A stretch of DNA of 64,000 nucleotides, taken from contig JABFQV010000002.1 of assembly GCA_013141495.1 (NCBI GenBank), positions 62,001 through 126,000 on the forward strand, read 5' to 3'. Below are positions 1 through 64,000 of the stretch, piece after piece; position 1 is the stretch's first letter, and every line of letters starts with the position of its first letter. Position numbers and translations under genes: made by a program. The notes under the pieces were generated by a model. It was not told the origin of the DNA. It saw only the letters and a list, made by a program, of their open reading frames with translations, and ran no database searches. The stretch comes from Methylotenera sp. (GTDB lineage Bacteria; Pseudomonadota; Gammaproteobacteria; Burkholderiales; Methylophilaceae).

Positions 1-1
1 C

Positions 2-580
2 GGTGTAGATGAAGCCGGACGCGGGCCACTCGCTGGCGCTGTATATGCGGCAGCCGTGATACTTAACCCGGATAGGCCGATTCAGGGCTTGGCGGACTCC
101 AAAAAACTCAGTGAAAAAAAGCGTGATGCGCTTGCAATAGAAATTAAACAGCATGCTTTAGCGTGGGCGATAGCCAGCAGTAGCGTAGAAGAGATTGATC
201 ATATCAACATCCTGCAGGCTAGCTTACTTGCCATGAAGCGCGCGATTGAAGCGATGCAGGCGCAATTTGATATTGCACCTGAGTTAGGTGCAATTTTAGT
301 GCAGGTGGATGGCAATCAATGCCCTAAAATCAGCTTGCCATGCGAGGCGATTATAAAAGGCGACAGCAAAGTTCAAGCTATTTCTGCGGCTTCGATCCTA
401 GCTAAAACAGCGCGTGATGCAGAGCTGTATGTTTTAGATAAACAATATCCGCTCTATGGTTTTGCGCAACATAAAGGCTACCCCACAGCTGCACATGTGG
501 CCTTGTTGCAGCAACATGGTGTGTCAGCCATACATAGGCGTAGCTATGCGCCAGTAAAAAGGCTTTTACTAAGCCAATAA
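2..580 (+). CDS. rnhB: Ribonuclease HII, 5'-truncated by the window edge
   Basis: RNase HII cleaves the RNA strand of RNA-DNA hybrids and removes misincorporated ribonucleotides. The reading frame is open from base 2 and its first residues, [12 protein letters not shown], are the N-terminal signature of the family with the catalytic Asp-Glu pair. Further family blocks follow: DSKKLSE, and the ILAKTARD segment with its catalytic Asp. The GTG at 56 is therefore internal, and the true start lies upstream of the window. The C-terminus is complete and overlaps by 12 bp the convergent methyltransferase gene. Identification is from motifs and is secure; only the first residues are missing. Confidence 0.95.
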
Positions 581-1288
581 TAAAAATACCGTCGGTTTTT
601 TGTGTAAATCTGGCAACGTGGTTTGCTTCCACTCTTTAATCCGTTTAGTCACTATATATTCGTCCGACAGGCTGATATTGCACGCAATACACAACCTTGT
701 TTCACTTTGACAGTTGGCGAGTATGTCCTCTAGCATGTGCTGGTTGCGGTAGGGTGTTTCAATAAATAGTTGCGTTTCTTGTGCGTATTTTGATTGTTTT
801 TCAATGTCTTTAAGCTGTGTAATGCGTGCGGCTTTATCACTAGGTAAATAACCAAAAAAGGTAAAGCGTTGACCGTTTAGGCCGCTAGCCATTAGGCTGA
901 GTAGAATAGACGAAGGCCCCACCAAAGGTGCAACGCGTATGCCTTTTTGATGTGCTAACGCTGCAAGTTTTGCGCCAGGGTCTGCAATGCCGGGGCAACC
1001 TGCTTCACTCATTAGACCTATATCTTTACCTGCCATTAAACTGCCCAGTAGTGCGGGTAAGTCTTTATCTGCGGTGTGTTCATTCAGGGTTTTGAGCACA
1101 AGCTCACGGATGGGTTTGCTATGCTTGATAGTGCCTAAAAAGTGGCGCGCAGTTTTTTCATTCTCAACGATAAATTCGTCCAGTTGTTGCGCAATAGTGA
1201 CTACATCAGGCGGCAACACTTTGGCAATGTTATCATCACCAAGCGTGACGGGGATAAAATACAGTGTGCCGAGTTTGTGGTTAGTCAT
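569..1288 (-). CDS. RsmI-like SAM-dependent methyltransferase (tetrapyrrole methylase fold)
   Basis: This 239-residue protein has the TP-methylase fold seen in RsmI, the 16S rRNA C1402 2'-O-methyltransferase. Recognisable blocks are [12 protein letters not shown] at the N-terminus, [14 protein letters not shown] (the ISDAG-TPLISDPG equivalent) and [16 protein letters not shown]. It is shorter than RsmI (about 280 residues) and diverges from it, so it is probably the RsmI paralogue common in Beta- and Gammaproteobacteria, of unproven substrate. Its ATG overlaps the stop of the upstream DUF4139 gene (TAATG), suggesting translational coupling. It converges on rnhB with a 12-bp overlap. Confidence 0.8.
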
Positions 1289-2733
1289 TAGTATTTCACT
1301 TGAACACGATAGTAAAGGGTGGCTTTGCCTTCGGCTGGAATTTCAATTTTCCAAACCGCCGTATTGCTGCTGGCTTTTTGGCTAGGGTGGCTTTCTTTCA
1401 TCATTTTCCAATCAGCGGGAATCGGTTCTTGTACCGTGACAGTCACACGTTCTTTTTTTGCATTTTTGAGTACAACTTCATAAGCACTCTCGAACATGCT
1501 ATTGCCTTTTGCAGGACGTGGTAAGGTTTTGAAGTCAATTTGTTTTTTATCGGCGGTGACATCAAAAGCATTGCCTAGTTTTAACCGTACCACTTCATTT
1601 TTAGGGGTATGGTCAATACTGTCTTCACCTACAAATTGCGCATTGCCTTGGTTATCTTTTTTATACACGCGCATCGTGCCTTTGGGTAATGGTAATCCAA
1701 GCTTTGCGGTTTCTTTGTTATCGAACTCTACAAACACGCCCACTTTCATTTTTTGTCCCAAGTCACCATAGCTAGCACCGTAATAGTAATCGGCACCGCG
1801 TAATACCAGCTCTTTACGTGCAGGGACGTTAGATGCCGATAACAAAGCCACTTGTTTATTTTGATTGTCGCTAATCGTAGTCGGGCGGTCTAGCGTATAA
1901 AGATGATATTCAAGTAATGACTCTTCCGCCATCGGAGCAACAGCATCTGCCATCATCGCAGCTTCTTTGCGCATCATCATAGCGCGCGGCTGGCTCTCTT
2001 GTACACGATTGACGTCTCCAGCCACCAATTGTAATTTGGCATTGTTATAACTGGTACCACTGGTATTGGTAAGCGTTACCCAACCTGATAAATCAATGCT
2101 GTCTTCTTTTGCATTAAGCTCGGCTACATAATCAGCCTTCCAGCCAAGACCGCCCGTCAGGTAACTTAACTCTACCGTTTGCTCAGCCGTTATTTTGTTA
2201 TTGAGTTTAGTCACTAGGGTGGGGCGGTCACGTAAATTAGCGGGCACGTCATCATAAACAATGCGACCCGGCATTCCAGTTTCAATACGATTGCCGATTT
2301 TCATGACTACGCCATTATTCGCTGAAAGCACGGTCGCTTGTTCCGTGGTTTCTAAACCTGTGGCGGGGTTAACTCGAACGATACTTACATTTTTACCTAC
2401 GTATTTTTCCAGTAGTTTTTGCGGGGTGAGTAAGTCAAAATCAAAATTTTGCTCTAAGGTGCTAAAGCTGCCAGCATGGCTTAAGCTACGTAGTAGTGCG
2501 GTTTCTGGCCTGATTTGAGCGCTAACATCACGTAATGCAAGGTTGTTTAAACCGTTATTTAGTTTAACTTTACGCTGGTCTTTTATTAGTGCCAAATCAT
2601 TGTTGTAGATAGTGACAGCAACTGATTGCTGGTCGCTCAGGTTGTTACGTATTTCGTCAGGCTCTATAGCCAAAACATGGCTAGAAAATGCTGAGAGCAC
2701 ACAAAGTACGATCAATTTATATTGCTTGGGCAT
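1288..2733 (-). CDS. Exported DUF4139 domain protein
   Basis: The 481-residue product starts with a clear Sec signal peptide of about 22 residues ending HVLA, followed by IEPDE. The mature part has the mostly beta-strand pattern of DUF4139 proteins (for example LSYLTGGLGWKADYVAEL and DLSGWVTLTNTSGTSY), including the W-x-Y-x block typical of the family. A Met/Ala-rich stretch (MMMRKEAAMMADAVAPMAEE) near residues 250-270 is probably a surface loop. Molecular function is not established for this family. The gene is cotranscribed with the downstream methyltransferase through a 1-nt overlap. The preceding 110 bp (2734-2843) show no clear structure. Confidence 0.75.
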   Translation of the reverse strand: MPKQYKLIVLCVLSAFSSHVLAIEPDEIRNNLSDQQSVAVTIYNNDLALIKDQRKVKLNNGLNNLALRDVSAQIRPETALLRSLSHAGSFSTLEQNFDFDLLTPQKLLEKYVGKNVSIVRVNPATGLETTEQATVLSANNGVVMKIGNRIETGMPGRIVYDDVPANLRDRPTLVTKLNNKITAEQTVELSYLTGGLGWKADYVAELNAKEDSIDLSGWVTLTNTSGTSYNNAKLQLVAGDVNRVQESQPRAMMMRKEAAMMADAVAPMAEESLLEYHLYTLDRPTTISDNQNKQVALLSASNVPARKELVLRGADYYYGASYGDLGQKMKVGVFVEFDNKETAKLGLPLPKGTMRVYKKDNQGNAQFVGEDSIDHTPKNEVVRLKLGNAFDVTADKKQIDFKTLPRPAKGNSMFESAYEVVLKNAKKERVTVTVQEPIPADWKMMKESHPSQKASSNTAVWKIEIPAEGKATLYYRVQVKY

Positions 2734-2843
2734 GTTAAATTCCTTTTAAAGGTGAATAGAAATCACGATTGCGCGTACATTTTAAATAGATACCTCAGCT
2801 AAACGTAGCAAGATGCAAAAAGGTTGATTGGTTTAAAAATAAC

Positions 2844-3425
2844 TTATATGACGGCTACACCTTCATTTTGCAACATGCTGACCAAGGCGATAAGAGGCAA
2901 CCCAATGAGCGCATTGGGGTCATCACCTGTCATTTTCTCTATAATAGCAATCCCTAAACCCTCTGATTTCGCACTGCCAGCGCAATGGTAGGGCTGTTCT
3001 CTCAAGAGGTAGTTTTCAATTTGCGCATCTGTTAAGTTTCTAAATTTCACAATATAGGGAACAACTAATGCCTGCATGCTTTGTGTAGCTGCATTGTAGA
3101 GGCATAGCGCACTATGAAAAATAACTTCTCGCCCACGCATCATGCGCAGTTGCTTGGTGGCGTTTTCATGGGATAGCGGCTTGCCAAGCTGTAAATTATC
3201 TAAAGTGGCAACTTGATCACAGCCAATAATTAAGGCATCTGTGTGGCTAACGGCAACTTTTTTGGCTTTTACCTGCGCAAGTCTTAATGCGGTTTGCTGT
3301 GGAAGTTCATTGTTTAACGGCGTTTCATCTACTTCAGGTGAGATGCAGTTAAATTGGATTTGCAAGTGCGTGAGCAGTTCACGTCTATAAACAGAGGATG
3401 ATGCAAGTATGAGTGTAGGGTTCAC
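2844..3425 (-). CDS. yceF: Maf-like nucleotide pyrophosphatase, YceF subgroup
   Basis: Maf family enzymes hydrolyse modified or non-canonical nucleoside triphosphates; the YceF subgroup acts on 7-methyl-GTP. The 193-residue protein begins [14 protein letters not shown], the family's phosphate-binding signature, and contains IIGCDQVA with the catalytic Asp and GSAKSEGLG near residue 150. In gammaproteobacteria yceF lies beside yceD-rpmF-plsX-fab. The same neighbourhood exists here but is interrupted by the two pyruvate carboxylase genes. The subgroup assignment rests on this context plus sequence resemblance, so the exact substrate is inferred. Confidence 0.88.
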
Positions 3426-3451
3426 TGAAGCGTTCCTTTGCGTTTAGCTCT

Positions 3452-3483
3452 AAATAAAAAGCCGACAGTTTATCCCTGTCGGC
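3452..3483 (-). terminator. Rho-independent terminator downstream of pycB
   Basis: On the minus strand a perfect 8-bp stem (GCCGACAG with CTGTCGGC, 3476-3483 and 3461-3468) with a 7-nt loop is followed by a T-rich tract. It sits just after the pycB stop codon and should end the pycA-pycB transcript before yceF. Confidence 0.85.
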
Positions 3484-3506
3484 TCACATATTAAATGCTA
3501 TTACGG

Positions 3507-5354
3507 TTATTCTGGTTGAATTTCAAGTAGTGCTTCATCAGGATTAACCATGTCACCTTTAGTCACGTGGATAGCAACGACAACGCCGGAAGTTGCCGCT
3601 TGGATTTCATTTTCCATTTTCATGGCTTCAATCACCACTACGGCGTCGCCCGCTTTTACTTTATCACCAATTTTAGCGATAACAGCTACAATTGTGCCTG
3701 GCATCGAAGTCGTCACATGTCCGGCGTGGCTTGGGCGTGGACGACCACTGCTACTAGATGCGGGCTTCTTTTTACCGCTACTACTGCCAGCACCAGCGCC
3801 GCCAGATACTTCAATTTCGCTTAATGTTTCAACAAAAACCTCTTCTGCAATGCCATCGACTGATACATAGTATGGACGTTTTTCTTCACCAGAGTGACCG
3901 CTGCCCGTGAGGTTAATGTGGAAAGTCTCTCCGTGGAGCGTTACTTTAAATTCATTAGGTGCAAATCGTGGCGCTGCGGCATTGACACTTTCTTTGTCTA
4001 GCAACGCTTCTGGCACCAGTGAGCCTGCATTACGTTCTTGCAAGTAAGTTTGGCCGATGTCAGGAAACATTGCATAAGTCAGTGTATCTTCTTCCGATTT
4101 GGCAAAGCGCTCAGCTTCAACAGTGAGTTTTGCCATTTCTGGCGCTAACAAGTCGGCAGGGCGGCAGGTGATAGTTTCACCATCATTCACGGCAAGTTTT
4201 TTAACAGATTCATTGACAGGTGCTGGAGATTGACCATAGCGCCCGAGGAAGTAGTTTTTCACTTCATTGGTGATAGATTTATAGCGTGCGCCTGTCATAA
4301 CGTTAAGCACCGCTTGCGTTCCCACAATTTGTGACGTAGGTGTCACTAACGGCGGAAAACCTAAATCTTCACGTACACGTGGAATTTCGGCCAATACTTC
4401 ATCAATGCGGTTAAGTGCACCTTGCTCTTTTAATTGATTGGATAGATTTGAAATCATGCCACCTGGCACCTGGTTAACCAGTACACGCGTATCTACACCT
4501 GTAAATTCACTTTCAAATTGCCAGTATTTTTTACGCACATCGCGGAAATAAGCCGTAATTTCTTGCAAAGCGACTAAATCTAAACCGGTGTCATACTCAG
4601 TGCCCTTTAAAGCCGCGACGATGCTTTCGGTTGAAGGATGGCTAGCGCCCTCGCCAAAAGACGAGTTGCAAGTGTCAATAATGGTAGCACCTGCTTCTAT
4701 ACCTTTTAAGAAACACATTGCAGACAAGCCTGAAGTGGCATGGCTGTGTAAATGAATCGGTAAGCTTACAGCCGCACGTAAAGCTTTTACTAAGTCATGG
4801 GTGCTTTGCGGTGTGAGCAGGCCAGCCATATCTTTAATCGCAAGCGTATCGCAACCCATACTCTCAAGTTCTTTTGCTAATTCAACAAAGTGAGCAATGT
4901 CATGCACTGGGCTAGTCGTGTAGCTAATAGCGCCTTCAGCATGTTTACCTACTTTCTTTACCGCTTCGATAGAGGTTTTTAAATTTCGCATGTCATTCAT
5001 GGCGTCAAAAATGCGGAACACATCTACGCCGTTATCTGCAGATTTCTGTACGAAAGCACGTACAACATCATCTGAATAGTGACGGTAGCCTAGTAAATTT
5101 TGACCACGCAACAGCATTTGAATGCGGCTGTTAGGTAATGCTTTACGCAATTTAGCCAAGCGCTCCCACGGGTCTTCTTTCAGGAAGCGAACACAGGCAT
5201 CAAACGTTGCGCCACCCCAAGCTTCTAATGACCAAAAACCAATCGCATCCAGCTTGGCGCAAATAGGTAGCATGTCATCAGTACGCATACGGGTTGCAAT
5301 TAACGATTGATGTCCATCGCGTAAAACTAGTTCAGAAACAAATACTTTTGCCAT
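3507..5354 (-). CDS. pycB: Pyruvate carboxylase subunit B (carboxyltransferase plus biotin carrier)
   Basis: The 615-residue protein transfers CO2 from carboxybiotin to pyruvate, giving oxaloacetate. The N-terminal HMGL-like carboxyltransferase barrel starts ELVLRDGHQSLIATRMRT and has the metal ligand block HLHSHATSG. A Ser/Gly/Ala/Lys-rich flexible linker (about residues 514-541) leads to a C-terminal biotinyl domain with EAMKMENEI, the Lys (about residue 581) being the biotin site. The architecture is the same as oxaloacetate decarboxylase alpha. The adjacent biotin carboxylase gene and the absence of membrane OadB/OadG genes favour pyruvate carboxylase. It follows pycA by 48 bp and presumably shares its transcript. 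Confidence 0.9.
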   Translation of the reverse strand: MAKVFVSELVLRDGHQSLIATRMRTDDMLPICAKLDAIGFWSLEAWGGATFDACVRFLKEDPWERLAKLRKALPNSRIQMLLRGQNLLGYRHYSDDVVRAFVQKSADNGVDVFRIFDAMNDMRNLKTSIEAVKKVGKHAEGAISYTTSPVHDIAHFVELAKELESMGCDTLAIKDMAGLLTPQSTHDLVKALRAAVSLPIHLHSHATSGLSAMCFLKGIEAGATIIDTCNSSFGEGASHPSTESIVAALKGTEYDTGLDLVALQEITAYFRDVRKKYWQFESEFTGVDTRVLVNQVPGGMISNLSNQLKEQGALNRIDEVLAEIPRVREDLGFPPLVTPTSQIVGTQAVLNVMTGARYKSITNEVKNYFLGRYGQSPAPVNESVKKLAVNDGETITCRPADLLAPEMAKLTVEAERFAKSEEDTLTYAMFPDIGQTYLQERNAGSLVPEALLDKESVNAAAPRFAPNEFKVTLHGETFHINLTGSGHSGEEKRPYYVSVDGIAEEVFVETLSEIEVSGGAGAGSSSGKKKPASSSSGRPRPSHAGHVTTSMPGTIVAVIAKIGDKVKAGDAVVVIEAMKMENEIQAATSGVVVAIHVTKGDMVNPDEALLEIQPE

Positions 5355-5402
5355 ATTTTTAATCTATCGGTTTAAGGTTTAAATGATATTCAAATGTTAT
5401 TT

Positions 5403-6821
5403 TTAAATGCCTTTGTGCGCTGCAATGGCAGCTGCAATGGCTGCCGCCATCAACTCGGGCGGTACTTCGTTTGCATAATTTGCTAACTCGGGGTGCGACT
5501 CTACAAAGCTGGTGTTGAATTCTGCATTTCTAAAATCTTCGTGTTTTAAGATCTCTTGATAATACGGAATGGTCGTTTTTACGCCATAAATCAACATGTC
5601 ATCCAACGCACGGCGACCGCGCTCAATTACGCCATCCCAAGTCAGCGCCCAAACCGTCAGCTTGGCACACATGGAGTCATAATAAGGCGGGATGACATAA
5701 CCGCTAAAAATAGCTGCATCCATCCGCACCCCTGGGCCGCCGGGCGCATAGTAGCGGGTAATTTTACCAAAGCTCGGTAAAAAGTCGTTTTTAGGATCTT
5801 CCGCATTGATTCGGAACTCCATAGCATACCCTCTAAACTGCACATCTTTTTGCTTATATTGCAATGGCAAACCACTGGCGACACGGATTTGTTCTTGCAC
5901 AATATCAATACCTGTAATGGTTTCAGTCACGGTATGCTCAACTTGCAGGCGTGTATTCATTTCCATAAAATAAAAAGTATTGTCTGAGTCTAATAAAAAC
6001 TCTACCGTACCGGCGTTTTCGTAACCGACTGCTTTAGCGGCTTTTACCGCTAAGCCGCCAATGTAATCACGTTGTGCCTGGCTTAATTGTGGCGACGGCG
6101 CAATTTCAATCAACTTTTGATTGCGACGTTGGATTGAACAGTCACGCTCAAATAAATGAATGGTATTGCCTTGTGAGTCAGCCAATATTTGCACTTCAAT
6201 ATGCCGAGGTGACACTACACATTTTTCCAGAAACACTTCTGGTTTGCCAAAGGCTTTGCTGGCCTCACTAATAACGCGGTCATAATTGCTTAACAATTCT
6301 TTTTCGCTATCGCAGCGACGAATACCGCGCCCACCGCCACCATTGGTGGCTTTTAGCATTACGGGGTAGCCAATTTTTTTAGCCAGCGCTACAGCTTCAT
6401 CCAGATTGGCTAAGTTACCATTACTGCCTGGGGTGCAAGGGATGCCTGCTTTAGTCATTGCGTTTCTGGCTTGGATTTTATCGCCCATCTGACGAATAAC
6501 ACTGGCATCAGGACCGATGAATTTAACACCACGGCGCTCGCAAATGTCAGCGAGTTCAGGATTTTCAGATAAAAAACCATAACCAGGGTGCAAAGCATCA
6601 CAGCCAGAGGCTACCGCCAAATTAACAATATTATGTGCATTTAAGTAGCCGGCAACAGGGTCTGCGCCAATGTTATAGGCTTCATCCGCCTTTTTAACGT
6701 GTAAGGCTTGACGATCAGCGTCTGAATAAATCGCAACAGACTTAATGCCCATTTCAGAGCAAGCGCGTACAATACGCACTGCAATTTCACCGCGATTAGC
6801 AATTAGAATTTTTTTGAACAC
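5403..6821 (-). CDS. pycA: Pyruvate carboxylase subunit A (biotin carboxylase)
   Basis: An ATP-grasp biotin carboxylase of 472 residues that carboxylates the biotin on PycB with bicarbonate and ATP. Seen motifs: FKKILIANRGEIAVRI at the N-terminus, the glycine-rich ATP loop KATNGGGGRGIRR, and EMNTRLQVEHTVTE near residue 290. The frame is open to an ATG at 6854, but the family start corresponds to the GTG at 6821, which has an AAGG Shine-Dalgarno about 10 nt upstream, so that start is preferred. The Ala-rich tail (AAAIAAAIAAHKGI) is typical of the PycA form rather than AccC. The gene is divergent from yceD. Confidence 0.9.
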   Translation of the reverse strand: MFKKILIANRGEIAVRIVRACSEMGIKSVAIYSDADRQALHVKKADEAYNIGADPVAGYLNAHNIVNLAVASGCDALHPGYGFLSENPELADICERRGVKFIGPDASVIRQMGDKIQARNAMTKAGIPCTPGSNGNLANLDEAVALAKKIGYPVMLKATNGGGGRGIRRCDSEKELLSNYDRVISEASKAFGKPEVFLEKCVVSPRHIEVQILADSQGNTIHLFERDCSIQRRNQKLIEIAPSPQLSQAQRDYIGGLAVKAAKAVGYENAGTVEFLLDSDNTFYFMEMNTRLQVEHTVTETITGIDIVQEQIRVASGLPLQYKQKDVQFRGYAMEFRINAEDPKNDFLPSFGKITRYYAPGGPGVRMDAAIFSGYVIPPYYDSMCAKLTVWALTWDGVIERGRRALDDMLIYGVKTTIPYYQEILKHEDFRNAEFNTSFVESHPELANYANEVPPELMAAAIAAAIAAHKGI

Positions 6822-6944
6822 GTAACAAGCCTTAAATTTTGATACAAAAACCATGCGATTGTAGCATGTGCAGGTTGATAGCTAAATCCCCCGCGCTAAA
6901 TTTTCGCCACCAATTTACAACATTAAATATCGTGAATATTAAAA

Positions 6945-7502
6945 ATGAGTATCCAGCCCCTACAAATTGACAACATTGCCTTTGCTAAAAGAGGTGAACA
7001 TTTGACTGGTGATTTATCACTAGCTCACTGCCCAAGGTTAGCGGAGTTGTTGGCTTCGCAATTGCCAATCCTGCAAAACGATGCCATTGGCACACATGCT
7101 TTAACTAGCGTTAACAAAACTGAAAACAGCATTCACTTCACTTTGGATGGTGAAGCTAATGCGGTGGGGCAACACTTTTTACATCTTGCATTGGCGTCAA
7201 ATTTAACCACTTATTGTCAGCGATGCTTGGAACCGATGCCGGTTAAGCTGAGTTTAAGTTTTCATTATCAAATAATTGATGTAAATGCTAAACATTCGGA
7301 ATTGGATGTAGTCGAAGATAGTGATGATTTTGATATGCAGGAGGCCAATCAAGCGATGGATTTAGTGGCGCTGATTGAAGATGAAATTATCATGGCTACA
7401 CCTATCGCACCCACACATGCGCACGATTGCGCTGTCGCTTCTATGCAAAGTGGCGAAAAACCCAACCCATTTGCGGTGTTAAAAGGCCTTATTAAACCTT
7501 AA
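6945..7502 (+). CDS. yceD: YceD/DUF177 protein linked to ribosomal protein L32
   Basis: The 185-residue protein belongs to the YceD (DUF177) family, almost always encoded directly before rpmF and implicated in 23S rRNA or ribosome maturation. The family's cysteine pair is visible in CQRCLEPM at about residue 92, and a later Cys occurs in HAHDCAVA. The acidic region following the first Cys pair is also typical. It opens the plus-strand lipid/ribosome gene block and is separated from rpmF by 162 bp containing a possible promoter and leader hairpin. Identification comes from the Cys motif plus position. Confidence 0.88.
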   Translation: MSIQPLQIDNIAFAKRGEHLTGDLSLAHCPRLAELLASQLPILQNDAIGTHALTSVNKTENSIHFTLDGEANAVGQHFLHLALASNLTTYCQRCLEPMPVKLSLSFHYQIIDVNAKHSELDVVEDSDDFDMQEANQAMDLVALIEDEIIMATPIAPTHAHDCAVASMQSGEKPNPFAVLKGLIKP

Positions 7503-7522
7503 AGTAATCAAAACAACTGAAT

Positions 7523-7552
7523 TTGGCTGACAAAGCGATGGTTTTATATTAT
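7523..7552 (+). promoter_or_regulatory. Candidate sigma-70 promoter for rpmF
   Basis: TTGGCT at 7523-7528 and TATATT at 7545-7550 are 16 nt apart; an overlapping TATTAT at 7547-7552 gives 18 nt. It lies just after the yceD stop. This is a consensus-match prediction only. Confidence 0.4.
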
Positions 7553-7590
7553 GATTGCGGACTAGAAATTTTGTGTAATCTTAAATTAGT

Positions 7591-7614
7591 GACGCAACCT
7601 TTAAAAGGGGCGTC
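7591..7614 (+). promoter_or_regulatory. Possible leader hairpin upstream of rpmF
   Basis: GACGC (7591-7595) can pair with GCGTC (7610-7614), with further weak pairing inside, about 50 nt upstream of the rpmF start. It could be a weak attenuator or a leader structure for ribosomal protein control. The structure is short, so confidence is low. Confidence 0.25.
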
Positions 7615-7664
7615 GGTTTGTAAGTAATTGAGATGATGTTTTAATCATTTTATTGGAGTTTATT

Positions 7665-7844
7665 ATGGCAGTTCAGCAAAACAAAAAATCACCGTCAAAA
7701 CGTGGCATGCACCGTTCACATGATTTTTTAGTCAACCCACCATTAGCAGTTGAGCCTACAACAGGCGAAACACACTTACGTCACCACATTAGCCCAAACG
7801 GCTACTATCGTGGTCGTAAAGTATTACCATCAAAGAACGATTAA
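7665..7844 (+). CDS. rpmF: 50S ribosomal protein L32
   Basis: The 59-residue basic protein begins [20 protein letters not shown], the invariant L32 N-terminus, and ends [14 protein letters not shown]. The frame is open from a TTG at 7653, but the ATG at 7665 preceded by TTGGAG gives the standard length and sequence. It is a structural component of the large ribosomal subunit. The yceD-rpmF-plsX order is conserved across proteobacteria. A terminator follows, so plsX and the fab genes are probably transcribed partly from another promoter. Confidence 0.97.
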
Positions 7845-7905
7845 TTTACTTGCTAGACATTAAATCTAGAGATTTAATTTTGTTTGGCGGTTCATAAAAT
7901 CAATT

Positions 7906-7941
7906 AACGCCGCTCCAGCACTGGGGCGGCGTTAATGTTTT
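7906..7941 (+). terminator. Terminator-like hairpin after rpmF
   Basis: An 11-bp GC-rich stem (AACGCCGCTCC with GGGGCGGCGTT, one G-T pair) with a 6-nt loop is followed by AATGTTTTT. It lies 60 bp after rpmF and separates it from plsX. Confidence 0.75.
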
Positions 7942-8068
7942 TATGGCGCGCGTATCATATCGTTTTGTCATTTTTTCAGCATACCTGACCTCAACTCAAG
8001 TTATTCTATAAATTACTTGGGTTAAGGTTGTTTGACTAAACTCTTCATTCAAATTGAGTGTAAAGCAC

Positions 8069-9115
8069 ATGGATATAACAGTCGCAATTGATGCAATGGG
8101 GGGCGACCACGGCCCTCATGTCACTATTCCTGCCGCGCTAAAGGCACTTGAGTCTGATCAGCAGCTAAATATCGTTTTAGTCGGTTTGAGTGATGCTATT
8201 GAGGCAGAGCTTAAAGCGAATAAAGCCAGCGCAAGCCCGCGTTTACGCATTCATCACGCAAGTGAAGTAGTCACCATGGATGAGTCCCCGCAAAGCGCAC
8301 TTAAAAATAAAAAAGATTCATCGATGCGCGTGGCTATTAATTTAGTTAAAAGTGGCGAAGCCAACGCTTGTGTTAGCGCAGGCAATACTGGCGCGCTGAT
8401 GGCGACGGCTCGATTTGTGCTAAAAACCCTGCCGGGCATTGACCGGCCAGCCATTGCTTCAACTTTGCCAAGTGAAAACGGCAATACTTATATGCTTGAT
8501 CTTGGTGCAAATGCAGACTGCACGCCCGAGCATCTTTACCAGTTTGCTATTATGGGCGCTATGTTGGTCAGTTGTATCGAACATAAAGAAAGACCTACCG
8601 TAGGCTTGCTGAATATCGGCTCAGAAGACATCAAGGGTAATGAGGTCGTAAAGCAAGCAGGTGAGTTGTTAAGAGCAAGCCATTTAAATTTTTATGGTAA
8701 CGTTGAAGGTGATGACATTTTTAAAGGTACTGTTGATTTGGTGGTATGCGATGGTTTTGTTGGTAATGTGTCGTTAAAAACCACCGAAGGGTTAGCACAC
8801 ATGATGGGTAAGTTTTTAACCCAGGAATTTAAAAAAAGCTGGCTGACAAAACTGATGGCGCTTTGTGCCATGCCCGTACTTAAAGCATTCAAAAAACGCT
8901 TGGACCCACGTCGCTATAATGGTGCAAGCTTTTTAGGGTTACGTGGCATCGTGGTAAAAAGCCATGGCGGCGCAGATCAATTGGCTTATCTGACCGCGAT
9001 TCATGTGGCGATTGAAGAAGCGCGTAGCGGTGTATTGCGCCGTATTACCGAACAGTTAGAAATTGAACATATACAGCCGTCTAAAGCTGTAGGAATTTCA
9101 CAGGATACACAATGA
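8069..9115 (+). CDS. plsX: Phosphate acyltransferase PlsX
   Basis: PlsX makes acyl-phosphate from acyl-ACP for the PlsX/PlsY phospholipid route. The 348-residue protein starts [16 protein letters not shown], the family N-terminus, and contains [10 protein letters not shown] and [13 protein letters not shown], both characteristic. The frame extends upstream to a TTG at 8054, but the ATG at 8069 fits the family and follows a GAGTG-type ribosome site. Its stop overlaps the fabH start by 4 nt (ATGA), so the two are translationally coupled. Confidence 0.96.
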
Positions 9116-10068
9116 TATTTTCACGTATTGCTGGCACGGGCAGTTATTTGCCTGCCAAAATTCTCACCAATGCCGAGTTGGAAAGTATGGTGGACACCAC
9201 TGATGAATGGATTTTTGCGCGCACAGGCATCCGTGAACGCCATATTGCAGCAGCCGATGAATTTACCAGTGACTTAGGGGTTGCCGCGGCTAAAAATGCG
9301 ATTGAGGCGGCAAATATTGATCCTCAGACTATAGATTTAATTTTGGTAGCAACAACGACTCCTGATCGTATTTTTCCTAGTACAGCTTGTTTGATACAAA
9401 ATCAATTGGGTATCAAAAATAACTGCCCGGCTTTTGATGTGCAGGCGGTATGTAGTGGTTTTGTCTATGCGTTAGCGGTGGCTGACAGCATGATTAAATC
9501 CGGCAGCGTTAAAACCGCTCTGGTAATCGGTGCAGAAACCATGTCGCGTATCACGGACTGGACTGATCGCAGTAATTGTATTCTATGGGGTGATGGTGCT
9601 GGTGCAGTTATTTTGCAGGCCTCTCAAGAAGCTGGCATTATCTCTACGCATCTTCATGCAGATGGTAGTTATGAAAAGTTATTAAATGTACCGACTGGCG
9701 TTTCAAAGCAAACGGGCGACAGAACCATGAAAATGGAAGGCAATGCGGTTTTTAAAATGGCCGTAAATACCTTAGATCAAATTGTAGATGAAACACTGGT
9801 TGCCAATGGTTTGCAAAAAAGTGATATTGACTGGCTGGTGCCACACCAGGCAAATATCCGCATTTTACAAGCTACCGCAAAAAAACTGGATATGAGCCTG
9901 GATAAAGTAGTTGTTACTGTAGATAAGCACGGCAACACTTCAGCCGCCTCAATCCCTTTAGCATTAGATGTTGCAGTGCGTGATGGAAGAATTCAACGTG
10001 GCAACATGATATTGATGGAAGCTTTTGGTGGTGGCTTCACTTGGGGCTCTGCGTTGATTAAATTCTAG
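9112..10068 (+). CDS. fabH: Beta-ketoacyl-ACP synthase III
   Basis: FabH starts fatty acid synthesis by condensing acetyl-CoA with malonyl-ACP. The 318-residue protein has the catalytic Cys114 in [10 protein letters not shown], the His in VPHQANIR and the Asn in KHGNTSAAS, completing the Cys-His-Asn triad. The C-terminal [13 protein letters not shown] block is the family end. It overlaps plsX by 4 nt and stands in the usual plsX-fabH order, but here a membrane glycosyltransferase-like gene lies between fabH and fabD. Confidence 0.97.
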
Positions 10069-10135
10069 TTATTTTATCAGTACTATTTAGTCATTGAATA
10101 GACGGTTTTATGTTCTTAAATATAAAGTGTTCTTG

Positions 10136-11596
10136 ATGAAACTTAAATCCCGCCTTAATCTAAACACCTCATCACTGCTACTGGCTCTGATTTTATTCGT
10201 AATTCTATTGCGCATTATTTCAATGATCAGCCTGCCGCTTACTGATACCACAGAGGCGCGTTATGCTGAATTAGCGCGTGTAACAGCGACTGGCCATTAT
10301 TGGCTTATGCCACACATGTCACCGGAACAGCCGTTTTTTGCAAAACCTCCTTTGTCCACCTGGTTTTCTGCCGCAAGCTGGCTTTCATTTGGACAAAGTG
10401 AATTTGCATTAAGGTTACCATCGTTCATTTTAATGATGCTGACTTGCGCCGCATTGTTGTATGGCGCGACTAGTTTTAAACTCTCTAGGCAGCAGTGGTT
10501 TTTTGCAAGCTTTATCATCATGACTGCACCAGTCGGCTTCATCACTGCGGGTGCAGTCATGACCGATGCCACACAGCTTGCGGTTATTACGTGGGCGATG
10601 GTTTTTTTATGGCGGATAATCATTGCTGAGCCCAGTGTAGGCAACAAAAAAGTACTGAAATTTGATCAGCTTGGATTCTGGGCGATGTTGGGTTTAGGCG
10701 CGATTGCAAAGGGTTTGGCAACATGGGTGTTAATTGGCTTGCCCGTCATACTGTTTTGGCTATTAATTCCCAAAGCAGCTGCGTTTACACAATTTAAAAA
10801 AATATGGTCTTGGCTAGGTGTGCTGCTATTTTTAACTATTGTGCTTGCTTGGTATGTGCCAGCAGAAATTTATTACCCTGGTTTTTTAAAATATTTTATT
10901 GTAGGCGAGCACTTTCATCGGTTCATCGATCCAGGCTGGCAAGGTGATATGTATGGCACAGCGCATAGCGTAGATATCGGTATGATATGGGTATATTGGG
11001 CAGCGTCTATTGCACTATGGCTGCCAGTTTTTATTGAAGGAGTACGCAAAGACCGTCCGCTACTGAATGCAACTCTTGATATTGAGCGCAAATGGCTTTG
11101 GGCGTGGGTATTGGCACCGCTATTATTTTTCACGTTCTCACGCAATATTATTTGGACCTACACACTGACAGCATTGCCTGCCTTTGCGATTTTAATAGCA
11201 AAATCATGGCCGACGCTAAATGTTAGATTTAAGAAAATTATGCAGGGGCTGGTTGCTTGTTGGCTATTACTTTTGGTGATTGTAACTTTAGTATGGCTTC
11301 CTCAGCTTGCTGAAGAAAAATCAGCGCGTAAATTAGTTCGTGAGGCGACCTTAAAATACCCAAAATCTACGCTTTATTCATATTTTAGCCATAAGTTTTC
11401 TGTGAGCTATTACACGCAAGGGCAGGTGCGTATGATAGAAAGTCAGCAAATGCTGAATGATTTGCTAGCAGTACCCAATAATTTAGTCATTATCAGTACA
11501 GAGCTGGCAAAAGAAACTGAACGCAATGGGCAGGGTACTATTTTGGAAATCAATGCAAGCTCCGCGTTGTTAATTACTCAACAGAAAGTTAAGTAA
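10136..11596 (+). CDS. ArnT/GT39-like membrane glycosyltransferase
   Basis: A polytopic protein with about ten hydrophobic segments and the ArnT-type first periplasmic loop: DTTEARYAELARVTATGHYWLMP followed by the FFAKPPLSTW motif, in which the acidic and basic residues are conserved in polyprenyl-phosphate sugar transferases. Such enzymes move a sugar from an undecaprenyl carrier to lipid A or another envelope acceptor. The frame starts at a TTG (10094), but the ATG at 10136 gives a normal basic N-terminus before the first membrane helix. The donor and acceptor cannot be told from sequence. It sits between fabH and fabD, where most relatives have no gene. Confidence 0.72.
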   Translation: MKLKSRLNLNTSSLLLALILFVILLRIISMISLPLTDTTEARYAELARVTATGHYWLMPHMSPEQPFFAKPPLSTWFSAASWLSFGQSEFALRLPSFILMMLTCAALLYGATSFKLSRQQWFFASFIIMTAPVGFITAGAVMTDATQLAVITWAMVFLWRIIIAEPSVGNKKVLKFDQLGFWAMLGLGAIAKGLATWVLIGLPVILFWLLIPKAAAFTQFKKIWSWLGVLLFLTIVLAWYVPAEIYYPGFLKYFIVGEHFHRFIDPGWQGDMYGTAHSVDIGMIWVYWAASIALWLPVFIEGVRKDRPLLNATLDIERKWLWAWVLAPLLFFTFSRNIIWTYTLTALPAFAILIAKSWPTLNVRFKKIMQGLVACWLLLLVIVTLVWLPQLAEEKSARKLVREATLKYPKSTLYSYFSHKFSVSYYTQGQVRMIESQQMLNDLLAVPNNLVIISTELAKETERNGQGTILEINASSALLITQQKVK

Positions 11597-11694
11597 CAAT
11601 AACAATGCAATTACTTCCACATTAATTCAATAAAAAGGTGGCATTTACAGCAACATTACGGCTCCTTGGTTGTGACGCACCGTTATAAAGAAAA

Positions 11695-11725
11695 TGGTTA
11701 TTCATTAAGTCAATAACGCTATAAT
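11695..11725 (+). promoter_or_regulatory. Candidate promoter for fabD
   Basis: A perfect -10 hexamer TATAAT (11720-11725) lies 29 bp before the fabD start. The upstream element is weak: TGGTTA at 11695 with a 19-nt spacer. It would provide an internal promoter for the fabD-fabG part after the inserted glycosyltransferase gene. Confidence 0.4.
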
Positions 11726-11754
11726 GTTGCTTTAAATCACAACAAAATAAAGTT

Positions 11755-12684
11755 ATGAAACTCGCTTTCTTTTTTCCAGGACAAGGCTCTCAATCTGTTG
11801 GCATGATGAATGGCTTTGGTGACTCTTATTTAATTCGCGACACCTTTGCTGAAGCTTCTGATATTTTAGGGGTTGATTTTTGGGCGATGGCAACTGAGCC
11901 TAATGAGCGCATCAATGAAACGACACATACGCAACCCATCATGCTCACCGCAGGTGTAGCAAGTTGGCGTGCATGGCAAGCCGCTACCGGTCACTTGCCA
12001 TCTGTTCTGGCAGGGCATAGTTTGGGTGAGTACACCGCATTAGTCGCCTCTGGCGCACTATCGTTTAAAGATGCGTTGCCATTGGTGCGTTACCGTGCAG
12101 AAGTGATGCAAAATGCTGTACCTGCAGGCGTTGGCGCCATGGCGGCAATACTGGGGCTTGATGATGAAGCTGTGCGTGCGCTTTGCCTCGAAGCCGCACA
12201 AAATGAAGTGCTTGAAGCGGTTAACTTAAATTCGCCAGGCCAAGTGGTGATTGCCGGCAATAAAGCTGCGGTAGAGCGTGGCATGGCGCTTGCGAAAGTA
12301 AAGGGCGCTAAGCGTGCTTTGCCATTGCCTGTGAGTGTGCCATCTCATTGCGCACTAATGAGGCCGGCCGCGATTAAGCTTGCTGAGTATTTGAAAAGTG
12401 TTACGGTAAACACACCGAAAATTCCAGTACTACACAATGCTGATGTTGCGGCATACAATAATAGTGATCAAATTAAAGATGCATTGGTTCGCCAGTTGCA
12501 TAGTCCTGTGCGCTGGGTTGAAACTGTGCAGGCTGTATATGCACAAGGGGTTACATTGAGTGCTGAATGTGGCCCGGGCAAGGTGTTGTCAGGTTTAACT
12601 AAGCGCATTGTGGCTGAATTGCCATGCGTTGCATTAACCAGTAATGAAGCTATCGAAGAATTTAAAACGCAGTTGAGTGCGTAA
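11755..12684 (+). CDS. fabD: Malonyl-CoA:ACP transacylase
   Basis: FabD loads malonyl groups on ACP. The 309-residue protein starts MKLAFFFPGQGSQSVGMM, has the nucleophile Ser89 in GHSLGEYTALVASG and the catalytic His198 in VPSHCALM. The C-terminal AECGPGKVLSGL block is also typical. The start codon is fixed by the family N-terminus. It is followed by fabG after 9 bp with an AAGGAGA ribosome site, so fabD and fabG share an operon. Confidence 0.97.
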   Translation: MKLAFFFPGQGSQSVGMMNGFGDSYLIRDTFAEASDILGVDFWAMATEPNERINETTHTQPIMLTAGVASWRAWQAATGHLPSVLAGHSLGEYTALVASGALSFKDALPLVRYRAEVMQNAVPAGVGAMAAILGLDDEAVRALCLEAAQNEVLEAVNLNSPGQVVIAGNKAAVERGMALAKVKGAKRALPLPVSVPSHCALMRPAAIKLAEYLKSVTVNTPKIPVLHNADVAAYNNSDQIKDALVRQLHSPVRWVETVQAVYAQGVTLSAECGPGKVLSGLTKRIVAELPCVALTSNEAIEEFKTQLSA

Positions 12685-12693
12685 GGAGAAATC

Positions 12694-13434
12694 ATGCTAA
12701 CAAATCAAATCGTTTTAGTGACAGGTGCCAGTCGTGGTATAGGTGCGGCCATCGCATTAGAGCTAGGCCGGCAAGGTGCGACGGTCATTGGCACAGCTAC
12801 GTCAGAAAATGGCGCTACATCAATCACTGAAGCCTTTGCCAGTGCGGGTATTAAAGGTGAGGGTATGGCATTGAACGTAAATGATGCCGTGCAAGTAGAG
12901 GCAACATTAAAAGCGATCAGTGAAAAGTACGGTGATGTCAGCATTTTAGTCAATAATGCCGGTATTACGCGTGATACCTTGCTAATGCGTATGAAAGATG
13001 ATGATTGGGACGCTGTAATCAGCACAAATCTAACCTCAGTATTTCGCATGAGCCAAGCCGTGTTACGCCCGATGATGAAGGCACGTGCCGGGCGCATTAT
13101 CAGTATTTCTTCAGTCGTGGGCCACATGGGCAATGCAGGTCAAACCAATTATGCGGCGGCAAAGGCCGGGATGACCGGTTTTACCAAATCATTAGCGGCC
13201 GAAGTTGGTAGCCGAGGCATTACTGTAAACTGTGTGGCGCCAGGCTTTATTGAAACGGACATGACGGCAGAATTATCGGAAGATATTACCAATAAAATGC
13301 TTGCGCGTATTCCGGCAGGGCGCTTGGGTAAAGTACAGGAAATTGCAGCGACTGTTGCATTTTTAGCGTCACCAAGTGCTGCGTATATTACAGGTGAAAC
13401 TATTCACGTGAACGGCGGCATGCTGATGGTTTAA
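12694..13434 (+). CDS. fabG: 3-oxoacyl-ACP reductase
   Basis: FabG reduces 3-oxoacyl-ACP with NADPH in each elongation round. The 246-residue short-chain dehydrogenase shows the cofactor loop TGASRGIG (residues 10-17), the structural NNAG motif at 87-90, and the catalytic Ser140, Tyr153 and Lys157 within SVVGHMGNAGQTNYAAAKAG. The C-terminal ETIHVNGGMLMV end is family-typical. It has a strong AAGGAGA ribosome site immediately after fabD. Confidence 0.97.
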   Translation: MLTNQIVLVTGASRGIGAAIALELGRQGATVIGTATSENGATSITEAFASAGIKGEGMALNVNDAVQVEATLKAISEKYGDVSILVNNAGITRDTLLMRMKDDDWDAVISTNLTSVFRMSQAVLRPMMKARAGRIISISSVVGHMGNAGQTNYAAAKAGMTGFTKSLAAEVGSRGITVNCVAPGFIETDMTAELSEDITNKMLARIPAGRLGKVQEIAATVAFLASPSAAYITGETIHVNGGMLMV

Positions 13435-13487
13435 GCAAGCCACGGTTAAAAGTTGCAATTAAGTTTGTCGTACTAGCATTAAGTTTT

Positions 13488-13515
13488 TTGTATTATTGTT
13501 GAGTTTTGGTAGAAT
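13488..13515 (+). promoter_or_regulatory. Candidate acpP promoter
   Basis: TTGTAT (13488-13493) and TAGAAT (13510-13515) are separated by 16 nt, 58 bp upstream of acpP. A separate acpP promoter is common because ACP is needed in large amounts. Prediction by consensus only. Confidence 0.4.
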
Positions 13516-13572
13516 ACCGACTTAGCTAAACTATTTTTATATTGAGCTATTTTTTATTAAAGGGGTAATTGG

Positions 13573-13809
13573 ATGTCTGACATCGAACAACGCGTTAAAA
13601 AAATTGTTGCAGAACAACTGGGTGCAAATGAAGCTGATGTTAAGAATGCATCATCATTTGTTGATGATTTAGGTGCTGACTCACTAGATACTGTTGAATT
13701 GGTGATGGCATTAGAAGAGGAATTTGACTGTGAAATTCCTGATGAAGAAGCAGAAAAAATCACTACAGTTCAATTAGCGATTGATTACATCAATACTAAC
13801 CTTAAGTAA
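13573..13809 (+). CDS. acpP: Acyl carrier protein
   Basis: The 78-residue acidic protein carries growing acyl chains on a phosphopantetheine arm attached to Ser37, seen in [19 protein letters not shown]. Length and sequence match bacterial ACP throughout ([17 protein letters not shown] at the start). It stands between fabG and fabF as usual and is bounded by its own promoter-like sequence and a terminator, fitting high independent expression. Confidence 0.98.
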
Positions 13810-13819
13810 GTTCATTTTG

Positions 13820-13857
13820 AAGCAGTAAGTTTATTAGTTTGAACTTACTGCTTTTTA
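13820..13857 (+). terminator. Terminator between acpP and fabF
   Basis: A perfect 12-bp stem (AAGCAGTAAGTT with AACTTACTGCTT) with a 10-nt loop runs into CTTTTTATC directly after acpP. It probably works as a partial terminator that keeps acpP mRNA more abundant than fabF. Confidence 0.8.
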
Positions 13858-13927
13858 TCTTTCTATTTTATAAACCAAAATTTTTTACAAATGCAGGTTT
13901 ATAAATTTTGTCTTGAGACTTGGTCTT

Positions 13928-15160
13928 ATGTCTAAACGTAGAGTAGTCGTCACGGGTCTTGGCGTGGTTTCACCGGTTGGAATTGGTGTTAAAACTGCCT
14001 GGGATAACATTCTTGCTGGAAAATCCGGCATTAAAAAAATCACTAAATTTGATGCAAGTGCTTTTACTTCAACCATTGCCGGTGAAGTGAAAGACTTTAA
14101 TGCTGAAGACTTTATTTCAGCAAAAGATGCGCGGCGAATGGATACGTTTATTCAATACGGTCTAGCGGCTGGCATTGAGGCATTTAAAGATTCAGGCCTT
14201 GAAGTGACTGAAGAAAACGCTGAGCGTATTGGTGTTTCAATTGGCTCTGGTATTGGTGGTATGCAGCTTATTGAAGATACGGATATTCTATATCAAGCGT
14301 CAGGTCCGCGTAAAATATCGCCGTTTTTTATTCCAGGCACTATTATTAACATGATTTCAGGTAATTTGAGCATCATGTTTGGTTTAAAAGGTCCAAATGT
14401 CGCCATTGTTACGGCTTGTACAACAGGCACGCACTCAATTGGTGATGCATCACGCATGATTGAATACGGTGATGCTGATGTGATGATTGCAGGTGGAGCA
14501 GAAGCCGCGATTACACGCTTAAGCGTTGGTGGTTTTGCCGCATCACGTGCGCTTTCAACGCGTAATGATGACCCGGCAACTGCAAGCCGTCCTTGGGATA
14601 AAGACCGTGATGGTTTTGTAATAGGCGAGGGTGCAGGCGTGCTGGTGCTTGAAGAATATGAGCATGCCAAAGCGCGCGGCGCAAAAATTTACGCTGAGCT
14701 AAGCGGCTATGGCATGAGTGCTGATGCGTATCATATGACAGCGCCTAATATGGATGGCCCGCGCCGATCTATGCGCAACGCGATGAACAACGCTGGTATT
14801 GACCCTAGCGCTGTACAGTTTATCAATGCACACGGCACTTCAACACCATTGGGTGACTCTAACGAAACCAATGCCATTAAAGCCGCCTTTGGCGAGCATG
14901 CTTACAAGCTGGTGGTTAATTCTACTAAATCCATGACCGGGCATTTGCTAGGTGGCGCAGGCGGCTTAGAGTCAGTGTTTACCGTACTTTCTGTTTACAA
15001 CCAAGTATCACCACCAACCATTAACATTTTCAATCAAGATCCTGAGTGTGATTTGGATTTTTGTGCCAATACTGCACGTGACATGAAAATTGAATATGCA
15101 TTGAAAAACAACTTTGGTTTTGGCGGCACAAACGGTAGTTTGGTATTTAAAAAAATGTAA
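13928..15160 (+). CDS. fabF: Beta-ketoacyl-ACP synthase II
   Basis: FabF elongates acyl-ACP chains. The 410-residue protein has Cys164 in [10 protein letters not shown] and the two catalytic histidines in [11 protein letters not shown] (about 303) and [15 protein letters not shown] (about 340). The family start [18 protein letters not shown] corresponds to the ATG at 13928, not the in-frame TTG at 13913. A strong terminator follows, ending the fab block before pabC. A second condensing enzyme of the FabB type is encoded at 45.3 kb. Confidence 0.97.
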
Positions 15161-15180
15161 CAGCTATCTTTTGATCGCTC

Positions 15181-15219
15181 AAAAAAGCCTGCGTACATAA
15201 AAAGCCGCAGGCTTTTTTT
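15181..15219 (+). terminator. Rho-independent terminator after fabF
   Basis: Stem AAAAAAGCCTGCG pairs with CGCAGGCTTTTTTT around a 12-nt loop, with the T-run forming the tail. It lies 20 bp downstream of the fabF stop. Confidence 0.88.
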
Positions 15220-15266
15220 ATCAGTGTGGCTATACGTTGCGTTAATACGCCCTATAATTACGCCTT

Positions 15267-16103
15267 ATGTCCCACCATCGCACATTTTTAATTAACGGTA
15301 GTTTTGATCAGGCAATTTCAGCTTTTGATCGCGGTTTTGCTTATGGCGATGGCGTTTTTCGCACCATGCAAATACGCAACGGCTTGCCCGTCAACTGGCC
15401 ATTACATTATCAAAAATTAGTCGCTGATTGTGCGGCAATTGGTATTGTTTGCCCAAGCGCTGAGTTGCTGATGAATGATTTGCAACAATTGTTTCCAGTC
15501 AACGCGTTTGATGAAAATGAAACTAAAGTCGCTAAAATAATCATCACCAGAGGCGAGGGTGATCGAGGTTACGCACCGCCAGCCGTTACTGCGCCAACCC
15601 GAGCCGTGATTAAGTCTGCCATGCCACAATATGCTGCGCTTAATTATGCGCAGGGTGTGAATTTGCGTGTATGCGAAACACGATTAGCAACACAACCTAA
15701 ACTGGCTGGCATTAAACATATTAACCGTCTTGAAAATGTACTCGCGCGCATGGAGTGGCGTGAAGACGCCATATTTGATGGGTTGCTTTTAGATCAGCAA
15801 GGGCATGTGATTGAGTGCACGATGAGCAATATTTTTGCCCGTTTTGATAATAAGTTAATCACGCCTGCTTTAACACTGTGTGGTGTTGCCGGCATTACCA
15901 GACAGCGCATATTATGGCTGGAAAGTGTATTGAACCTAACGGTTGAGGTGACATCAATAACCTTAGATCAATTATTGCAGGCCGATGAAGTGATTATATG
16001 TAATAGCCTATATGGTGCATTTCAAGTTAATAGCATTGGTGCAAAATCCTGGCCGCAACAAAAACTCGCTTCAATCATAAGAAATGCCCTTATTCATGAT
16101 TAA
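15267..16103 (+). CDS. pabC: Aminodeoxychorismate lyase
   Basis: PabC, a class IV PLP enzyme, converts 4-amino-4-deoxychorismate to p-aminobenzoate for folate synthesis. The 278-residue protein has the fold-type IV signature: the PLP lysine in AGIKHINRLENVLARMEW and the EC(T)MSNIFARF block that binds the cofactor phosphate. SFDRGFAYGDGVFRTM near the N-terminus (here AFDRGFAYGDGVFRTM) is also diagnostic. The fabF-pabC-mltG-tmk-holB order is conserved in proteobacteria and separates this call from branched-chain or D-amino acid transaminases. Its end overlaps mltG by 8 nt. Confidence 0.93.
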   Translation: MSHHRTFLINGSFDQAISAFDRGFAYGDGVFRTMQIRNGLPVNWPLHYQKLVADCAAIGIVCPSAELLMNDLQQLFPVNAFDENETKVAKIIITRGEGDRGYAPPAVTAPTRAVIKSAMPQYAALNYAQGVNLRVCETRLATQPKLAGIKHINRLENVLARMEWREDAIFDGLLLDQQGHVIECTMSNIFARFDNKLITPALTLCGVAGITRQRILWLESVLNLTVEVTSITLDQLLQADEVIICNSLYGAFQVNSIGAKSWPQQKLASIIRNALIHD

Positions 16104-17091
16104 ACGTATTAAAAGATGGCTGTTGCTAGGTAGCATCTGTATGTTTGTTGCAGGCGCTTGGCTTACCTATTACGCAATTTCACCATTAAAGCTACAACCC
16201 AAGAGTCAGGAGATTTTTATCGAACCACAAAGTGGTTTAAGAAGTATTGCCAATCAATTGGTTGCGCAAGGCGTGCTAGCAGAGCCGTGGCGTTTTATCT
16301 TGATAGCTAAGTTACTGAATAAAGAACAGTATTTGCAGGCTGGCAATTACACGCTGAATAAAAACATTTCACCTTACCACTTATTGTTATCGCTTAACCA
16401 CGGTAAAACAACGCAAGGTAGTGTCACTTTTATTGAAGGCCACACTTTTGAGCAAATGCGACAGCGACTTGCTAACAACGATGCCGTTAAGCAAACGATT
16501 GTTAATCTGTCAGAAGCTGAAATATTGCAACTTGTGGGTTCGCCACACAAGATTGCTGAGGGCTTGTTTTTTCCAGATACATTCTATTTCAATCGTAACA
16601 CTACAGATATCGCCTTATTAACCATCAGTTATAACGCCATGCAATCAAAACTTGCGCGTGCATGGCAAAATCGTGAGACAAATTTGCCGTATAAAAATAG
16701 TTATCAGGCTTTAATTATGGCTTCAATCATTGAAAAAGAAACTGGAAAAGCCAGTGAAAGACCCATGATTGCCGGCGTTTTTGTCAATCGCTTGCGTTTA
16801 GGCATGCGTTTGCAAACGGACCCTACGGTAATTTACGGCATGGGTTTACAATTTAATGGCAACATTCGTAAAAAAGACTTATCGATCGATACCCCTTACA
16901 ATACTTACACTAGGGGTGGTCTGCCACCTACGCCTATTGCCATGCCAGGGCTTGCCGCCATTGAGGCCGCTTTGCATCCAGAAAAAACTAAAGCACTTTA
17001 CTTTGTGGGCAAAGGTGATGGCAGCCATGTTTTTTCTAATAATTTAGTTGAACATAATAGAGCCGTGGTACGTTTTCAGTTGAAAAAATAA
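16096..17091 (+). CDS. mltG: Endolytic murein transglycosylase
   Basis: MltG (YceG) cleaves nascent glycan strands at the membrane and helps set their length. The protein of about 331 residues has an N-terminal anchor helix ([20 protein letters not shown]), a LysM-like segment, and the catalytic block [15 protein letters not shown] with the essential Glu, followed by [10 protein letters not shown] and [18 protein letters not shown]. The ATG at 16096 is preferred to the one at 16084 because it gives a short basic cytoplasmic tail. It overlaps pabC and is followed by tmk after 4 bp. Confidence 0.94.
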
Positions 17092-17095
17092 AAAG

Positions 17096-17701
17096 ATGAC
17101 AGCAAAATTTATTACATTAGAAGGCATGGATGGTGCGGGCAAAAGTACGCATATTCCAACGATTATTCGAAGCTTTAAAGCACGGGGTTTAGAAGTGGTT
17201 TCTACGCGCGAACCCGGTGGAACTGCGCTAGGTGAGCGTTTGCGTGAGCTATTGCTACACGAAACCATGCACCCGGAAACTGAAACCTTACTGATGTTTG
17301 CCGCACGGCGTGAACATATAGCCAATGTGATTGCGCCGGCATTGGCGCGTGGTGCTTATGTGCTATCAGACCGCTTTACCGATGCTACCTATGCCTATCA
17401 ATGCGGCGCAAAAGGCGTGTTGGCCTCAAAAATTGAATTATTAGAGCAGTGGGTGCACGGTGATTTACAGCCAGACCTGACGCTATTATTCGACGTGCCG
17501 GTAGAGGTGAGTTTGCAACGGCTATCTACCGCGCGTGCCCCAGATAAATTTGAGCGCGAATCTGCAGATTTTTTTACGCGTATTCGTAACGCATATTTAC
17601 AACGCGCCAGTGAAAACCCGACAAGATTTAGAGTCATTGATGCCAATAGGCCGCTAGATGAAGTTTATAAATCAGTTGAAGATATAATTGCAACGCTATA
17701 A
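17096..17701 (+). CDS. tmk: Thymidylate kinase
   Basis: Tmk phosphorylates dTMP to dTDP. The 201-residue protein has the P-loop [11 protein letters not shown] (residues 9-19), the DR motif in [14 protein letters not shown] and the TREPGGT block of bacterial enzymes. It lies 4 bp after mltG and 5 bp before holB, so all are one operon. Thymidylate synthase and dihydrofolate reductase, which act in the same pathway, are encoded near 53 and 58 kb. Confidence 0.96.
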
Positions 17702-17706
17702 TTATT

Positions 17707-18717
17707 ATGAGTAATATAAAATATATTTATCCTTGGCAGTCAGATATATGGCAACGTTTAAATCAAGACGGCCAACGTTTACCGCATGCGCTTTTACTGC
17801 ATGGGCGAGCCGGGATTGGCAAATATGATTTTGCACGTCATTTTAGCCAGGCATTATTATGCTCAAATAAAAGTGTCGATGGCAATGCATGTGGGGTATG
17901 TTCAAGCTGCAATTGGTTTAATGACGAAAGTCATCCAGACTTTCGTTTACTTAGCCCTGAACAAGAGTCTGAATCTGAAGAAGAGGGCGCACCTGCCAAA
18001 AAAACCAAGAAAAAAACGCAAATTTCTGTTGCACAAGTGCGTGAGTTAAATGACTTTTTAAGCTTATCAAGTCACCGTAGCAACGGCTTACGGATTGTGC
18101 TGATTCACCCTGCTGAAGCGCTTAATTTGGCCTCAGCAAATGCACTGCTAAAAGTGTTAGAAGAGCCTGCGGCCGGCGTTGTTTTTATTTTAGTTTCTCA
18201 CCAAATGCAGCGCTTGCTACCAACTATTATTAGCCGCTGCCATAAAATTAACATGCCTGTGCCAGATGAAAAACAGTCACTGGCATGGCTAAATGCGCAG
18301 GGTGTCGATCATGCCCAGCAACAGCTAGCATATTTGGAAGGGTCACCAATCAAAGTGTTTATTGAGCAAGCTCAGTTTAAACAGCGCACTGAAACATGGC
18401 GACTATTAAGCCTTGGGCGCAAGCTTGAGCCACACATTGCAGCCCCCGCCTTAATAGCTAGTTCAGTAGAAACTGGCATTATTGCTATTCAAAAATGGAT
18501 ATATGATATTGTCGCCATTAAGCTAGGGCAGCAAATACGTTACCATTTACAGTATGTTAATGCTTTGCAAGCACTGGCTGAAAAGGTAAACTTGGGCCGA
18601 TTGTTTGAAATGCAGAAGAAAACGAACGAATACCGTAAACTTGCTTTGCATCCATTAAATCATGAGTTGCAAATGGAAGGCTTACTTCTTGAATATACCA
18701 AGATTTTTCAATCTTGA
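17707..18717 (+). CDS. holB: DNA polymerase III subunit delta prime
   Basis: HolB is the stator of the clamp loader. The 336-residue protein has the AAA+ N-terminus HALLLHGRAGIGKYDFAR, the zinc-binding cysteines (CSNKSVDGNACGVCSSC) and LKVLEEPAAGVVFILVSHQ with the sensor region SRCHKINM. A Lys-rich acidic insertion (SESEEEGAPAKKTKKKTQ, near residues 95-112) lies after the DFR segment and looks like a flexible loop. Context between tmk and pilZ agrees. Confidence 0.94.
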   Translation: MSNIKYIYPWQSDIWQRLNQDGQRLPHALLLHGRAGIGKYDFARHFSQALLCSNKSVDGNACGVCSSCNWFNDESHPDFRLLSPEQESESEEEGAPAKKTKKKTQISVAQVRELNDFLSLSSHRSNGLRIVLIHPAEALNLASANALLKVLEEPAAGVVFILVSHQMQRLLPTIISRCHKINMPVPDEKQSLAWLNAQGVDHAQQQLAYLEGSPIKVFIEQAQFKQRTETWRLLSLGRKLEPHIAAPALIASSVETGIIAIQKWIYDIVAIKLGQQIRYHLQYVNALQALAEKVNLGRLFEMQKKTNEYRKLALHPLNHELQMEGLLLEYTKIFQS

Positions 18718-18741
18718 TAGCCCTTTAACTTGCTGAGATAA

Positions 18742-19122
18742 ATGATGGCTGAAGATACACAAGACGAATTTAAGAACTCCAGCGCGCCAAAACCTGGTGT
18801 GCTCTCGCTTGCTATTAAAGAAAAAGCCGCGCTATACGCAGCTTATATGCCTTTTTTAGATGGTGGCGGGTTGTTTATTCCCACCACCAAGCCGTTTAAT
18901 ATGGGTGAAGAAGTTTTTATGCTGTTAAGTTTGATAGATGACCCCGTTAAGCTTAAGGTGGTTGGGCATGTTGTGTGGATTACACCGGCTACTCAAGGTA
19001 ATAAACCACAAGGCATAGGTGTGCAATTTAATAACCAAAGTGGCGGCTTAGAGGCACGTAATAAAATTGAAGGCCTGCTTGGCAACGCATTAAAATCATC
19101 GCGTACTACGCACACTATGTAA
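18742..19122 (+). CDS. pilZ: PilZ-domain protein, type IV pilus assembly type
   Basis: The 126-residue protein is a short PilZ-like protein: GVLSLAIKEKAALYAAYMPFLDGGGLFIPT and GEEVFMLLSLIDDP followed by GHVVWITP and GIGVQF match the PilZ protein needed for type IV pilus formation. The canonical RxxxR c-di-GMP motif is not evident before the DGGG block, as in the non-binding PilZ of Pseudomonas and Xanthomonas. The holB-pilZ-tatD order is conserved. The start may be either of two adjacent ATG codons. Confidence 0.88.
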   Translation: MMAEDTQDEFKNSSAPKPGVLSLAIKEKAALYAAYMPFLDGGGLFIPTTKPFNMGEEVFMLLSLIDDPVKLKVVGHVVWITPATQGNKPQGIGVQFNNQSGGLEARNKIEGLLGNALKSSRTTHTM

Positions 19123-19155
19123 TTAAAAAGAATATGAATACGTTACAAGACCGCT

Positions 19156-19926
19156 ATGCTCGTTGATTCCCACTGTCACCTTAACTTTCCTGAACTCGCT
19201 GCAAACCTGCCTGCTATCAAGCAGTCGATGCAAGATAACGGGGTAGGGCATGCACTATGCATTTCGGTAACGCTGCCAGATTTTCCACAAGTCTTAGCCT
19301 TGGCCGAAACCAACGATAATTTTTATGCGTCAGTTGGTGTGCATCCTGATTACGAGAATATTGAAGAACCCAGTGTGGCGACACTAGTCGCGCTTGCGAA
19401 CCATCCCAAAGTGGTTGCTATAGGTGAAACTGGCTTAGATTATTTCAGGCTCACGGGTGATTTAGAGTGGCAACGCACGCGCTTTCGCAACCATATACGC
19501 GCAGCGATTGAATGCGGAAAGCCGTTGATTATTCATACACGCGCTTCGGCAGAAGACACCATACGCATCATGAAGGAGGAAAATGCGCAACAGGTAGGCG
19601 GTGTGATGCACTGCTTTACTGAAAATCTAGAGATTGCTTTACAAGCCATCGCGCTTGGGTTTTATATTTCTTTTTCAGGCATCGTTACTTTTAAAAATGC
19701 ATTGACGATTAAAGAAGTCGCAAAGTCGGTGCCGCTAGACAAAATTTTAGTTGAAACCGATTCACCCTATCTAGCGCCGGTTCCGTATCGTGGCAAAATA
19801 AATCAGCCCAGTTACGTTAAGCATGTGGCTGAAGAAATCGCAAAACTACGCGGCATTTCATTTGAAGAAGTATCTGTAGCCACCACACAAAATTTCTTTC
19901 GCTTGTTTAAACATGCAACGCCCTGA
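19156..19926 (+). CDS. tatD: TatD family metal-dependent DNase/hydrolase
   Basis: The 256-residue TIM-barrel hydrolase has the metal ligands of the family: VDSHCHLNF at residues 3-11, GETGLDYFR, IIHTRAS, MHCF and VETDSPYLAPVPYRGK. This form, in the tmk-holB-pilZ neighbourhood, matches the YcfH subgroup. Members act as metal-dependent 3'-5' exonucleases or deacylases; the physiological substrate is uncertain. Confidence 0.93.
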   Translation: MLVDSHCHLNFPELAANLPAIKQSMQDNGVGHALCISVTLPDFPQVLALAETNDNFYASVGVHPDYENIEEPSVATLVALANHPKVVAIGETGLDYFRLTGDLEWQRTRFRNHIRAAIECGKPLIIHTRASAEDTIRIMKEENAQQVGGVMHCFTENLEIALQAIALGFYISFSGIVTFKNALTIKEVAKSVPLDKILVETDSPYLAPVPYRGKINQPSYVKHVAEEIAKLRGISFEEVSVATTQNFFRLFKHATP

Positions 19927-19965
19927 GCGCCGGGCTGAATTGCTTACTTGCGAATAGGGTGCTGA

Positions 19966-20730
19966 ATGCAATTAACCATACTAGGCGCAGGCTCCAGCGC
20001 AGGCACGCCAATGATAGGCTGCCAATGTAGCACTTGTACATCTCACGACAAACGTAATCACAGAACCCGCTGTTCCAGTATGATCAAGCTTGATAACGGT
20101 AAGACAATACTGATCGACACCGGTCCGGATTTACGTCAGCAAGCATTAAGAGAAGGGCTAACAAACGTCGATGCGGTGCTTTATACGCACACGCATGCCG
20201 ACCACCTTCATGGCATAGATGATTTGCGTAGTTTTTGCCAACTGCAACGCGCCCAAATTCCTCTTTATGGCAGCCCGGAGGCCATGACACATATTGCAGA
20301 TAAATTTGGCTACACCTTGCGTGAGCCTAGTGACTTTTGGGATATGCCCGTTCTTAAAATAAACCCAATCAACCAGCCTTTTCAATTATTTGAGCAAACG
20401 ATTCAACCAATACCTGTTAAACATGGAAACAGTACTATTTTTGGCTACCGAATCGGTAATATAGCTTACCTGACAGACGTATCAGAGATCCCAGAAACCT
20501 CATTACAGATGCTTAAAGGTTTAAAAGTTTTGCTTTTAGATTGCTTGCGTTATAAAACGCATTATAGCCATATAAATTTTGAACAAAACTTGCGCTATGC
20601 AGGTCTGATAGGCGCTGATTCAACTTACTTAATACACATGACGCACGAGCTTGAGTATTTAGAATTAAGTGCAAAGTTACCCGATAAGGTGTTTGTAGGC
20701 TACGATGGGCTAAAACTAGAGGTGAACTAA
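19966..20730 (+). CDS. PhnP-like metallo-beta-lactamase fold hydrolase
   Basis: The 254-residue protein has the metal motif HTHADHLHGIDDLRSF, a further His in VKHGNS and the late YLIHMTHEL block. Near the N-terminus GCQCSTC follows GSSAGTPMI, resembling the extra zinc site of PhnP phosphodiesterases. It is probably a cyclic phosphodiesterase or a related phosphoester hydrolase. No phosphonate genes are nearby, so a PhnP role is not implied. It is 39 bp after tatD and likely cotranscribed. Confidence 0.82.
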   Translation: MQLTILGAGSSAGTPMIGCQCSTCTSHDKRNHRTRCSSMIKLDNGKTILIDTGPDLRQQALREGLTNVDAVLYTHTHADHLHGIDDLRSFCQLQRAQIPLYGSPEAMTHIADKFGYTLREPSDFWDMPVLKINPINQPFQLFEQTIQPIPVKHGNSTIFGYRIGNIAYLTDVSEIPETSLQMLKGLKVLLLDCLRYKTHYSHINFEQNLRYAGLIGADSTYLIHMTHELEYLELSAKLPDKVFVGYDGLKLEVN

Positions 20731-20794
20731 TCATACTTGTTATGCTTAAAACTTAATAAATGAGATAATAAAACGCTATATTTTGGAGATAAAA

Positions 20795-21202
20795 ATGCAA
20801 TTAACCACAATGACAATTAAAACAAGTATAAAAAAATTATGTTTAAGCTTTGCAATCGGCACATTACTCGCTGTAACACTTTCTAGCGTACATGCCGCAC
20901 CACCTAAAGTTAAAACCTACACAGAGGATGAATTTTTGAATTCATTCAGTGGTAAATCAATGAAAATTATTACCGACAAACTAGGAAAACCTTTTAAAAA
21001 AGAACAATCTGTTAAACCTTCTGGCGCATCTACAGTGATGCTCAGAGCCGGCGCGGATGAAAAAAAATCCAAGCCGGTAAAAGTTGAAATGTGGTATTAC
21101 AAACATATCGTGAAATACGACCCTAAAAACACTTACAAAGAAACAGAAATCACTTTTGTAAATGACAGAGTGATGAACATTGCTTTTTTTAATAACCGCT
21201 AA
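20795..21202 (+). CDS. Small exported protein of unknown function
   Basis: The frame opens at a TTG (20783), but the ATG at 20795 preceded by TTGGAG is the better start, giving about 135 residues. A signal peptide (SFAIGTLLAVTLSSVHA) ends near residue 40 before APPKVKTYTEDEF. The mature part is basic, with KIITDKLGKPFKKEQS and a YYKHIVKYDPKNTYKETEITF segment; the latter pattern resembles small outer-membrane-assembly-type lipoprotein domains but is too short to assign. I do not recognise it. Confidence 0.7.
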   Translation: MQLTTMTIKTSIKKLCLSFAIGTLLAVTLSSVHAAPPKVKTYTEDEFLNSFSGKSMKIITDKLGKPFKKEQSVKPSGASTVMLRAGADEKKSKPVKVEMWYYKHIVKYDPKNTYKETEITFVNDRVMNIAFFNNR

Positions 21203-21263
21203 TACCAACGCATCTAAATGCTGAATAACGGGTAACCCTCAATACGGTTCTTTAAGAAGAGTC

Positions 21264-21333
21264 CCGTTTGCCCTGAGCATGTCGAAGGGCCTTTAGTGAG
21301 TAGCTAGTGGTTCGACAAGCTCACCACGAACGG
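21264..21333. repeat. Imperfect inverted repeat of a dispersed type
   Basis: The 23-nt arms 21264-21286 and 21311-21333 are inverted copies with a few mismatches, containing GAGCATGTCGAA and TTCGACAAGCTC. This TTCGACAAGCTCA core is a familiar intergenic repeat in proteobacterial genomes. It lies in the 345-bp gene-free stretch before the binding-protein gene and can form a large hairpin. Confidence 0.7.
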
Positions 21334-21400
21334 TTAAACGAACAGTAAGGGATAACCCTAGCAAGTTGAGCATTTTAAACCGAGATTGTTTAGTAGGCTA

Positions 21401-21445
21401 AACACCCCCATCCTAACCTTCCCCCTGCAAAGGGGAAGGGGCGGC
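21401..21445. repeat. GC-rich palindromic repeat
   Basis: CCTTCCCC (21417-21424) and GGGGAAGG (21432-21439) form an 8-bp stem with a 7-nt loop, flanked by CACCCCCATCCTAA. It resembles widespread bacterial intergenic repeats of the CCCTCCCC/GGGGAGGG type. With the preceding repeat it fills most of 21203-21547, where no gene is seen. Confidence 0.6.
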
Positions 21446-21547
21446 TCGGTTCTAATGAATTATCTAGGTTAAATTAGCTACTTTTAATTTAATTGATAAT
21501 TTAAAAAAATTTACGCAGAGGTAGCCCGTTATAGTGACAGCCAGTTT

Positions 21548-23002
21548 ATGAAAATACTGTATTTCATCATTGGCTTAAGTGTATTGCTGTTATGCGGTTG
21601 CAATCAAACACATACCAATGCGCCAACTCGCGTTTCTGCACCAATTCAATTTGCAGTGACGCAAGCACCGTTGAATTTAGATCCGCGTTATGCAAGCGAC
21701 GCGGCATCAGAGCGAGTTAACCGGCTCATTTATCAGCCCTTGGTTGATTTTGATGCACAATCAAAGCCCGCCCCGCGATTAGCGTCGTGGGTTGAAGTTA
21801 ATCCTCATCAATATCGTTTTACTTTGCACAAAGCCCGCGCGCCGTTTCATCATGGCAAGCCACTCACGGCACGCGATGTGAAGGCAACCTACGATTCGTT
21901 AGCTCAGCTTAAAAGCTCGCCACACACTGCCGAATTTTCTAATATAAAAAGCATTGAAGTTGAGAATGAAAACACGGTGCTTTTTCAATTAAAACAAGCT
22001 GATAAGCACTTTCCTGCCAAGTTGATTATTGGTATTTTGCCGCAAGATTTAATTGAAAAAAATCATGACTTTTCGCATCATCCTATTGGTAGTGGGGTGT
22101 TGCAGTTTGTGAGCTGGCAAAACAAGCTGGTTTTAAAAAGAATGACAGATGGGCAGGTGATTGCTTTAATTGAAGTGAAAGACCCAACGGTGCGCGTACT
22201 CAAGCTTCTACGTGGCGAGGTGGATTTACTGCAAGGTGATTTGCCGCCAGAGCTAATCAAACATCTGCAAACCAAACCTGAAATTACCGTGAGCACAAGC
22301 CAAGGGGCTAATTTCTCTTACCTTGGTTTGAATCTGCAAGATTCACTTTTGAAAAACCTTAAAGTGAGGCAGGCCGTTGCCTATGCCATAGACCGCCAGG
22401 CCATCATAGCGCAGGTGATGGTTGAAAACACACGGCTGGCGGGCGCGATTTTACCGCCAGAGCATTATGCAGGTAACGCTAATTTAACGCCGTATGAATA
22501 CAGCCCGGCAAAAGCCAGGCAGTTGCTGATTGAAGCCGGCGTTAAACTCCCACTTAAATTGGTTTATAAAACCTCGACCGATGCACAACGCGTACGCTTT
22601 GCTACCATATTACAAGCGCAGATGCAGCCGGCTGGTATTGATTTAGAGATTCACAGTCTGGATTGGGGTACGTTTTTTGAAGATGTAAAACAAGGCGAGT
22701 TTCAATTGTTTGGGCTGATATGGGTTGGTATTAAAACACCTGAAATTTACACCAAAGCTTTTAGCTCGCAAAACTTCCCACCCCATGGCTTTAACCGTGG
22801 ACGCTTTGCAGACACTAAGCTCGACAGCCTGCTTGCAAAAGAAGATTGGGCTTTTGCAACGGCAAGAATTCATGAGCAATTACCATATATTCCCTTATGG
22901 TATGAAGGACAGTTTGCCGCTTTTAATAAAAACATTAAAAATTACGTGCCTAAACCTGATGGCAATTGGGATGATTTAGCTACAATAACATACAAAAAAT
23001 GA
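21548..23002 (+). CDS. ABC transporter substrate-binding lipoprotein, peptide (SBP_bac_5) family
   Basis: The 484-residue protein has a lipoprotein signal (ILYFIIGLSVLLLCGC, lipid Cys at about residue 18) and the family 5 binding-protein pattern: NLDPRYASDAASERVNRLIYQPLVDFD, PLTARDVKATYDS and KVRQAVAYAIDRQAII. It should bind peptides or a related solute in the periplasm. Two matching permease genes lie at 27.6-29.4 kb, but a 4-kb island of toxin-antitoxin and methyltransferase genes stands between. This suggests the transporter operon was split by insertion. Confidence 0.88.
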   Translation: MKILYFIIGLSVLLLCGCNQTHTNAPTRVSAPIQFAVTQAPLNLDPRYASDAASERVNRLIYQPLVDFDAQSKPAPRLASWVEVNPHQYRFTLHKARAPFHHGKPLTARDVKATYDSLAQLKSSPHTAEFSNIKSIEVENENTVLFQLKQADKHFPAKLIIGILPQDLIEKNHDFSHHPIGSGVLQFVSWQNKLVLKRMTDGQVIALIEVKDPTVRVLKLLRGEVDLLQGDLPPELIKHLQTKPEITVSTSQGANFSYLGLNLQDSLLKNLKVRQAVAYAIDRQAIIAQVMVENTRLAGAILPPEHYAGNANLTPYEYSPAKARQLLIEAGVKLPLKLVYKTSTDAQRVRFATILQAQMQPAGIDLEIHSLDWGTFFEDVKQGEFQLFGLIWVGIKTPEIYTKAFSSQNFPPHGFNRGRFADTKLDSLLAKEDWAFATARIHEQLPYIPLWYEGQFAAFNKNIKNYVPKPDGNWDDLATITYKK

Positions 23003-23010
23003 CAATGTGT

Positions 23011-23036
23011 TATATTGTACACAATGTATTTTAGGA
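23011..23036 (+). promoter_or_regulatory. Candidate autoregulated promoter/operator of the first toxin-antitoxin operon
   Basis: A 12-bp palindrome ATTGT-AC-ACAAT (23014-23025) overlaps a TATATT -10-like hexamer (23011-23016), and TAGGAGA follows as ribosome site before the antitoxin ATG at 23044. Ribbon-helix-helix antitoxins usually repress their own promoter by binding such palindromes, so an operator role is inferred. Confidence 0.5.
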
Positions 23037-23043
23037 GAAAATC

Positions 23044-23280
23044 ATGAGCACAACTGTAACGCTAAGATTAGATGATGCTGTGAAGGATAAGCTAGAAAAG
23101 CTAGCGGAATCTACACACCGCAGCCGCTCATTTTTGGCGGCAGAGGCAATAAAAGCCTATGTGGATAGTAACGAATGGCAAATTGCAGAAATTCACCAAG
23201 CGATTCAAGAAGCTGAAACAGGTGACTTTGCCAGTGACGCAGAAGTAAAAGCCGTATTAGGCAAGTGGAATGCGCAATAA
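23044..23280 (+). CDS. Ribbon-helix-helix antitoxin (CopG/ParD-like)
   Basis: The 78-residue protein begins with the RHH pattern TVTLRLDDAVKDKLEKLAESTHRSRSFLAAEAIKAYVD: an alternating beta strand and two helices. The tail (about residues 48-78, acidic and Ala-rich) would wrap the toxin. It is 6 bp upstream of a ParE/RelE-like toxin gene, the normal antitoxin-first order. It should neutralise the toxin and repress the operon. Confidence 0.9.
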   Translation: MSTTVTLRLDDAVKDKLEKLAESTHRSRSFLAAEAIKAYVDSNEWQIAEIHQAIQEAETGDFASDAEVKAVLGKWNAQ

Positions 23281-23286
23281 ATAGCC

Positions 23287-23574
23287 ATGCAAATTGTTTG
23301 GCTAAAAACAGCGCTACGTAATCTAGATGAAATCGCAACTTACATTGCGCAAGATAACCCAGCAGCGGCAAGCCAAGTGGTAAAAACCATTTATACGCAA
23401 GTAAACCTATTGTCGCAACAACCTGCATTGGGGCGCTCTGGTCGCGTGTTAGGTACGCGCGAGTTGGTGATTAGCAATACGCCGTATTTAGTACCATACC
23501 GCATTAAATATAATACGGTTGAAATTTTGCGTGTGTTTCATACTTCACGTAAACCCCCTACAAACTGGGTATAA
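23287..23574 (+). CDS. ParE/RelE superfamily toxin
   Basis: The 95-residue protein has the ParE fold signature: IVWLKTALRNLDEIATYIAQDNPAAA at the start, then GRSGRVLGTRELVISNTPYLVPYRI and VEILRVFHTSRKPP at the end. ParE toxins poison gyrase, RelE toxins cut mRNA; the lack of clear RelE catalytic residues and the overall pattern favour ParE, but this is inference. Its stop is 16 bp before the methyltransferase start, so the TA and modification genes may share a transcript. Confidence 0.9.
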   Translation: MQIVWLKTALRNLDEIATYIAQDNPAAASQVVKTIYTQVNLLSQQPALGRSGRVLGTRELVISNTPYLVPYRIKYNTVEILRVFHTSRKPPTNWV

Positions 23575-23590
23575 AAAAAAGAAAGCTCCT

Positions 23591-26470
23591 ATGTCGCTCC
23601 ATGCCGCATTACAAACCGCCAGAAGTGAAGAAGACGTTAAAGACGCCTACATCAAAGCATTAGGCTTAAAAGCCTACACTAAAGGCTTAATTGATATTCA
23701 AACAGCTGAAATTTGGTTTGAGGCAAAAGACACCAGCAAAGTATCAACCTATGCTATGTTTACGCAGTTATTGCACTATGTTCAAGTAGCGCTTAACAAG
23801 GGTGAAATTATTCCTGCGTTTTTAGCGGTGATTGATACTGAAAAAGCCGCGTTGATGAAAAGCAGCGACGTATTGCCGTTTTTAGCCAAAAAAACCATCA
23901 CATGGGGCAAATCTGCCAGCCAATATACGCAAGAAGCACTGGCAGAAATCTCTACGCATATCGGTACGCATTTTGTTTCGTTTAGAATTGCCACGCACGA
24001 AGAAGAATTTATCAGTACGGTAAAAGCCGCGATTAAATCAGGCGACATTATCCGTACGCAAATTACGCCAGACAACCTAAAACAAGTGTTTGATAAATGG
24101 GTGGCGATGATAGGCCGCGAGATTAACGGCGTGGATGAAGATGATTACGCCTTACTGTTTTTTGCCGACATTATGCACGATGGCAAAGTCTCTACCCACG
24201 CCAACTTACCAGCCGAGTTACTGCACAAAAACGATGCCCCCGTGTTTAGCTTAGGCGGAAAAATGTACGAGCTAGGCAATAAAGAAGGCTACCGCCAGTT
24301 TTGGGCGATTTATCACAAACCACCCAAAGCTGAATACCGCAACTATTTATTAGAGCGTCGCGATAGCCTGATTCCGCTCGATGAACGCAGCTTTAAAGGC
24401 GCGTATTACACGCCGCTGGCCGTGGTAGATAAGGCTTACGACAAGCTGACTGAAACCTTGGGCGAAAACTGGCAAAAGAATTACATTGTGTGGGATATGT
24501 GCTGTGGCGTGGGCAATTTAGAAGTAAAACACAGCAACCCGCGCAACATCTACATGAGCACGCTGGACGAGGCTGACGTGGATGTGATGAAAGCGACTAA
24601 AACCTGTGTATCGGCACAACGCTTTCAGTATGACTATTTGAATGACGATATTACCGATGACGGTAAAATTGATTACAGCCTGACTAATAAAGTGCCGGAA
24701 GGCTTAAGGCAAGCCATTGCCGAGGGTAAGAAAATATTGGTGTTAATTAACCCGCCTTATGCGGAGGCGGCAAATACGCTCGGCAATGAAGGTAAAACAG
24801 ATGTAGCCACTACGCGTGTTGCAAGTAGCATGGTGGATTATGGCTATGCTTCACGCGAATTATTCACTCAATTTGTGGCGCGTATTGCACAAGAAATACC
24901 AACGGCTACGTTAGCCATGTTTAGCACACTAAAATATGTGAATGCGCCGAACTTTGAAAAATTTAGGCAATCTTGGAATGCTAAGTATTTAGGTGGCTTT
25001 GTCGTGCATAGCAAAGCTTTTGAGGGGCTAAAAGGGGACTTTCCCATTGGCTTTTTAGTGTGGCAAACAGCCAATATTCCCCTTCAAAATGAAGGGGTGG
25101 CGCGAAGCGACGGGGTAGTTACAACACCCAATAAAACCACAAACACCAAAAGTAAATTAGGTGACTTGCCCTACAACGCTACATTAAAAGAAAAAGCGCG
25201 TGAGCTAAGAAAAGCGGGTAATTTAAGTGAAGTGCTATTTTGGAATGCTGTCAAAAACAAACAATTAAATAACTTGGATTTTGACAGGCAGCGCATCATA
25301 GGCAATTACATTGTTGATTTTTACTGCCATGAGTATGCTTTAGTTGTTGAGATTGACGGTGATTCACATGATAACAAGCAAGCGTATGACGAAGCTAGAA
25401 ATCATTATCTGCAAGGGCTTGGGCTTCAAGTATTGCATGTGCAAGATATTGAAGTGAAAAAGAATTTAGCGGGTGTGATTGATTTGGTGCGGCAGCATAT
25501 CGCTAAGCCAGTTGATGGCGTTTTAGCTACCCCGCCCGTTGGGCACCCCTTCAAAATGAAGGGGAATAAAACCATGACGCATACGCCTATTGATGAAATT
25601 ACCACTGAGGTGTTAGACAAAAAATCACAAGCGATAGGTGAGAAGCGTTTTTACAATTTACCCAATAAGCAATTACTGACTAATTGGATTGGTCGTCAAA
25701 AACCCAACGAGCATGATGTTTTGCCGTTAATCAATGCCGTAACGCCAACAACAAAAACTAAAGGTGTACGCCGCACAACGTGGTCTGATGGTGCAATTGG
25801 ACACATGTTGTCTGATAGTAATGATTTACAAAATGCAATTCAAACAGGCTTGTTTTCTTCGGTTCATAGCATTGGACATAAAGGTGGATTCTTCGTTACC
25901 CATGAAAACCTTTGGCAAGCTTCTGTAATTTTTGCAGTGCGCCGCCTTATCAAACCCACATGGCTTAACGACCGCGACCAATTCCTACAACCCACCGAAA
26001 CACTTACAGACGAATTCAAAACCGATTGCTTAATGTGGATGCTATTTAACGGTAGCAACCTCACCGCCAGCGCCAACGAGCTAGAATGGAACGGCAAACA
26101 ATGGAGCATCGTTAATCACTTTATTCCGTTTACCGAGGCTGAAGTAGGCGCGCCTGAACGTTTTGAATCTGACTTTATGGTGCAATATTTAAGCGATAAA
26201 ACACTGTCTGCAGAGGCAAGCGCAGTGCGGCTTGCAGGGCAGGTGTTATGGCAGGCTTACTTTGCCCACACCGACGTGCGCAGCGTGCGCGATGAACTTA
26301 AACTCAACCGCGCAGACGTTGGCTGGTACCAAATTCGCAATGCCTTAAAAGCGCGTAACGCCAGCGGTGACTTTGTGCCAGTTACCTTTAGCGCGTTTGA
26401 AGCCGCTTATAAAACATTGGGCGATAAATTACGCCCGCAGGTGTATGAACTGGGGTTTTTGAAAGGTTAA
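23591..26470 (+). CDS. N6-adenine DNA methyltransferase/putative type IIG restriction enzyme, with in-frame DUF559 insertion
   Basis: The 959-residue protein is a large adenine methyltransferase: GAYYTP (270-274), SAM loop DMCCGVGN (302-309) and catalytic NPPY (387-390). Near the N-terminus D35 and E44-A-K46 could form a PD-(D/E)XK nuclease site, suggesting a single-chain restriction-modification enzyme; this is tentative. Residues 497-658 are an insertion holding a complete DUF559 nuclease domain (see the mobile element entry). The methyltransferase sequence reads directly from WQTANI across it into NKTMTHTPIDEI. Start: the frame is open from 23519, but that overlaps the toxin, and the ATG at 23591 begins MSLHAALQTARSEED. 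TA genes flank both sides. Confidence 0.85.
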   Translation: MSLHAALQTARSEEDVKDAYIKALGLKAYTKGLIDIQTAEIWFEAKDTSKVSTYAMFTQLLHYVQVALNKGEIIPAFLAVIDTEKAALMKSSDVLPFLAKKTITWGKSASQYTQEALAEISTHIGTHFVSFRIATHEEEFISTVKAAIKSGDIIRTQITPDNLKQVFDKWVAMIGREINGVDEDDYALLFFADIMHDGKVSTHANLPAELLHKNDAPVFSLGGKMYELGNKEGYRQFWAIYHKPPKAEYRNYLLERRDSLIPLDERSFKGAYYTPLAVVDKAYDKLTETLGENWQKNYIVWDMCCGVGNLEVKHSNPRNIYMSTLDEADVDVMKATKTCVSAQRFQYDYLNDDITDDGKIDYSLTNKVPEGLRQAIAEGKKILVLINPPYAEAANTLGNEGKTDVATTRVASSMVDYGYASRELFTQFVARIAQEIPTATLAMFSTLKYVNAPNFEKFRQSWNAKYLGGFVVHSKAFEGLKGDFPIGFLVWQTANIPLQNEGVARSDGVVTTPNKTTNTKSKLGDLPYNATLKEKARELRKAGNLSEVLFWNAVKNKQLNNLDFDRQRIIGNYIVDFYCHEYALVVEIDGDSHDNKQAYDEARNHYLQGLGLQVLHVQDIEVKKNLAGVIDLVRQHIAKPVDGVLATPPVGHPFKMKGNKTMTHTPIDEITTEVLDKKSQAIGEKRFYNLPNKQLLTNWIGRQKPNEHDVLPLINAVTPTTKTKGVRRTTWSDGAIGHMLSDSNDLQNAIQTGLFSSVHSIGHKGGFFVTHENLWQASVIFAVRRLIKPTWLNDRDQFLQPTETLTDEFKTDCLMWMLFNGSNLTASANELEWNGKQWSIVNHFIPFTEAEVGAPERFESDFMVQYLSDKTLSAEASAVRLAGQVLWQAYFAHTDVRSVRDELKLNRADVGWYQIRNALKARNASGDFVPVTFSAFEAAYKTLGDKLRPQVYELGFLKG
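25079..25564 (+). mobile_element. DUF559 nuclease-domain cassette with palindromic ends, inserted in frame
   Basis: The 486-bp block begins and ends with the same 19-bp palindrome (CCCCTTCAAAATGAAGGGG, 25079-25097 and 25546-25564). Inside these, the ends continue as imperfect inverted repeats ending GGGGTAG (left) and CTACCCC (right), about 40 bp each. It starts at a codon boundary and is exactly 162 codons. The core (residues 527-638 of the fusion) is DUF559: LPYNATLKEKARELR, Glu547 in LSEVLFW, Asp576 in IVDFYC, then VVEIDGDSH with Glu587, Asp589 and His593, so the Vsr-like site looks intact. No in-frame ATG precedes the domain, so it is made only as a fusion. No target duplication is obvious. 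Confidence 0.85.
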
Positions 26471-26560
26471 TGATGTGGTTGAGTTGCTCATTAAGCAAGA
26501 CGAAAATACAGGTTTGGCGTATATTTCACATATCATGGCTAATTGTTAAGTGAAGGGGTA

Positions 26561-26755
26561 ATGATGCAATTACAAATTTCTGAAAAACGCGAAGTAGCCG
26601 AATTGTTGGCGCAGTTGCCAGAAGATAGCACTTTGGAAGATATTCAATATCATTTATATATTTTAGAAAAAGTAAAACATGGTCAGGCAGATATTGCAAT
26701 GGGTAGAACCTACACGCAAGCCGAAGTTGGGGCGAAATTGCAAAAATGGCTTTAA
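26561..26755 (+). CDS. Antitoxin of the second ParE-type module
   Basis: The 64-residue protein (MMQLQISEKREVAELLAQLPEDSTLEDIQYHLYILEKVKHGQADIAMGR then TYTQAEVGAKL) matches a common class of short antitoxins paired with ParE/RelE toxins, recognisable by the LPxDSTxEDIxYHLYxxxK core and the late xAEVxxKLxxWL end. The frame opens at a TTG (26543); the ATG at 26561 follows AAGGGG and is preferred. Its end overlaps the toxin start by 10 nt. The 90 bp before it contain no recognised gene. Confidence 0.82.
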   Translation: MMQLQISEKREVAELLAQLPEDSTLEDIQYHLYILEKVKHGQADIAMGRTYTQAEVGAKLQKWL

Positions 26756-27036
26756 TTGTTGTTTGGTCGCAAACCGCATTAGATGATGTGGATGCAATTG
26801 CTGCTTATATTTTTAAAGATTCGCCTTTTTACGCAAAGGCTGTCACTGAAAAGTTGTTAAAAGTCGCTGAAGGTGTTGCAGCGTTTCCCCAAATAGGACG
26901 AACTGTACCTGAACTTAATCAAGCGCATATTCGTGAGCGGTTTGTTTATAGCTATCGCCTGATATATGAAATTAAGCCAACACAAATTGAAATTTTAACC
27001 GTAGTGCATGGTAGAAGATTATTAGAAACTGTTTGA
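26746..27036 (+). CDS. ParE-like toxin of the second module
   Basis: The 96-residue protein (IVVWSQTALDDVDAIAAYIFKDSPFYAKAV, then FPQIGRTVPEL, RERFVYSYRLIYEI and ILTVVHGRRLL) follows the ParE/RelE pattern very closely, including the conserved GRxVPE and terminal HGRR. It overlaps its antitoxin and is followed after 1 nt by an L,D-transpeptidase gene. It is distinct in sequence from the toxin at 23.3 kb, so the two modules are not a recent duplication. Confidence 0.9.
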   Translation: MALIVVWSQTALDDVDAIAAYIFKDSPFYAKAVTEKLLKVAEGVAAFPQIGRTVPELNQAHIRERFVYSYRLIYEIKPTQIEILTVVHGRRLLETV

Positions 27037-27037
27037 T

Positions 27038-27517
27038 ATGCACATTGAAATCTCTATCTCCCACCAAACCCTGACGCTATTCGATAACTTTGGCAGCGTG
27101 AAAGCTCAATACAGCATTTCAACTGCTGCTAACGGCATAGGCTGTGAGAAAAACAGCGGTTGTACGCCACTGGGTGAACATATTATTCGAGCCAAGATTG
27201 GTGCAAATACACCTGTGAATGCTGTGTTTGTTGGGCGCCGCGCTACGGGTGAAATTTGTACGCCAGCGCTGATGGCTGAGTTTCCGAATCGCGATTGGAT
27301 TTTGACGCGTATTTTGTGGCTTTCTGGCACCGAGGTAGGCAAAAACCGCTTGGGTAATGTAGATACCATGCAGCGTTATATTTACATACACGGCACGCCG
27401 GATGATGTTGCGTTGGGGCAGGCAGCCTCACATGGGTGTATTCGTATGCGTAATGCAGATGTGATGGCGTTGTTTGATTTGGTGGATGTTGGGACGCCTG
27501 TGGTGATAGTGGAATGA
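27038..27517 (+). CDS. L,D-transpeptidase (YkuD domain) without signal peptide
   Basis: The 159-residue protein consists only of a YkuD catalytic domain: YIYIHGTPDDVALGQAASHGCIRM holds the His and nucleophilic Cys motif. Such enzymes form 3-3 peptidoglycan crosslinks or attach lipoproteins. No signal peptide or membrane segment is visible (MHIEISISHQTLTLFD at the start), which is common in a betaproteobacterial subgroup but leaves localisation open. It begins 1 nt after the ParE-like toxin and precedes the permease genes. Confidence 0.85.
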   Translation: MHIEISISHQTLTLFDNFGSVKAQYSISTAANGIGCEKNSGCTPLGEHIIRAKIGANTPVNAVFVGRRATGEICTPALMAEFPNRDWILTRILWLSGTEVGKNRLGNVDTMQRYIYIHGTPDDVALGQAASHGCIRMRNADVMALFDLVDVGTPVVIVE

Positions 27518-27534
27518 TGTGCCAATCTAAGTCC

Positions 27535-27608
27535 GTCATTCTGAACGAAGTGAAGAATCCAGTCTTTTGTGACCAAAGTGCTAGATCCTTCGCTATGCTC
27601 AGGATGAC
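27535..27608. repeat. Imperfect inverted repeat, GTCATTCTGA family
   Basis: Arms 27535-27561 (GTCATTCTGAACGAAGTGAA...) and 27582-27608 (ending GCTCAGGATGAC) are inverted copies with several mismatches. It belongs to the same family as the perfect copy at 34084-34156. It lies between the L,D-transpeptidase and the permease gene. Confidence 0.8.
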
Positions 27609-27640
27609 AGTTAAGTATTTGATGGTGAGTTTGGGTGTTT

Positions 27641-28555
27641 ATGTTTTTAATTAAAAAACTCTCAAACCTAGCTACCGTCATTTTTGGCGTGTTATTACTT
27701 ACATTTCTACTGATACATTTGGTGCCAGGTGACCCGGTAGAGGTTATGTTGGGTGAATCTGCCAGTAGCGCTGACCGTGCAGCATTGCGTGCAGATTTGG
27801 GCTTGAACCAACCGCTGGTCCAGCAGTTTGGCAGTTATTTAAGCAAGCTGGCACATGGCGATTTCGGTCAGTCTATTCACACTAAAACGCCGATTATTGA
27901 CCTGCTAAAAACGCGTTATCCTGCGACAGTAAAACTCGCGTTGTTATCTTTAATGATCGGGTTGGTTGTTGGCGTGCCGTTAGGCATTTATGCCGCGCTT
28001 AAAGCAAACCAATGGCAAGATTTTATCGTAACCATTGTTTCAGTGCGATTATCTGCCATGCCCGCATTTTGGCTCGGCCCCATGCTCATGTTGATTTTTG
28101 CTGTTTGGCTGGGTTGGTTGCCTGTGAGCGGTATGGATTCCAGCACATCAATTATTTTACCTGCCGTTACATTAGGGTTTGGTTTGAGCGCGATTCTTAC
28201 GCGCATGACGCGCACCAGTCTGTTGGAGGTGCTCAATGACGACTATATTCGCACCGCGCGTGCCAAAGGTTTAAGCGAAAAAACCGTGATTTTACGTCAT
28301 GCCTTGCGCGCGGCATTATTGCCGATTATTACCATTGTCGGTTTGCAGATGGGTAGTTTGCTGGCAGGTACGGTGATTACTGAAACGATATTTAGTTGGG
28401 ATGGCATCGGGCGGTTATTGGTGGAGAGTATAGAAAAGCGTGATTACCCTGTAACGCAGGCTTGCGTGCTGGTGGTGGCGCTGAGCTATGTGGTGGTGAA
28501 TTTATGCACAGATATTTTATATCGGTTGGCAGATCCAAGAGTGCGCAGTGTTTAG
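27641..28555 (+). CDS. ABC transporter permease, DppB/OppB family
   Basis: A polytopic inner-membrane permease of about 304 residues with the family start (LATVIFGVLLLTFLLIHLVPGDP), the ADLGLNQPLVQQFGSYLSKLAHGDFGQS periplasmic block and the ATPase-coupling loop RTARAKGLSEKTVILRHALRAALLPI. Either GTG at 27635 or ATG at 27641 may start it. It pairs with the following DppC-type gene and probably with the binding lipoprotein at 21.5 kb. No ATPase gene is present in the window. Confidence 0.92.
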   Translation: MFLIKKLSNLATVIFGVLLLTFLLIHLVPGDPVEVMLGESASSADRAALRADLGLNQPLVQQFGSYLSKLAHGDFGQSIHTKTPIIDLLKTRYPATVKLALLSLMIGLVVGVPLGIYAALKANQWQDFIVTIVSVRLSAMPAFWLGPMLMLIFAVWLGWLPVSGMDSSTSIILPAVTLGFGLSAILTRMTRTSLLEVLNDDYIRTARAKGLSEKTVILRHALRAALLPIITIVGLQMGSLLAGTVITETIFSWDGIGRLLVESIEKRDYPVTQACVLVVALSYVVVNLCTDILYRLADPRVRSV

Positions 28556-28601
28556 TGGCTCTGCTTAAGATATTTTAATCAACGGATACGAAATTAGATT
28601 A

Positions 28602-29393
28602 ATGAAAATTTTTGCCTATTCAATTTTAGGTTTGTGGCTAATAGCCGTATTAGCCGGGCACTTATTGCAGCTAAACCCAAACGCCATTGATTTGAATGTT
28701 ATCTTGAATAATCCGAGTGCAAATCACTGGTTTGGCGCGGATGACTTAGGCCGTGATGTGTTGGCGCGTATTTTAAGTGGCGTTGAAGTGTCTTTTTTTG
28801 TGGCGCTGGTTGTTACCGTCATTACGATGAGTGTTGGTGTGTTCGTCGGTTTGTTGGCGGGGTTCTATGGCGGCAAGGTGGATGCGGCTTTGATGCAAAT
28901 TACCGATGTGTTTTTAGCCTTTCCGGGTATTTTATTAGCGATTGCGTTTGCTGCGGTGCTTGGCCCAAGTTTAACTAATTTAATCATGGCATTGTGTTTA
29001 ACCGGATGGGTGAGCTATGCGCGACTCACCCGTGGGCAAACCATGAGTTTACGCAATCGTCAGCATGTACTGGCCGCCCAATCGTTGGGCGCAAGTGTTC
29101 CGCGTTTGCTGTTTCGACATATACTGCCGTTATTGGCTTCAGTGTTAGTGGTAGAAGCCACTTATAGCTTAGCCAGTGTGATGATTGCTGAAGCGAGCTT
29201 ATCTTTCCTTGGCTTAGGCATACAGGCACCCAATGCCTCTTGGGGCGCAATGCTGCGTGATGCCGTGCGTTATATGCTGGTAGCGCCCCATTATGTGTTA
29301 ATTGTAGGTGGCTGCTTGATGAGTTTGATTTTAGCGATTAACCTAAGCGGCGATTACTTGCGTGATAAATTAGATGTTAGAAAAGAAGATTAA
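28602..29393 (+). CDS. ABC transporter permease, DppC/OppC family
   Basis: The 263-residue permease has the signature [23 protein letters not shown] after the first membrane helix and a coupling loop around [33 protein letters not shown] near the C-terminus is also a DppC feature. It lies 46 bp after the DppB-type gene and 13 bp before nagZ. The partner ATPases (DppD/DppF type) must be encoded elsewhere. Confidence 0.92.
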
Positions 29394-29406
29394 GAAAAGA
29401 GATTTC

Positions 29407-30453
29407 ATGAGTTTAGGTCCAGTGATGTTAGATGTCGTCGGTACAGAATTAACAGCCGATGATATTCGCCGTTTACAGCATCCCCTTGTTGGAGGTGTGA
29501 TTCTATTTAAGCGCAATTATGAAAATAACGCGCAATTAAAAGCGCTTACTGCCAGTATTCATGCGGTGCGGCAGCCACCTTTGTTGATAGCGGTTGACCA
29601 CGAAGGTGGTCGCGTACAGCGTTTTAGAGATGGCTTTACCAAAATTCCACCGATGCGTGAATTTGGCAAAATTTGGGACAAAAACCCGAAAAAAGCTAAA
29701 GAACTGGCGAAAGAGGCGGGCTGGATTTTAGCGGCCGAACTGCGTGCGCATGGTGTGGACTTTAGTTTTACGCCAGTTTTAGATATGGATTATGGCGACA
29801 GCTTGGTGATCGGCGACCGCGCGTTTCATTTAGATGCACACGCCATTAGTGAATTAGCCTTTGCGCTGATGCAAGGCCTTAAAAAAGCAGGCATGGCAGC
29901 AGTGGGTAAGCATTTTCCCGGCCATGGTTTTGTGGTGGCAGATTCGCATGTGAGCATGCCGGTTGATGAGCGTGAGTTTGATCAGATTGCACAGCAAGAT
30001 ATGCAGCCGTTTAGAATGCTGATTGATGACGGCATACAGGCCATTATGCCGGCACATGTGATTTACCCGAAAGTGGATGATAAGCCGGCTGGTTTTTCAA
30101 CGCGCTGGCTACAAAAAATCCTGCGTGAACGGCTGGGTTTTAATGGCGTGATTTTTAGTGATGATTTAAGTATGGAGGCCGCCACAGCGGGTGGAGATGT
30201 AACAACGCGCGCCTTGGCCGCCCTGAACGCAGGCTGTGATATGGTGTTGTTGTGTAATCAGCCGGCAATGGCGGATGAACTGCTAACCAACCTGAAATGG
30301 ACGATTTCAGCACAAAGTTTAAGCCGATTAGCGCGCATGCATGGGCATAGGCAGCCACCAACGATGGATCAGTTGCATGAAAGTGCAGCGTTTGTAGATG
30401 CGGTGCATCAGGTGGCGCAGGTTGGTGTGATCGAAGGTGATCTGTTTGCTTAA
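29407..30453 (+). CDS. nagZ: Beta-N-acetylhexosaminidase
   Basis: NagZ removes GlcNAc from anhydromuropeptides in cytoplasmic cell-wall recycling. The 348-residue protein has GH3 motifs: [14 protein letters not shown], the His/Asp loop [15 protein letters not shown] and the nucleophile block [10 protein letters not shown]. The frame opens at 29374 inside the permease gene, but the ATG at 29407 ([19 protein letters not shown]) fits the family. Together with a peptide-type ABC transporter upstream this may be a murein-peptide recycling unit; this is inference. Confidence 0.95.
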
Positions 30454-30508
30454 TTGATTATAATTATTCTTGAAATTTAATTTGTACACAAAGCTTAATC
30501 AGAAAAAG

Positions 30509-30862
30509 ATGGAAGATTCACCTAGTTTGTGGGATAGGTTAGGTGCTGCAATATTGGCACCCATTGCGTTTAATTTCGGCATAGTTATCGTAGTGTCATT
30601 GATATCTGGTAACGTAAGGAGCCCTTTATTAAACCCATTTCGTTGGCTTTATGGTGTGTCCGCAAGCTATCTGTTGCTAGTCAGTATAGTATTGCCAGCG
30701 GTAGCTGGTTTTATCATGGGGATGACTAAATTTACCACATTGTATGGTCACTTTTTTTATACTAATAGTGACGATGAGAAAAGTGTCCGTATGACGATAT
30801 TTGTGTGGTTTGTTTTATTATTTACTGCTTATGTTTTAACGCGGGTTAACATCTTGATTTAA
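30509..30862 (+). CDS. Small membrane protein of unknown function
   Basis: About 117 residues from the ATG at 30509 (MEDSPSLWDRLGAAILAP); the frame opens at a TTG at 30470. Three hydrophobic segments are visible: AAILAPIAFNFGIVIVVSLIS, YLLLVSIVLPAVAGFIMGM and MTIFVWFVLLFTAYVL. No catalytic or binding motif is seen. It follows nagZ by 55 bp. The function is not recognised. Confidence 0.6.
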   Translation: MEDSPSLWDRLGAAILAPIAFNFGIVIVVSLISGNVRSPLLNPFRWLYGVSASYLLLVSIVLPAVAGFIMGMTKFTTLYGHFFYTNSDDEKSVRMTIFVWFVLLFTAYVLTRVNILI

Positions 30863-30950
30863 GGTTCTTAAAAATACGAATTTACTTGAAACTTAATCAT
30901 TTAATCGTTATCTTACTACCCGTAGTGTTTAATTTTTAAAGGAAACAACA

Positions 30951-31640
30951 ATGTTTGACAACACCCCGGTATTAGGCCGTACTGAATCGGCTCAGTTAGC
31001 AACGAATAAAGTTTTGCGTAATACCTATGCGTTATTAGGTTTAACCATGATTCCAACGGTACTTGGCGCGTTTATTGGTATGAACGTGAATTTCAGTATT
31101 GCGCAACAGCATCCGTTTATTTTTGCCATTGGCGCAATGGCCGTGATGTATGGCATGTTTGCGGCAATTTCAGCTAATCGTAATAGTAGTGTGGGCGTGG
31201 TTTTGTTGCTAGGTTTAACCTTTTTAATGGGCTTGCTACTTGGTCCAATTTTGCAACACGCTTTGCATTTAAACAATGGTGCGCAAATTGTTGGTCTAGC
31301 GGCTGGCGGCACAGGGATTATTCTTTTAACGCTGGCAAGTATTGCTAGCACCAGCAAAAAAGATTTCAGCTTTATGGGTAAATTTTTGCTAGTAGGTATT
31401 GTTTTGCTGATTGTGGCATCACTGGCTAACATTTTCTTGCAAATTCCAGCAATGGCGCTGGCTTTATCTGCTATTGGCGTGATTTTATTCTCAGGTTTTA
31501 TTTTGTATGATGTTAGCCGTATTGTTAATGGTGGTGAAACCAATTATGTCATGGCAACTTTAGGGCTTTACTTGAGCATCTACAATTTGTTCACTAGTCT
31601 GTTGCATCTATTGATGGGTTTAATGGGCAGTAATGACTAA
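30951..31640 (+). CDS. Bax inhibitor-1/YccA family membrane protein
   Basis: The 229-residue protein has seven hydrophobic segments and family blocks NKVLRNTYALLGLTMIPTVLGAF, GVVLLLGLTFLMGLLLGPIL and FSGFILYDVSRIVNGGETNYV with the conserved Asp. YccA-type proteins modulate FtsH proteolysis in E. coli and can leak calcium. A good AAAGGA ribosome site precedes the ATG, and a bidirectional terminator follows. Confidence 0.93.
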   Translation: MFDNTPVLGRTESAQLATNKVLRNTYALLGLTMIPTVLGAFIGMNVNFSIAQQHPFIFAIGAMAVMYGMFAAISANRNSSVGVVLLLGLTFLMGLLLGPILQHALHLNNGAQIVGLAAGGTGIILLTLASIASTSKKDFSFMGKFLLVGIVLLIVASLANIFLQIPAMALALSAIGVILFSGFILYDVSRIVNGGETNYVMATLGLYLSIYNLFTSLLHLLMGLMGSND

Positions 31641-31663
31641 GCAGTTCAGCTTGTAGATTTACT

Positions 31664-31693
31664 AAAAACCCGCTTGTTAGTTAGCGGGTTTTT

Positions 31694-31695
<2 letters not shown>
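31664..31695. terminator. Bidirectional terminator between the BI-1 gene and tadA
   Basis: AAAAACCCGCT (31664-31674) pairs with AGCGGGTTTTTTT (31683-31695) around an 8-nt loop. A-rich and T-rich flanks allow termination on both strands of the convergent genes; its right end touches the tadA stop. Confidence 0.88.
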
Positions 31696-32185
<490 letters not shown>

Positions 32186-32209
32186 TTAATGGATTTAAGT
32201 GTTTTAGCG

Positions 32210-33124
32210 CTACATCAAGAGCTGTTCCAGCGATAAACGCTCAAACCGCTTTAATAACCATTGTTGTGCTTTGCCCATGCTGTTTTTACGATGATTGCGC
32301 CAAGCTAAAAAAGTTGGTGTGAGCGTTTTGGGTTCTGCGACTTGTTTAATGATAAGTTTACCTTGCTCGACATAACGTTGCGCGAGTTTTTTTGGCAGGT
32401 AGCCAACCCCAAGGCCAATCACTTGGGCTTCTAATTTACTTTGCATATCAGGTACGGTAAGTACATCTTGCCCTGAAAGTATGCCAGAAGTACGTGGCGG
32501 TAAATTGCGCGAGCTGTCAGCCGCGGCAACGGCGCGATGTTGAATAATGTCTTGATTATCTAATGGTTCTGCAAAGGTGGCGAGTGGATGGTTTGTAGCA
32601 ACGGCAAATACAAAATCAAGGTGGCCTAATAGTTTGGTTGAGTAACCGCCGCCGGATGGCGCTTCGCCAGGGGCGCCAATCGATATGTCGGCACGGCCGG
32701 AAAGCAGGGCGTCCCAACTGCCGCCAAATACTTCGCGCATGAGTTTAACGCGAGTGCCAAAACCCTGTGCGTAAAAGTCTTGCAAAATCTCGTAAATAGG
32801 TTCGGCGTTGAATAGGTCACTGATGGCTATGCCGATGTCGGTTTCAACGCCGGTAGCGATTCGCTTAACACGGGACTCTAAGGCCTGCGCTGCGTCCAGT
32901 AAGTGGCGACCTTCGTTCAGCAGCTCAGCACCGGCTTCGGTGAGGCTTGCGCGATGCCCGCTACGGTCAAATAACGTGACACCTAAATCAGCTTCTAATT
33001 TTCTAACGGTATAGGTGAGGGCGGATGGCACGCGGAATAAAGATTCAGCTGCCGCGGCAAAGCTGCCTTTGCGCGCAATGGCATCGATCACTTCTAAAGC
33101 GTCAATGGAAATTTTAAGCATCAT
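32210..33124 (-). CDS. LysR-type transcriptional regulator
   Basis: The 304-residue protein has the N-terminal winged HTH (ALEVIDAIARKGSFAAAAESLFRVPSALTYTVRKLEADLGVTLFDR) and a C-terminal periplasmic-binding-like effector domain with DIGIAISD at its start. It is transcribed divergently from the pirin gene across 122 bp, the normal geometry for a LysR regulator controlling its neighbour. The inducer cannot be inferred. Confidence 0.93.
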   Translation of the reverse strand: MMLKISIDALEVIDAIARKGSFAAAAESLFRVPSALTYTVRKLEADLGVTLFDRSGHRASLTEAGAELLNEGRHLLDAAQALESRVKRIATGVETDIGIAISDLFNAEPIYEILQDFYAQGFGTRVKLMREVFGGSWDALLSGRADISIGAPGEAPSGGGYSTKLLGHLDFVFAVATNHPLATFAEPLDNQDIIQHRAVAAADSSRNLPPRTSGILSGQDVLTVPDMQSKLEAQVIGLGVGYLPKKLAQRYVEQGKLIIKQVAEPKTLTPTFLAWRNHRKNSMGKAQQWLLKRFERLSLEQLLM

Positions 33125-33246
33125 GATTTTTTTAATGGAATATCAATCAAATTATTTGAACATTTAATACAAAATTATTAGCTATGAATGTTGTTGCTCT
33201 ATATATAACATGCGATTATAAATTCAAAAGGTTTGAATAAATATAT

Positions 33247-33957
33247 ATGATTACGATTAGAAAATCTCAGGATCGTGGCCACGCTAACCATGGATGGTTA
33301 GATAGCTATCATTCTTTTTCATTTGCAGAGTACTACGACCCCGCACACATGGGTTATTCAGTGCTACGCGTGATTAACGAGGATAAGATAGCCGCTGGCG
33401 GAGGGTTTGGCATGCACTCACATCGTGATATGGAAATTATCACCTATATGCTAGTGGGTGAATTAACGCATCGAGATAGCATGGGCAATGGCTCGGTAAT
33501 CCACGCTGGGGATGTGCAACGCATGACGGCAGGCTCTGGTATTCGGCACAGCGAGATAAACGCTTCGGCTGAAAGTGAAGCGCACTTGTTACAAATATGG
33601 ATTACACCGGCACAAACTAATTTAGTGCCGTCTTATGAGGAAAAGCATTTTTCTAATGAACAAAAACATAATCAGTGGTGTTTAATTGCCTCGCCAGATG
33701 GGCGAAAGGGTGCAATTACCATACAGCAAACCGTTGACTTATACGCTACCGTATTAGATGCCGAGCATAAACTTAGTGTGCCATTGCAACAAAAGCGTTG
33801 TGCTTATTTGCAGGTGGTGGCTGGTGAAGTGTTATGTGCAGGAAATCTGCTTAAAGCTGGCGATGCGGCAAAAATTGAAAATGAAACTAACGTTGAAATT
33901 ACCGCGCAATTAAATGCAGAAATGTTATGGTTTGATTTGCCCATGCTAGGTGAGTAG
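33247..33957 (+). CDS. Pirin family bicupin protein (YhhW-like)
   Basis: The 236-residue bicupin starts with the pirin signature RGHANHGWLDSYHSFSFAEYYDP and has the metal ligands in MHSHRDMEIITYML (HxH) and GIRHSEIN. YhhW-type pirins show quercetin 2,3-dioxygenase activity in vitro; the natural role is uncertain. The divergent LysR gene probably regulates it. Its stop lies in a 14-bp tandem duplication. Confidence 0.92.
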   Translation: MITIRKSQDRGHANHGWLDSYHSFSFAEYYDPAHMGYSVLRVINEDKIAAGGGFGMHSHRDMEIITYMLVGELTHRDSMGNGSVIHAGDVQRMTAGSGIRHSEINASAESEAHLLQIWITPAQTNLVPSYEEKHFSNEQKHNQWCLIASPDGRKGAITIQQTVDLYATVLDAEHKLSVPLQQKRCAYLQVVAGEVLCAGNLLKAGDAAKIENETNVEITAQLNAEMLWFDLPMLGE

Positions 33958-33974
33958 ATTTAGGTGAGTAGATT
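33947..33974 (+). repeat. 14-bp perfect tandem duplication at the pirin stop codon
   Basis: TAGGTGAGTAGATT occurs twice in tandem; the first copy contains the pirin stop codon. It looks like a recent slippage or duplication with no effect on the protein. Confidence 0.85.
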
Positions 33975-34041
33975 TAAGCAGCTATTTATAAGTTTTGGCA
34001 GTCTCCATGTAGTTAAGTAACCATGCAACTCACTAAAAGAG

Positions 34042-34057
34042 AGCTTCGGACGAAGCT
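34042..34057. repeat. Small perfect hairpin after the pirin gene
   Basis: AGCTTCG-GA-CGAAGCT is a perfect palindrome with a 2-nt centre. No T-run follows, so it is a poor terminator candidate. Confidence 0.5.
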
Positions 34058-34083
34058 GATTTATTGCTAAAAACATTAATTTT

Positions 34084-34156
34084 GTCATTCTGAGCGTAGC
34101 GAAGAATCCAAGCAACTAATTGATTATACTGGATTCTTCGCTACGCTCAGAATGAC
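34084..34156. repeat. Perfect 27-bp inverted repeat, GTCATTCTGA family
   Basis: Arms 34084-34110 and 34130-34156 are exact reverse complements over 27 bp with a 19-nt spacer; they begin GTCATTCTGAGCG and end CGCTCAGAATGAC. This is a palindromic REP-like element in the 284-bp space between pirin and YceI genes. A diverged copy occurs at 27535-27608. The perfect arms imply recent origin or selection. Confidence 0.92.
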
Positions 34157-34241
34157 GGGGTTTGATATTTTAGTTAAAAATAGTGCTATTTTAGTTTTGT
34201 GCAAAGCTCTTTAAAAAATATTTATAATGAAAGGTAACATC

Positions 34242-34820
34242 ATGAAAATAACTATATTTACCGCAGTATCAGCCTTGTTTTTGAGTGGCGCAGCTTTTGC
34301 CGCTAACGAAACTTACAATATTGACCCAGCACATAGCTTTGCTAATTTCAGCATACGTCATGTGGTCGCTAAAACTTCAGGTAGCTTTAATGATGTTAAA
34401 GGTGTGATTAAAATTGATCGCGATAATCTAGCAAACTCTAGTGTCGATGCCAAAATTAGCGTAGCCAGTATTAGCACAGGTCATGCTAAGCGAGATGACC
34501 ATATTAAAAAGCCAGAATATCTGGATGCAGTCAATTTTGGTGAAATCAGCTTTGTTAGTAGTAAAGTTGAGGCTAAAACAGCGACAGAAGGTGTAATAAC
34601 CGGAAAATTTACGTTGCATGGCGTTACTAAAGAAATCGCTTTCCCTTTTAAAGTGTTAGGTTTTGGATTAGACCCATGGGGTGGTGAGCGTTCTGGTTTT
34701 GAAGCGCGCACTATTATCAAGGCTTCTGACTACGGTTTTAGCTGGATGACAAAACCAAATGCGCCCGTGGGTGATGATATTGAAGTGACGCTGTTGTTAG
34801 AAGGCGTTAAAACCAAATAG
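34242..34820 (+). CDS. YceI family periplasmic lipid-binding-like protein
   Basis: The product of about 192 residues has a signal peptide (MKITIFTAVSALFLSGAAFA) and the YceI lipocalin-like barrel: YNIDPAHSFANFSIRHVVAKTSGSF, KRDDHIKKPEYLDAVNFGEISF and GFGLDPWGGERSGFEA. Family members bind isoprenoid-type lipids. The ATG at 34242 with AAAGGT upstream is chosen over that at 34227. Specific ligand unknown. Confidence 0.92.
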   Translation: MKITIFTAVSALFLSGAAFAANETYNIDPAHSFANFSIRHVVAKTSGSFNDVKGVIKIDRDNLANSSVDAKISVASISTGHAKRDDHIKKPEYLDAVNFGEISFVSSKVEAKTATEGVITGKFTLHGVTKEIAFPFKVLGFGLDPWGGERSGFEARTIIKASDYGFSWMTKPNAPVGDDIEVTLLLEGVKTK

Positions 34821-34858
34821 GATTCAACCGGAATGTTTCATAACTCAAGGATTACCGA

Positions 34859-35938
34859 ATGACCAAAGATTTATTTTCCCCAACCAAGTTGGGTAGTATT
34901 GAATTAAAAAACCGCATTGTCATGGCGCCGCTGACGCGAAACCGTGCAGGTGAGGGCGGTGTGCCGCAACCCTTGAATACAACTTATTATGAGCAGCGCG
35001 CCTCTGCGGGCTTGATAATTACCGAGGCCACACCGATTTCTACCATGGCGCATGGGTATCCTGCATTACCTGGCATTTACACAGATGCCCAAATTGCGGG
35101 CTGGAAAAAAGTAACAGATGCCGTACATGCCAAAGGCGGAAAAATCGTGATTCAGCTCTGGCATGTGGGGCGTATTTCTCACCCAAGTTTATTGCCAAAT
35201 GGTGCGCTACCCGTGGCACCTTCAGCGATTAAACCAGCAGGTCAGGCATTCACTTATCAAGGCTTGGTTGATTATGTTGCGCCGCGCGCATTAGATGCCA
35301 GTGAGTTAACCAGCATTGTTGCAGACTATGTGCATGCGACTAAAAGCGCCCTTGCCGCAGGTTTTGATGGCGTTGAGGTGCATGCTGCTAACGGTTATTT
35401 ATTAGACCAATTTTTACGCGACGGCAGCAACAAGCGTACCGATAACTACGGCGGAAGTTTTGAAAATAGAGCGCGTTTGTTGCTTGAAGTGACCAAAGCT
35501 GTGGTGGAGGTTGCCGGCGCCGATAAAGTGGGTGTGCGTCTTTCACCAGTAAACCCGTTTAACGACATGCATGATAGTAACCCGCAGGCGCTGTTTAATT
35601 ATGTGGCCGATGCGCTTAACGTATTTAAACTGGCTTACCTGCACGCGGTAGAGGGCGGTATTCATGGCGGTGGCATTGCTGACCCCTTTGATTTTGATGC
35701 TTTTCGTCAGCACTTTAAGGGCCCTTACATCGCAAACCTGTCTTACGATAAGCAACGTGGTAATGCCGCGATTGCCAGCGGTCACGCAGATGCCGTTGCC
35801 TATGGTGTACCATTTATCGCTAATCCGGATTTAGTGGAACGCTTTCAAGCCGATGCAGCGTTAAACGAAGCTGATGCAAACACCTTTTATGGTGGTACTG
35901 AAAAAGGTTACACTGACTATCCATTTTTAAAGGCTTAA
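34859..35938 (+). CDS. Old yellow enzyme family alkene reductase
   Basis: The 359-residue FMN enzyme reduces activated C=C bonds or nitro esters using NAD(P)H. Family blocks include KNRIVMAPLTRNRAG, IVIQLWHVGRISHPS, and AAGFDGVEVHAANGYLLDQFLRDGSNKRTDNYGGSFENRAR with conserved His and Asn ligands. It is NemA-like. A nitroreductase-family gene starts 4 bp after its stop, so the two form a small flavoprotein operon. Confidence 0.93.
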   Translation: MTKDLFSPTKLGSIELKNRIVMAPLTRNRAGEGGVPQPLNTTYYEQRASAGLIITEATPISTMAHGYPALPGIYTDAQIAGWKKVTDAVHAKGGKIVIQLWHVGRISHPSLLPNGALPVAPSAIKPAGQAFTYQGLVDYVAPRALDASELTSIVADYVHATKSALAAGFDGVEVHAANGYLLDQFLRDGSNKRTDNYGGSFENRARLLLEVTKAVVEVAGADKVGVRLSPVNPFNDMHDSNPQALFNYVADALNVFKLAYLHAVEGGIHGGGIADPFDFDAFRQHFKGPYIANLSYDKQRGNAAIASGHADAVAYGVPFIANPDLVERFQADAALNEADANTFYGGTEKGYTDYPFLKA

Positions 35939-35942
35939 TATC

Positions 35943-36542
35943 ATGCATAACCCAGCCATTACGCAAGTGCCGATTGATGCAACAATTGCTAACCGTTGGA
36001 GTGGAAGGGCTTACGATGCGGCAAAAGTAGTTTCACACGAGCAGGTACTTGCACTGCTTGAAGCCGCGCGCTGGGCGCCTTCCTGCTTTGGTGATCAGCC
36101 TTGGCGTTTTATTGTATGGAATAAAAATACTGATGCCAAAGCCTGGCAACAAGCGTTTGATTGTCTGGTGGCAGGCAATCAAGCCTGGGTGAAAGATGCG
36201 CCAGTATTGTTGCTGGTGTGTGCTGATACTTTGTTTAACCATAATCAGCAACCTAACCGTTGGGCGCAATACGACACAGGTGCCGCAGCAGAAAATTTAT
36301 GTTTGCAAGCCAGTAGCATGGGGTTGATGGCGCATCAGATGGGAGGTTTTAATGCTGATGCCGCGCGTGATGCCTTTGCTGTTCCGGCACAATATATTCC
36401 GATGGCAATGATTTCAGTGGGTTGCCCGGCTGATATTGCCAGTTTAGAAGGTGAAATACTAAGTCGTGAAACAGCAGAGCGTAAGCGTCGTCCACTCAAT
36501 GCGTTATTTTTTGCTAATAGTTGGGATAAACCAGTCGTTTAG
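35943..36542 (+). CDS. Nitroreductase family protein
   Basis: The 199-residue FMN protein has the family pattern RWSGRAYDAAKVVSHEQVLALLEAARWAPSCFGDQPWRFIV and later MGLMAHQMGGF and MAMISVGCPAD. The C-terminal RKRRPLNALFFANSWDKP segment is common in the nitroreductase subgroup found beside other flavoenzymes. The substrate is not clear. It is cotranscribed with the old yellow enzyme gene. Confidence 0.9.
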   Translation: MHNPAITQVPIDATIANRWSGRAYDAAKVVSHEQVLALLEAARWAPSCFGDQPWRFIVWNKNTDAKAWQQAFDCLVAGNQAWVKDAPVLLLVCADTLFNHNQQPNRWAQYDTGAAAENLCLQASSMGLMAHQMGGFNADAARDAFAVPAQYIPMAMISVGCPADIASLEGEILSRETAERKRRPLNALFFANSWDKPVV

Positions 36543-36617
36543 TGCTTATTCAACCGGCATAACATGGTTTACGCGCTTAACTTAATCTTCGGGCTCTGCT
36601 AAACTCTTGAAACTTAT

Positions 36618-36818
36618 TTAAGGGCACCTCTATTAATTCAAGTTGCTAAGCCAGACAAGGCGCGAGTAAAAAATTGTGACGCAGCATATGGTTGATATGT
36701 AAGAAATAATTTTTTATGAGCAACGCAGTATCGCGACATACGACTTTTCAAGCACTTTAGTGCTTAGAAAATCGGAGTGCCTGTGGTACGGAAATTGAAT
36801 TAATAGAGGTGCCCTTAA
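36618..36818. mobile_element. MITE-like element with perfect 24-bp terminal inverted repeats
   Basis: The 201-bp element begins at 36618 and ends at 36818 with exact inverted 24-nt ends (TTAAGGGCACCTC... and ...GAGGTGCCCTTAA). The outermost TTAA at both ends could be a target duplication. The interior holds no ORF but has pairing segments: AGTAAAAAATT near 36666 against AATTTTTTATGAG near 36708, and AAGCAC/GTGCTT around 36750. It fills most of the 303-bp gap between the nitroreductase and thioredoxin genes. A small non-autonomous transposable element is the best reading. Confidence 0.85.
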
Positions 36819-36845
36819 GTCAATTATTCATATTAGGATGTTATC

Positions 36846-37217
36846 ATGGCAGTTGTCGCACTCAATAAAGAAAATTTCAAAGAAACTATCGAAAACAATG
36901 ATTTTGTCATCATTGATTTTTGGGCACCATGGTGTGATCCATGTGTTGCATTCACGCCAACTTTTGAAGCAGCTGCAGCAAAAAACACGGATATTGTGTT
37001 CGGTTTAGTGAATACCGAGACTGACCCTGAAATTGGCGAGTACTTTGAAGTAAACCAAATCCCGGGTGTTTTGGTGGTGCGTGAGCAAGCAGGTATTCAT
37101 GCACAAGTGGGTGAAATCGGTGCGCCAGCGTTAGATGAAATTATTAAATGGGCACGTGAGTTTGACATGACACCAGTACGTGAGTATTACAAACAAGAGG
37201 CCAGTAAAGCGAACTAA
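36846..37217 (+). CDS. Thioredoxin-like protein with CDPC active site
   Basis: The 123-residue protein is a single thioredoxin domain: FVIIDFWAPWCDPCVAFTPTFE holds the redox Cys pair as C-D-P-C instead of the usual C-G-P-C, and the cis-Pro is in NQIPGVLVV. No signal peptide, so cytoplasmic. The altered dipeptide should shift redox potential and partner choice. A MITE-like element ends 27 bp upstream and may supply its promoter. A long terminator follows. Confidence 0.9.
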   Translation: MAVVALNKENFKETIENNDFVIIDFWAPWCDPCVAFTPTFEAAAAKNTDIVFGLVNTETDPEIGEYFEVNQIPGVLVVREQAGIHAQVGEIGAPALDEIIKWAREFDMTPVREYYKQEASKAN

Positions 37218-37236
37218 GTTTAAAGTTAGTTGTTTT

Positions 37237-37279
37237 CCCCCAATAAAAACGCGGCTAATAGCCGCGTTTTTATTGGGGG
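37237..37279. terminator. Bidirectional terminator with a 19-bp perfect stem
   Basis: CCCCCAATAAAAACGCGGC (37237-37255) pairs exactly with 37261-37279 around TAATA. It lies between the convergent thioredoxin and ygfZ genes. The AAAAA/TTTTT segment lies inside the stem, so the inner GCGGC hairpin with T-run works in both directions. Confidence 0.9.
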
Positions 37280-37322
37280 TTATTGTTTAACTCTGCCAAA
37301 ACTAACAGTGTTTGGCAGTTGC

Positions 37323-38375
37323 CTAAAGTTTGTAAGGAAGCGGCTTGATTTCAATAATATTACCATCAATCAATAATTGACCTGCTTCAACACTTTCAAG
37401 TCTAAGCTCTGCCAGCACATCATAACCGCCAACAGGTGACGGGGCGCCCCTGACAACTTTACCAACAATTTCATCAGCACTATTCAAAACATCATCTCCT
37501 GCATTGGGAGGTGAGCTGGCATTAAGGTGGGCAAGGTGCGTGCGGCGTTTTACTGTACCAAGATAATGGGTGCGCGCCACAATCTCTTGCCCGGTGTAGC
37601 AGCCTTTTTTAAAGTTGATGCCGCCTAGCAGATCTAAATTTAGCATTTGTGGTACAAACGCTTCTTGTGTTTTTAACGTAACGTCTGGAATACCAGCCTG
37701 AATTTCAAGCCATTCCCAGCATGCCGCACCTACAGGTTTTGTTTCTTGCAATAAAGTATTCCAAATAGTTGGCGCATTGCCGATATCGGTGAAAATCTCG
37801 TAGCGCGGTTGCGTGCCAGATAGCTTCAAAATAGCAGCATTTTCCAGTGATACCAATTCATATTCAATTTGTGGGATTTGAGAAAATATTGAGCTGAGTA
37901 ATGCAGTCGCTTTTGGGCCGTTTAAGCCGATTTTGATTATTTGGTCACTCACGTCTTTAATTTCAACCTTGCTTCGCATCACAAACATCTTCAGGCGTTT
38001 TGAGATTGGCTCAATGAGTTCTTTAGGTAGTTGCAAATGCACGTGGTCGTGCTGTGAAAACGCCAGAAACAACGCGAGTAAGCGACCTTTAGGGCTGCAA
38101 TAACCAGAATAGTGTGCATTGCGACCATTGAGCTCTTTAACGTCATTGGTGACTTGACCTTGCAGAAAGGTTAGCGCATCCAAGCCTTGTACTTGCAGTA
38201 AACCTAAATGAGAAAGGTCGCAGATAACGGTATCATGCAGCAGTGATTGCTGTTCAGTTGCCACATCGCTAAAGCCGATGACTTTCCCATCGACGATAAC
38301 TGGTCGTGAATCATTATTAGCTAAATCCTGTGCGGCAGAATTCTGAAGAAATTGATGCCATTGTGTCATGCTCAT
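37323..38375 (-). CDS. ygfZ: Folate-binding Fe-S assembly protein YgfZ
   Basis: YgfZ (IbaG-independent GcvT-like) supports maturation or repair of iron-sulfur enzymes using folate. The 350-residue protein has the diagnostic KGCYTGQEIVAR motif near residue 240 and the early block LGLLQVQGLDALTFLQGQVTND. It is divergent from the ygfX-like gene, a conserved pairing. The start may be either of two ATGs two codons apart (MSM). Confidence 0.93.
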   Translation of the reverse strand: MSMTQWHQFLQNSAAQDLANNDSRPVIVDGKVIGFSDVATEQQSLLHDTVICDLSHLGLLQVQGLDALTFLQGQVTNDVKELNGRNAHYSGYCSPKGRLLALFLAFSQHDHVHLQLPKELIEPISKRLKMFVMRSKVEIKDVSDQIIKIGLNGPKATALLSSIFSQIPQIEYELVSLENAAILKLSGTQPRYEIFTDIGNAPTIWNTLLQETKPVGAACWEWLEIQAGIPDVTLKTQEAFVPQMLNLDLLGGINFKKGCYTGQEIVARTHYLGTVKRRTHLAHLNASSPPNAGDDVLNSADEIVGKVVRGAPSPVGGYDVLAELRLESVEAGQLLIDGNIIEIKPLPYKL

Positions 38376-38421
38376 GCTAACCTTTGTTTAAGTTATTCTT
38401 AGGAAATTTATAGTTTGTAAT

Positions 38422-38877
38422 ATGAAGCCAATCCGCATCAATTTCAAGCCTTCGATTTTATTGACGGCGTTTATTACCCTAATGAGTTTGGTCATGTGTA
38501 GTATTTTAATCCTGCTGCCATTGGCGTGGCAGATTAAATGGCTGCTAGTCGTTGTTATTTTACTCTTAGCCGCTTATTCGATTTGCGTACGCGGACTATT
38601 GTTGCTACCGGCGTCACTGCTGGCATTAAACATCAACGTAAAAAACGAATTGCAATTAACGTGTAGAGATGGGGCGAAATTTGTAGCGGTGGTGTACGCC
38701 GATAGCGTGGTGACACCGTATTTAACCATTGTGCATTTTCAAACCCAACAGCTTGATTTTGTTAGGCGATTGTTGTTTTCACACGTTGTTATTCTGCCCG
38801 ATATGGTAGATGCTGAAAGTTATCGTCAACTAAGGGTTTGGCTACGCTGGGGGCAGGCACATCAATCGCAGGTTTAA
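38422..38877 (+). CDS. YgfX-like small inner-membrane protein
   Basis: The 151-residue protein has two N-terminal hydrophobic segments (LLTAFITLMSLVMCSILILLPLAW and LLVVVILLLAAYSICV) and a soluble C-terminus ending LPDMVDAESYRQLRVWLRWG, the mark of the YgfX/CptA family. In E. coli YgfX is paired with SdhE and described as affecting cell-shape proteins. Here the neighbour is ygfZ. The assignment rests on the C-terminal motif and topology. Confidence 0.7.
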   Translation: MKPIRINFKPSILLTAFITLMSLVMCSILILLPLAWQIKWLLVVVILLLAAYSICVRGLLLLPASLLALNINVKNELQLTCRDGAKFVAVVYADSVVTPYLTIVHFQTQQLDFVRRLLFSHVVILPDMVDAESYRQLRVWLRWGQAHQSQV

Positions 38878-38917
38878 CATGCGTGATTGAACACGCTTAG
38901 TTGAATCCGTTTAAACA

Positions 38918-39928
38918 TCAGTTTGTTGCATTGCTTTTAACGCGGCGGCGATTGATAAAATTGCGCCATTGAGTTTTTAGTTCCTGCACTGGGTGCTTAG
39001 GTGTGTAAGCCAAAATGAACATAAATCCGGCAAGCGCGGCTAATATCCAGCGAATTTCAAACCCTGATTTATCACGTCTTGCAGGCTTTTGCTTTTTCAT
39101 TGCACCCAGTACGCTTTGCACGTTATCGCCGCGCACGTACATGCCATTGACTTCTTTTGATAGCTCTTTTAAGTATTCTTCATCTAGTTTTGATAAATAA
39201 CGATCGCCCGTTTCACCGGCCACATTGTCATTGCGTGTGCCAATGTTGGATTCTGAAATTTGCGCAATGCCAGGCTGCAAGGCAAAGCTTTCGTTGGACC
39301 AATAACCGATCAGTTGGTTGAATTCATCAAATTTAGGAATCGGCGCGCCCTTATCATCGCCAATGCCTACTAGTAGCCAGTCTTCACCGCCTTGAAACGC
39401 GGTTAGATTTTCCCTATTAAAAACGTGGAGTTTTGGTGCTTCTTCACCGTCAGTAAAATACACTACTTGTGCGGGTTCTGGAAAAGAGCGAATGGTTCTT
39501 GCAAGGGCGGTCATGCTCGCCCGTATGCGACTGTTGCCAGACCATGCCGTGCGCCAATCAAGATGATCGATGGTGTCATTGATGGCATCAAAGTTTTCGC
39601 AAACTTCTATCGGCGTGTAAAGTGCCGCCACGCTTACACCCGCAAACACGCTCATGCTCACATTGGTGCCGCATGGCAGTTCACCCACCAATTTATGTAG
39701 CATGTCTTGCATATAGGCCACGCGCGACACTGGTTTGCCGTTGAGCGTTTTATCGACAACATTCATGCTTTGTGAAATATCAGCCACTAAAATGTAACTG
39801 TAAATGTCGCGTTTAACCGGTATTTTGGGGTTAAAAATAGCGAGGGTCAGCAGTAAAAGCGCGGCTAGCAACAACGTAATGTCGTGGCGATGGCGAAGGT
39901 GGCTGAAAAATTTGTGTAAAGTTGACAT
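38918..39928 (-). CDS. mxaL: MxaL, methanol dehydrogenase maturation VWA protein
   Basis: MxaL is needed with MxaA, C and K to insert calcium in methanol dehydrogenase. The 336-residue membrane protein has a transmembrane start (LLLAALLLLTLAIF), a VWA domain with the MIDAS motif DISQSMN near residue 50 and the later FTDGEEAP, and a C-terminal helix (ILAALAGFMFILAYT). It is last in the minus-strand mxaR-S-A-C-K-L order. Confidence 0.85.
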   Translation of the reverse strand: MSTLHKFFSHLRHRHDITLLLAALLLLTLAIFNPKIPVKRDIYSYILVADISQSMNVVDKTLNGKPVSRVAYMQDMLHKLVGELPCGTNVSMSVFAGVSVAALYTPIEVCENFDAINDTIDHLDWRTAWSGNSRIRASMTALARTIRSFPEPAQVVYFTDGEEAPKLHVFNRENLTAFQGGEDWLLVGIGDDKGAPIPKFDEFNQLIGYWSNESFALQPGIAQISESNIGTRNDNVAGETGDRYLSKLDEEYLKELSKEVNGMYVRGDNVQSVLGAMKKQKPARRDKSGFEIRWILAALAGFMFILAYTPKHPVQELKTQWRNFINRRRVKSNATN

Positions 39929-39937
39929 GATGGTTCT

Positions 39938-40510
39938 TTATGGCAGGCCAACAGGGATGTTGCCCATAATGAGTCCTGGTGAGTCACTCTCCCCAGCGCC
40001 TGGCACTGCGGTTTCTGGCAGCATGCCCAGCAGACGATCCAGATTATGACGTGCGCCCCAGTTTGAGTTATCCAGTCTTAATGACTGTAGATAGGCGGTT
40101 TTAGCTTGGCGTACCAAATATTCGGCCTCATCACGCACTGTCATGTTAGTGCCGCTAATGGCTAATCCGCGCCTAAAGAAAATATTCCCCAAATTATAAT
40201 GAATGGCGGCCTTTTGCTCGTCATTAGCGCCATTAAGCGCCTTGTTAAATAGTAAAGTGGCTTCTTTGTAGCGTTCTTTGTCGGCTAGCCAATACGCTGT
40301 TGAAAACTTAGCTTCAAAACTTTGCAAGTCAGTTTGCGGTGGTTTAGCCTTACTAATCGCTTGATTGAAATCATCAATTTGATTGATGCGGTTGTAAAAA
40401 TACGCACTGAGCAAAGATGCAGTGATCGCTGTGAGCGTGAGTAACACCGTTAATCTTTTTACAGTCAGAAAATGTTTTATAGATATCCGTATTTTTGTGT
40501 TTAGTGCCAT
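39938..40510 (-). CDS. mxaK: MxaK, membrane TPR-like maturation protein
   Basis: The 190-residue protein has one N-terminal membrane segment (LTVLLTLTAITASLLSAYFY) and a helical, TPR-like region (AKFSTAYWLADKERYKEATLLFNKALNGANDEQKAAIHYNLGNIFFRRG). In methylotrophs MxaK accompanies MxaA, MxaC and MxaL in maturation of methanol dehydrogenase. It overlaps mxaC by 10 nt. The name rests mainly on position and topology. Confidence 0.8.
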   Translation of the reverse strand: MALNTKIRISIKHFLTVKRLTVLLTLTAITASLLSAYFYNRINQIDDFNQAISKAKPPQTDLQSFEAKFSTAYWLADKERYKEATLLFNKALNGANDEQKAAIHYNLGNIFFRRGLAISGTNMTVRDEAEYLVRQAKTAYLQSLRLDNSNWGARHNLDRLLGMLPETAVPGAGESDSPGLIMGNIPVGLP

Positions 40511-41490
40511 GTTTTAACCTCTAAATATTTCACACTTAATAGCAAACTAATCATGATGGCCGCGATGACAAAGCAAACGTTGGAGTAATCTCGACCAGGT
40601 ATTTTTTCAAAGTATTTGATGGGTTTTTTTTCACGATTGTTAATGTCGTTCATCGCCAATTGCAAAGATTTAGGGTCTTCTGCCTCATAGGCTTTAAATG
40701 GTGTTTTGAGCGTTTTAAAAAATTCGTACAGCTCGATTTCTGCTGGCAATGGTTGATCTTCAACTGGTTTATATGTGGTATCAAAAATACTTAAGCCATC
40801 TGGTTGGCGCAGTACAATCCAATACAAGCTTAGGTGCAAACGGTCAAACCAGTCTTTAATTTTTTGCTGAGTGTTTGCATCCATACGACCGGCACCGTCA
40901 GACACTAGAATTACCGCGCGCGAACCTGAGTCGGGGATTTTATTGAATAAACCTGCACTACTGGTTAATCCGCTACCAATATTGGTTTGAAATAGCGCAT
41001 TGCCACTGGTTGCCTGCACGGCAGAGATGATGGCTTTTTTATTTTCACTGAGTGGCAACACATACATGGCGGAGTTACTAAAAGTAATCATGCCAAACAT
41101 ATCTTGCTGGCGTGACTTTACAAACTCGGTGATGAGTCTTGCAGCGGCAACGGATTTGGTTTCACCTACCGTGGTATTGCCCGTGGCATCCGTGCTGCCT
41201 GAAAATGGGTCATCCATACTGGCGCTACGATCTAGCACTAAGGCGATCTGCGCCCCCACGCCGATACGCTCTACACTTTGCTCCTTGGTGTGAGGGGCGC
41301 TCAAGCCAATGATGATAAAGACCAGCGTGAGTACAGCAAGTGCTTTTAACAGCAGCCCAACAAGATCAGACAATGGATCCGCTGGCAGCATATTTACCCA
41401 GGAATAATGTTTGGCATGTGCGCGCTGTAATAACAGCGGCAGTATCGCTAGGGGCAGCAACCAAAGTAACCATGGATGTGAAAAAACCAT
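40501..41490 (-). CDS. mxaC: MxaC, VWA-domain maturation protein
   Basis: The 329-residue protein has N-terminal hydrophobic segments (PWLLWLLPLAILPLLLQ and LLKALAVLTLVFIIIGL), a VWA domain with an intact MIDAS site (DRSASMD near residue 88, with later VSDGAGRMD), and a C-terminal helix anchoring it. MxaC is required with MxaA/K/L for calcium insertion in methanol dehydrogenase. It overlaps mxaK and lies 3 bp after mxaA. Confidence 0.87.
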   Translation of the reverse strand: MVFSHPWLLWLLPLAILPLLLQRAHAKHYSWVNMLPADPLSDLVGLLLKALAVLTLVFIIIGLSAPHTKEQSVERIGVGAQIALVLDRSASMDDPFSGSTDATGNTTVGETKSVAAARLITEFVKSRQQDMFGMITFSNSAMYVLPLSENKKAIISAVQATSGNALFQTNIGSGLTSSAGLFNKIPDSGSRAVILVSDGAGRMDANTQQKIKDWFDRLHLSLYWIVLRQPDGLSIFDTTYKPVEDQPLPAEIELYEFFKTLKTPFKAYEAEDPKSLQLAMNDINNREKKPIKYFEKIPGRDYSNVCFVIAAIMISLLLSVKYLEVKTWH

Positions 41491-41493
41491 GAT

Positions 41494-42492
41494 TTATGCT
41501 CCCGCTTTAGTATCTAAAGGCGTTGGCGTTAAACCCCGTTCGCAGTCACGGCAGCGGCGTGCAAATTGCACCAGCCACTTGCTTGGGTTGTTGCCTATGT
41601 CATGCGTTGCGTTAGGTTCAAAATAAACTTGGCGCGACAAGGCAAAGAACTGTTGGATTTCATATTTTAATGGTGAGAAACTAGGTTTTTTTGCTAAAAA
41701 TGTATCTAAGTTATCGTTAAAAACACTCATTGCAGCGGTATTGTTAAAAGATAGGTGCAGTTTTGACACGGCTTGTTTTAAGCCTTCAGCAGAGTTTGGC
41801 GTTTTGCGTAAGGTGCGATAAGCACTTGCAAACGGACCGCCCATACGTGGCAGCCAAGTATGCACGCCTAAAATATAAAGTAAGCCCAGCAAGCTGATTG
41901 CAAGTATTACCAGTGCAATTTTGAGCCATTGTTTTTCTTGGGTATTTGCCATTAACAATGGGCCAAGCATCGGGCTCATATTGTTTTCAACTTTAACTGC
42001 GCCAAAAATCGCTAACGGTGAAATGGCAATGTCTAAGCTAGGAATACGGTATTTGACCAAATCTTTATTATTTTTCATATTGATCAGGTTGAGATATTCA
42101 GGGCCTAATGCCGCATTTTTTGCCACCACACTATTGGTAAATACTTGATACGCTAATTTAATGTGATGCGTTGTGTAGTCTTTATGCACATCTTTTTTAT
42201 GATGAATATTTTTGAGTTCAATGCCAATTACTTGACCTCTGTAACGCTTTTCATAACCCTTGATTGGTAGTGATGTTTCAACCAGCGTGTAGGGTGCTTT
42301 AATGGTTAAAATTACTTCTCGCTCAATCACATCGCCCACTGTGTAGCCTACGCGTTGTGTAGGGTCTATGGTTTTTATGGTGACAAAACCTTCTTTAATA
42401 TCAGGTAGATCTTGGCTATCTATTGCAAGTGCGGAAAGCGGAGCCGCGCAAAATAGAAGTATTAGAGATAAAAAACGGTTAAATTTTGTCAT
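41494..42492 (-). CDS. mxaA: MxaA, periplasmic/membrane maturation protein
   Basis: The 332-residue protein has a signal peptide (FLSLILLFCAAPLSALA), a periplasmic beta-rich domain (RVGYTVGDVIEREVILTIKAPYTL), one membrane helix (LKIALVILAISLLGLLYILGVHTWLP) and a cytoplasmic C-terminal part. This matches MxaA of the methanol oxidation cluster, required for active calcium-containing enzyme. It lies between mxaS and mxaC in the standard order. Confidence 0.85.
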   Translation of the reverse strand: MTKFNRFLSLILLFCAAPLSALAIDSQDLPDIKEGFVTIKTIDPTQRVGYTVGDVIEREVILTIKAPYTLVETSLPIKGYEKRYRGQVIGIELKNIHHKKDVHKDYTTHHIKLAYQVFTNSVVAKNAALGPEYLNLINMKNNKDLVKYRIPSLDIAISPLAIFGAVKVENNMSPMLGPLLMANTQEKQWLKIALVILAISLLGLLYILGVHTWLPRMGGPFASAYRTLRKTPNSAEGLKQAVSKLHLSFNNTAAMSVFNDNLDTFLAKKPSFSPLKYEIQQFFALSRQVYFEPNATHDIGNNPSKWLVQFARRCRDCERGLTPTPLDTKAGA

Positions 42493-42511
42493 AGTGTAAG
42501 TTTTACTTAGG

Positions 42512-43372
42512 TTAAGCCGCTACAAATTGGTGAAAATACTCTGTGAGTCTATCTGCATCAAACTCGCCTTCAACATAAAACGGAGGCATGTCAAAGCGCA
42601 TGAACAGCTCGTAAATTTCATTGCGTCTATCTTCAAAAGATCGCACAATTTTTTCACGTAATTCTTTACGCAAAAACAAAGTACGCATTTGTCCTGTTTC
42701 AGCATCGGTGACGTTGGTTAAACCAAATTCAGGTAAATTTCTGTACTCCGCAGCATCCCACAACACAATCGGCACAATATGGTGACGCAACAAATTAGAA
42801 AGTGCGTCTTCAAGTAAATCGTTAGGCATGTGAAAGTCAGAGATTAAAAACACCAGTGAGCGTTCACGTGGTAAATAACGATAAACTTCAGTAATGCCAG
42901 TGCAATTGACGGGTGCGGGGTGAAAGTCTTTTAACGATTCAGCCATGGCAATCGCCCGATGCGATTTGAATGAGGATGTGCTTATCCAGTCTTCGCGCAC
43001 GGTTTCATCAAAACCAATAAAACCAAACGGGTCGTGATGTTCGCTTGCAGATTGTGCAATAGACTCTGCAATTTCCGCCGCTAATTTGATTTTGCGTTTT
43101 TTTGCACCAAAATTCATACTGCCCGATAAATCGCAAATTACATAAACCGGCGTCGCACTTTTTTGATTAAATAAGCGCACATACACCTGCTCCATTGGGT
43201 CGCGTATGGTTTGGCGTATATCGATACGACGTGGGTCAGGATATGAAAGTAGGGTGGTATGACCGCGAAACTCCATGCCCATTCCGCGCTGGGTACTCGC
43301 GTGCCGACCCGGGTGGCGTCCACGAGAACGCCAGCCTATGTGGTAACTAAAAGATTTAATGTCTTCTATCAT
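42512..43372 (-). CDS. mxaS: MxaS, DUF58 family protein
   Basis: The 286-residue protein is DUF58/VWA-like: SRGRHPGRHASTQRGMGMEF and LLSYPDPRRIDIRQTIRDP form the DUF58 signature, followed by VICDLSGSMNFG with a MIDAS-like DLSGSM. It is the usual partner of the MoxR-type ATPase MxaR. The ATG at 43372 overlaps the stop of a small ORF by 1 nt (TGATG); an in-frame TTG stands one codon earlier. Confidence 0.87.
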   Translation of the reverse strand: MIEDIKSFSYHIGWRSRGRHPGRHASTQRGMGMEFRGHTTLLSYPDPRRIDIRQTIRDPMEQVYVRLFNQKSATPVYVICDLSGSMNFGAKKRKIKLAAEIAESIAQSASEHHDPFGFIGFDETVREDWISTSSFKSHRAIAMAESLKDFHPAPVNCTGITEVYRYLPRERSLVFLISDFHMPNDLLEDALSNLLRHHIVPIVLWDAAEYRNLPEFGLTNVTDAETGQMRTLFLRKELREKIVRSFEDRRNEIYELFMRFDMPPFYVEGEFDADRLTEYFHQFVAA

Positions 43373-43515
43373 CAAAAATCCATGTTATGGGCGAGTTGCG
43401 TTGTCGTGCGCTCGCTCATTTCTTGCCTATTCAAACGATATGTCTGCGTCATTCGCTCCGCGCCTCCTAGTGCTTCACCCCATAAAAGTGGATTTTTAAG
43501 TGTAAGCGTTGGCAT
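43372..43515 (-). CDS. Candidate small protein between mxaR and mxaS
   Basis: A 47-codon ORF (start MPTLTLKNPLLWGEALGG, end TTQLAHNMDF) fills the otherwise empty 159-bp gap between mxaR and mxaS. Its stop overlaps the mxaS ATG by 1 nt, which suggests translational coupling, and its ATG lies 16 nt after the mxaR stop. No strong ribosome site is seen. I recognise no domain. It may be a real small gene, a leader peptide for mxaS, or simply an open frame. Confidence 0.4.
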   Translation of the reverse strand: MPTLTLKNPLLWGEALGGAERMTQTYRLNRQEMSERTTTQLAHNMDF

Positions 43516-43531
43516 CTGCGATTGGCGCAAG

Positions 43532-44548
43532 TTAAGGCGCTGCAACTGCGTTGATAATGCCTGACAGCATTTCGCGCGCAATCTCTGTGCGGCGCATTTC
43601 ATAAACTGGGCTAAATACCAAACGGTGAGCAATTGTGGAGTGAAATACCGCATGAATATCATCTGGCAATACGGCAGTGCGATTATTCAGCCAAGCATTG
43701 ACACGTGCTGCGCGCAACATCATGCTCATGCCGCGTGGGCTGGCGCCTGCGAGTACTAAGCGGTTCATATCAACGCCTGATACTTTTACACCGTAATCAA
43801 GAGGTGATTTAGTCGCTTTCCATAAATTAAGTGCATATTTTTTAAGTGTGTCACTAGCTGTAATGTTGCTTTGAATTACGCCTGAAAATCCGTTAAGTTC
43901 ATCAAACTGCAACACATCAGGCTTTACGGTATCGACTAACGCGTCAACGTTATGGAACTTGGTGTCAAATACCAAGGCTTCCATAATGGCATCATCATTT
44001 GGAACGACAATTGGAATTTCCATCATAAAGCGATCACGTGCCGCAGACGGGATTTCAAAAGTTTCTTCTTTTTCAACTTGGTTGCGGTCAGCAAACACAA
44101 TCATGTGCGGGAAGTAATGTTCTGCATTAAACGCAGATAGGCTACGCTCAGCCATTACACGTAATAATAATGAGTGAACCTGTGGGCGAGCACGGTTGAT
44201 TTCGTTAAAGAAGAATACTGATAGATTTTCACCAGACATCAATAATGGACCGGCGCTTACATGCGGCTTACCATCCTCACCTAGATAGGTGTGGTAAACC
44301 AAGTCGTTAGGCATTAAGTCGATAGTGCCTTCAATCCGTTGATAACCGCCACCTATGCCGCGAGTAAAGGCACGTAACAAGGTGGTTTTACCCACACCAA
44401 CGTCACCCTCTAGCAACACGTGACCACGAGCAAAAATTGAAGTTGTAATCAAGCGTATCGGCGTATGTTGGCCTACCACGACTTTATTGACTTCTGATTC
44501 TAAGGCAAGCGCATGGTTGCGCCAATCGGTTAGCTGAAGGTCACTCAT
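43532..44548 (-). CDS. mxaR: MxaR/MoxR-type AAA+ ATPase
   Basis: The 338-residue MoxR-family ATPase has Walker A GDVGVGKTTLL (about residue 48), a Walker B segment reading SVFFFNEINRARPQ and sensor/arginine region AARDRFMMEIP. MoxR ATPases work with VWA proteins as chaperones for metal or cofactor insertion; here the partners MxaS, A, C, K and L follow. Most MoxR proteins have DEINR at Walker B; this one has NEINR. It is first in the minus-strand operon and divergent from fabA. Confidence 0.9.
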   Translation of the reverse strand: MSDLQLTDWRNHALALESEVNKVVVGQHTPIRLITTSIFARGHVLLEGDVGVGKTTLLRAFTRGIGGGYQRIEGTIDLMPNDLVYHTYLGEDGKPHVSAGPLLMSGENLSVFFFNEINRARPQVHSLLLRVMAERSLSAFNAEHYFPHMIVFADRNQVEKEETFEIPSAARDRFMMEIPIVVPNDDAIMEALVFDTKFHNVDALVDTVKPDVLQFDELNGFSGVIQSNITASDTLKKYALNLWKATKSPLDYGVKVSGVDMNRLVLAGASPRGMSMMLRAARVNAWLNNRTAVLPDDIHAVFHSTIAHRLVFSPVYEMRRTEIAREMLSGIINAVAAP

Positions 44549-44645
44549 TGAAATTTCCCGGCTCTTTTTTTGAAATGGTTAAAATTAAATTAAACACATC
44601 ATAAACGTTTTTTTATCAGGGGTAAACAGATCTGTATACCCCTTG

Positions 44646-44721
44646 CGTAAATTTGTGTGAATTTACGTTTAAGCTTAATATAAATTCTGATAAAAAGTGA
44701 ATAAAGCTTTCGTAAATTTGT
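44646..44721. promoter_or_regulatory. Palindrome and half-site repeat in the mxaR-fabA intergenic region
   Basis: A perfect inverted repeat CGTAAATT-TGTGTG-AATTTACG occupies 44646-44667. Its left half, CGTAAATTTGT, recurs at 44711-44721, 65 bp further. The 220-bp space must hold promoters for both the mxa operon and fabA. This pattern is suitable for a dimeric regulator, but none is identified. Confidence 0.45.
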
Positions 44722-44768
44722 ATTTCCAGCGAAAATAGCAATCATCCTAAAATATAAAAATTAGAATC

Positions 44769-45284
44769 ATGCAAAAACAAAATAGTTTTACGAAAGAAGA
44801 GTTACTCAAATGTGGTCGTGGTGAGATGTTTGGGCCAGGTAATGCGCAATTGCCATTGCCGCCGATGTTAATGTTTGACCGCATTGTTTCTATTACTGAA
44901 GATGGTGGTAAATATGGTAACGGCCAAATTATCGCTGAGCTGGATATTAGGCCTGACTTATGGTTTTTTGAATGTCACTTTACGGGTGACCCAGTCATGC
45001 CAGGTTGCTTAGGGTTAGATGCGATGTGGCAGTTGGTTGGGTTTTATTTAGGCTGGATGGGTGGTCCGGGTCGTGGGCGAGCACTGGGTGCTGGTGAAGT
45101 CAAATTTACCGGACAAGTATTGCCAACCGCTAAAATGGCCACTTATACCATTGATTTAAAACGCGTAATTATGCGTAAATTGGTGATGGGTCTAGCGGAT
45201 GCCACCATGACGCTAGACGGTCGTGAAATTTATGTGGCTAGCGATCTGCGTGTAGGGTTATTTACGCGCACAGATAATTTTTAA
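44769..45284 (+). CDS. fabA: 3-hydroxydecanoyl-ACP dehydratase/isomerase
   Basis: FabA dehydrates 3-hydroxydecanoyl-ACP and isomerises the product to cis-3-decenoyl-ACP, starting unsaturated fatty acid synthesis. The 171-residue protein has the active-site His in [22 protein letters not shown] and the later Asp in that helix, with [26 protein letters not shown] at the start. It is 32 bp upstream of fabB, the classical pair. No strong ribosome site precedes the ATG. Confidence 0.96.
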
Positions 45285-45316
45285 TTAGAATAAAAAAAGT
45301 TTTTAAGGAGCACGAA

Positions 45317-46549
45317 ATGCGTCGTGTCGTCGTTACGGGGTTTGGGATTGTTTCCAGTTTGGGCAACAATAAAGCTGAAGTGTTGGCGAGCCTGAAGGCA
45401 GGCAAGTCAGGAATTACTTATCAACCGGAATACGCTGCAATGGGCTTGCGCTCGCACGTGGCGGGTTCTATCAAAAATCTGAATGTAGAAGAGCTGATAG
45501 ACCGCAAGCTGATGCGCTTTATGGCAAAAGGTCATGCTTATGCTTGGCTTGCGATGCAAGAAGCTATTGCGGATTCTCAACTGCCTGAAGAAATGGTATC
45601 TAATGTGCGTACAGGTTTGATCGTAGGCGCGGGTGGTGCATCACATGAAAGTATTTTAGAAGGCATCGACACTCTGCGTGAAAAAGGCGTGCGTCGCGTA
45701 GGGCCATATATGGTTACAAAGGCGATGGCGAGCGGTGTGTCGGCATGTCTTGCTACAGGCGCAAAAATTAAGGGTATCAATTACGGGATCAGTTCTGCGT
45801 GTTCTACCAGTGCACACTGTATTGGCGCGGGCGTGGAGCAAATTCAATTAGGCAAGCAAGATATTGTTTTTGCAGGCGGCGCGGAAGAAGAACATTGGAC
45901 GTTGTCATTTATGTTTGATGCAATGGGCGCATTAAGTAGCAAATATAACGAAACGCCTGATAAAGCCTCACGCACTTATGACGCGAACCGTGATGGTTTT
46001 GTGATTTCAGGTGGCGGCGGTATTGTCGTGCTTGAAGAGTACGAGCACGCTAAAGCACGTGGCGCAAAAATCTACGCTGAAGTTGTCGGTTACGGCGCTA
46101 CATCTGACGGATATGACATGGTGGCACCGAGCGGAGAAGGTGCGGTGCGCTGTATGCGTTTGGCATTGGATGGCATATCTGACCCAATTGATTACATTAA
46201 TACGCACGGAACCAGTACACCCGTTGGTGATGTAAAAGAGTTAGAAGCTATTCGTGAGGTGTTTGGTGAAAATGGTTTAAATCAAAATCCCGCAATCGCC
46301 TCTACCAAATCTCTGTCAGGTCATGCGCTTGGTGCCGCGGGCGTAAATGAGGCGATTTATACCTTGCTGATGATGGAACACGGTTTTATTGCTGCTTCAG
46401 CTAACATCGAAACATTAGACCCTGCGGCGACAGGTTTGAATATTGTGCGCGAACCGATTGAAAATGTGAAAATCGAAACCGCATTATCCAATAGCTTTGG
46501 CTTTGGTGGCACTAATGCTACGCTGACGTTTTCACGCAAAGGGTTTTAA
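45317..46549 (+). CDS. fabB: Beta-ketoacyl-ACP synthase I
   Basis: FabB elongates the cis-3-decenoyl-ACP made by FabA. The 410-residue protein has the nucleophile Cys in [10 protein letters not shown] and histidines in [11 protein letters not shown] and [14 protein letters not shown]. The [22 protein letters not shown] start and a clear AAGGAGC ribosome site fix the N-terminus. With fabF at 13.9 kb, the genome has both elongating condensing enzymes. Confidence 0.96.
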
Positions 46550-46635
46550 AACAACAGTTTGTGAAAATTAAAATAATCATCATTAAAAAGGTCAACTAAA
46601 ATAATTACTTAGATAAATTATTGATACTAATAAAA

Positions 46636-47979
46636 ATGAAAAACCCGCTTCAACGAGTATCCGACTATTTTTCACTTGGCCCATTGGATGATATGCATGG
46701 GCATCGCGTAAAACTTGCTCTAGAGATAGGTAGTTTAGCGCTGATGGTGGTAGGGGCAGTATGGGTGGTGTTTCTAATTTACTCTGGGGCTTGGTCTATT
46801 GCATGGGTTGATGGTTTGCTCGTGGTTTTGGGTGCTGTAACGTTAGTTTTAACAAGAAAAAGCCGCATACGTAGTGCGGCTTTTTTGTTGCTGTCTAGTT
46901 TGTTTGCCATGATTTTAGGGATGAGTCTGTTTTTGGATGTTCCTACTACTTCAGCACCAAGAGCTGTGCACCAATACTTTTTATTGCTGGCATTTTATGG
47001 CTACTTGTTACTTAAAAATGAACTCAAGTGGCTAAGGTATGGTTTTTTCTTATCTTGCATGGCTGCCTTCGTTGTATTTTCCAGCACCTATTTTGGGTTT
47101 GCATCACAATATGTTGTTATAGATGATGTGCGCGTACTTGGTGCATGGGGCAACAGTTTAATTGCAACCAGTTTGTTGTGTTTGATTCTATATATTATCC
47201 AGTCAGATTTTGTTTTGCGGACACAGGCCGGTAACGAGTTAACTATTGCACTATTGGATCATCAGTTTGAGCTTTACTATCAACCGCAGGTAGATCAAAC
47301 GGGTAAGGTTTTTGGCGCAGAAGCCCTTATTCGCTGGCATCATCCGGAGCGTGGACTGGTCTCCCCTGCGGAGTTTATCCCTGTGGCTGAGAAAATGGGA
47401 TTGATGGTGCCCATCGGACATTGGGTGCTCAATGCCTCTTGTCATCAATTAGCGCTATGGGCGTCTAAAAAGGCGTCGGCACATTTGACGCTAGCAGTCA
47501 ATGTGAGCGCTCAGCAGTTTCATGAAGCTGAGTTTGTGCCAAAAGTACTTGCTTTGGTTAAGCACAAAGGAGTGGATGCTACTCGGTTAAAGCTGGAGCT
47601 TACCGAGAGTGTTTTGGTTGAGAATGTAGAGGAAGTTATCATGAAAATGACGCTTTTGAAACAAGCTGGAGTTGGTGTTGCATTGGACGATTTTGGTACG
47701 GGGTATTCGTCACTTAGTTATCTTAAGCGTCTGCCGTTAGATCAATTAAAAATTGACCAGTCATTTGTGCGAGATATTCTGACTGATTACCATGATGCAG
47801 CTATCGCACGTACAATTATTGCCTTGGGGCGGGATTTAGGCCTCAGGGTGGTTGCCGAAGGGGTTGAAACCGAAGCTCAGCAGCAGTTTTTATTGGAAAA
47901 CGGATGTTATGCATTCCAGGGCTATTGGTTCAGCCACCCGTTACCTATCAGCAAGTTTGATCTTTTTATTTCAAAATAG
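46636..47979 (+). CDS. Membrane-anchored EAL c-di-GMP phosphodiesterase
   Basis: About 447 residues from the ATG at 46636 (MKNPLQRVSDYF); an in-frame TTG at 46621 is less likely. Residues 30-200 hold about six membrane helices, likely a sensor or anchor. The C-terminal EAL domain is complete: EALIRW, ELTESVL, DDFGTGYSSLSYL, KIDQSFV and AEGVET, all metal- and catalysis-related residues present, so it should hydrolyse c-di-GMP. There is no GGDEF domain. The input signal is unknown. Confidence 0.92.
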   Translation: MKNPLQRVSDYFSLGPLDDMHGHRVKLALEIGSLALMVVGAVWVVFLIYSGAWSIAWVDGLLVVLGAVTLVLTRKSRIRSAAFLLLSSLFAMILGMSLFLDVPTTSAPRAVHQYFLLLAFYGYLLLKNELKWLRYGFFLSCMAAFVVFSSTYFGFASQYVVIDDVRVLGAWGNSLIATSLLCLILYIIQSDFVLRTQAGNELTIALLDHQFELYYQPQVDQTGKVFGAEALIRWHHPERGLVSPAEFIPVAEKMGLMVPIGHWVLNASCHQLALWASKKASAHLTLAVNVSAQQFHEAEFVPKVLALVKHKGVDATRLKLELTESVLVENVEEVIMKMTLLKQAGVGVALDDFGTGYSSLSYLKRLPLDQLKIDQSFVRDILTDYHDAAIARTIIALGRDLGLRVVAEGVETEAQQQFLLENGCYAFQGYWFSHPLPISKFDLFISK

Positions 47980-47986
47980 CCCTTAA

Positions 47987-48010
47987 CTAGATAGCGCTTA
48001 TCTAGATTTT
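47987..48010. terminator. Weak bidirectional terminator between convergent genes
   Basis: CTAGATA and TATCTAG form a 7-bp stem with loop GCGCT, followed by ATTTTATG. It lies in the 35-bp gap between the EAL gene and the convergent Mth938-like gene. Confidence 0.45.
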
Positions 48011-48014
48011 ATGG

Positions 48015-48398
48015 TTAAAGTAGCAAAGCCGCCGCCACTTTACGACCCTCGCTCATCAATATGTTGTAAGTTCTGCAGGCAGCCGCAGTCGTCATACATT
48101 CCACAGCGATGCCTTGCTGGCTGAGCGCCACACTTAGTTTTGGGTGTAAAAATCGGTGTATTTTACCTGTGCCAAGTAATACCAGCTCAGGTTTTAATAC
48201 AGCAATTTTCTCTATGTCATCTGCAGTTAAGGTTTCAAATGATAATGCAGTAGAAGTATTTGACTGCCAGTTTGCATTGATGCTGGTTGGCATCACTATG
48301 ATGCTAGTTGTGTAGCGTTGATTATTAACGTCAATGCTGTCGTCAGTAAAGCCTGTAATCAGGTTTTGTCCTTCAGCTTGTGTGAGGTGTAGTTTCAT
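48015..48398 (-). CDS. Mth938-like (DUF498) domain protein
   Basis: The protein of about 127 residues (start chosen at MKLHLTQAEGQNLITGF; the frame is open to an ATG at 48440) has the Mth938/NDUFAF3-like pattern: SIIVMPTSINANW, then LKPELVLLGTGKIHRFLHPKLS and GIAVECMTTAAACRTYNILMSEGRKVAAALLL. Members are small single-domain proteins; the mitochondrial relative assists complex I assembly. The bacterial function is not settled. It is divergent from the aminotransferase gene. Confidence 0.82.
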   Translation of the reverse strand: MKLHLTQAEGQNLITGFTDDSIDVNNQRYTTSIIVMPTSINANWQSNTSTALSFETLTADDIEKIAVLKPELVLLGTGKIHRFLHPKLSVALSQQGIAVECMTTAAACRTYNILMSEGRKVAAALLL

Positions 48399-48487
48399 GC
48401 TTTGCATTGCTTGATGTAGGGTGAAAAGGTAAGATAGCATACTTTATTAAGTTGGCTAAAAGTAGCTGACATTTCATCTTAAAATTT

Positions 48488-49735
48488 ATGCAAAAAATTG
48501 AAAAATCTAACAAGCTTGCTAACGTTTGCTACGATATTCGTGGTCCGGTGTTGCAGCGCGCCCGCCAAATGGAAGAAGAAGGTCAGCGTATTATCAAGCT
48601 GAATATTGGCAACCCGGCCGCGTTTGGTTTTGAAGTGCCTGAAGAAATTCAGCAGGACGTGATTCGAAACATGGGCAAAGCGGGCGGCTATACAGATAGC
48701 AAAGGCTTGTTCGAGCCGCGTAAAGCGATTATGCATTACACGCAGAGTAAGCATATTCAGGGCGTGACGGTTGATGACATCATCATCGGTAACGGCGTTT
48801 CTGAACTGATTGTGATGGCGATGCAGGGTTTACTGAATAATGGCGACCAAGTGCTGGTGCCAATGCCGGACTATCCGTTATGGACGGCGGCGGTAAATTT
48901 GGCAGGCGGCACGGCGCGGCATTATCTATGTGATGAAGCAACTGGCTGGATGCCGGATTTAAAAGATATTGAATCTAAAATTACCGCAAACACGCGTGGT
49001 ATTGTAGTGATAAACCCTAACAACCCTACGGGCGCTTTATATCCACGTGAAATTCTGGAAGGCATCATAGAGATTGCCCGTCACCATAGCTTAGTTGTTT
49101 TTGCCGATGAGATTTACGACAAAGTCTTATTCGATGGCAATGTGCATACCTCTATTGCCTCGCTGGCAGATGATGTTTTATTTGTCACCTTTAATGGCTT
49201 ATCAAAAAACTATCGTACTTGCGGCTATCGTGCAGGCTGGATGGTGTTAAGCGGTGAGAAAGAGTATGCGAAAGACTACATTGAAGGCCTCAATATGCTG
49301 GCTTCAATGCGTCTGTGTGCCAATGTGCCTGGGCAATTAGCAATTCAAACAGCATTAGGTGGCTATCAAAGCATCGATGACTTAGTCGCGCCAGAAGGCC
49401 GCTTATGTAAGCAACGCGACATCGCTTATGAGTTGCTGAATGCAATCCCAGGGGTGAGTTGCACAAAACCGCAGGCAGCGATGTACTTGTTTCCGAAATT
49501 AGACCCAAAAATTTACCCGATTAAAGATGATCAGCAGTTCATTTTAGACTTGCTGCTGGAAGAAAAAGTACTATTAGTGCAGGGCACAGGCTTTAATTGG
49601 AAGACCCCAGATCATTTCCGCGTAGTATTTTTACCTAACGTGGATGATTTGACTGAGGCGATTAAACGGATAGCCAGGTTCTTGAAAAACTATAGAAAAA
49701 AACACGGTTCAAAATCAGATGGAGCAGAAGCTTGA
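48488..49735 (+). CDS. alaA: AlaA-like PLP aminotransferase (glutamate-pyruvate type)
   Basis: The 415-residue class I aminotransferase has IKLNIGNPAAFGFEVP at the start, the cofactor-binding NPNNPTGALYP, and the PLP lysine in NGLSKNYRTCGYRAGW. These match AlaA, which makes alanine from pyruvate and glutamate. In betaproteobacteria this gene typically precedes hom-thrC, as here. Its stop overlaps the hom start by 4 nt (TTGA). Confidence 0.92.
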   Translation: MQKIEKSNKLANVCYDIRGPVLQRARQMEEEGQRIIKLNIGNPAAFGFEVPEEIQQDVIRNMGKAGGYTDSKGLFEPRKAIMHYTQSKHIQGVTVDDIIIGNGVSELIVMAMQGLLNNGDQVLVPMPDYPLWTAAVNLAGGTARHYLCDEATGWMPDLKDIESKITANTRGIVVINPNNPTGALYPREILEGIIEIARHHSLVVFADEIYDKVLFDGNVHTSIASLADDVLFVTFNGLSKNYRTCGYRAGWMVLSGEKEYAKDYIEGLNMLASMRLCANVPGQLAIQTALGGYQSIDDLVAPEGRLCKQRDIAYELLNAIPGVSCTKPQAAMYLFPKLDPKIYPIKDDQQFILDLLLEEKVLLVQGTGFNWKTPDHFRVVFLPNVDDLTEAIKRIARFLKNYRKKHGSKSDGAEA

Positions 49736-51060
49736 AACAGTCAGAAATTAAGGTCTTAAGCGTAGGCATATTAGGCTTAGGCACGGTAGGTGGCGGTACT
49801 TATAGCGTGTTAACACGTAACGCGCTCGAGATTACCCGTCGCACTGGCGTGGAAATTAAGGTTATACAAGTTGCAGATAAAAATATTGAGCATGCAAGAG
49901 CTATAGTAGCTGAAAATATCAGTGTGACTGACGATGCATTTGCTGTCGTGAATAACCCTGCGGTAGATGTTGTCGTTGAGCTTATCGGTGGCTACACCTT
50001 GAGTCGTGAACTGGTGTTGAAAGCGATTGCGAATAAAAAACATATAGTGACGGCGAATAAAGCGCTGATTGCGACGCATGGCAATGAGATTTTTGCGGCT
50101 GCCAAAGCCAATAACGTGATTGTGGCGTTTGAAGCAGCAGTAGCTGGCGGCATCCCTATAATTAAAGCGCTACGAGAAGGCTTGGGAGCTAACCGTATCG
50201 AGTGGGTTGCTGGCATTATCAATGGCACGACTAATTTTATCCTGACAGAAATGCGTGAAAAAGGCCTGAATTTTTCTGATGTTCTGGGCGAGGCGCAACG
50301 CTTGGGCTATGCAGAGGCAGACCCAACTTTTGATGTTGAAGGCATTGATGCAGCGCATAAACTAACGATTATGTCAGCGATTGCTTTCGGTATGCCAATG
50401 AAGTTTGAGCAGGCATATACAGAAGGCATTACCAAATTACAGCAGGTTGATATTAAATACGCTGAAGAGTTAGGTTACCGCGTTAAGTTGTTGGGCATCA
50501 CTAAGCGCACTGGTAAAGGTGTTGAGTTGCGCGTGCATCCAACCTTGATTCCAGAAAAGCGCCTGGTTGCTAATGTAAATGGCGCGATGAATGCTGTCGT
50601 TGTAAAAGGTGATGCCGTTGGCCCTACGCTTTACTATGGCGCCGGCGCAGGTGCAGAGCCAACCGCGAGTGCTGTAGTGGCGGATTTGATGGATGTTGCA
50701 AGGTTAATCGATGCAACTAGTGCACAACGCGTGCCTTATTTAGCATTTCAGCCAGATCAAGTGCAAGATTTACCTATCTTGCCGATTGATGAAGTACAAA
50801 GTGCTTATTACTTACGCTTACGCGCGAGTGATAAGCCGGGCGTATTGGCGAATGTCACTAAAATTTTAGGTGATCGTGAAATTTCCATCGATGCGATGAT
50901 GCAAAAAGAGCCTGATGAAAATGAAACAGAGGCTGACATTGTAATTCTGACGCATATTACCGTTGAAAAAAATATGAATGCGGCTATCACCGCCATTGAG
51001 TCATTGGCTGAAATTACGGGAAAAGTTGTGCGTATCCGTATGGAAGAGCTCGCTAAATAG
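49732..51060 (+). CDS. hom: Homoserine dehydrogenase
   Basis: Hom reduces aspartate semialdehyde to homoserine for threonine and methionine. The 442-residue protein has the NAD(P) loop GILGLGTVGGGTY, VTANKALIATHG, the substrate region GIINGTTNFILTEM and EAQRLGYAEADPTFDVEG with catalytic residues, and a C-terminal ACT domain (LRASDKPGVLANVTKIL) for feedback control. It starts at a TTG overlapping the alaA stop, with GGAG 7 nt upstream. No aspartokinase domain is fused. Confidence 0.95.
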   Translation: MKQSEIKVLSVGILGLGTVGGGTYSVLTRNALEITRRTGVEIKVIQVADKNIEHARAIVAENISVTDDAFAVVNNPAVDVVVELIGGYTLSRELVLKAIANKKHIVTANKALIATHGNEIFAAAKANNVIVAFEAAVAGGIPIIKALREGLGANRIEWVAGIINGTTNFILTEMREKGLNFSDVLGEAQRLGYAEADPTFDVEGIDAAHKLTIMSAIAFGMPMKFEQAYTEGITKLQQVDIKYAEELGYRVKLLGITKRTGKGVELRVHPTLIPEKRLVANVNGAMNAVVVKGDAVGPTLYYGAGAGAEPTASAVVADLMDVARLIDATSAQRVPYLAFQPDQVQDLPILPIDEVQSAYYLRLRASDKPGVLANVTKILGDREISIDAMMQKEPDENETEADIVILTHITVEKNMNAAITAIESLAEITGKVVRIRMEELAK

Positions 51061-51068
51061 TCACATTC

Positions 51069-51134
51069 GTCATTCCAGCGTAGCGGGTTAAGCAGGCAAG
51101 TAGCGAAGCTGATGCTCGTAAAGCTGGAATCTAG
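51069..51134. repeat. Palindromic repeat before the GIY-YIG gene
   Basis: GTCATTCCAGC at 51069 and GCTGGAATCTAG ending 51134 give an inverted arrangement with additional internal pairing. It has the GTCATTCC start and GGAATCTAG feature of the copies at 51435 and 52973 and lies 6 bp upstream of the GIY-YIG start. Confidence 0.75.
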
Positions 51135-51140
51135 GAAACC

Positions 51141-51425
51141 ATGCAGCCTTGTGTCTATATTTTAGCAAGTAAGCGAAATGGTACTTTATACATAGGGGTT
51201 ACTTCAGATTTAATAAAGCGGGTTTGGCAACATAAAAATGATTTGGTTGAGGGATTTACCAAAAAGTATAAAGTTCATGATTTGGTGTGGTATGAGTTAG
51301 TTGATGATATGGCATCTGCGATTTTGCGAGAAAAGCAGATTAAAGAGTGGAAACGTCAGTGGAAGTTAGAATTGATTGAGAAGCTCAATCCGTACTGGAA
51401 AGATTTGTACCCAAGTATTATTTAA
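51141..51425 (+). CDS. Small GIY-YIG endonuclease-like protein
   Basis: The 94-residue protein is a single GIY-YIG domain: CVYILASKRNGTLYIGVTSDLIKRVWQHK includes the VYIL...LYIG pair and the catalytic Arg, and EKQIKEWKRQWKLELI carries the metal-binding Glu. Such short proteins (YhbQ/UPF0213-like) are common and often lie among repeats; activity is unproven. It interrupts hom and thrC and is bracketed by palindromic repeats at 51069-51134 and 51435-51515, which suggests mobility. Confidence 0.9.
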   Translation: MQPCVYILASKRNGTLYIGVTSDLIKRVWQHKNDLVEGFTKKYKVHDLVWYELVDDMASAILREKQIKEWKRQWKLELIEKLNPYWKDLYPSII

Positions 51426-51434
51426 CTAGAGTCT

Positions 51435-51515
51435 GTCATTCCGTGCTTGACACGGAATCTAGCGTCTAGAAAACGGTTAATCTAGACCCTAGATACCGAC
51501 TTTCGTCGGTATGAC
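51435..51515. repeat. Palindromic GTCATTCC...GTATGAC repeat
   Basis: The 81-bp element begins GTCATTCCGTG and ends GTCGGTATGAC. It holds two hairpins: CCGTG-CTTGA-CACGG and ACCGAC-TTTC-GTCGGT, plus CTAGAC/GTCTAG pairing. It stands between the GIY-YIG gene and thrC. Confidence 0.88.
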
Positions 51516-51537
51516 GTAAGAATGTTTGAGAGATTAA

Positions 51538-52965
51538 ATGAAATATATCAGCACACGCGGGCAATCGCCTGCTTTAAGTTTTAGCCAGATTTTACTCGGA
51601 GGCTTAGCGCCAGATGGCGGTTTGTACCTGCCAGAAAGCTATCCGCAATTCACCGATGCTGATTTGTCAGCGATGCGCGCTTTGTCTTATGCGGATTTAG
51701 CTTTTGCAATTTTGTCGCGCTTCGTGGATGACATTCCTGCTACTGATTTAAAAGCGATTATTGATAAAACCTATCGTGCGGATGTTTATGGCTTTACGCG
51801 CCCTGGGCAGAATGCCGCGGATATTACGCCAACGTTCAAGTTAGAGGATAACCTGTATTTATTGAGTCTTTCTAACGGACCTACGCTTGCTTTCAAAGAT
51901 ATGGCGATGCAATTGTTAGGTAATCTGTTTGAATATGTGCTGACCAAAGAAGGAAAAACTACCAATATTTTAGGGGCAACCTCTGGCGACACCGGTTCAG
52001 CCGCGGAGTATGCGATGCGCGGTAAAAAAGGTATTCGCGTATTCATGTTGTCACCGCATAAAAAAATGAGCCGTTTTCAAACGGCACAAATGTTCAGTCT
52101 GCAAGATGAAAACATCTACAATATTGCAGTAAACGGCGTGTTTGATGATTGTCAGGATATGGTAAAAGCCGTTTCTAATGACGCTGCATTCAAGGCGCAG
52201 TATAAAATTGGCGCAGTAAACTCTATTAACTGGGGGCGTATCGTTGCGCAAGTAGTTTATTATTTCAAAGGTTACTTCGCAGTGACTGAAAATAATGCGC
52301 AAAAAGTAAATTTCTCTGTGCCATCAGGCAACTTTGGTAATGTGTGTGCAGGCCACATTGCACGTATGATGGGTTTGCCGATAGATAAACTTATCGTAGC
52401 AACCAACGAAAACGATGTGTTGGATGAGTTCTTTAAAACGGGTGTTTATAGCCCACGCGGCTCAGCTAAAACTTACCATACTTCAAGCCCGTCGATGGAC
52501 ATCAGTAAAGCCTCAAATTTTGAGCGTTTTGTATTTGATTTGGTGGGCCGTGATAGTGATAAAACACGTGCGTTATGGAGCAAGGTCGATAGCGGTAATA
52601 GTTTTGATTTAAATGCAGATGGCTATTTTGCAAAAATCGCTGATTATGGTTTTATCTCTGGCAGTAGTAACCATGCAAATCGTATGCAAACGATTCGGGA
52701 AACCCAAGCCAAATATGATGTGGTGATTGATACGCACACAGCCGATGGTCTTAAGGTGGCCCTAGCTTATTTTGATAAAAAAACACCGATGGTCGTATTG
52801 GAAACAGCTTTGCCAGCTAAGTTCGAGGATTCTATTGTTGAGGCTTTAGGGCACGCGCCAGAACGCCCAAAAGCTTTGGAGGGTATTGAGGCATTACCGC
52901 AAAAATTTACCGAGATGGATGCAGATGCGTTAGCAATAAAAGATTTTATTATAAAAAATACTTAA
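51538..52965 (+). CDS. thrC: Threonine synthase
   Basis: ThrC converts O-phosphohomoserine to threonine. The 475-residue protein starts MKYISTRGQSPALSFSQILLGGLAPDGGLYLP, has the PLP lysine in GPTLAFKDMAMQLLGNLFEY, the phosphate-binding GATSGDTGSAAEYAM and the VPSGNFGNVCAGHIA block. It is the long form used in Proteobacteria. Normally next to hom, it is here separated by the GIY-YIG gene and two repeats. Confidence 0.96.
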   Translation: MKYISTRGQSPALSFSQILLGGLAPDGGLYLPESYPQFTDADLSAMRALSYADLAFAILSRFVDDIPATDLKAIIDKTYRADVYGFTRPGQNAADITPTFKLEDNLYLLSLSNGPTLAFKDMAMQLLGNLFEYVLTKEGKTTNILGATSGDTGSAAEYAMRGKKGIRVFMLSPHKKMSRFQTAQMFSLQDENIYNIAVNGVFDDCQDMVKAVSNDAAFKAQYKIGAVNSINWGRIVAQVVYYFKGYFAVTENNAQKVNFSVPSGNFGNVCAGHIARMMGLPIDKLIVATNENDVLDEFFKTGVYSPRGSAKTYHTSSPSMDISKASNFERFVFDLVGRDSDKTRALWSKVDSGNSFDLNADGYFAKIADYGFISGSSNHANRMQTIRETQAKYDVVIDTHTADGLKVALAYFDKKTPMVVLETALPAKFEDSIVEALGHAPERPKALEGIEALPQKFTEMDADALAIKDFIIKNT

Positions 52966-52972
52966 ATAAACT

Positions 52973-53041
52973 GTCATTCCGTGCTGGACACGGAATCTAG
53001 CGATTTTATAGACACTGGATACCGACTTACGTCGGTATGAC
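52973..53041. repeat. Palindromic GTCATTCC...GTATGAC repeat, second copy
   Basis: This 69-bp element has the same ends and hairpins as 51435-51515 (CCGTG-CTGGA-CACGG and ACCGAC-TTAC-GTCGGT) with a different, shorter middle. It lies between thrC and thyA and has the same orientation as the other copy. Confidence 0.9.
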
Positions 53042-53065
53042 GTTATTGTAGATGGTAAGTTAAAA

Positions 53066-53887
53066 ATGAAACAATATACCGACCTGGTACGCCACGTACT
53101 TGAACATGGCAATAAAAAAGAAGACCGTACCGGCACCGGTACGCTTTCTGTATTTGGCTATCAAATGCGTTTTAATCTGGCTGACGGCTTCCCGCTACTG
53201 ACGACTAAAAAAGTACATTTAAAGTCGATTGTGCATGAATTACTGTGGTTTTTACAGGGCAGCACGAACATTGCCTATTTAAAAGAAAATGGTGTGCGTA
53301 TTTGGGATGAGTGGGCAGACGAGGATGGCAATCTGGGCCCAGTTTACGGTTATCAGTGGCGTAACTGGCCAAAGCCTGACGGCACGCATATCGACCAAAT
53401 TGCACAGGTCGTCAATGCTATCAAAAACAATCCTGATTCGCGCCGTTTGATTGTTTCAGCCTGGAACGTGGCTGATGTTGATCAAATGAAATTACCCCCT
53501 TGCCATGCTTTTTTCCAGTTCTATGTGGCGCCCGCTTTGCCGGACGAAGCGGATCAAAGATCAAAGTTAAGCTGCCAACTTTACCAGCGCAGCGCCGATA
53601 TATTCCTAGGCGTTCCGTTCAACATCGCCTCTTATGCATTGCTTACCATGATGGTGGCACAAGTGTGCAATTTGAGATTAGGTGATTTCGTACACACGCT
53701 AGGTGATGCGCATATTTACGCTAATCACTTTGATCAAGTGAATGAGCAACTGCAGCGTGCGCCGCGCGCCTTGCCTACTATGCGCATTAATCCTGAAATA
53801 CGTGATATTTTTAGCTTTAAGTTTGAAGATTTTACTTTAGATGGCTATGATCCTCACCCAGCAATTAAGGCAACGGTAGCAGTTTAA
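53066..53887 (+). CDS. thyA: Thymidylate synthase
   Basis: ThyA methylates dUMP to dTMP using methylene-THF. The 273-residue protein has [17 protein letters not shown], the nucleophile Cys in [21 protein letters not shown] and [23 protein letters not shown] short insertion ([13 protein letters not shown], residues about 160-172) lengthens it by 9 residues over the usual 264. Dihydrofolate reductase, its functional partner, is encoded at 58.0 kb. Confidence 0.97.
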
Positions 53888-53902
53888 ATTGGGTGTCGAA
53901 AT

Positions 53903-53937
53903 AAAAAAGAGGCTACACTGGTTCTTGGTGTAGCCTC
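53903..53937 (-). terminator. Terminator of the EF-hand gene
   Basis: On the minus strand GAGGCTACAC pairs with GTGTAGCCTC around a 9-nt loop and is followed by TTTTTTATTT. It lies 53 bp after the EF-hand gene stop and also just after thyA, where it lacks a T-run on the plus strand. Confidence 0.88.
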
Positions 53938-53989
53938 AAAGCTTGTAACACTAGGGTGGGGATGCTACAAGTTTATTCATGGCACAGCT

Positions 53990-54367
53990 TTAATTTGTCG
54001 ATGTTGGGGGTAACTGTACGTTAAAGGCAATGTATTCATCTATAGATACCGCGCCATCATGATTCGCATCTACTACATCGTAGTTGCTAGATAATACTTT
54101 ATCCTTAACCGCTTCTTTGGGGGATATTTTCCCGTCGTGACTCACGTCTAGTATTTTGAAAACATCCTCTATGGGTTTTGTTGAAGACTCTGCTACTTTT
54201 ATATCGGGGATTTTATTTTCCGCAACAATTTTGGTGTCGCTACCTACCGCATTTTTTAAGGCAGCCTTATTATCAGCGAATGCTGTAATGCTTAAACTGG
54301 AAAGTATCAATGCTGCAGCGATGCCGCTTGTGATTGGGTGAGTGATTACGTTTGAATTAAATTTCAT
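53990..54367 (-). CDS. Exported EF-hand calcium-binding protein
   Basis: The 125-residue protein has a signal peptide (SGIAAALILSSLSITAFA) and two EF-hand loops, DVSHDGKISPKE and DANHDGAVSIDE, with all calcium-ligand positions filled. It is likely a periplasmic calcium buffer or sensor. A good AGGAG ribosome site precedes the ATG. Upstream is a sigma-54-type promoter and GlrR-type activator sites, and the adjacent operon encodes a sigma-54-dependent response regulator, so it is a likely regulon member. Confidence 0.88.
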   Translation of the reverse strand: MKFNSNVITHPITSGIAAALILSSLSITAFADNKAALKNAVGSDTKIVAENKIPDIKVAESSTKPIEDVFKILDVSHDGKISPKEAVKDKVLSSNYDVVDANHDGAVSIDEYIAFNVQLPPTSTN

Positions 54368-54415
54368 GTATTAGCTCCTAATATGCCAAATAAAAAAGTT
54401 ACTGCACTAACCTAT

Positions 54416-54433
54416 TAGCGAATAGTGTGCCAA
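54416..54433 (-). promoter_or_regulatory. Sigma-54 promoter of the EF-hand gene
   Basis: On the minus strand the sequence TTGGCACACTATTCGCTA has the -24 element TGGCAC and a -12 GC with GG-to-GC spacing of 12 nt, as in the TGGCAC-N5-TTGC consensus (one change in the -12 part: TCGC for TTGC). Start of transcription would be near 54406, giving a leader of about 40 nt. Confidence 0.72.
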
Positions 54434-54495
54434 CTAAATTTGTATAATAAAAACAGTGAGTTGCAAAAATTTTTTATGAAAGTTAGATTTTGTTC

Positions 54496-54513
54496 TGTCG
54501 CTTTTTCGGGACA
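54496..54513 (-). promoter_or_regulatory. GlrR-type activator site, perfect TGTC-N10-GACA
   Basis: TGTC (54496-54499) and GACA (54510-54513) are separated by exactly 10 nt and extended by flanking C and G to CTGTC...GACAG. TGTC-N10-GACA is the site bound by GlrR upstream of the sigma-54-dependent glmY promoter in enterobacteria. Its centre is about 98 bp upstream of the predicted start. Confidence 0.7.
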
Positions 54514-54560
54514 GTAAAATTGGATATGGTTTTAACTTATTGAATTTATATAATAAATAT

Positions 54561-54578
54561 TGTTGCTAATCAGCGACG
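54561..54578 (-). promoter_or_regulatory. Degenerate second GlrR-type site
   Basis: TGTT-N10-GACG matches the same pattern with one mismatch in each half. It is 65 bp from the perfect site, close to six helical turns, so both would face the same side of the DNA. Confidence 0.4.
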
Positions 54579-54608
54579 CTAAATTAAAGGTGATTTAATG
54601 TTTTGATT

Positions 54609-55976
54609 TTATTGAGTTTCTAAGGGTTTTTTAAAAGCGCTTACCTGAATATGATGTCGATCTAGTAGGCGATAAAACTCGGTACGATTGCGTTGTGCAA
54701 GCTTGGCTGCCTGAGTGACGCTGCCTTGAGTTGCCTTTAATAATGTGACCAAATAATGATGTTCAAATTGCCTGCGTGCGACCTCAAAGGGCACTATCGA
54801 GTTTTCTGTATCTTGCAAAGCTTTTTGCACTAAGTTTGCTGTAATAATATGCGTGGTAGCCAACACTATGGTTTGTTCTACGATATTTTGCAATTGCCGC
54901 ACATTGCCCGGCCACGGTGCGGAGATTAGAATTTCCAGTGCTTCTGGCGCAAAACTGCGTAGTGATTTTTTATATTTTTGATTAAATAAATTCAAGAAAT
55001 GATTCGCCAGTAGGCTGATATCTTCGCGACGATTCGCTAAAGAAGGAATCTCTAAACTTACTACGTTGATGCGGTAAAAGAGGTCTTCGCGAAAACGGCC
55101 TTCACTCATCTCAAGCGTTAAATTACGGTGTGTGGCTGAAATTAAACGTATATCTATATCAATGTTGTTGGTACTACCCACTGGGCGTATCACACGCTCT
55201 TGAAGTGCACGTAGCACTTTTACTTGCAGGTTTAATGGCATGTCGCCAATTTCATCTAAAAATAGAGTGCCACCTTCTGCACTTTGAAATAGACCGACAT
55301 GGTTGTTTACTGCGCCAGTAAATGCACCTTTACTGTGCCCGAATAGCTCTGATTCGAGAAGGTTTTCTGGTATGGCGCCACAGTTGATTGCTATGAATGG
55401 TTTTATATTACGTTGGCTACTATGATGGATGGCGCGCGCTAACAGCTCTTTACCCGATCCACTTTCCCCCTGAATAAAAACACTGGCATCCGTATTAGCG
55501 ACCATTTTGGCCTGAGTTAACAGATTTTCCATGGCTGGGCTACGGGTAAGTATATTGGCGCGCCAGGCATTATCATGCTCAGTGGTATTGCCATGGTGTA
55601 TGCCGCTTAAATGTAGGGCTGATGCTACTTGTTGCAACAACTCTTGGCTATCAAAAGGTTTTGTTAAAAAACTAAATGCACCTTGCTGTGTGGCACGTAC
55701 GGCATCCGGAATAGAGCCATGAGCTGTAAGTAATATCACAGGTAAAGTAGGTTGTGAATGTTGGATAGCATCCAGTAACGCCATACCATCCATCGCAGGC
55801 ATGCGCAAATCACTAATTACAAGGTCAGGACGTTGCAATGCAATCGCAGACATTGCTTCAGCCCCATTATTAGCCAAATGAGTGGTATAGCCAGCAGCGC
55901 CCAGACGCATGCTAATGAGCTTTAAAATGTCCTTGTCATCATCCACGATGAGTATGTTGGGTTTAGACATAGTCAT
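54609..55976 (-). CDS. glrR: GlrR/QseF-like sigma-54-dependent response regulator
   Basis: The 455-residue NtrC-family activator has a receiver domain (phospho-acceptor Asp56 in DLVISDLRMP, Lys in LTKPFDS), a sigma-54 AAA+ domain (Walker A GESGSGKE 170-177, GAFTGA 217-222) and a C-terminal Fis-type HTH ending QAAKLAQRNRTEFYRLLDRHHI, the GlrR-like signature. It overlaps the lipoprotein gene upstream by 4 nt. Its likely targets include the EF-hand gene through the sites at 54496 and 54561. Confidence 0.9.
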   Translation of the reverse strand: MTMSKPNILIVDDDKDILKLISMRLGAAGYTTHLANNGAEAMSAIALQRPDLVISDLRMPAMDGMALLDAIQHSQPTLPVILLTAHGSIPDAVRATQQGAFSFLTKPFDSQELLQQVASALHLSGIHHGNTTEHDNAWRANILTRSPAMENLLTQAKMVANTDASVFIQGESGSGKELLARAIHHSSQRNIKPFIAINCGAIPENLLESELFGHSKGAFTGAVNNHVGLFQSAEGGTLFLDEIGDMPLNLQVKVLRALQERVIRPVGSTNNIDIDIRLISATHRNLTLEMSEGRFREDLFYRINVVSLEIPSLANRREDISLLANHFLNLFNQKYKKSLRSFAPEALEILISAPWPGNVRQLQNIVEQTIVLATTHIITANLVQKALQDTENSIVPFEVARRQFEHHYLVTLLKATQGSVTQAAKLAQRNRTEFYRLLDRHHIQVSAFKKPLETQ

Positions 55977-56563
55977 GGTTTATTAGCTGGTTTAATGTCG
56001 CGGTCATTCATGGTTTTTTCGATATTTTTCAAGTCGTTGAGTTTTTGCTCTAGGGCATCAAATTTTTGTTGTAAATTTTCATATTTAGATTGTGCCGCTT
56101 CGAGTTTTTTGGACTCATCTCGATTTTTCTGCATTTGTTTTGTGCTGTCTAATGTGTATTCATACAATAAGTTGACTAGTGCATATTCTGCTGAGTTCAG
56201 GTTGTTTTCCTGTAATAAGTTTTGTAGCAATATTTGTGCCTTACTGTTATCTCGCACGCGACTAGAGGGGAGTGAAAGCATCATCGCTAGTTTGATGCGC
56301 TGAGATAAATTGTTCTTGTTCTCCATTAGCGCTTCATTCATATCAGTGTACGTTTTTTTTTGATCGTCTAATGTGAGGGAGGTATAACTGTCATAAAACT
56401 TAACGAGCTCAATGACATTGTCCTGTTTTAATCTTTCTTGTTGAGCAGGATTATTTATTTTGTTTGGTTTAATGTCATCCATACTATTGAGGGTTTGTTT
56501 ATTAGCGCAAGCATTTAGCAGGCTCAGACAGATAAGCAGAACATATATATTGTTTTTGGTCAT
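55973..56563 (-). CDS. QseG-like lipoprotein between kinase and regulator
   Basis: The 196-residue protein has a lipoprotein signal (YVLLICLSLLNAC, lipid Cys near residue 19) and a helical body ending in a coiled coil (KKLEAAQSKYENLQQKFDALEQKLNDLKNIEKTM). In enterobacteria the outer-membrane lipoprotein QseG lies between glrK and glrR and activates the kinase. Sequence similarity to QseG is low by eye, so the role rests on position and topology. It overlaps genes on both sides. Confidence 0.75.
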   Translation of the reverse strand: MTKNNIYVLLICLSLLNACANKQTLNSMDDIKPNKINNPAQQERLKQDNVIELVKFYDSYTSLTLDDQKKTYTDMNEALMENKNNLSQRIKLAMMLSLPSSRVRDNSKAQILLQNLLQENNLNSAEYALVNLLYEYTLDSTKQMQKNRDESKKLEAAQSKYENLQQKFDALEQKLNDLKNIEKTMNDRDIKPANKP

Positions 56564-57993
56564 TAAAGTTCCAATTGAGGCATGTTAACGATGAAATGTG
56601 CGCCTTGAGGTGAGGGAATAAGTGCAATGTGACCACCATGTGCCGCGACCAGATCTTTGGCAATCGTTAAGCCTAGACCGCTTCCGCTAACCAGACTTTT
56701 GTGTAAGGTGTCGCCACGGTAGAACGGATCGAACAATTTTTCTTGGTCTATTTTAGAAAAGCCAACACCATTGTCTGAAACTTCTATGCGCCATTTATTT
56801 TTATCTTGATGTGAAGTGACTGTTATTTTCCCGTTAGTTTGTGTGTATTTGATGGCGTTAGAGATTAAATTATCTAAAATGATGGCAAGTTTTTCTTCGT
56901 CAGCTATGACTTCATTTACATGGTAATCAGTTTGAATCTGCAACTTGTTATTTTGTATGCTAAGCGCATAGGTTTTAAGCGTCTTATTAATGACATCAGA
57001 TAAATATAGACGGCTAAGATTTAATTTTAGTTGTGTCGTCTCGATACGTGTGTAGTTGAGTAAGTTTTCAATCATCTTTTGCAGTCGAATACTGTTGTCA
57101 CGCAAAATGGTGATGATTTCTGATTGTTGTGTTGAAAGCGAGCCACCAATGCCGTCATGTAATAACTCTGTACCTTCTCTGATAGCAGTTAGTGGCGTTT
57201 TGAGTTCGTGGGATACGTGCCTTAAAAATTGTTGTTTTTGTTGGTTTAATTCTTTAAGTTCAGTACGCAGCCAATCGAGGCGCTGTCCTAAAATACGCAG
57301 GTCACCAGGTCCATCGATTGCAATTGGAGCATCATACTGTCCAGTGCCAAGGTGCTTAATTGCCGCGTCCATACGACGTATAGGTATGGCTAGTAGGTAC
57401 GTAATGCTTGCCGCAATTAACAGTGCTAATGGAATTAATACTAAGCTTTGTAGAAACAGTTTTTTTTGGGTGGCTTGAGCGTTCAATGCGACTTGACGAG
57501 AGGTGGCATCAATAGTGGCGTTATTTTCTTTGATTATAATTTCAACTTGTTTATCGAGCTGACTAAAGTGGTTAAGGAAATCTATTTCGCTTAGGTGTGA
57601 TTGTTTGGCGTTGTTAATAGATAAATTTAACTGTGAAATTTGGTCACTCAATAAATTAAGGTTTTGTTGTTGTGGCGCCTGTTGCGCTAGCTGTTTTAAC
57701 TGCGTTAAAACTTCGTTAAATTTATCATTGGCTTTGTTGTAATTGTTAAATAATGCTTCATCTTGTAGCACAAAATACTGCCGGCTACTACGTTCCATTA
57801 GGTGTAACTGCTCTTGTAGCATGCGCCCGGCACGTGTTCCTTCTACAGCACTAGAAATGGTGATTTGACTTTGTTTCGACAGCGCATCAAAGGCGATATT
57901 TGCATTCACAAACACCCATATAAGCGGCAAAATTGCAAATGCAAAGCCAACCAGCAGTAGTTTTAAAAATGAACTTGGGTAACGAAAGCGCAT
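56563..57993 (-). CDS. glrK: GlrK/QseE-like sensor histidine kinase
   Basis: The 476-residue kinase has two membrane segments (about residues 10-33 and 182-203), a periplasmic helical sensor, a HAMP region (IPIRRMDAAIKHLGTGQYDAP), the phospho-His262 in FLRHVSHELKTPLTAIREG, and ATP-binding N, G1 and G2 boxes (DNLISNAIKYT, DNGVGFSK, GSGLGLTIAKDL). It would phosphorylate GlrR. It is first in the operon, overlapping the lipoprotein gene by 1 nt, and divergent from folA across 48 bp. Confidence 0.9.
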   Translation of the reverse strand: MRFRYPSSFLKLLLVGFAFAILPLIWVFVNANIAFDALSKQSQITISSAVEGTRAGRMLQEQLHLMERSSRQYFVLQDEALFNNYNKANDKFNEVLTQLKQLAQQAPQQQNLNLLSDQISQLNLSINNAKQSHLSEIDFLNHFSQLDKQVEIIIKENNATIDATSRQVALNAQATQKKLFLQSLVLIPLALLIAASITYLLAIPIRRMDAAIKHLGTGQYDAPIAIDGPGDLRILGQRLDWLRTELKELNQQKQQFLRHVSHELKTPLTAIREGTELLHDGIGGSLSTQQSEIITILRDNSIRLQKMIENLLNYTRIETTQLKLNLSRLYLSDVINKTLKTYALSIQNNKLQIQTDYHVNEVIADEEKLAIILDNLISNAIKYTQTNGKITVTSHQDKNKWRIEVSDNGVGFSKIDQEKLFDPFYRGDTLHKSLVSGSGLGLTIAKDLVAAHGGHIALIPSPQGAHFIVNMPQLEL

Positions 57994-58041
57994 GGACCTA
58001 TTCTAAGAGTTTCACTTATAAACATACAGTATAATAGCCTT

Positions 58042-58524
58042 ATGAATTCCTTATCAATTATTGTTGCCACTGCTAATAATGATGTTATTGGTGTGAATAA
58101 CACGTTACCTTGGCATTTGCCTGAAGATCTTAAACGTTTCCGCGCGCTGACGACTGGCCACCATATTATTATGGGGCGTAAAACTTACGAGTCACTAGGA
58201 CGCTTGCTGCCAAATCGCACCACGATCATAGTGACGCGTAATAAAGATTACAAAATTGAAGGAGCGCTAATTGCAAATTCATTAGAGGCTGCAATTGCAC
58301 TATGCAAAGATGACGTGGAACCATTTTTAATTGGTGGTGCTGAGCTATATCAACACGGTTTAACATTGGCGACCAGACTGTACATGACTAGGGTTCATGC
58401 GGAGTTTCCAGGTGATGCATTTTTCCCTGCCGTGAATTTTAACCACTGGCAATTAATTGAAAAAAAAGACCACCTCTCACAAGGTGGTCTTGAATATAGT
58501 GATTTGATTTATGAACGTAAGTAG
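58042..58524 (+). CDS. folA: Dihydrofolate reductase
   Basis: FolA reduces dihydrofolate with NADPH. The 160-residue protein has LSIIVATANNDVIGVNNTLPWHLPEDLKRFRALT, then HHIIMGRKTYESLG and FLIGGAELYQHGL, all typical. It complements ThyA at 53 kb, which produces dihydrofolate. The last 60 bp of the gene contain a strong hairpin that serves as a terminator for the convergent decarboxylase gene. Confidence 0.96.
   Translation: MNSLSIIVATANNDVIGVNNTLPWHLPEDLKRFRALTTGHHIIMGRKTYESLGRLLPNRTTIIVTRNKDYKIEGALIANSLEAAIALCKDDVEPFLIGGAELYQHGLTLATRLYMTRVHAEFPGDAFFPAVNFNHWQLIEKKDHLSQGGLEYSDLIYERK
58460..58489 (-). terminator. Terminator for the decarboxylase gene, embedded in the folA coding region
   Basis: On the minus strand GACCACCT (58489-58482) pairs with AGGTGGTC (58475-58468) around a 6-nt loop and is followed by eight T residues (58467-58460). 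This is a model intrinsic terminator, yet it lies wholly inside the 3' end of folA, 39 bp beyond the decarboxylase stop. Confidence 0.88.
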
Positions 58525-58527
58525 TCG

Positions 58528-60768
58528 TTATTGCTCCACGCAGTCCACGTAATAAATAGCCTTACCATCTTCCACTTGTTTTACCAAGCCGTGTACATCG
58601 GTTTCAAAACCTGGAAAGCGCTCGTTAAACTCACGTGCAAATTTCAAATAGTTCACGATAATTTTATTGAACTGCTCACCTGGAATCAGTAACGGGATGC
58701 CTGGTGGGTAGGGCGTTAGCAATACTGCGGTGATGCGTCCTTCAAGTTCATCAATCGCTACGCGGTCTATCTCTCGGTGCGCCATTTTTGCAAATGCATC
58801 TGTCGGTTTCATCGCAGGTACCATGTCTGAAAGATACATTTCAGTAGTTAGGCGCGCAACATCATTGGCTTTGTATACTTCATGAATCTGCGTGCACAAA
58901 TCACGCAAGCCCATACGCTCATAGCGCGGATGTTTTTGTACGAACTCTGGCAATACTTTCCATAGTGGCTGGTTCTTGTCGTAATCATCCTTAAATTGTT
59001 GTAACGCCGCTACCATGGTGTTCCAACGGCCTTTGGTAATACCGATGGTGAACATAATGAAGAATGAGTACAGCCCAGTTTTTTCAACAATCACACCATG
59101 TTCAGCCAGATATTTGGTCACAATCGCGGCGGGAATACCAAACTCTTCAGAGAAGTCGCCATGAATGTCTAAGCCAGGCGTAATGATAGTCGCCTTAATT
59201 GGGTCCAGCATATTGAAGCCTTCAGCCAAGTTGCCAAAGCCGTGCCAGCTTTCATTGGCTTTTAGCATCCAGGCTTCACGCTCTTCAATGCCTTCTTCTG
59301 AAAGGTCATTAGGACCCCAAACCTTAAACCACCAGTCGGCGCCCCATTCTTCATCTACCTTACGCATTGCGCGGCGGAAGTCTAGCGCCTCCATAATAGA
59401 TTCTTCAACTAATGCGGTGCCACCAGGCGCTTCCATCATGGCTGCAGCGACATCGCAACTGGCGATAATAGAGTATTGCGGGCTAGTTGATGTGTGCATC
59501 AAGTAAGCTTCGTTGAACACATCACGGTCAAGTTGAATGTCTTGTGCATTTTGCACCAAAATTTGTGAAGCCTGGCTTAAGCCTGCCAGCAATTTATGCG
59601 TAGATTGCGTAGAGAAAACCATGCTTTGTTTACAGCGCGGACGGTCTGCGCCAATGGCATGGTAATCACCATAAAAATCATGGAACGTTGCGTGCGGCAA
59701 CCAAGCTTCATCAAAGTGCAGGGTGTCGATTTTTCCGTCTAACATCTCTTTGATTTCTTCTACGTTGTACAGCACGCCATCGTAGGTCGATTGGGTAATG
59801 GTCAGCACGCGTGGTTTTGCATTTTTATCAGTAGCAAACGGATTGCGCTCGATTTTCTTTTGAATGTTTTCCCAGGCAAATTCTGATTTTGGAATTGGCC
59901 CAATAATACCGAAATGGTTACGTGTCGGCATTAAAAATACCGGAATCGCACCAGTCATAATAATGGCGTGTAACACAGACTTATGACAATTGCGGTCCAC
60001 AACCACAATATCACCAGGAGCAACGGTTGAGTTCCACACGATTTTGTTTGAGGTGGAAGTGCCGTTAGTCACAAAGTACAGGTGATCACAGTTGTAGATG
60101 CGCGCAGCATTGCGCTCAGAGGCTGCAACAGGGCCAGTATGGTCAAGTAATTGACCCAGTTCATCTACTGCATTGCACACATCTGCACGTAGCATGTTCT
60201 CGCCAAAAAACTGGTGAAACATTTGCCCGACGGGAGACTTCAGAAACGCCACGCCGCCAGAGTGGCCTGGGCAATGCCAAGAATAGGAGCCATCGGCTGC
60301 ATAGTGTGTCAGTGCTTTAAAGAACGGCGGTGGCAGGCTATCTAAATAGGCTCTGGCTTCTCGAATAATCAGGCGCGCCACGAACTCTGGCGTATCTTCA
60401 TTCATGTGAATAAAGCCGTGTAACTCACGCAACACATCGTTTGGAATGTGGCGCGAAGTGCGTGTTTCACCATACAGAAAAATTGGAATCTCTTCGTTAC
60501 GGTGACGAATTTCAGTCACGAATTTTCGTAATTGCTCAATCGCCTCAGGTTTTTCTTCAATAAACTCGTTATCGTCAATAGATAAAATAAATGCCGAGGC
60601 GCGACTTTGCTGTTGGGCGAATGAGGTAAGGTCACCATAACTAGTGACACCGAGCACCTCAGTGCCTTCATCTTCAATGGCTTTGGCAAGTACACGAATG
60701 CCCAAGCCTGATGAGTTTTCAGAGCGGAAGTCTTCGTCGATAATAATGACAGGAAAACGGAATTTCAT
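58528..60768 (-). CDS. Class I Arg/Lys/Orn decarboxylase (PLP, wing-domain type)
   Basis: The 746-residue protein has the N-terminal receiver-like wing domain (VIIIDEDFRSENSSGLGIRVLAKAIEDEGTE), the PLP core with STQSTHKLLAGLSQASQ (Lys is the cofactor site) and HFDEAWLPHATF, and the C-terminal domain with TPYPPGIPLLIPGE. It decarboxylates a basic amino acid, for acid stress or polyamine synthesis. Length and motifs agree with both lysine and arginine members, and substrate cannot be fixed. A TTTAGGAG ribosome site precedes the ATG; the gene is convergent with folA. Confidence 0.9.
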   Translation of the reverse strand: MKFRFPVIIIDEDFRSENSSGLGIRVLAKAIEDEGTEVLGVTSYGDLTSFAQQQSRASAFILSIDDNEFIEEKPEAIEQLRKFVTEIRHRNEEIPIFLYGETRTSRHIPNDVLRELHGFIHMNEDTPEFVARLIIREARAYLDSLPPPFFKALTHYAADGSYSWHCPGHSGGVAFLKSPVGQMFHQFFGENMLRADVCNAVDELGQLLDHTGPVAASERNAARIYNCDHLYFVTNGTSTSNKIVWNSTVAPGDIVVVDRNCHKSVLHAIIMTGAIPVFLMPTRNHFGIIGPIPKSEFAWENIQKKIERNPFATDKNAKPRVLTITQSTYDGVLYNVEEIKEMLDGKIDTLHFDEAWLPHATFHDFYGDYHAIGADRPRCKQSMVFSTQSTHKLLAGLSQASQILVQNAQDIQLDRDVFNEAYLMHTSTSPQYSIIASCDVAAAMMEAPGGTALVEESIMEALDFRRAMRKVDEEWGADWWFKVWGPNDLSEEGIEEREAWMLKANESWHGFGNLAEGFNMLDPIKATIITPGLDIHGDFSEEFGIPAAIVTKYLAEHGVIVEKTGLYSFFIMFTIGITKGRWNTMVAALQQFKDDYDKNQPLWKVLPEFVQKHPRYERMGLRDLCTQIHEVYKANDVARLTTEMYLSDMVPAMKPTDAFAKMAHREIDRVAIDELEGRITAVLLTPYPPGIPLLIPGEQFNKIIVNYLKFAREFNERFPGFETDVHGLVKQVEDGKAIYYVDCVEQ

Positions 60769-60800
60769 TTTTACTCCTAAAGGAGAGTTGTTGATTTGTG

Positions 60801-60848
60801 GTCGTTAGTGGGTAGTTAGTGGTTAGTTGAAGTAGGTTAACTAACGAC
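60801..60848. repeat. Nested inverted repeat of GTTAGT units
   Basis: GTCGTTAG (60801-60808) pairs with CTAACGAC (60841-60848), and inside it GTTAGTT pairs with AACTAAC. The 100-bp space between dcd and the decarboxylase is rich in GTTAGT/ACTAAC motifs. It probably forms a hairpin in the transcript, without a T-run. Confidence 0.6.
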
Positions 60849-60868
60849 TAATGACTATCAACTATTGA

Positions 60869-61444
60869 CTAGATTTTAGGCAACGTCACACCCACTTGGC
60901 CTTGATATTTACCGCCACGGTCTTTATAGCTGGTTTCACAAACGTCATCTGCATCGGCTTCAAAGAACAACACTTGCGCGCAGCCTTCATTAGCGTAAAT
61001 CTTGGCTGGCAGAGGTGTGGTGTTGCTGAATTCCAGCGTCACATAACCTTCCCATTCTGGTTCGAACGGAGTTACGTTCACAATGATGCCGCAGCGTGCG
61101 TAGGTGGATTTTCCCAGGCAGATTGTCAACACGTTACGTGGAATGCGGAAATACTCCACCGTGCGTGCCAATGCAAATGAGTTGGGTGGAATGATGCAGT
61201 AATCTGCATTCACTTCAACAAATGAGTTTGGATCAAAGTTTTTAGGGTCAACAATGGTGCTGTTGATATTAGTGAATAACTTGAATTCTTTAGAGCAGCG
61301 AATATCGTAGCCATAGCTGGATGTGCCGTAAGACACCATGCGCTGACCGTCTGGCGACATTTTTACTTGGTTAGGTTCAAACGGCTCTATCATGCCGTGC
61401 TGCTCTGCCATGCGGCGTATCCACTTGTCTGATTTTATGCTCAT
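60869..61444 (-). CDS. dcd: dCTP deaminase
   Basis: Dcd deaminates dCTP to dUTP, feeding dTMP synthesis by ThyA. The 191-residue protein has [29 protein letters not shown] and [32 protein letters not shown] with the conserved Glu. The C-terminal [17 protein letters not shown] is standard. The 145 bp upstream contain several TGCAC/GTGCA motifs but no clear gene. Confidence 0.96.
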
Positions 61445-61589
61445 ATGTTTGCTCTAAAAATTACGCTGAAAGTATTCTAAAAGTAAAAGAATAATGCACT
61501 CTAAAATGCACGCCTTAGTTTAAGTTGTGCATTATAAAGTGCATAGGTTAATTGCGTTAAGAATAATTGAATCAAAATTACCGAATCAA

Positions 61590-63095
61590 TTAGTGCTTAT
61601 CGCCACCTAGTTCAATGCTGTAACGCCAGAATTGATCTTCAGACTCAAAAATCACGCTTGATGCTTCAGGGTCGCGGCTACCTGCTGGATATTGGTGCAC
61701 AGGAGATTTGTCGGCTATCCACGCTTTAACCACTGGGTCAACTAAACGCCATTGCGCTTCAACCTCGCTAATGTGCAGGTAAAGCGATGGGTCACCTTCC
61801 ATCAGGTTAAGCATGAGTGACTCGTAAGAATCAATTGTTTCATCGCCTGGCTGGCGTTGTGGCGAATCAATGCTCAAAGTGCGTGTAGCAATATCTAAGC
61901 CGGGAATCTTGGATTCGATTTCCATTTTGATGCATTCGCGTGGCTGAATGTTAAGTGTAAGCCAGTTTTGATGCTGACCTTCGACCAACTGCATCGGTGC
62001 TTTTTTGAAGCGGATAGAAATTGCAGTGTTGCCTTCGTGTAACCGTTTAGCGGTGCGTACATAGAATGGCACACCTTTCCAGCGTGGGTTATCAATGAAT
62101 AGTTTTAAGGCGGCGTAAGTTTCGGTGACACTAGATGTGACGCCATCTCTAGCAAGCTCTTCTAAATAACCATGCACATTTTCGCCATGACCATCACCTA
62201 CACACACTCGGCCTGCCGTGTACTGCGCGCGGAATGCGTGTTTGTTAAGCTCATTGACTGGAATAGGGCGGATAGATTCTAAAAGCTTAATTTTTTCAGC
62301 CCGAATACTGTCAGGACTCAAGTCTTTTGGTTTTTCCATAGCCACTAAGGCTAAGGTTTGTAACAAGTGGCTTTGCACCATATCGCGCAATGCGCCCGTT
62401 GCATCGTAAAAAGTGGTGCGGTCGCCCACGCCTAACGTTTCATTGTTAGTGATTTGTACGTGATCAATATGCTCGTTGTTCCAAAGTGGCTCAAACATGG
62501 CATTAGCAAAACGCGTGAGCATTACATTTTGTAGCGCGGATTTACCTAAATAGTGGTCAATGCGGTAGATTTGACTTTCTTTTAGATATTTTGTGAGTTC
62601 AGCTTGTAACGCTTGTGCAGAGGTCAAATCAGTACCGAATGGTTTTTCAATCAACACGCGGCGCCAGTATTTGCTTTCATCCACCAAGCCTACGCTTGAT
62701 AGTTGTGCAACAATCGTTGCGAAATCAGTTGGGCGTACTGATAAGAAATATGCCAGGTTTTGTGGAAACACTTTTTCATCTGATAATTTTGCTTGCAGTT
62801 TTTTGAATGCATCAGGATCAGTTGGTGGGTTTGAGTGGTAATGGTTACGTGCAATAAAGCGTTCAAATACTTTTTCATCAAAGCCATTTTTAAATTTAGC
62901 ATCTAGCATGCCTTTGATTTCTGTAGCCCAAGCTTCACGCGACACTTCACCGCGACCTACCGAAAGAATAACCATGTGGTCTGGTAGGCGCCCAGCGGCA
63001 TCTAAGCGAAATAATCCTGGCATTAACTTAATGCGAGATAAATTACCGCTTGCGCCAAAGAGTACAAGGGTGCAGGGGTCTATTTTTTTTGACAT
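61590..63095 (-). CDS. zwf: Glucose-6-phosphate 1-dehydrogenase
   Basis: Zwf oxidises glucose 6-phosphate to 6-phosphogluconolactone. In methylotrophs with the RuMP pathway it starts the cyclic oxidation of formaldehyde. The 501-residue protein has the nucleotide loop LVLFGASGNLSRIKLMPGLF, EKPFGTDL and the substrate motif YRIDHYLGK with the catalytic His nearby. The loop has N where most relatives have D (GASGDL). It is divergent from pgl across 108 bp, so both are likely controlled from the same region. Confidence 0.95.
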   Translation of the reverse strand: MSKKIDPCTLVLFGASGNLSRIKLMPGLFRLDAAGRLPDHMVILSVGRGEVSREAWATEIKGMLDAKFKNGFDEKVFERFIARNHYHSNPPTDPDAFKKLQAKLSDEKVFPQNLAYFLSVRPTDFATIVAQLSSVGLVDESKYWRRVLIEKPFGTDLTSAQALQAELTKYLKESQIYRIDHYLGKSALQNVMLTRFANAMFEPLWNNEHIDHVQITNNETLGVGDRTTFYDATGALRDMVQSHLLQTLALVAMEKPKDLSPDSIRAEKIKLLESIRPIPVNELNKHAFRAQYTAGRVCVGDGHGENVHGYLEELARDGVTSSVTETYAALKLFIDNPRWKGVPFYVRTAKRLHEGNTAISIRFKKAPMQLVEGQHQNWLTLNIQPRECIKMEIESKIPGLDIATRTLSIDSPQRQPGDETIDSYESLMLNLMEGDPSLYLHISEVEAQWRLVDPVVKAWIADKSPVHQYPAGSRDPEASSVIFESEDQFWRYSIELGGDKH

Positions 63096-63203
63096 AATTT
63101 CAATTCTCTCAATAGGTTTTTATAAGGTTTGGGGCTACTTTTACGTTAAAATAGCGCATCATTAAATTTGTAGTAATTATACCGAAAAAGGCACGACTGT
63201 TTT

Positions 63204-63926
63204 ATGCAAAGCTCACAAACACTTCAAGTTAAATCACTCAATTTGGCCAATAATCAGACCTCGCGCTGGCATAGTTTTAACTCGCAAGATGAAATTAACC
63301 AGGCAACCGTAAAACGCATTCTTCAAGCGGCTAAGGACGCGATTAAAAAATACGGCAGTTTTTTAATCGTTTTGGCTGGCGGTAGCACGCCAAAAAGCGT
63401 GTATCAGTTACTCGCCAAAGAGCAAGCTGACTGGGAAAACTGGCATATTTATCATAATGATGACCGTTGTTTACCAGTGGATCATCCTGAACGTAACAGC
63501 AAAATGGCACGTGAAGCTTGGCTTAATCATGTGGCGATTCCACCGAGCCAAATTCATGATATTCCTGCAGAGCTAGGCAATATTGAAGGTGCAAAAGCAT
63601 ACGCCCAAACCCTAGCAGGTGTACGTACTTTTGATATGGTAATTTTAGGGCTGGGTGAAGATGGGCATACTGCGAGCTTGTTTCCAGATCATGCGGTAGA
63701 TAACAGCGCCGATGCCGTGCCTGTATTTGATTCACCTAAACCGCCAGCGCATCGAGTGACGATTAGCCAAAGTCGCTTGAATGATACGTATGGCGTTATA
63801 TTTCTGGTGACTGGGGCTGGCAAACAGGATGCGGTCAATCGCTGGCTGGCTGGCGAGAGCATTCCGGCTACATTGATTGCACCAGGTTGCGGTGTGGATG
63901 TTTATAGCTTTGGTGTAAGCTTCTAA
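63204..63926 (+). CDS. pgl: 6-phosphogluconolactonase
   Basis: Pgl hydrolyses the lactone formed by Zwf. The 240-residue protein is of the DevB type: FLIVLAGGSTPKSVYQLLA, WHIYHNDDRCLPVDHPERNSKMA and MVILGLGEDGHTASLFPDH with the catalytic His. It is encoded divergently from zwf, and the two enzymes work in sequence. A perfect terminator follows. Confidence 0.95.
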   Translation: MQSSQTLQVKSLNLANNQTSRWHSFNSQDEINQATVKRILQAAKDAIKKYGSFLIVLAGGSTPKSVYQLLAKEQADWENWHIYHNDDRCLPVDHPERNSKMAREAWLNHVAIPPSQIHDIPAELGNIEGAKAYAQTLAGVRTFDMVILGLGEDGHTASLFPDHAVDNSADAVPVFDSPKPPAHRVTISQSRLNDTYGVIFLVTGAGKQDAVNRWLAGESIPATLIAPGCGVDVYSFGVSF

Positions 63927-63940
63927 ATGGTAATAAAATA

Positions 63941-63968
63941 AAAAAACGCGGTTTAAACCGCGTTTTTT
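63941..63968. terminator. Terminator after pgl
   Basis: AAAAAACGCGG-TTTAAA-CCGCGTTTTTT is a perfect palindrome with a 6-nt centre and terminal T-run, 15 bp after the pgl stop. The A-rich side makes it usable on either strand. The last 32 bases of the window show nothing. Confidence 0.9.
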
Positions 63969-64000
63969 ATTTAGAACGAGTTGAGACTTAAGTATTCTGA

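What the first reader, a model, noticed from the sequence alone, without database searches (positions are those of the whole stretch)
25079..25564. In-frame DUF559 nuclease cassette with palindromic ends inside a DNA methyltransferase gene
A 486-bp block starting exactly at a codon boundary and 162 codons long is inserted in the methyltransferase after residue 496. It encodes a full DUF559 domain with intact putative active-site residues and is bracketed by identical 19-bp palindromes that continue as roughly 40-bp imperfect inverted repeats. Recombination between the two 19-bp direct copies would remove 467 bp and break the frame, while loss of the whole block restores it. A nuclease domain that lives as a translated insertion in a host enzyme, with element-like ends, resembles an intein or homing cassette at the DNA level but has no splicing motifs. 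It may be a mobile nuclease-plus-repeat element that spreads in coding frames.
Basis: partly seen in the sequence, partly recalled or inferred. Interest (0 to 1): 0.88.

Follow-up and report, generated by a model that had tools for sequence, protein, structure and literature searches.

The report
Nuclease gene between triplex-type DNA repeats
A small gene for a probable DNA-cutting enzyme, bracketed by folded repeat sequences of a kind widespread in bacteria, sits in frame inside another gene here, and the same enzyme-and-repeat pairing recurs in many bacteria, which points to an overlooked kind of mobile DNA.

Summary
A 492-bp, in-frame DUF559 cassette (window 25076-25567) interrupts a DNA methyltransferase; four homologues lack it. 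Its ends are inverted 45-nt half-elements: hairpin A'-A, a second hairpin, then a copy of A's G-run. That layout is the published bacterial 'intrastrand triplex motif' (TM, formerly PIT), for which the 2015 authors found no mobility gene.

In an even sample of 299 Pseudomonadota genomes I tested 76 DUF559 loci: 24 have inward-facing half-elements on both sides, 28 on one, 24 on none, against 0, 1 and 413 of 414 control spans and 0 of 30 Vsr loci. The two ends of one locus match each other (0 of 20,000 permutations). One TM class is enriched in DUF559 genomes (49 of 63, Fisher p 2e-21). E. coli K-12 ycjD lies 167 bp from a published TM. DUF559 cassettes also split, in frame, ValS, QueA, an asparagine synthase-like gene, HsdM and HsdR.

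Best reading: DUF559 is the nuclease of an autonomous palindromic element, and TM repeats are its ends and nuclease-free derivatives, working like REP/RAYT but with an unrelated enzyme. The association is shown; mobilisation by the nuclease is inferred.

The parts
23591..26470 (+). Host DNA methyltransferase frame with the cassette in it (959 aa; weak type II MTase match; NPPY motif seen by eye)
   Evidence: PADLOC MTase_II E 2e-6 on the N-terminal part; no Pfam family for either host half
25076..25567 (+). Inserted cassette: ATTCCCC...GGGGAAT, 492 bp = 164 codons
   Evidence: absent in L083-L086; 7-aa spacing of homologues restored without it
25076..25120 (+). Left half-element H: palindrome A'-loop-A, spacer hairpin GCGCGAAGCGAC, then GGGGTAGTT (A2)
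   Evidence: in the commonest spacer type one stem position is A-T in 15 and G-C in 7 of 22 copies, none broken (27 half-elements found by the pattern); one search shows one further copy with G-T
25079..25097 (+). 19-bp palindrome of the left end
25184..25501 (+). DUF559 nuclease domain (PF04480), PD-(D/E)XK/Vsr-like by literature; residues invariant in the 18-sequence alignment
   Evidence: nearest solved structure 3HRL, E 2.5e-14; dN/dS 0.06-0.11 against four of five relatives, with synonymous sites near saturation
25523..25567 (-). Right half-element H', inverted copy: palindrome, spacer hairpin GCCCAACGGGC, GGGGTAGCT facing inward
25546..25564 (+). 19-bp palindrome of the right end (loop AAA in the same orientation as in the left copy)

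Best explanation
The cassette is one copy of a palindromic mobile element whose gene is the DUF559 nuclease and whose ends are a pair of inverted half-elements of the TM/PIT (intrastrand-triplex) kind. The likely working: when single-stranded at a replication fork or during repair, each end folds into hairpins or a triplex; the Vsr-like DUF559 nuclease recognises and nicks the structured end or a matching palindrome; host repair or recombination then copies the element, or just its two ends, to another place. Copies that keep only the ends are the TM pairs scattered in genomes. Copies that fall in a loop of a protein gene and keep the frame survive as translated passengers. SHOWN: anatomy, insertion relative to homologues, specific and matched ends, distribution, purifying selection on the nuclease, related cassettes in unrelated genes. 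INFERRED: that DUF559 acts on the ends, that this moves them, and the repair step.
For: Ends: inward half-elements on both sides in 24 of 76 DUF559 loci, one side in 28, none in 24; control spans 0, 1 and 413 of 414; Vsr loci 0 of 30 in either orientation (repeated with two corrected positions). A motif-free inverted-repeat score exceeds the control 99th percentile in 50 of 76. Ends of a locus match each other better than ends of other loci (34 loci, 0.80 v 0.47, 0 of 20,000 permutations). In genome G221 the four both-ended loci compared show three end types. TM class v DUF559 across 299 genomes: 49 both, 14 TM only, 34 DUF559 only, 202 neither. Movement: the nearest relatives of this cassette (75-80% aa) sit in a different gene, a type ISP R-M enzyme, in five genomes of the group, while L143 and L145 are free of it. 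DUF559 cassettes split in frame ValS (L312), QueA (L311), an asparagine synthase-like gene (L309), HsdM (L313) and HsdR (L315, L016). Structure of the ends is kept by covariation.
Against: 24 of 76 loci show no half-element by the rule and 26 of 76 no inverted repeat above the control 99th percentile. 14 TM-positive genomes lack a strong DUF559, three of them TM-rich: G435 (81 TM), G251 (47), G366 (26). Orientation is not universal: outward pairs in 5 of 76, one-sided in 29 more; outward on both sides in the ValS (L312) and one HsdR (L315) cassette, mixed in L309, L313 and L016. DUF559 paralogues within the four genomes compared are diverged (35-64%), not fresh copies. In two of the five type ISP genes with the cassette the host frame is broken elsewhere (L147, L148). 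No target duplication of fixed length was established. K-12 ycjD has a full TM on one side only. No transposition or cleavage of an end was observed.
Confidence: 0.62

Rival explanations
1. DUF559 is a homing endonuclease in the strict sense: it cuts a specific uninterrupted host site and the cassette is copied in by recombination with the host gene flanks. The palindromic ends are accessory.
For: A DUF559 gene has been assigned to the EDxHD homing family (passage of PMC9403480). The same orthologous site near a MoeB-like gene (named by eye) holds DUF559 or its half-element in 8 of 41 genomes of the genus, and the same site of the type ISP gene holds it in five.
Against: Ends, not host sites, are what is shared, and each locus has its own matched pair. 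Hosts of the in-frame cassettes are unrelated genes. TM copies far outnumber DUF559 genes in many genomes.
Confidence: 0.15
2. DUF559 is a resident repair nuclease (VSP-repair-like), and TM palindromes gather beside its gene or are processed by it. It is a domesticated partner, not a mobile element.
For: Caulobacter VsrA, a DUF559 protein, is described as Vsr-like and as the cause of the SOS response in cells lacking a methyltransferase (passage of PMC12907096). dN/dS is low. With one stand-alone DUF559 as query, few phage (4 of 50,697) and plasmid (53 of 72,556) records match.
Against: Does not explain in-frame cassettes in ValS, QueA, HsdM and HsdR with such ends, or presence and absence at orthologous sites.
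Confidence: 0.12
3. The elements are moved in trans by an unrelated transposase (a RAYT or IS enzyme), and DUF559 is a passenger or regulator.
For: PD-(D/E)XK nucleases do not themselves join strands (general knowledge). 14 of 63 TM-positive genomes lack a strong DUF559.
Against: Holder et al. 2015 report no transposase or integrase remnants near E. coli TMs (passages). It leaves the DUF559-specific, locus-matched ends unexplained.
Confidence: 0.08
4. Chance palindromes or assembly artefact.
For: Short reads collapse repeats; G000 contig C20 ends inside another half-element.
Against: 0.01 matches expected in the window. Such ends occur in complete E. coli genomes and in single-contig genomes.
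Confidence: 0.01

Closest known systems
Intrastrand triplex motif (TM, TMECO; earlier PIT), Holder et al. 2015, PMC4666352
   Same: Half-element layout: pyrimidine arm, loop, purine arm, short spacer, second purine arm; many copies; inverted pairs; K-12 copy no. 9 lies beside ycjD.
   Different: Described as always intergenic in E. coli and without any mobility gene. Here the motif pairs with a nuclease gene and also sits in coding frames. The window ends have a long hairpin spacer, outside the published E. coli consensus.
REP-RAYT elements (REPtrons, REPINs)
   Same: A nuclease gene between inverted palindromes, with many nuclease-free inverted pairs in genomes; in-frame copies known (passages of PMC3733652).
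   Different: Enzyme is DUF559 (PD-(D/E)XK by literature), not an HUH tyrosine transposase; no GTAG-tagged palindrome unit.
Rickettsia palindromic elements (RPE)
   Same: Palindromic repeats in frame inside unrelated protein genes (passages of PMC10969869).
   Different: Described there as about 150 bp with a conserved peptide; no nuclease gene is named in the passages seen.
EDxHD (Vsr-like) homing endonucleases, e.g. I-Bth0305I (recalled)
   Same: Vsr-like nuclease in a cassette inside a host gene.
   Different: No intron or intein here; the cassette appears to stay in the protein; palindromic ends.
3HRL, Endonuclease-Like Protein (name as in PDB)
   Same: Only solved relative found by sequence at E up to 1 (E 2.5e-14).
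   Different: Stand-alone 104-residue chain; no function in the record seen.

Membership tests
DUF559 (PF04480) | Profile match above the curated cut-off | tested here: met
   101.4 bits v 20.6; E. coli YcjD 167 bits
PD-(D/E)XK / Vsr-like nuclease | Fold and catalytic residues | tested here: inconclusive
   18-sequence alignment keeps E23, D52, E63, D65, H69, D76. The structure job had not finished at the last look. The YcjD-Vsr relation is from PMC1189080 (passages).
TM/PIT intrastrand-triplex motif | Pyrimidine arm, loop, purine arm, spacer, second purine arm | tested here: met
   Window ends; short- and long-spacer classes flank DUF559 in Pseudomonadota
TM/PIT intrastrand-triplex motif | Forms a triplex in solution | not testable with these tools
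   Shown for the E. coli motif in vitro (abstract and discussion)
REP-RAYT (REPtron) | HUH tyrosine transposase encoded | tested here: not met
   The only Pfam match in the frame is DUF559
REP-RAYT (REPtron) | Nuclease gene between inverted palindromes, with nuclease-free inverted pairs elsewhere | tested here: met
   E. coli pairs. This is likeness of working, not membership.
Intein | Splicing domain | tested here: not met
   No intein or Hint family among Pfam hits in the frame or its host halves
IS element or MITE | Known transposase family | tested here: not met
IS element or MITE | Fixed-length target duplication | tested here: inconclusive
   AAT at both junctions here. G025 v G043 is compatible with TGTA. 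An E. coli case fits deletion better.
Homing endonuclease | Cleaves the uninterrupted allele | not testable with these tools
   needs an assay
Rickettsia palindromic element | In-frame palindromic insertion in unrelated genes | tested here: met
   RPE sequences themselves were not compared, so no membership is claimed.

The most novel reading that the evidence does not exclude
DUF559 genes bounded by inverted TM repeats are a pan-bacterial class of selfish element, separate from IS elements, REP-RAYT and homing introns or inteins, driven by a Vsr-like nuclease that acts on folded ends. The TM/PIT repeats of E. coli, cyanobacteria and others are its nuclease-free offspring, E. coli ycjD is a resident or decaying copy, and it can live as a translated passenger inside essential enzymes such as valyl-tRNA synthetase.
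Probability: 0.5. Interest if true: 0.93.

Novelty: categorically new. Interest (0 to 1): 0.86.

Why it matters
[quoted passage not shown] A gene specifically paired with them, present in 83 of 299 sampled Pseudomonadota genomes at E below 1e-20 and in E. coli K-12, makes their origin testable in a laboratory strain. In-frame cassettes in ValS, QueA, HsdM and HsdR would add a natural route by which protein genes gain whole domains. If the nuclease moves its ends, palindromic repeats have been mobilised at least twice by unrelated enzymes. On print: the held library lists 14 papers naming DUF559, two of them also 'palindromic'; I opened passages of three of the 14 and judged the rest by title and opening abstract. 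The searches, and (887 papers with the arm sequences, 40 listed, one opened), listed no paper making this link in title or opening abstract. Subscription journals and preprints were not searched.

Tried and rejected
Exact 19-bp palindrome as the element's signature: rejected, because end sequence varies by locus while layout is kept. My first half-element rule was too loose (44 of 272 control spans positive on both sides) and was replaced by the pyrimidine-arm rule. Rfam gave nothing (one match far below the gathering score). Clean empty fabI-sapF site in E. coli: not obtained; in the two strains without ycjD beside these genes that I looked at, efflux genes stand next to fabI or sapF. A solo palindrome as insertion target: undecided, because in hrpB-mrcB it looks like a deletion scar. 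GC-rich long frames around DUF559 in L314, L316 and L317 look spurious and were not counted as hosts. L310 (radical SAM, YgiQ-like by eye) and L312 (ValS) are cut by contig ends. For other phyla my core regex failed on most loci; ends were then read by eye for those found, so no rate is given there. In the first Vsr control two loci were tested at a wrong position; the corrected run gave the same 0 of 30. The PF04480 search rang in two of 14 named control genomes, and E. coli was not one of them, although K-12 YcjD matches the family at 167 bits; the control strain may lack ycjD, which I could not check. The AlphaFold job had not finished at the last look, so no fold search was made. The 83 'strong DUF559' genomes and the TM counts were copied by hand into the script. 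The 76 loci are one per genome of those 83; left out are G000, G080, G308, G330, G344, G378 and G384; L236 has a short right flank.
Full report
WHAT IS THERE. The methyltransferase frame 23591-26470 contains, in frame, a DUF559 (PF04480) domain at 25184-25501. It lies between two inverted 45-nt half-elements, 25076-25120 and 25523-25567. Each half-element is a palindrome (CCCCTTCA-AAA-TGAAGGGG), then a spacer that is itself a hairpin (GCGCGAAGCGAC on the left, GCCCAACGGGC on the right), then a second copy of the G-run (GGGGTAG) facing the nuclease. Of 199 relatives searched, 10 have any match to the host protein; four give long, uninterrupted homologues (L083, L084, L085, L086; 73-80% identity over their best stretches). 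In all four the site is a 7-residue loop. Removing 25076-25567 leaves exactly 7 residues. AAT stands at both junctions, so a 3-bp duplication cannot be told from a longer inverted repeat.

THE SAME CASSETTE IN ANOTHER GENE. A protein scan of genome contigs gave 18 relatives. The five closest (75-80% aa) are from Methylotenera or an unnamed proteobacterium, and lie in a different gene, a type ISP restriction-modification enzyme (PF18135 on the clean copy L143). Clean copies exist: L143, in the same genome as an interrupted copy, and L145. The host frame is open across the cassette and its 3' side in all five; in L147 and L148 the gene is broken into two frames elsewhere. That gene also holds nuclease-free half-elements in frame at two other sites. 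One relative (L150) has a different palindromic repeat at two of the same three sites. The window-type pattern occurs in 8 of 52 genus genomes, 28 matches: 24 in the type ISP gene of five genomes, 1 in the window gene, 3 in two further genomes in which one search found no such gene. Between the window cassette and the five relatives dN/dS is 0.06-0.11 for four and not computable for L007; dS is 1.3-2.1, so the ratio is rough, but it says the nuclease is kept as a protein. A pattern finds 27 half-elements in the window and seven loci (none in L152). In the commonest spacer type one stem position is A-T in 15 and G-C in 7 copies, never broken; other spacers differ in sequence but are still hairpins. 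One more copy, seen, has G-T there. Structure is kept rather than sequence; the copies are not independent.

THE ENDS ARE A KNOWN REPEAT WITHOUT A KNOWN ENGINE. Searching for the short-spacer arms led to Holder et al. 2015 (PMC4666352: abstract, passages, sections 12 and 15, first part of section 20). Their G/C-rich triplex motif has consensus CCCTCNCCC-N3-6-GGGNGAGGG-N3-GGGNGAGGG, the same arrangement. [quoted passage not shown] Their K-12 motif no. 9 (1351204-1351239) lies 167 bp from ycjD (1351407-1351760), annotated as a DUF559 protein and matching PF04480 at E 1e-49. A degenerate second motif overlaps the 3' end of ycjD; in strain KE47 a fuller motif stands at that end. ycjD is found in 3365 of 5426 complete E. 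coli genomes.

QUANTITATIVE TESTS. In an even draw of 299 Pseudomonadota genomes 112 have a PF04480 match and 83 a strong one, E below 1e-20. I examined one locus from each of 76 of these 83. Within 400 bp, half-elements facing the gene stand on both sides in 24, one side in 28, neither in 24. In 414 control spans of 47 of the same loci: 0, 1, 413. Facing outward: 5 both, 29 one, 42 none of 76. As a nuclease control, 30 Vsr (PF03852) loci of the same genomes gave 0 in either orientation (L345 has a short right flank). A motif-free score of inverted repeats between flanks exceeds the control 99th percentile in 50 of 76 and the control maximum in 48; 26 do not reach the former; Vsr 0 of 30. In 34 loci with both ends (24 of the 76 and 10 of 20 places fetched), the two ends of a locus are more alike than ends of different loci (0.80 v 0.47; 0 of 20,000 permutations; own partner best or tied in 20 of 34). 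In genome G221 five further DUF559 copies are 35-64% alike; the four both-ended loci compared there show three end types, L293 and L295 (64% alike) sharing one. One exact TM class occurs in 63 of 299 genomes, the backward control pattern in none. 49 of these 63 have strong DUF559 against 34 of the other 236 (odds ratio 21, p 2e-21; relatedness of genomes not corrected). Among 19 genomes with 20 or more copies 16 have strong DUF559; G435, G251 and G366 do not.

IN-FRAME CASSETTES IN OTHER GENES. ValS in a Mariniphaga genome (L312, cut by a contig end): residues 3-208 match PDB 1gax 1-206 and residues 353-562 match 208-419, with DUF559 between. QueA (L311): 1yy3 10-266 then 282-345. An asparagine synthase-like gene (L309): 7ylz 1-90 then 94-213. 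HsdM (L313). HsdR at two different points (L315 and L016 Aphanizomenon). An Eco57I-type methyltransferase in Ignavibacteria (L013). At the DNA level ends are seen on both sides in L309, L311, L312, L313 and L315; in L016 and L013 only on the left of the stretches printed. L311 is arranged like the window. L312 and L315 have the second arm outward on both sides. L309, L313 and L016 carry copies in both orientations. Restriction-modification genes are frequent hosts in this small set; I did not test whether more than expected.

GAIN AND LOSS. At one intergenic site of the genus, 41 of 52 genomes could be read. By eye, seven have H-DUF559 or its remains (G003, G019, G027, G011, G007, G043, G016; DUF559 positions), in G000 the contig ends inside a half-element, and the others have a simple hairpin or unrelated sequence. 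Stand-alone DUF559 in L025 (G030) adjoins the same gene end, which I read as MoeB-like by eye. In E. coli hrpB-mrcB the inverted pair is present in K-12, collapsed to a single palindrome in one strain and absent in another.

MECHANISM. DUF559 proteins are Vsr-like PD-(D/E)XK nucleases by published comparison (PMC1189080 passages; PMC12907096 passage); the nearest solved structure by sequence is 3HRL. My structure job did not finish. Such nucleases cut but do not join (general knowledge), so I propose cutting of a folded end or palindrome by DUF559, with spread completed by host repair. This step is inference. Few phage (4 of 50,697) and plasmid (53 of 72,556) records match one stand-alone DUF559 query, which fits a chromosomal, REP-like life. 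Published REP families are likewise found inside genes, and the CGTC type has no known transposase (PMC3733652 passages).

LIMITS. No movement, cleavage or protein was observed. About a third of sampled DUF559 loci show no recognisable ends. Orientation varies. Three TM-rich genomes lack a strong DUF559. Novelty rests on an open-access library only.

Noticed in passing
L150 (G125:C25:107000-111300), type ISP gene: At two of the three sites that hold half-elements in other species, this gene carries in frame a different palindromic repeat (CGTCATTCCCGC...GCGGGAAT), like the CGTC-tagged REPs of PMC3733652 that lack a known transposase.
   Followed up: partly
L085 and L086, C-terminal third: Two homologues of the window methyltransferase carry other repeat-like peptides in frame at one shared, different site (...VIASNAKQSS..., ...PVISAKAEIQ...MDSRVRGNDG...).
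   Followed up: partly
G000:C20:115696-115726 (L107, L349): The window's own genome has a second, different half-element exactly at a contig end, at a site that holds a stand-alone DUF559 in relatives; a second copy may be lost in the assembly gap.
   Followed up: partly
L252, L253 v L249 (E. coli hrpB-mrcB): One TM pair shows three states in E. coli: full pair, collapse to one palindrome, and absence.
   Followed up: yes
window 23287-23574 and 26746-27036: Two short frames that look like ParE/RelE-type toxin genes flank the methyltransferase on either side (by eye, no family search run).
   Followed up: no
window 27382-27681 (minus strand): Stretch encoding a repeat-like peptide (CHPEHSEGSS...HFVQNDG), resembling a widespread repeat known to me from recall.
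   Followed up: no
PMC12308824 (passages): A Legionella evolution study names three copies of a segment with a transposase and a DUF559 protein among its recombination hotspots, which may bear on DUF559 and rearrangement.
   Followed up: no
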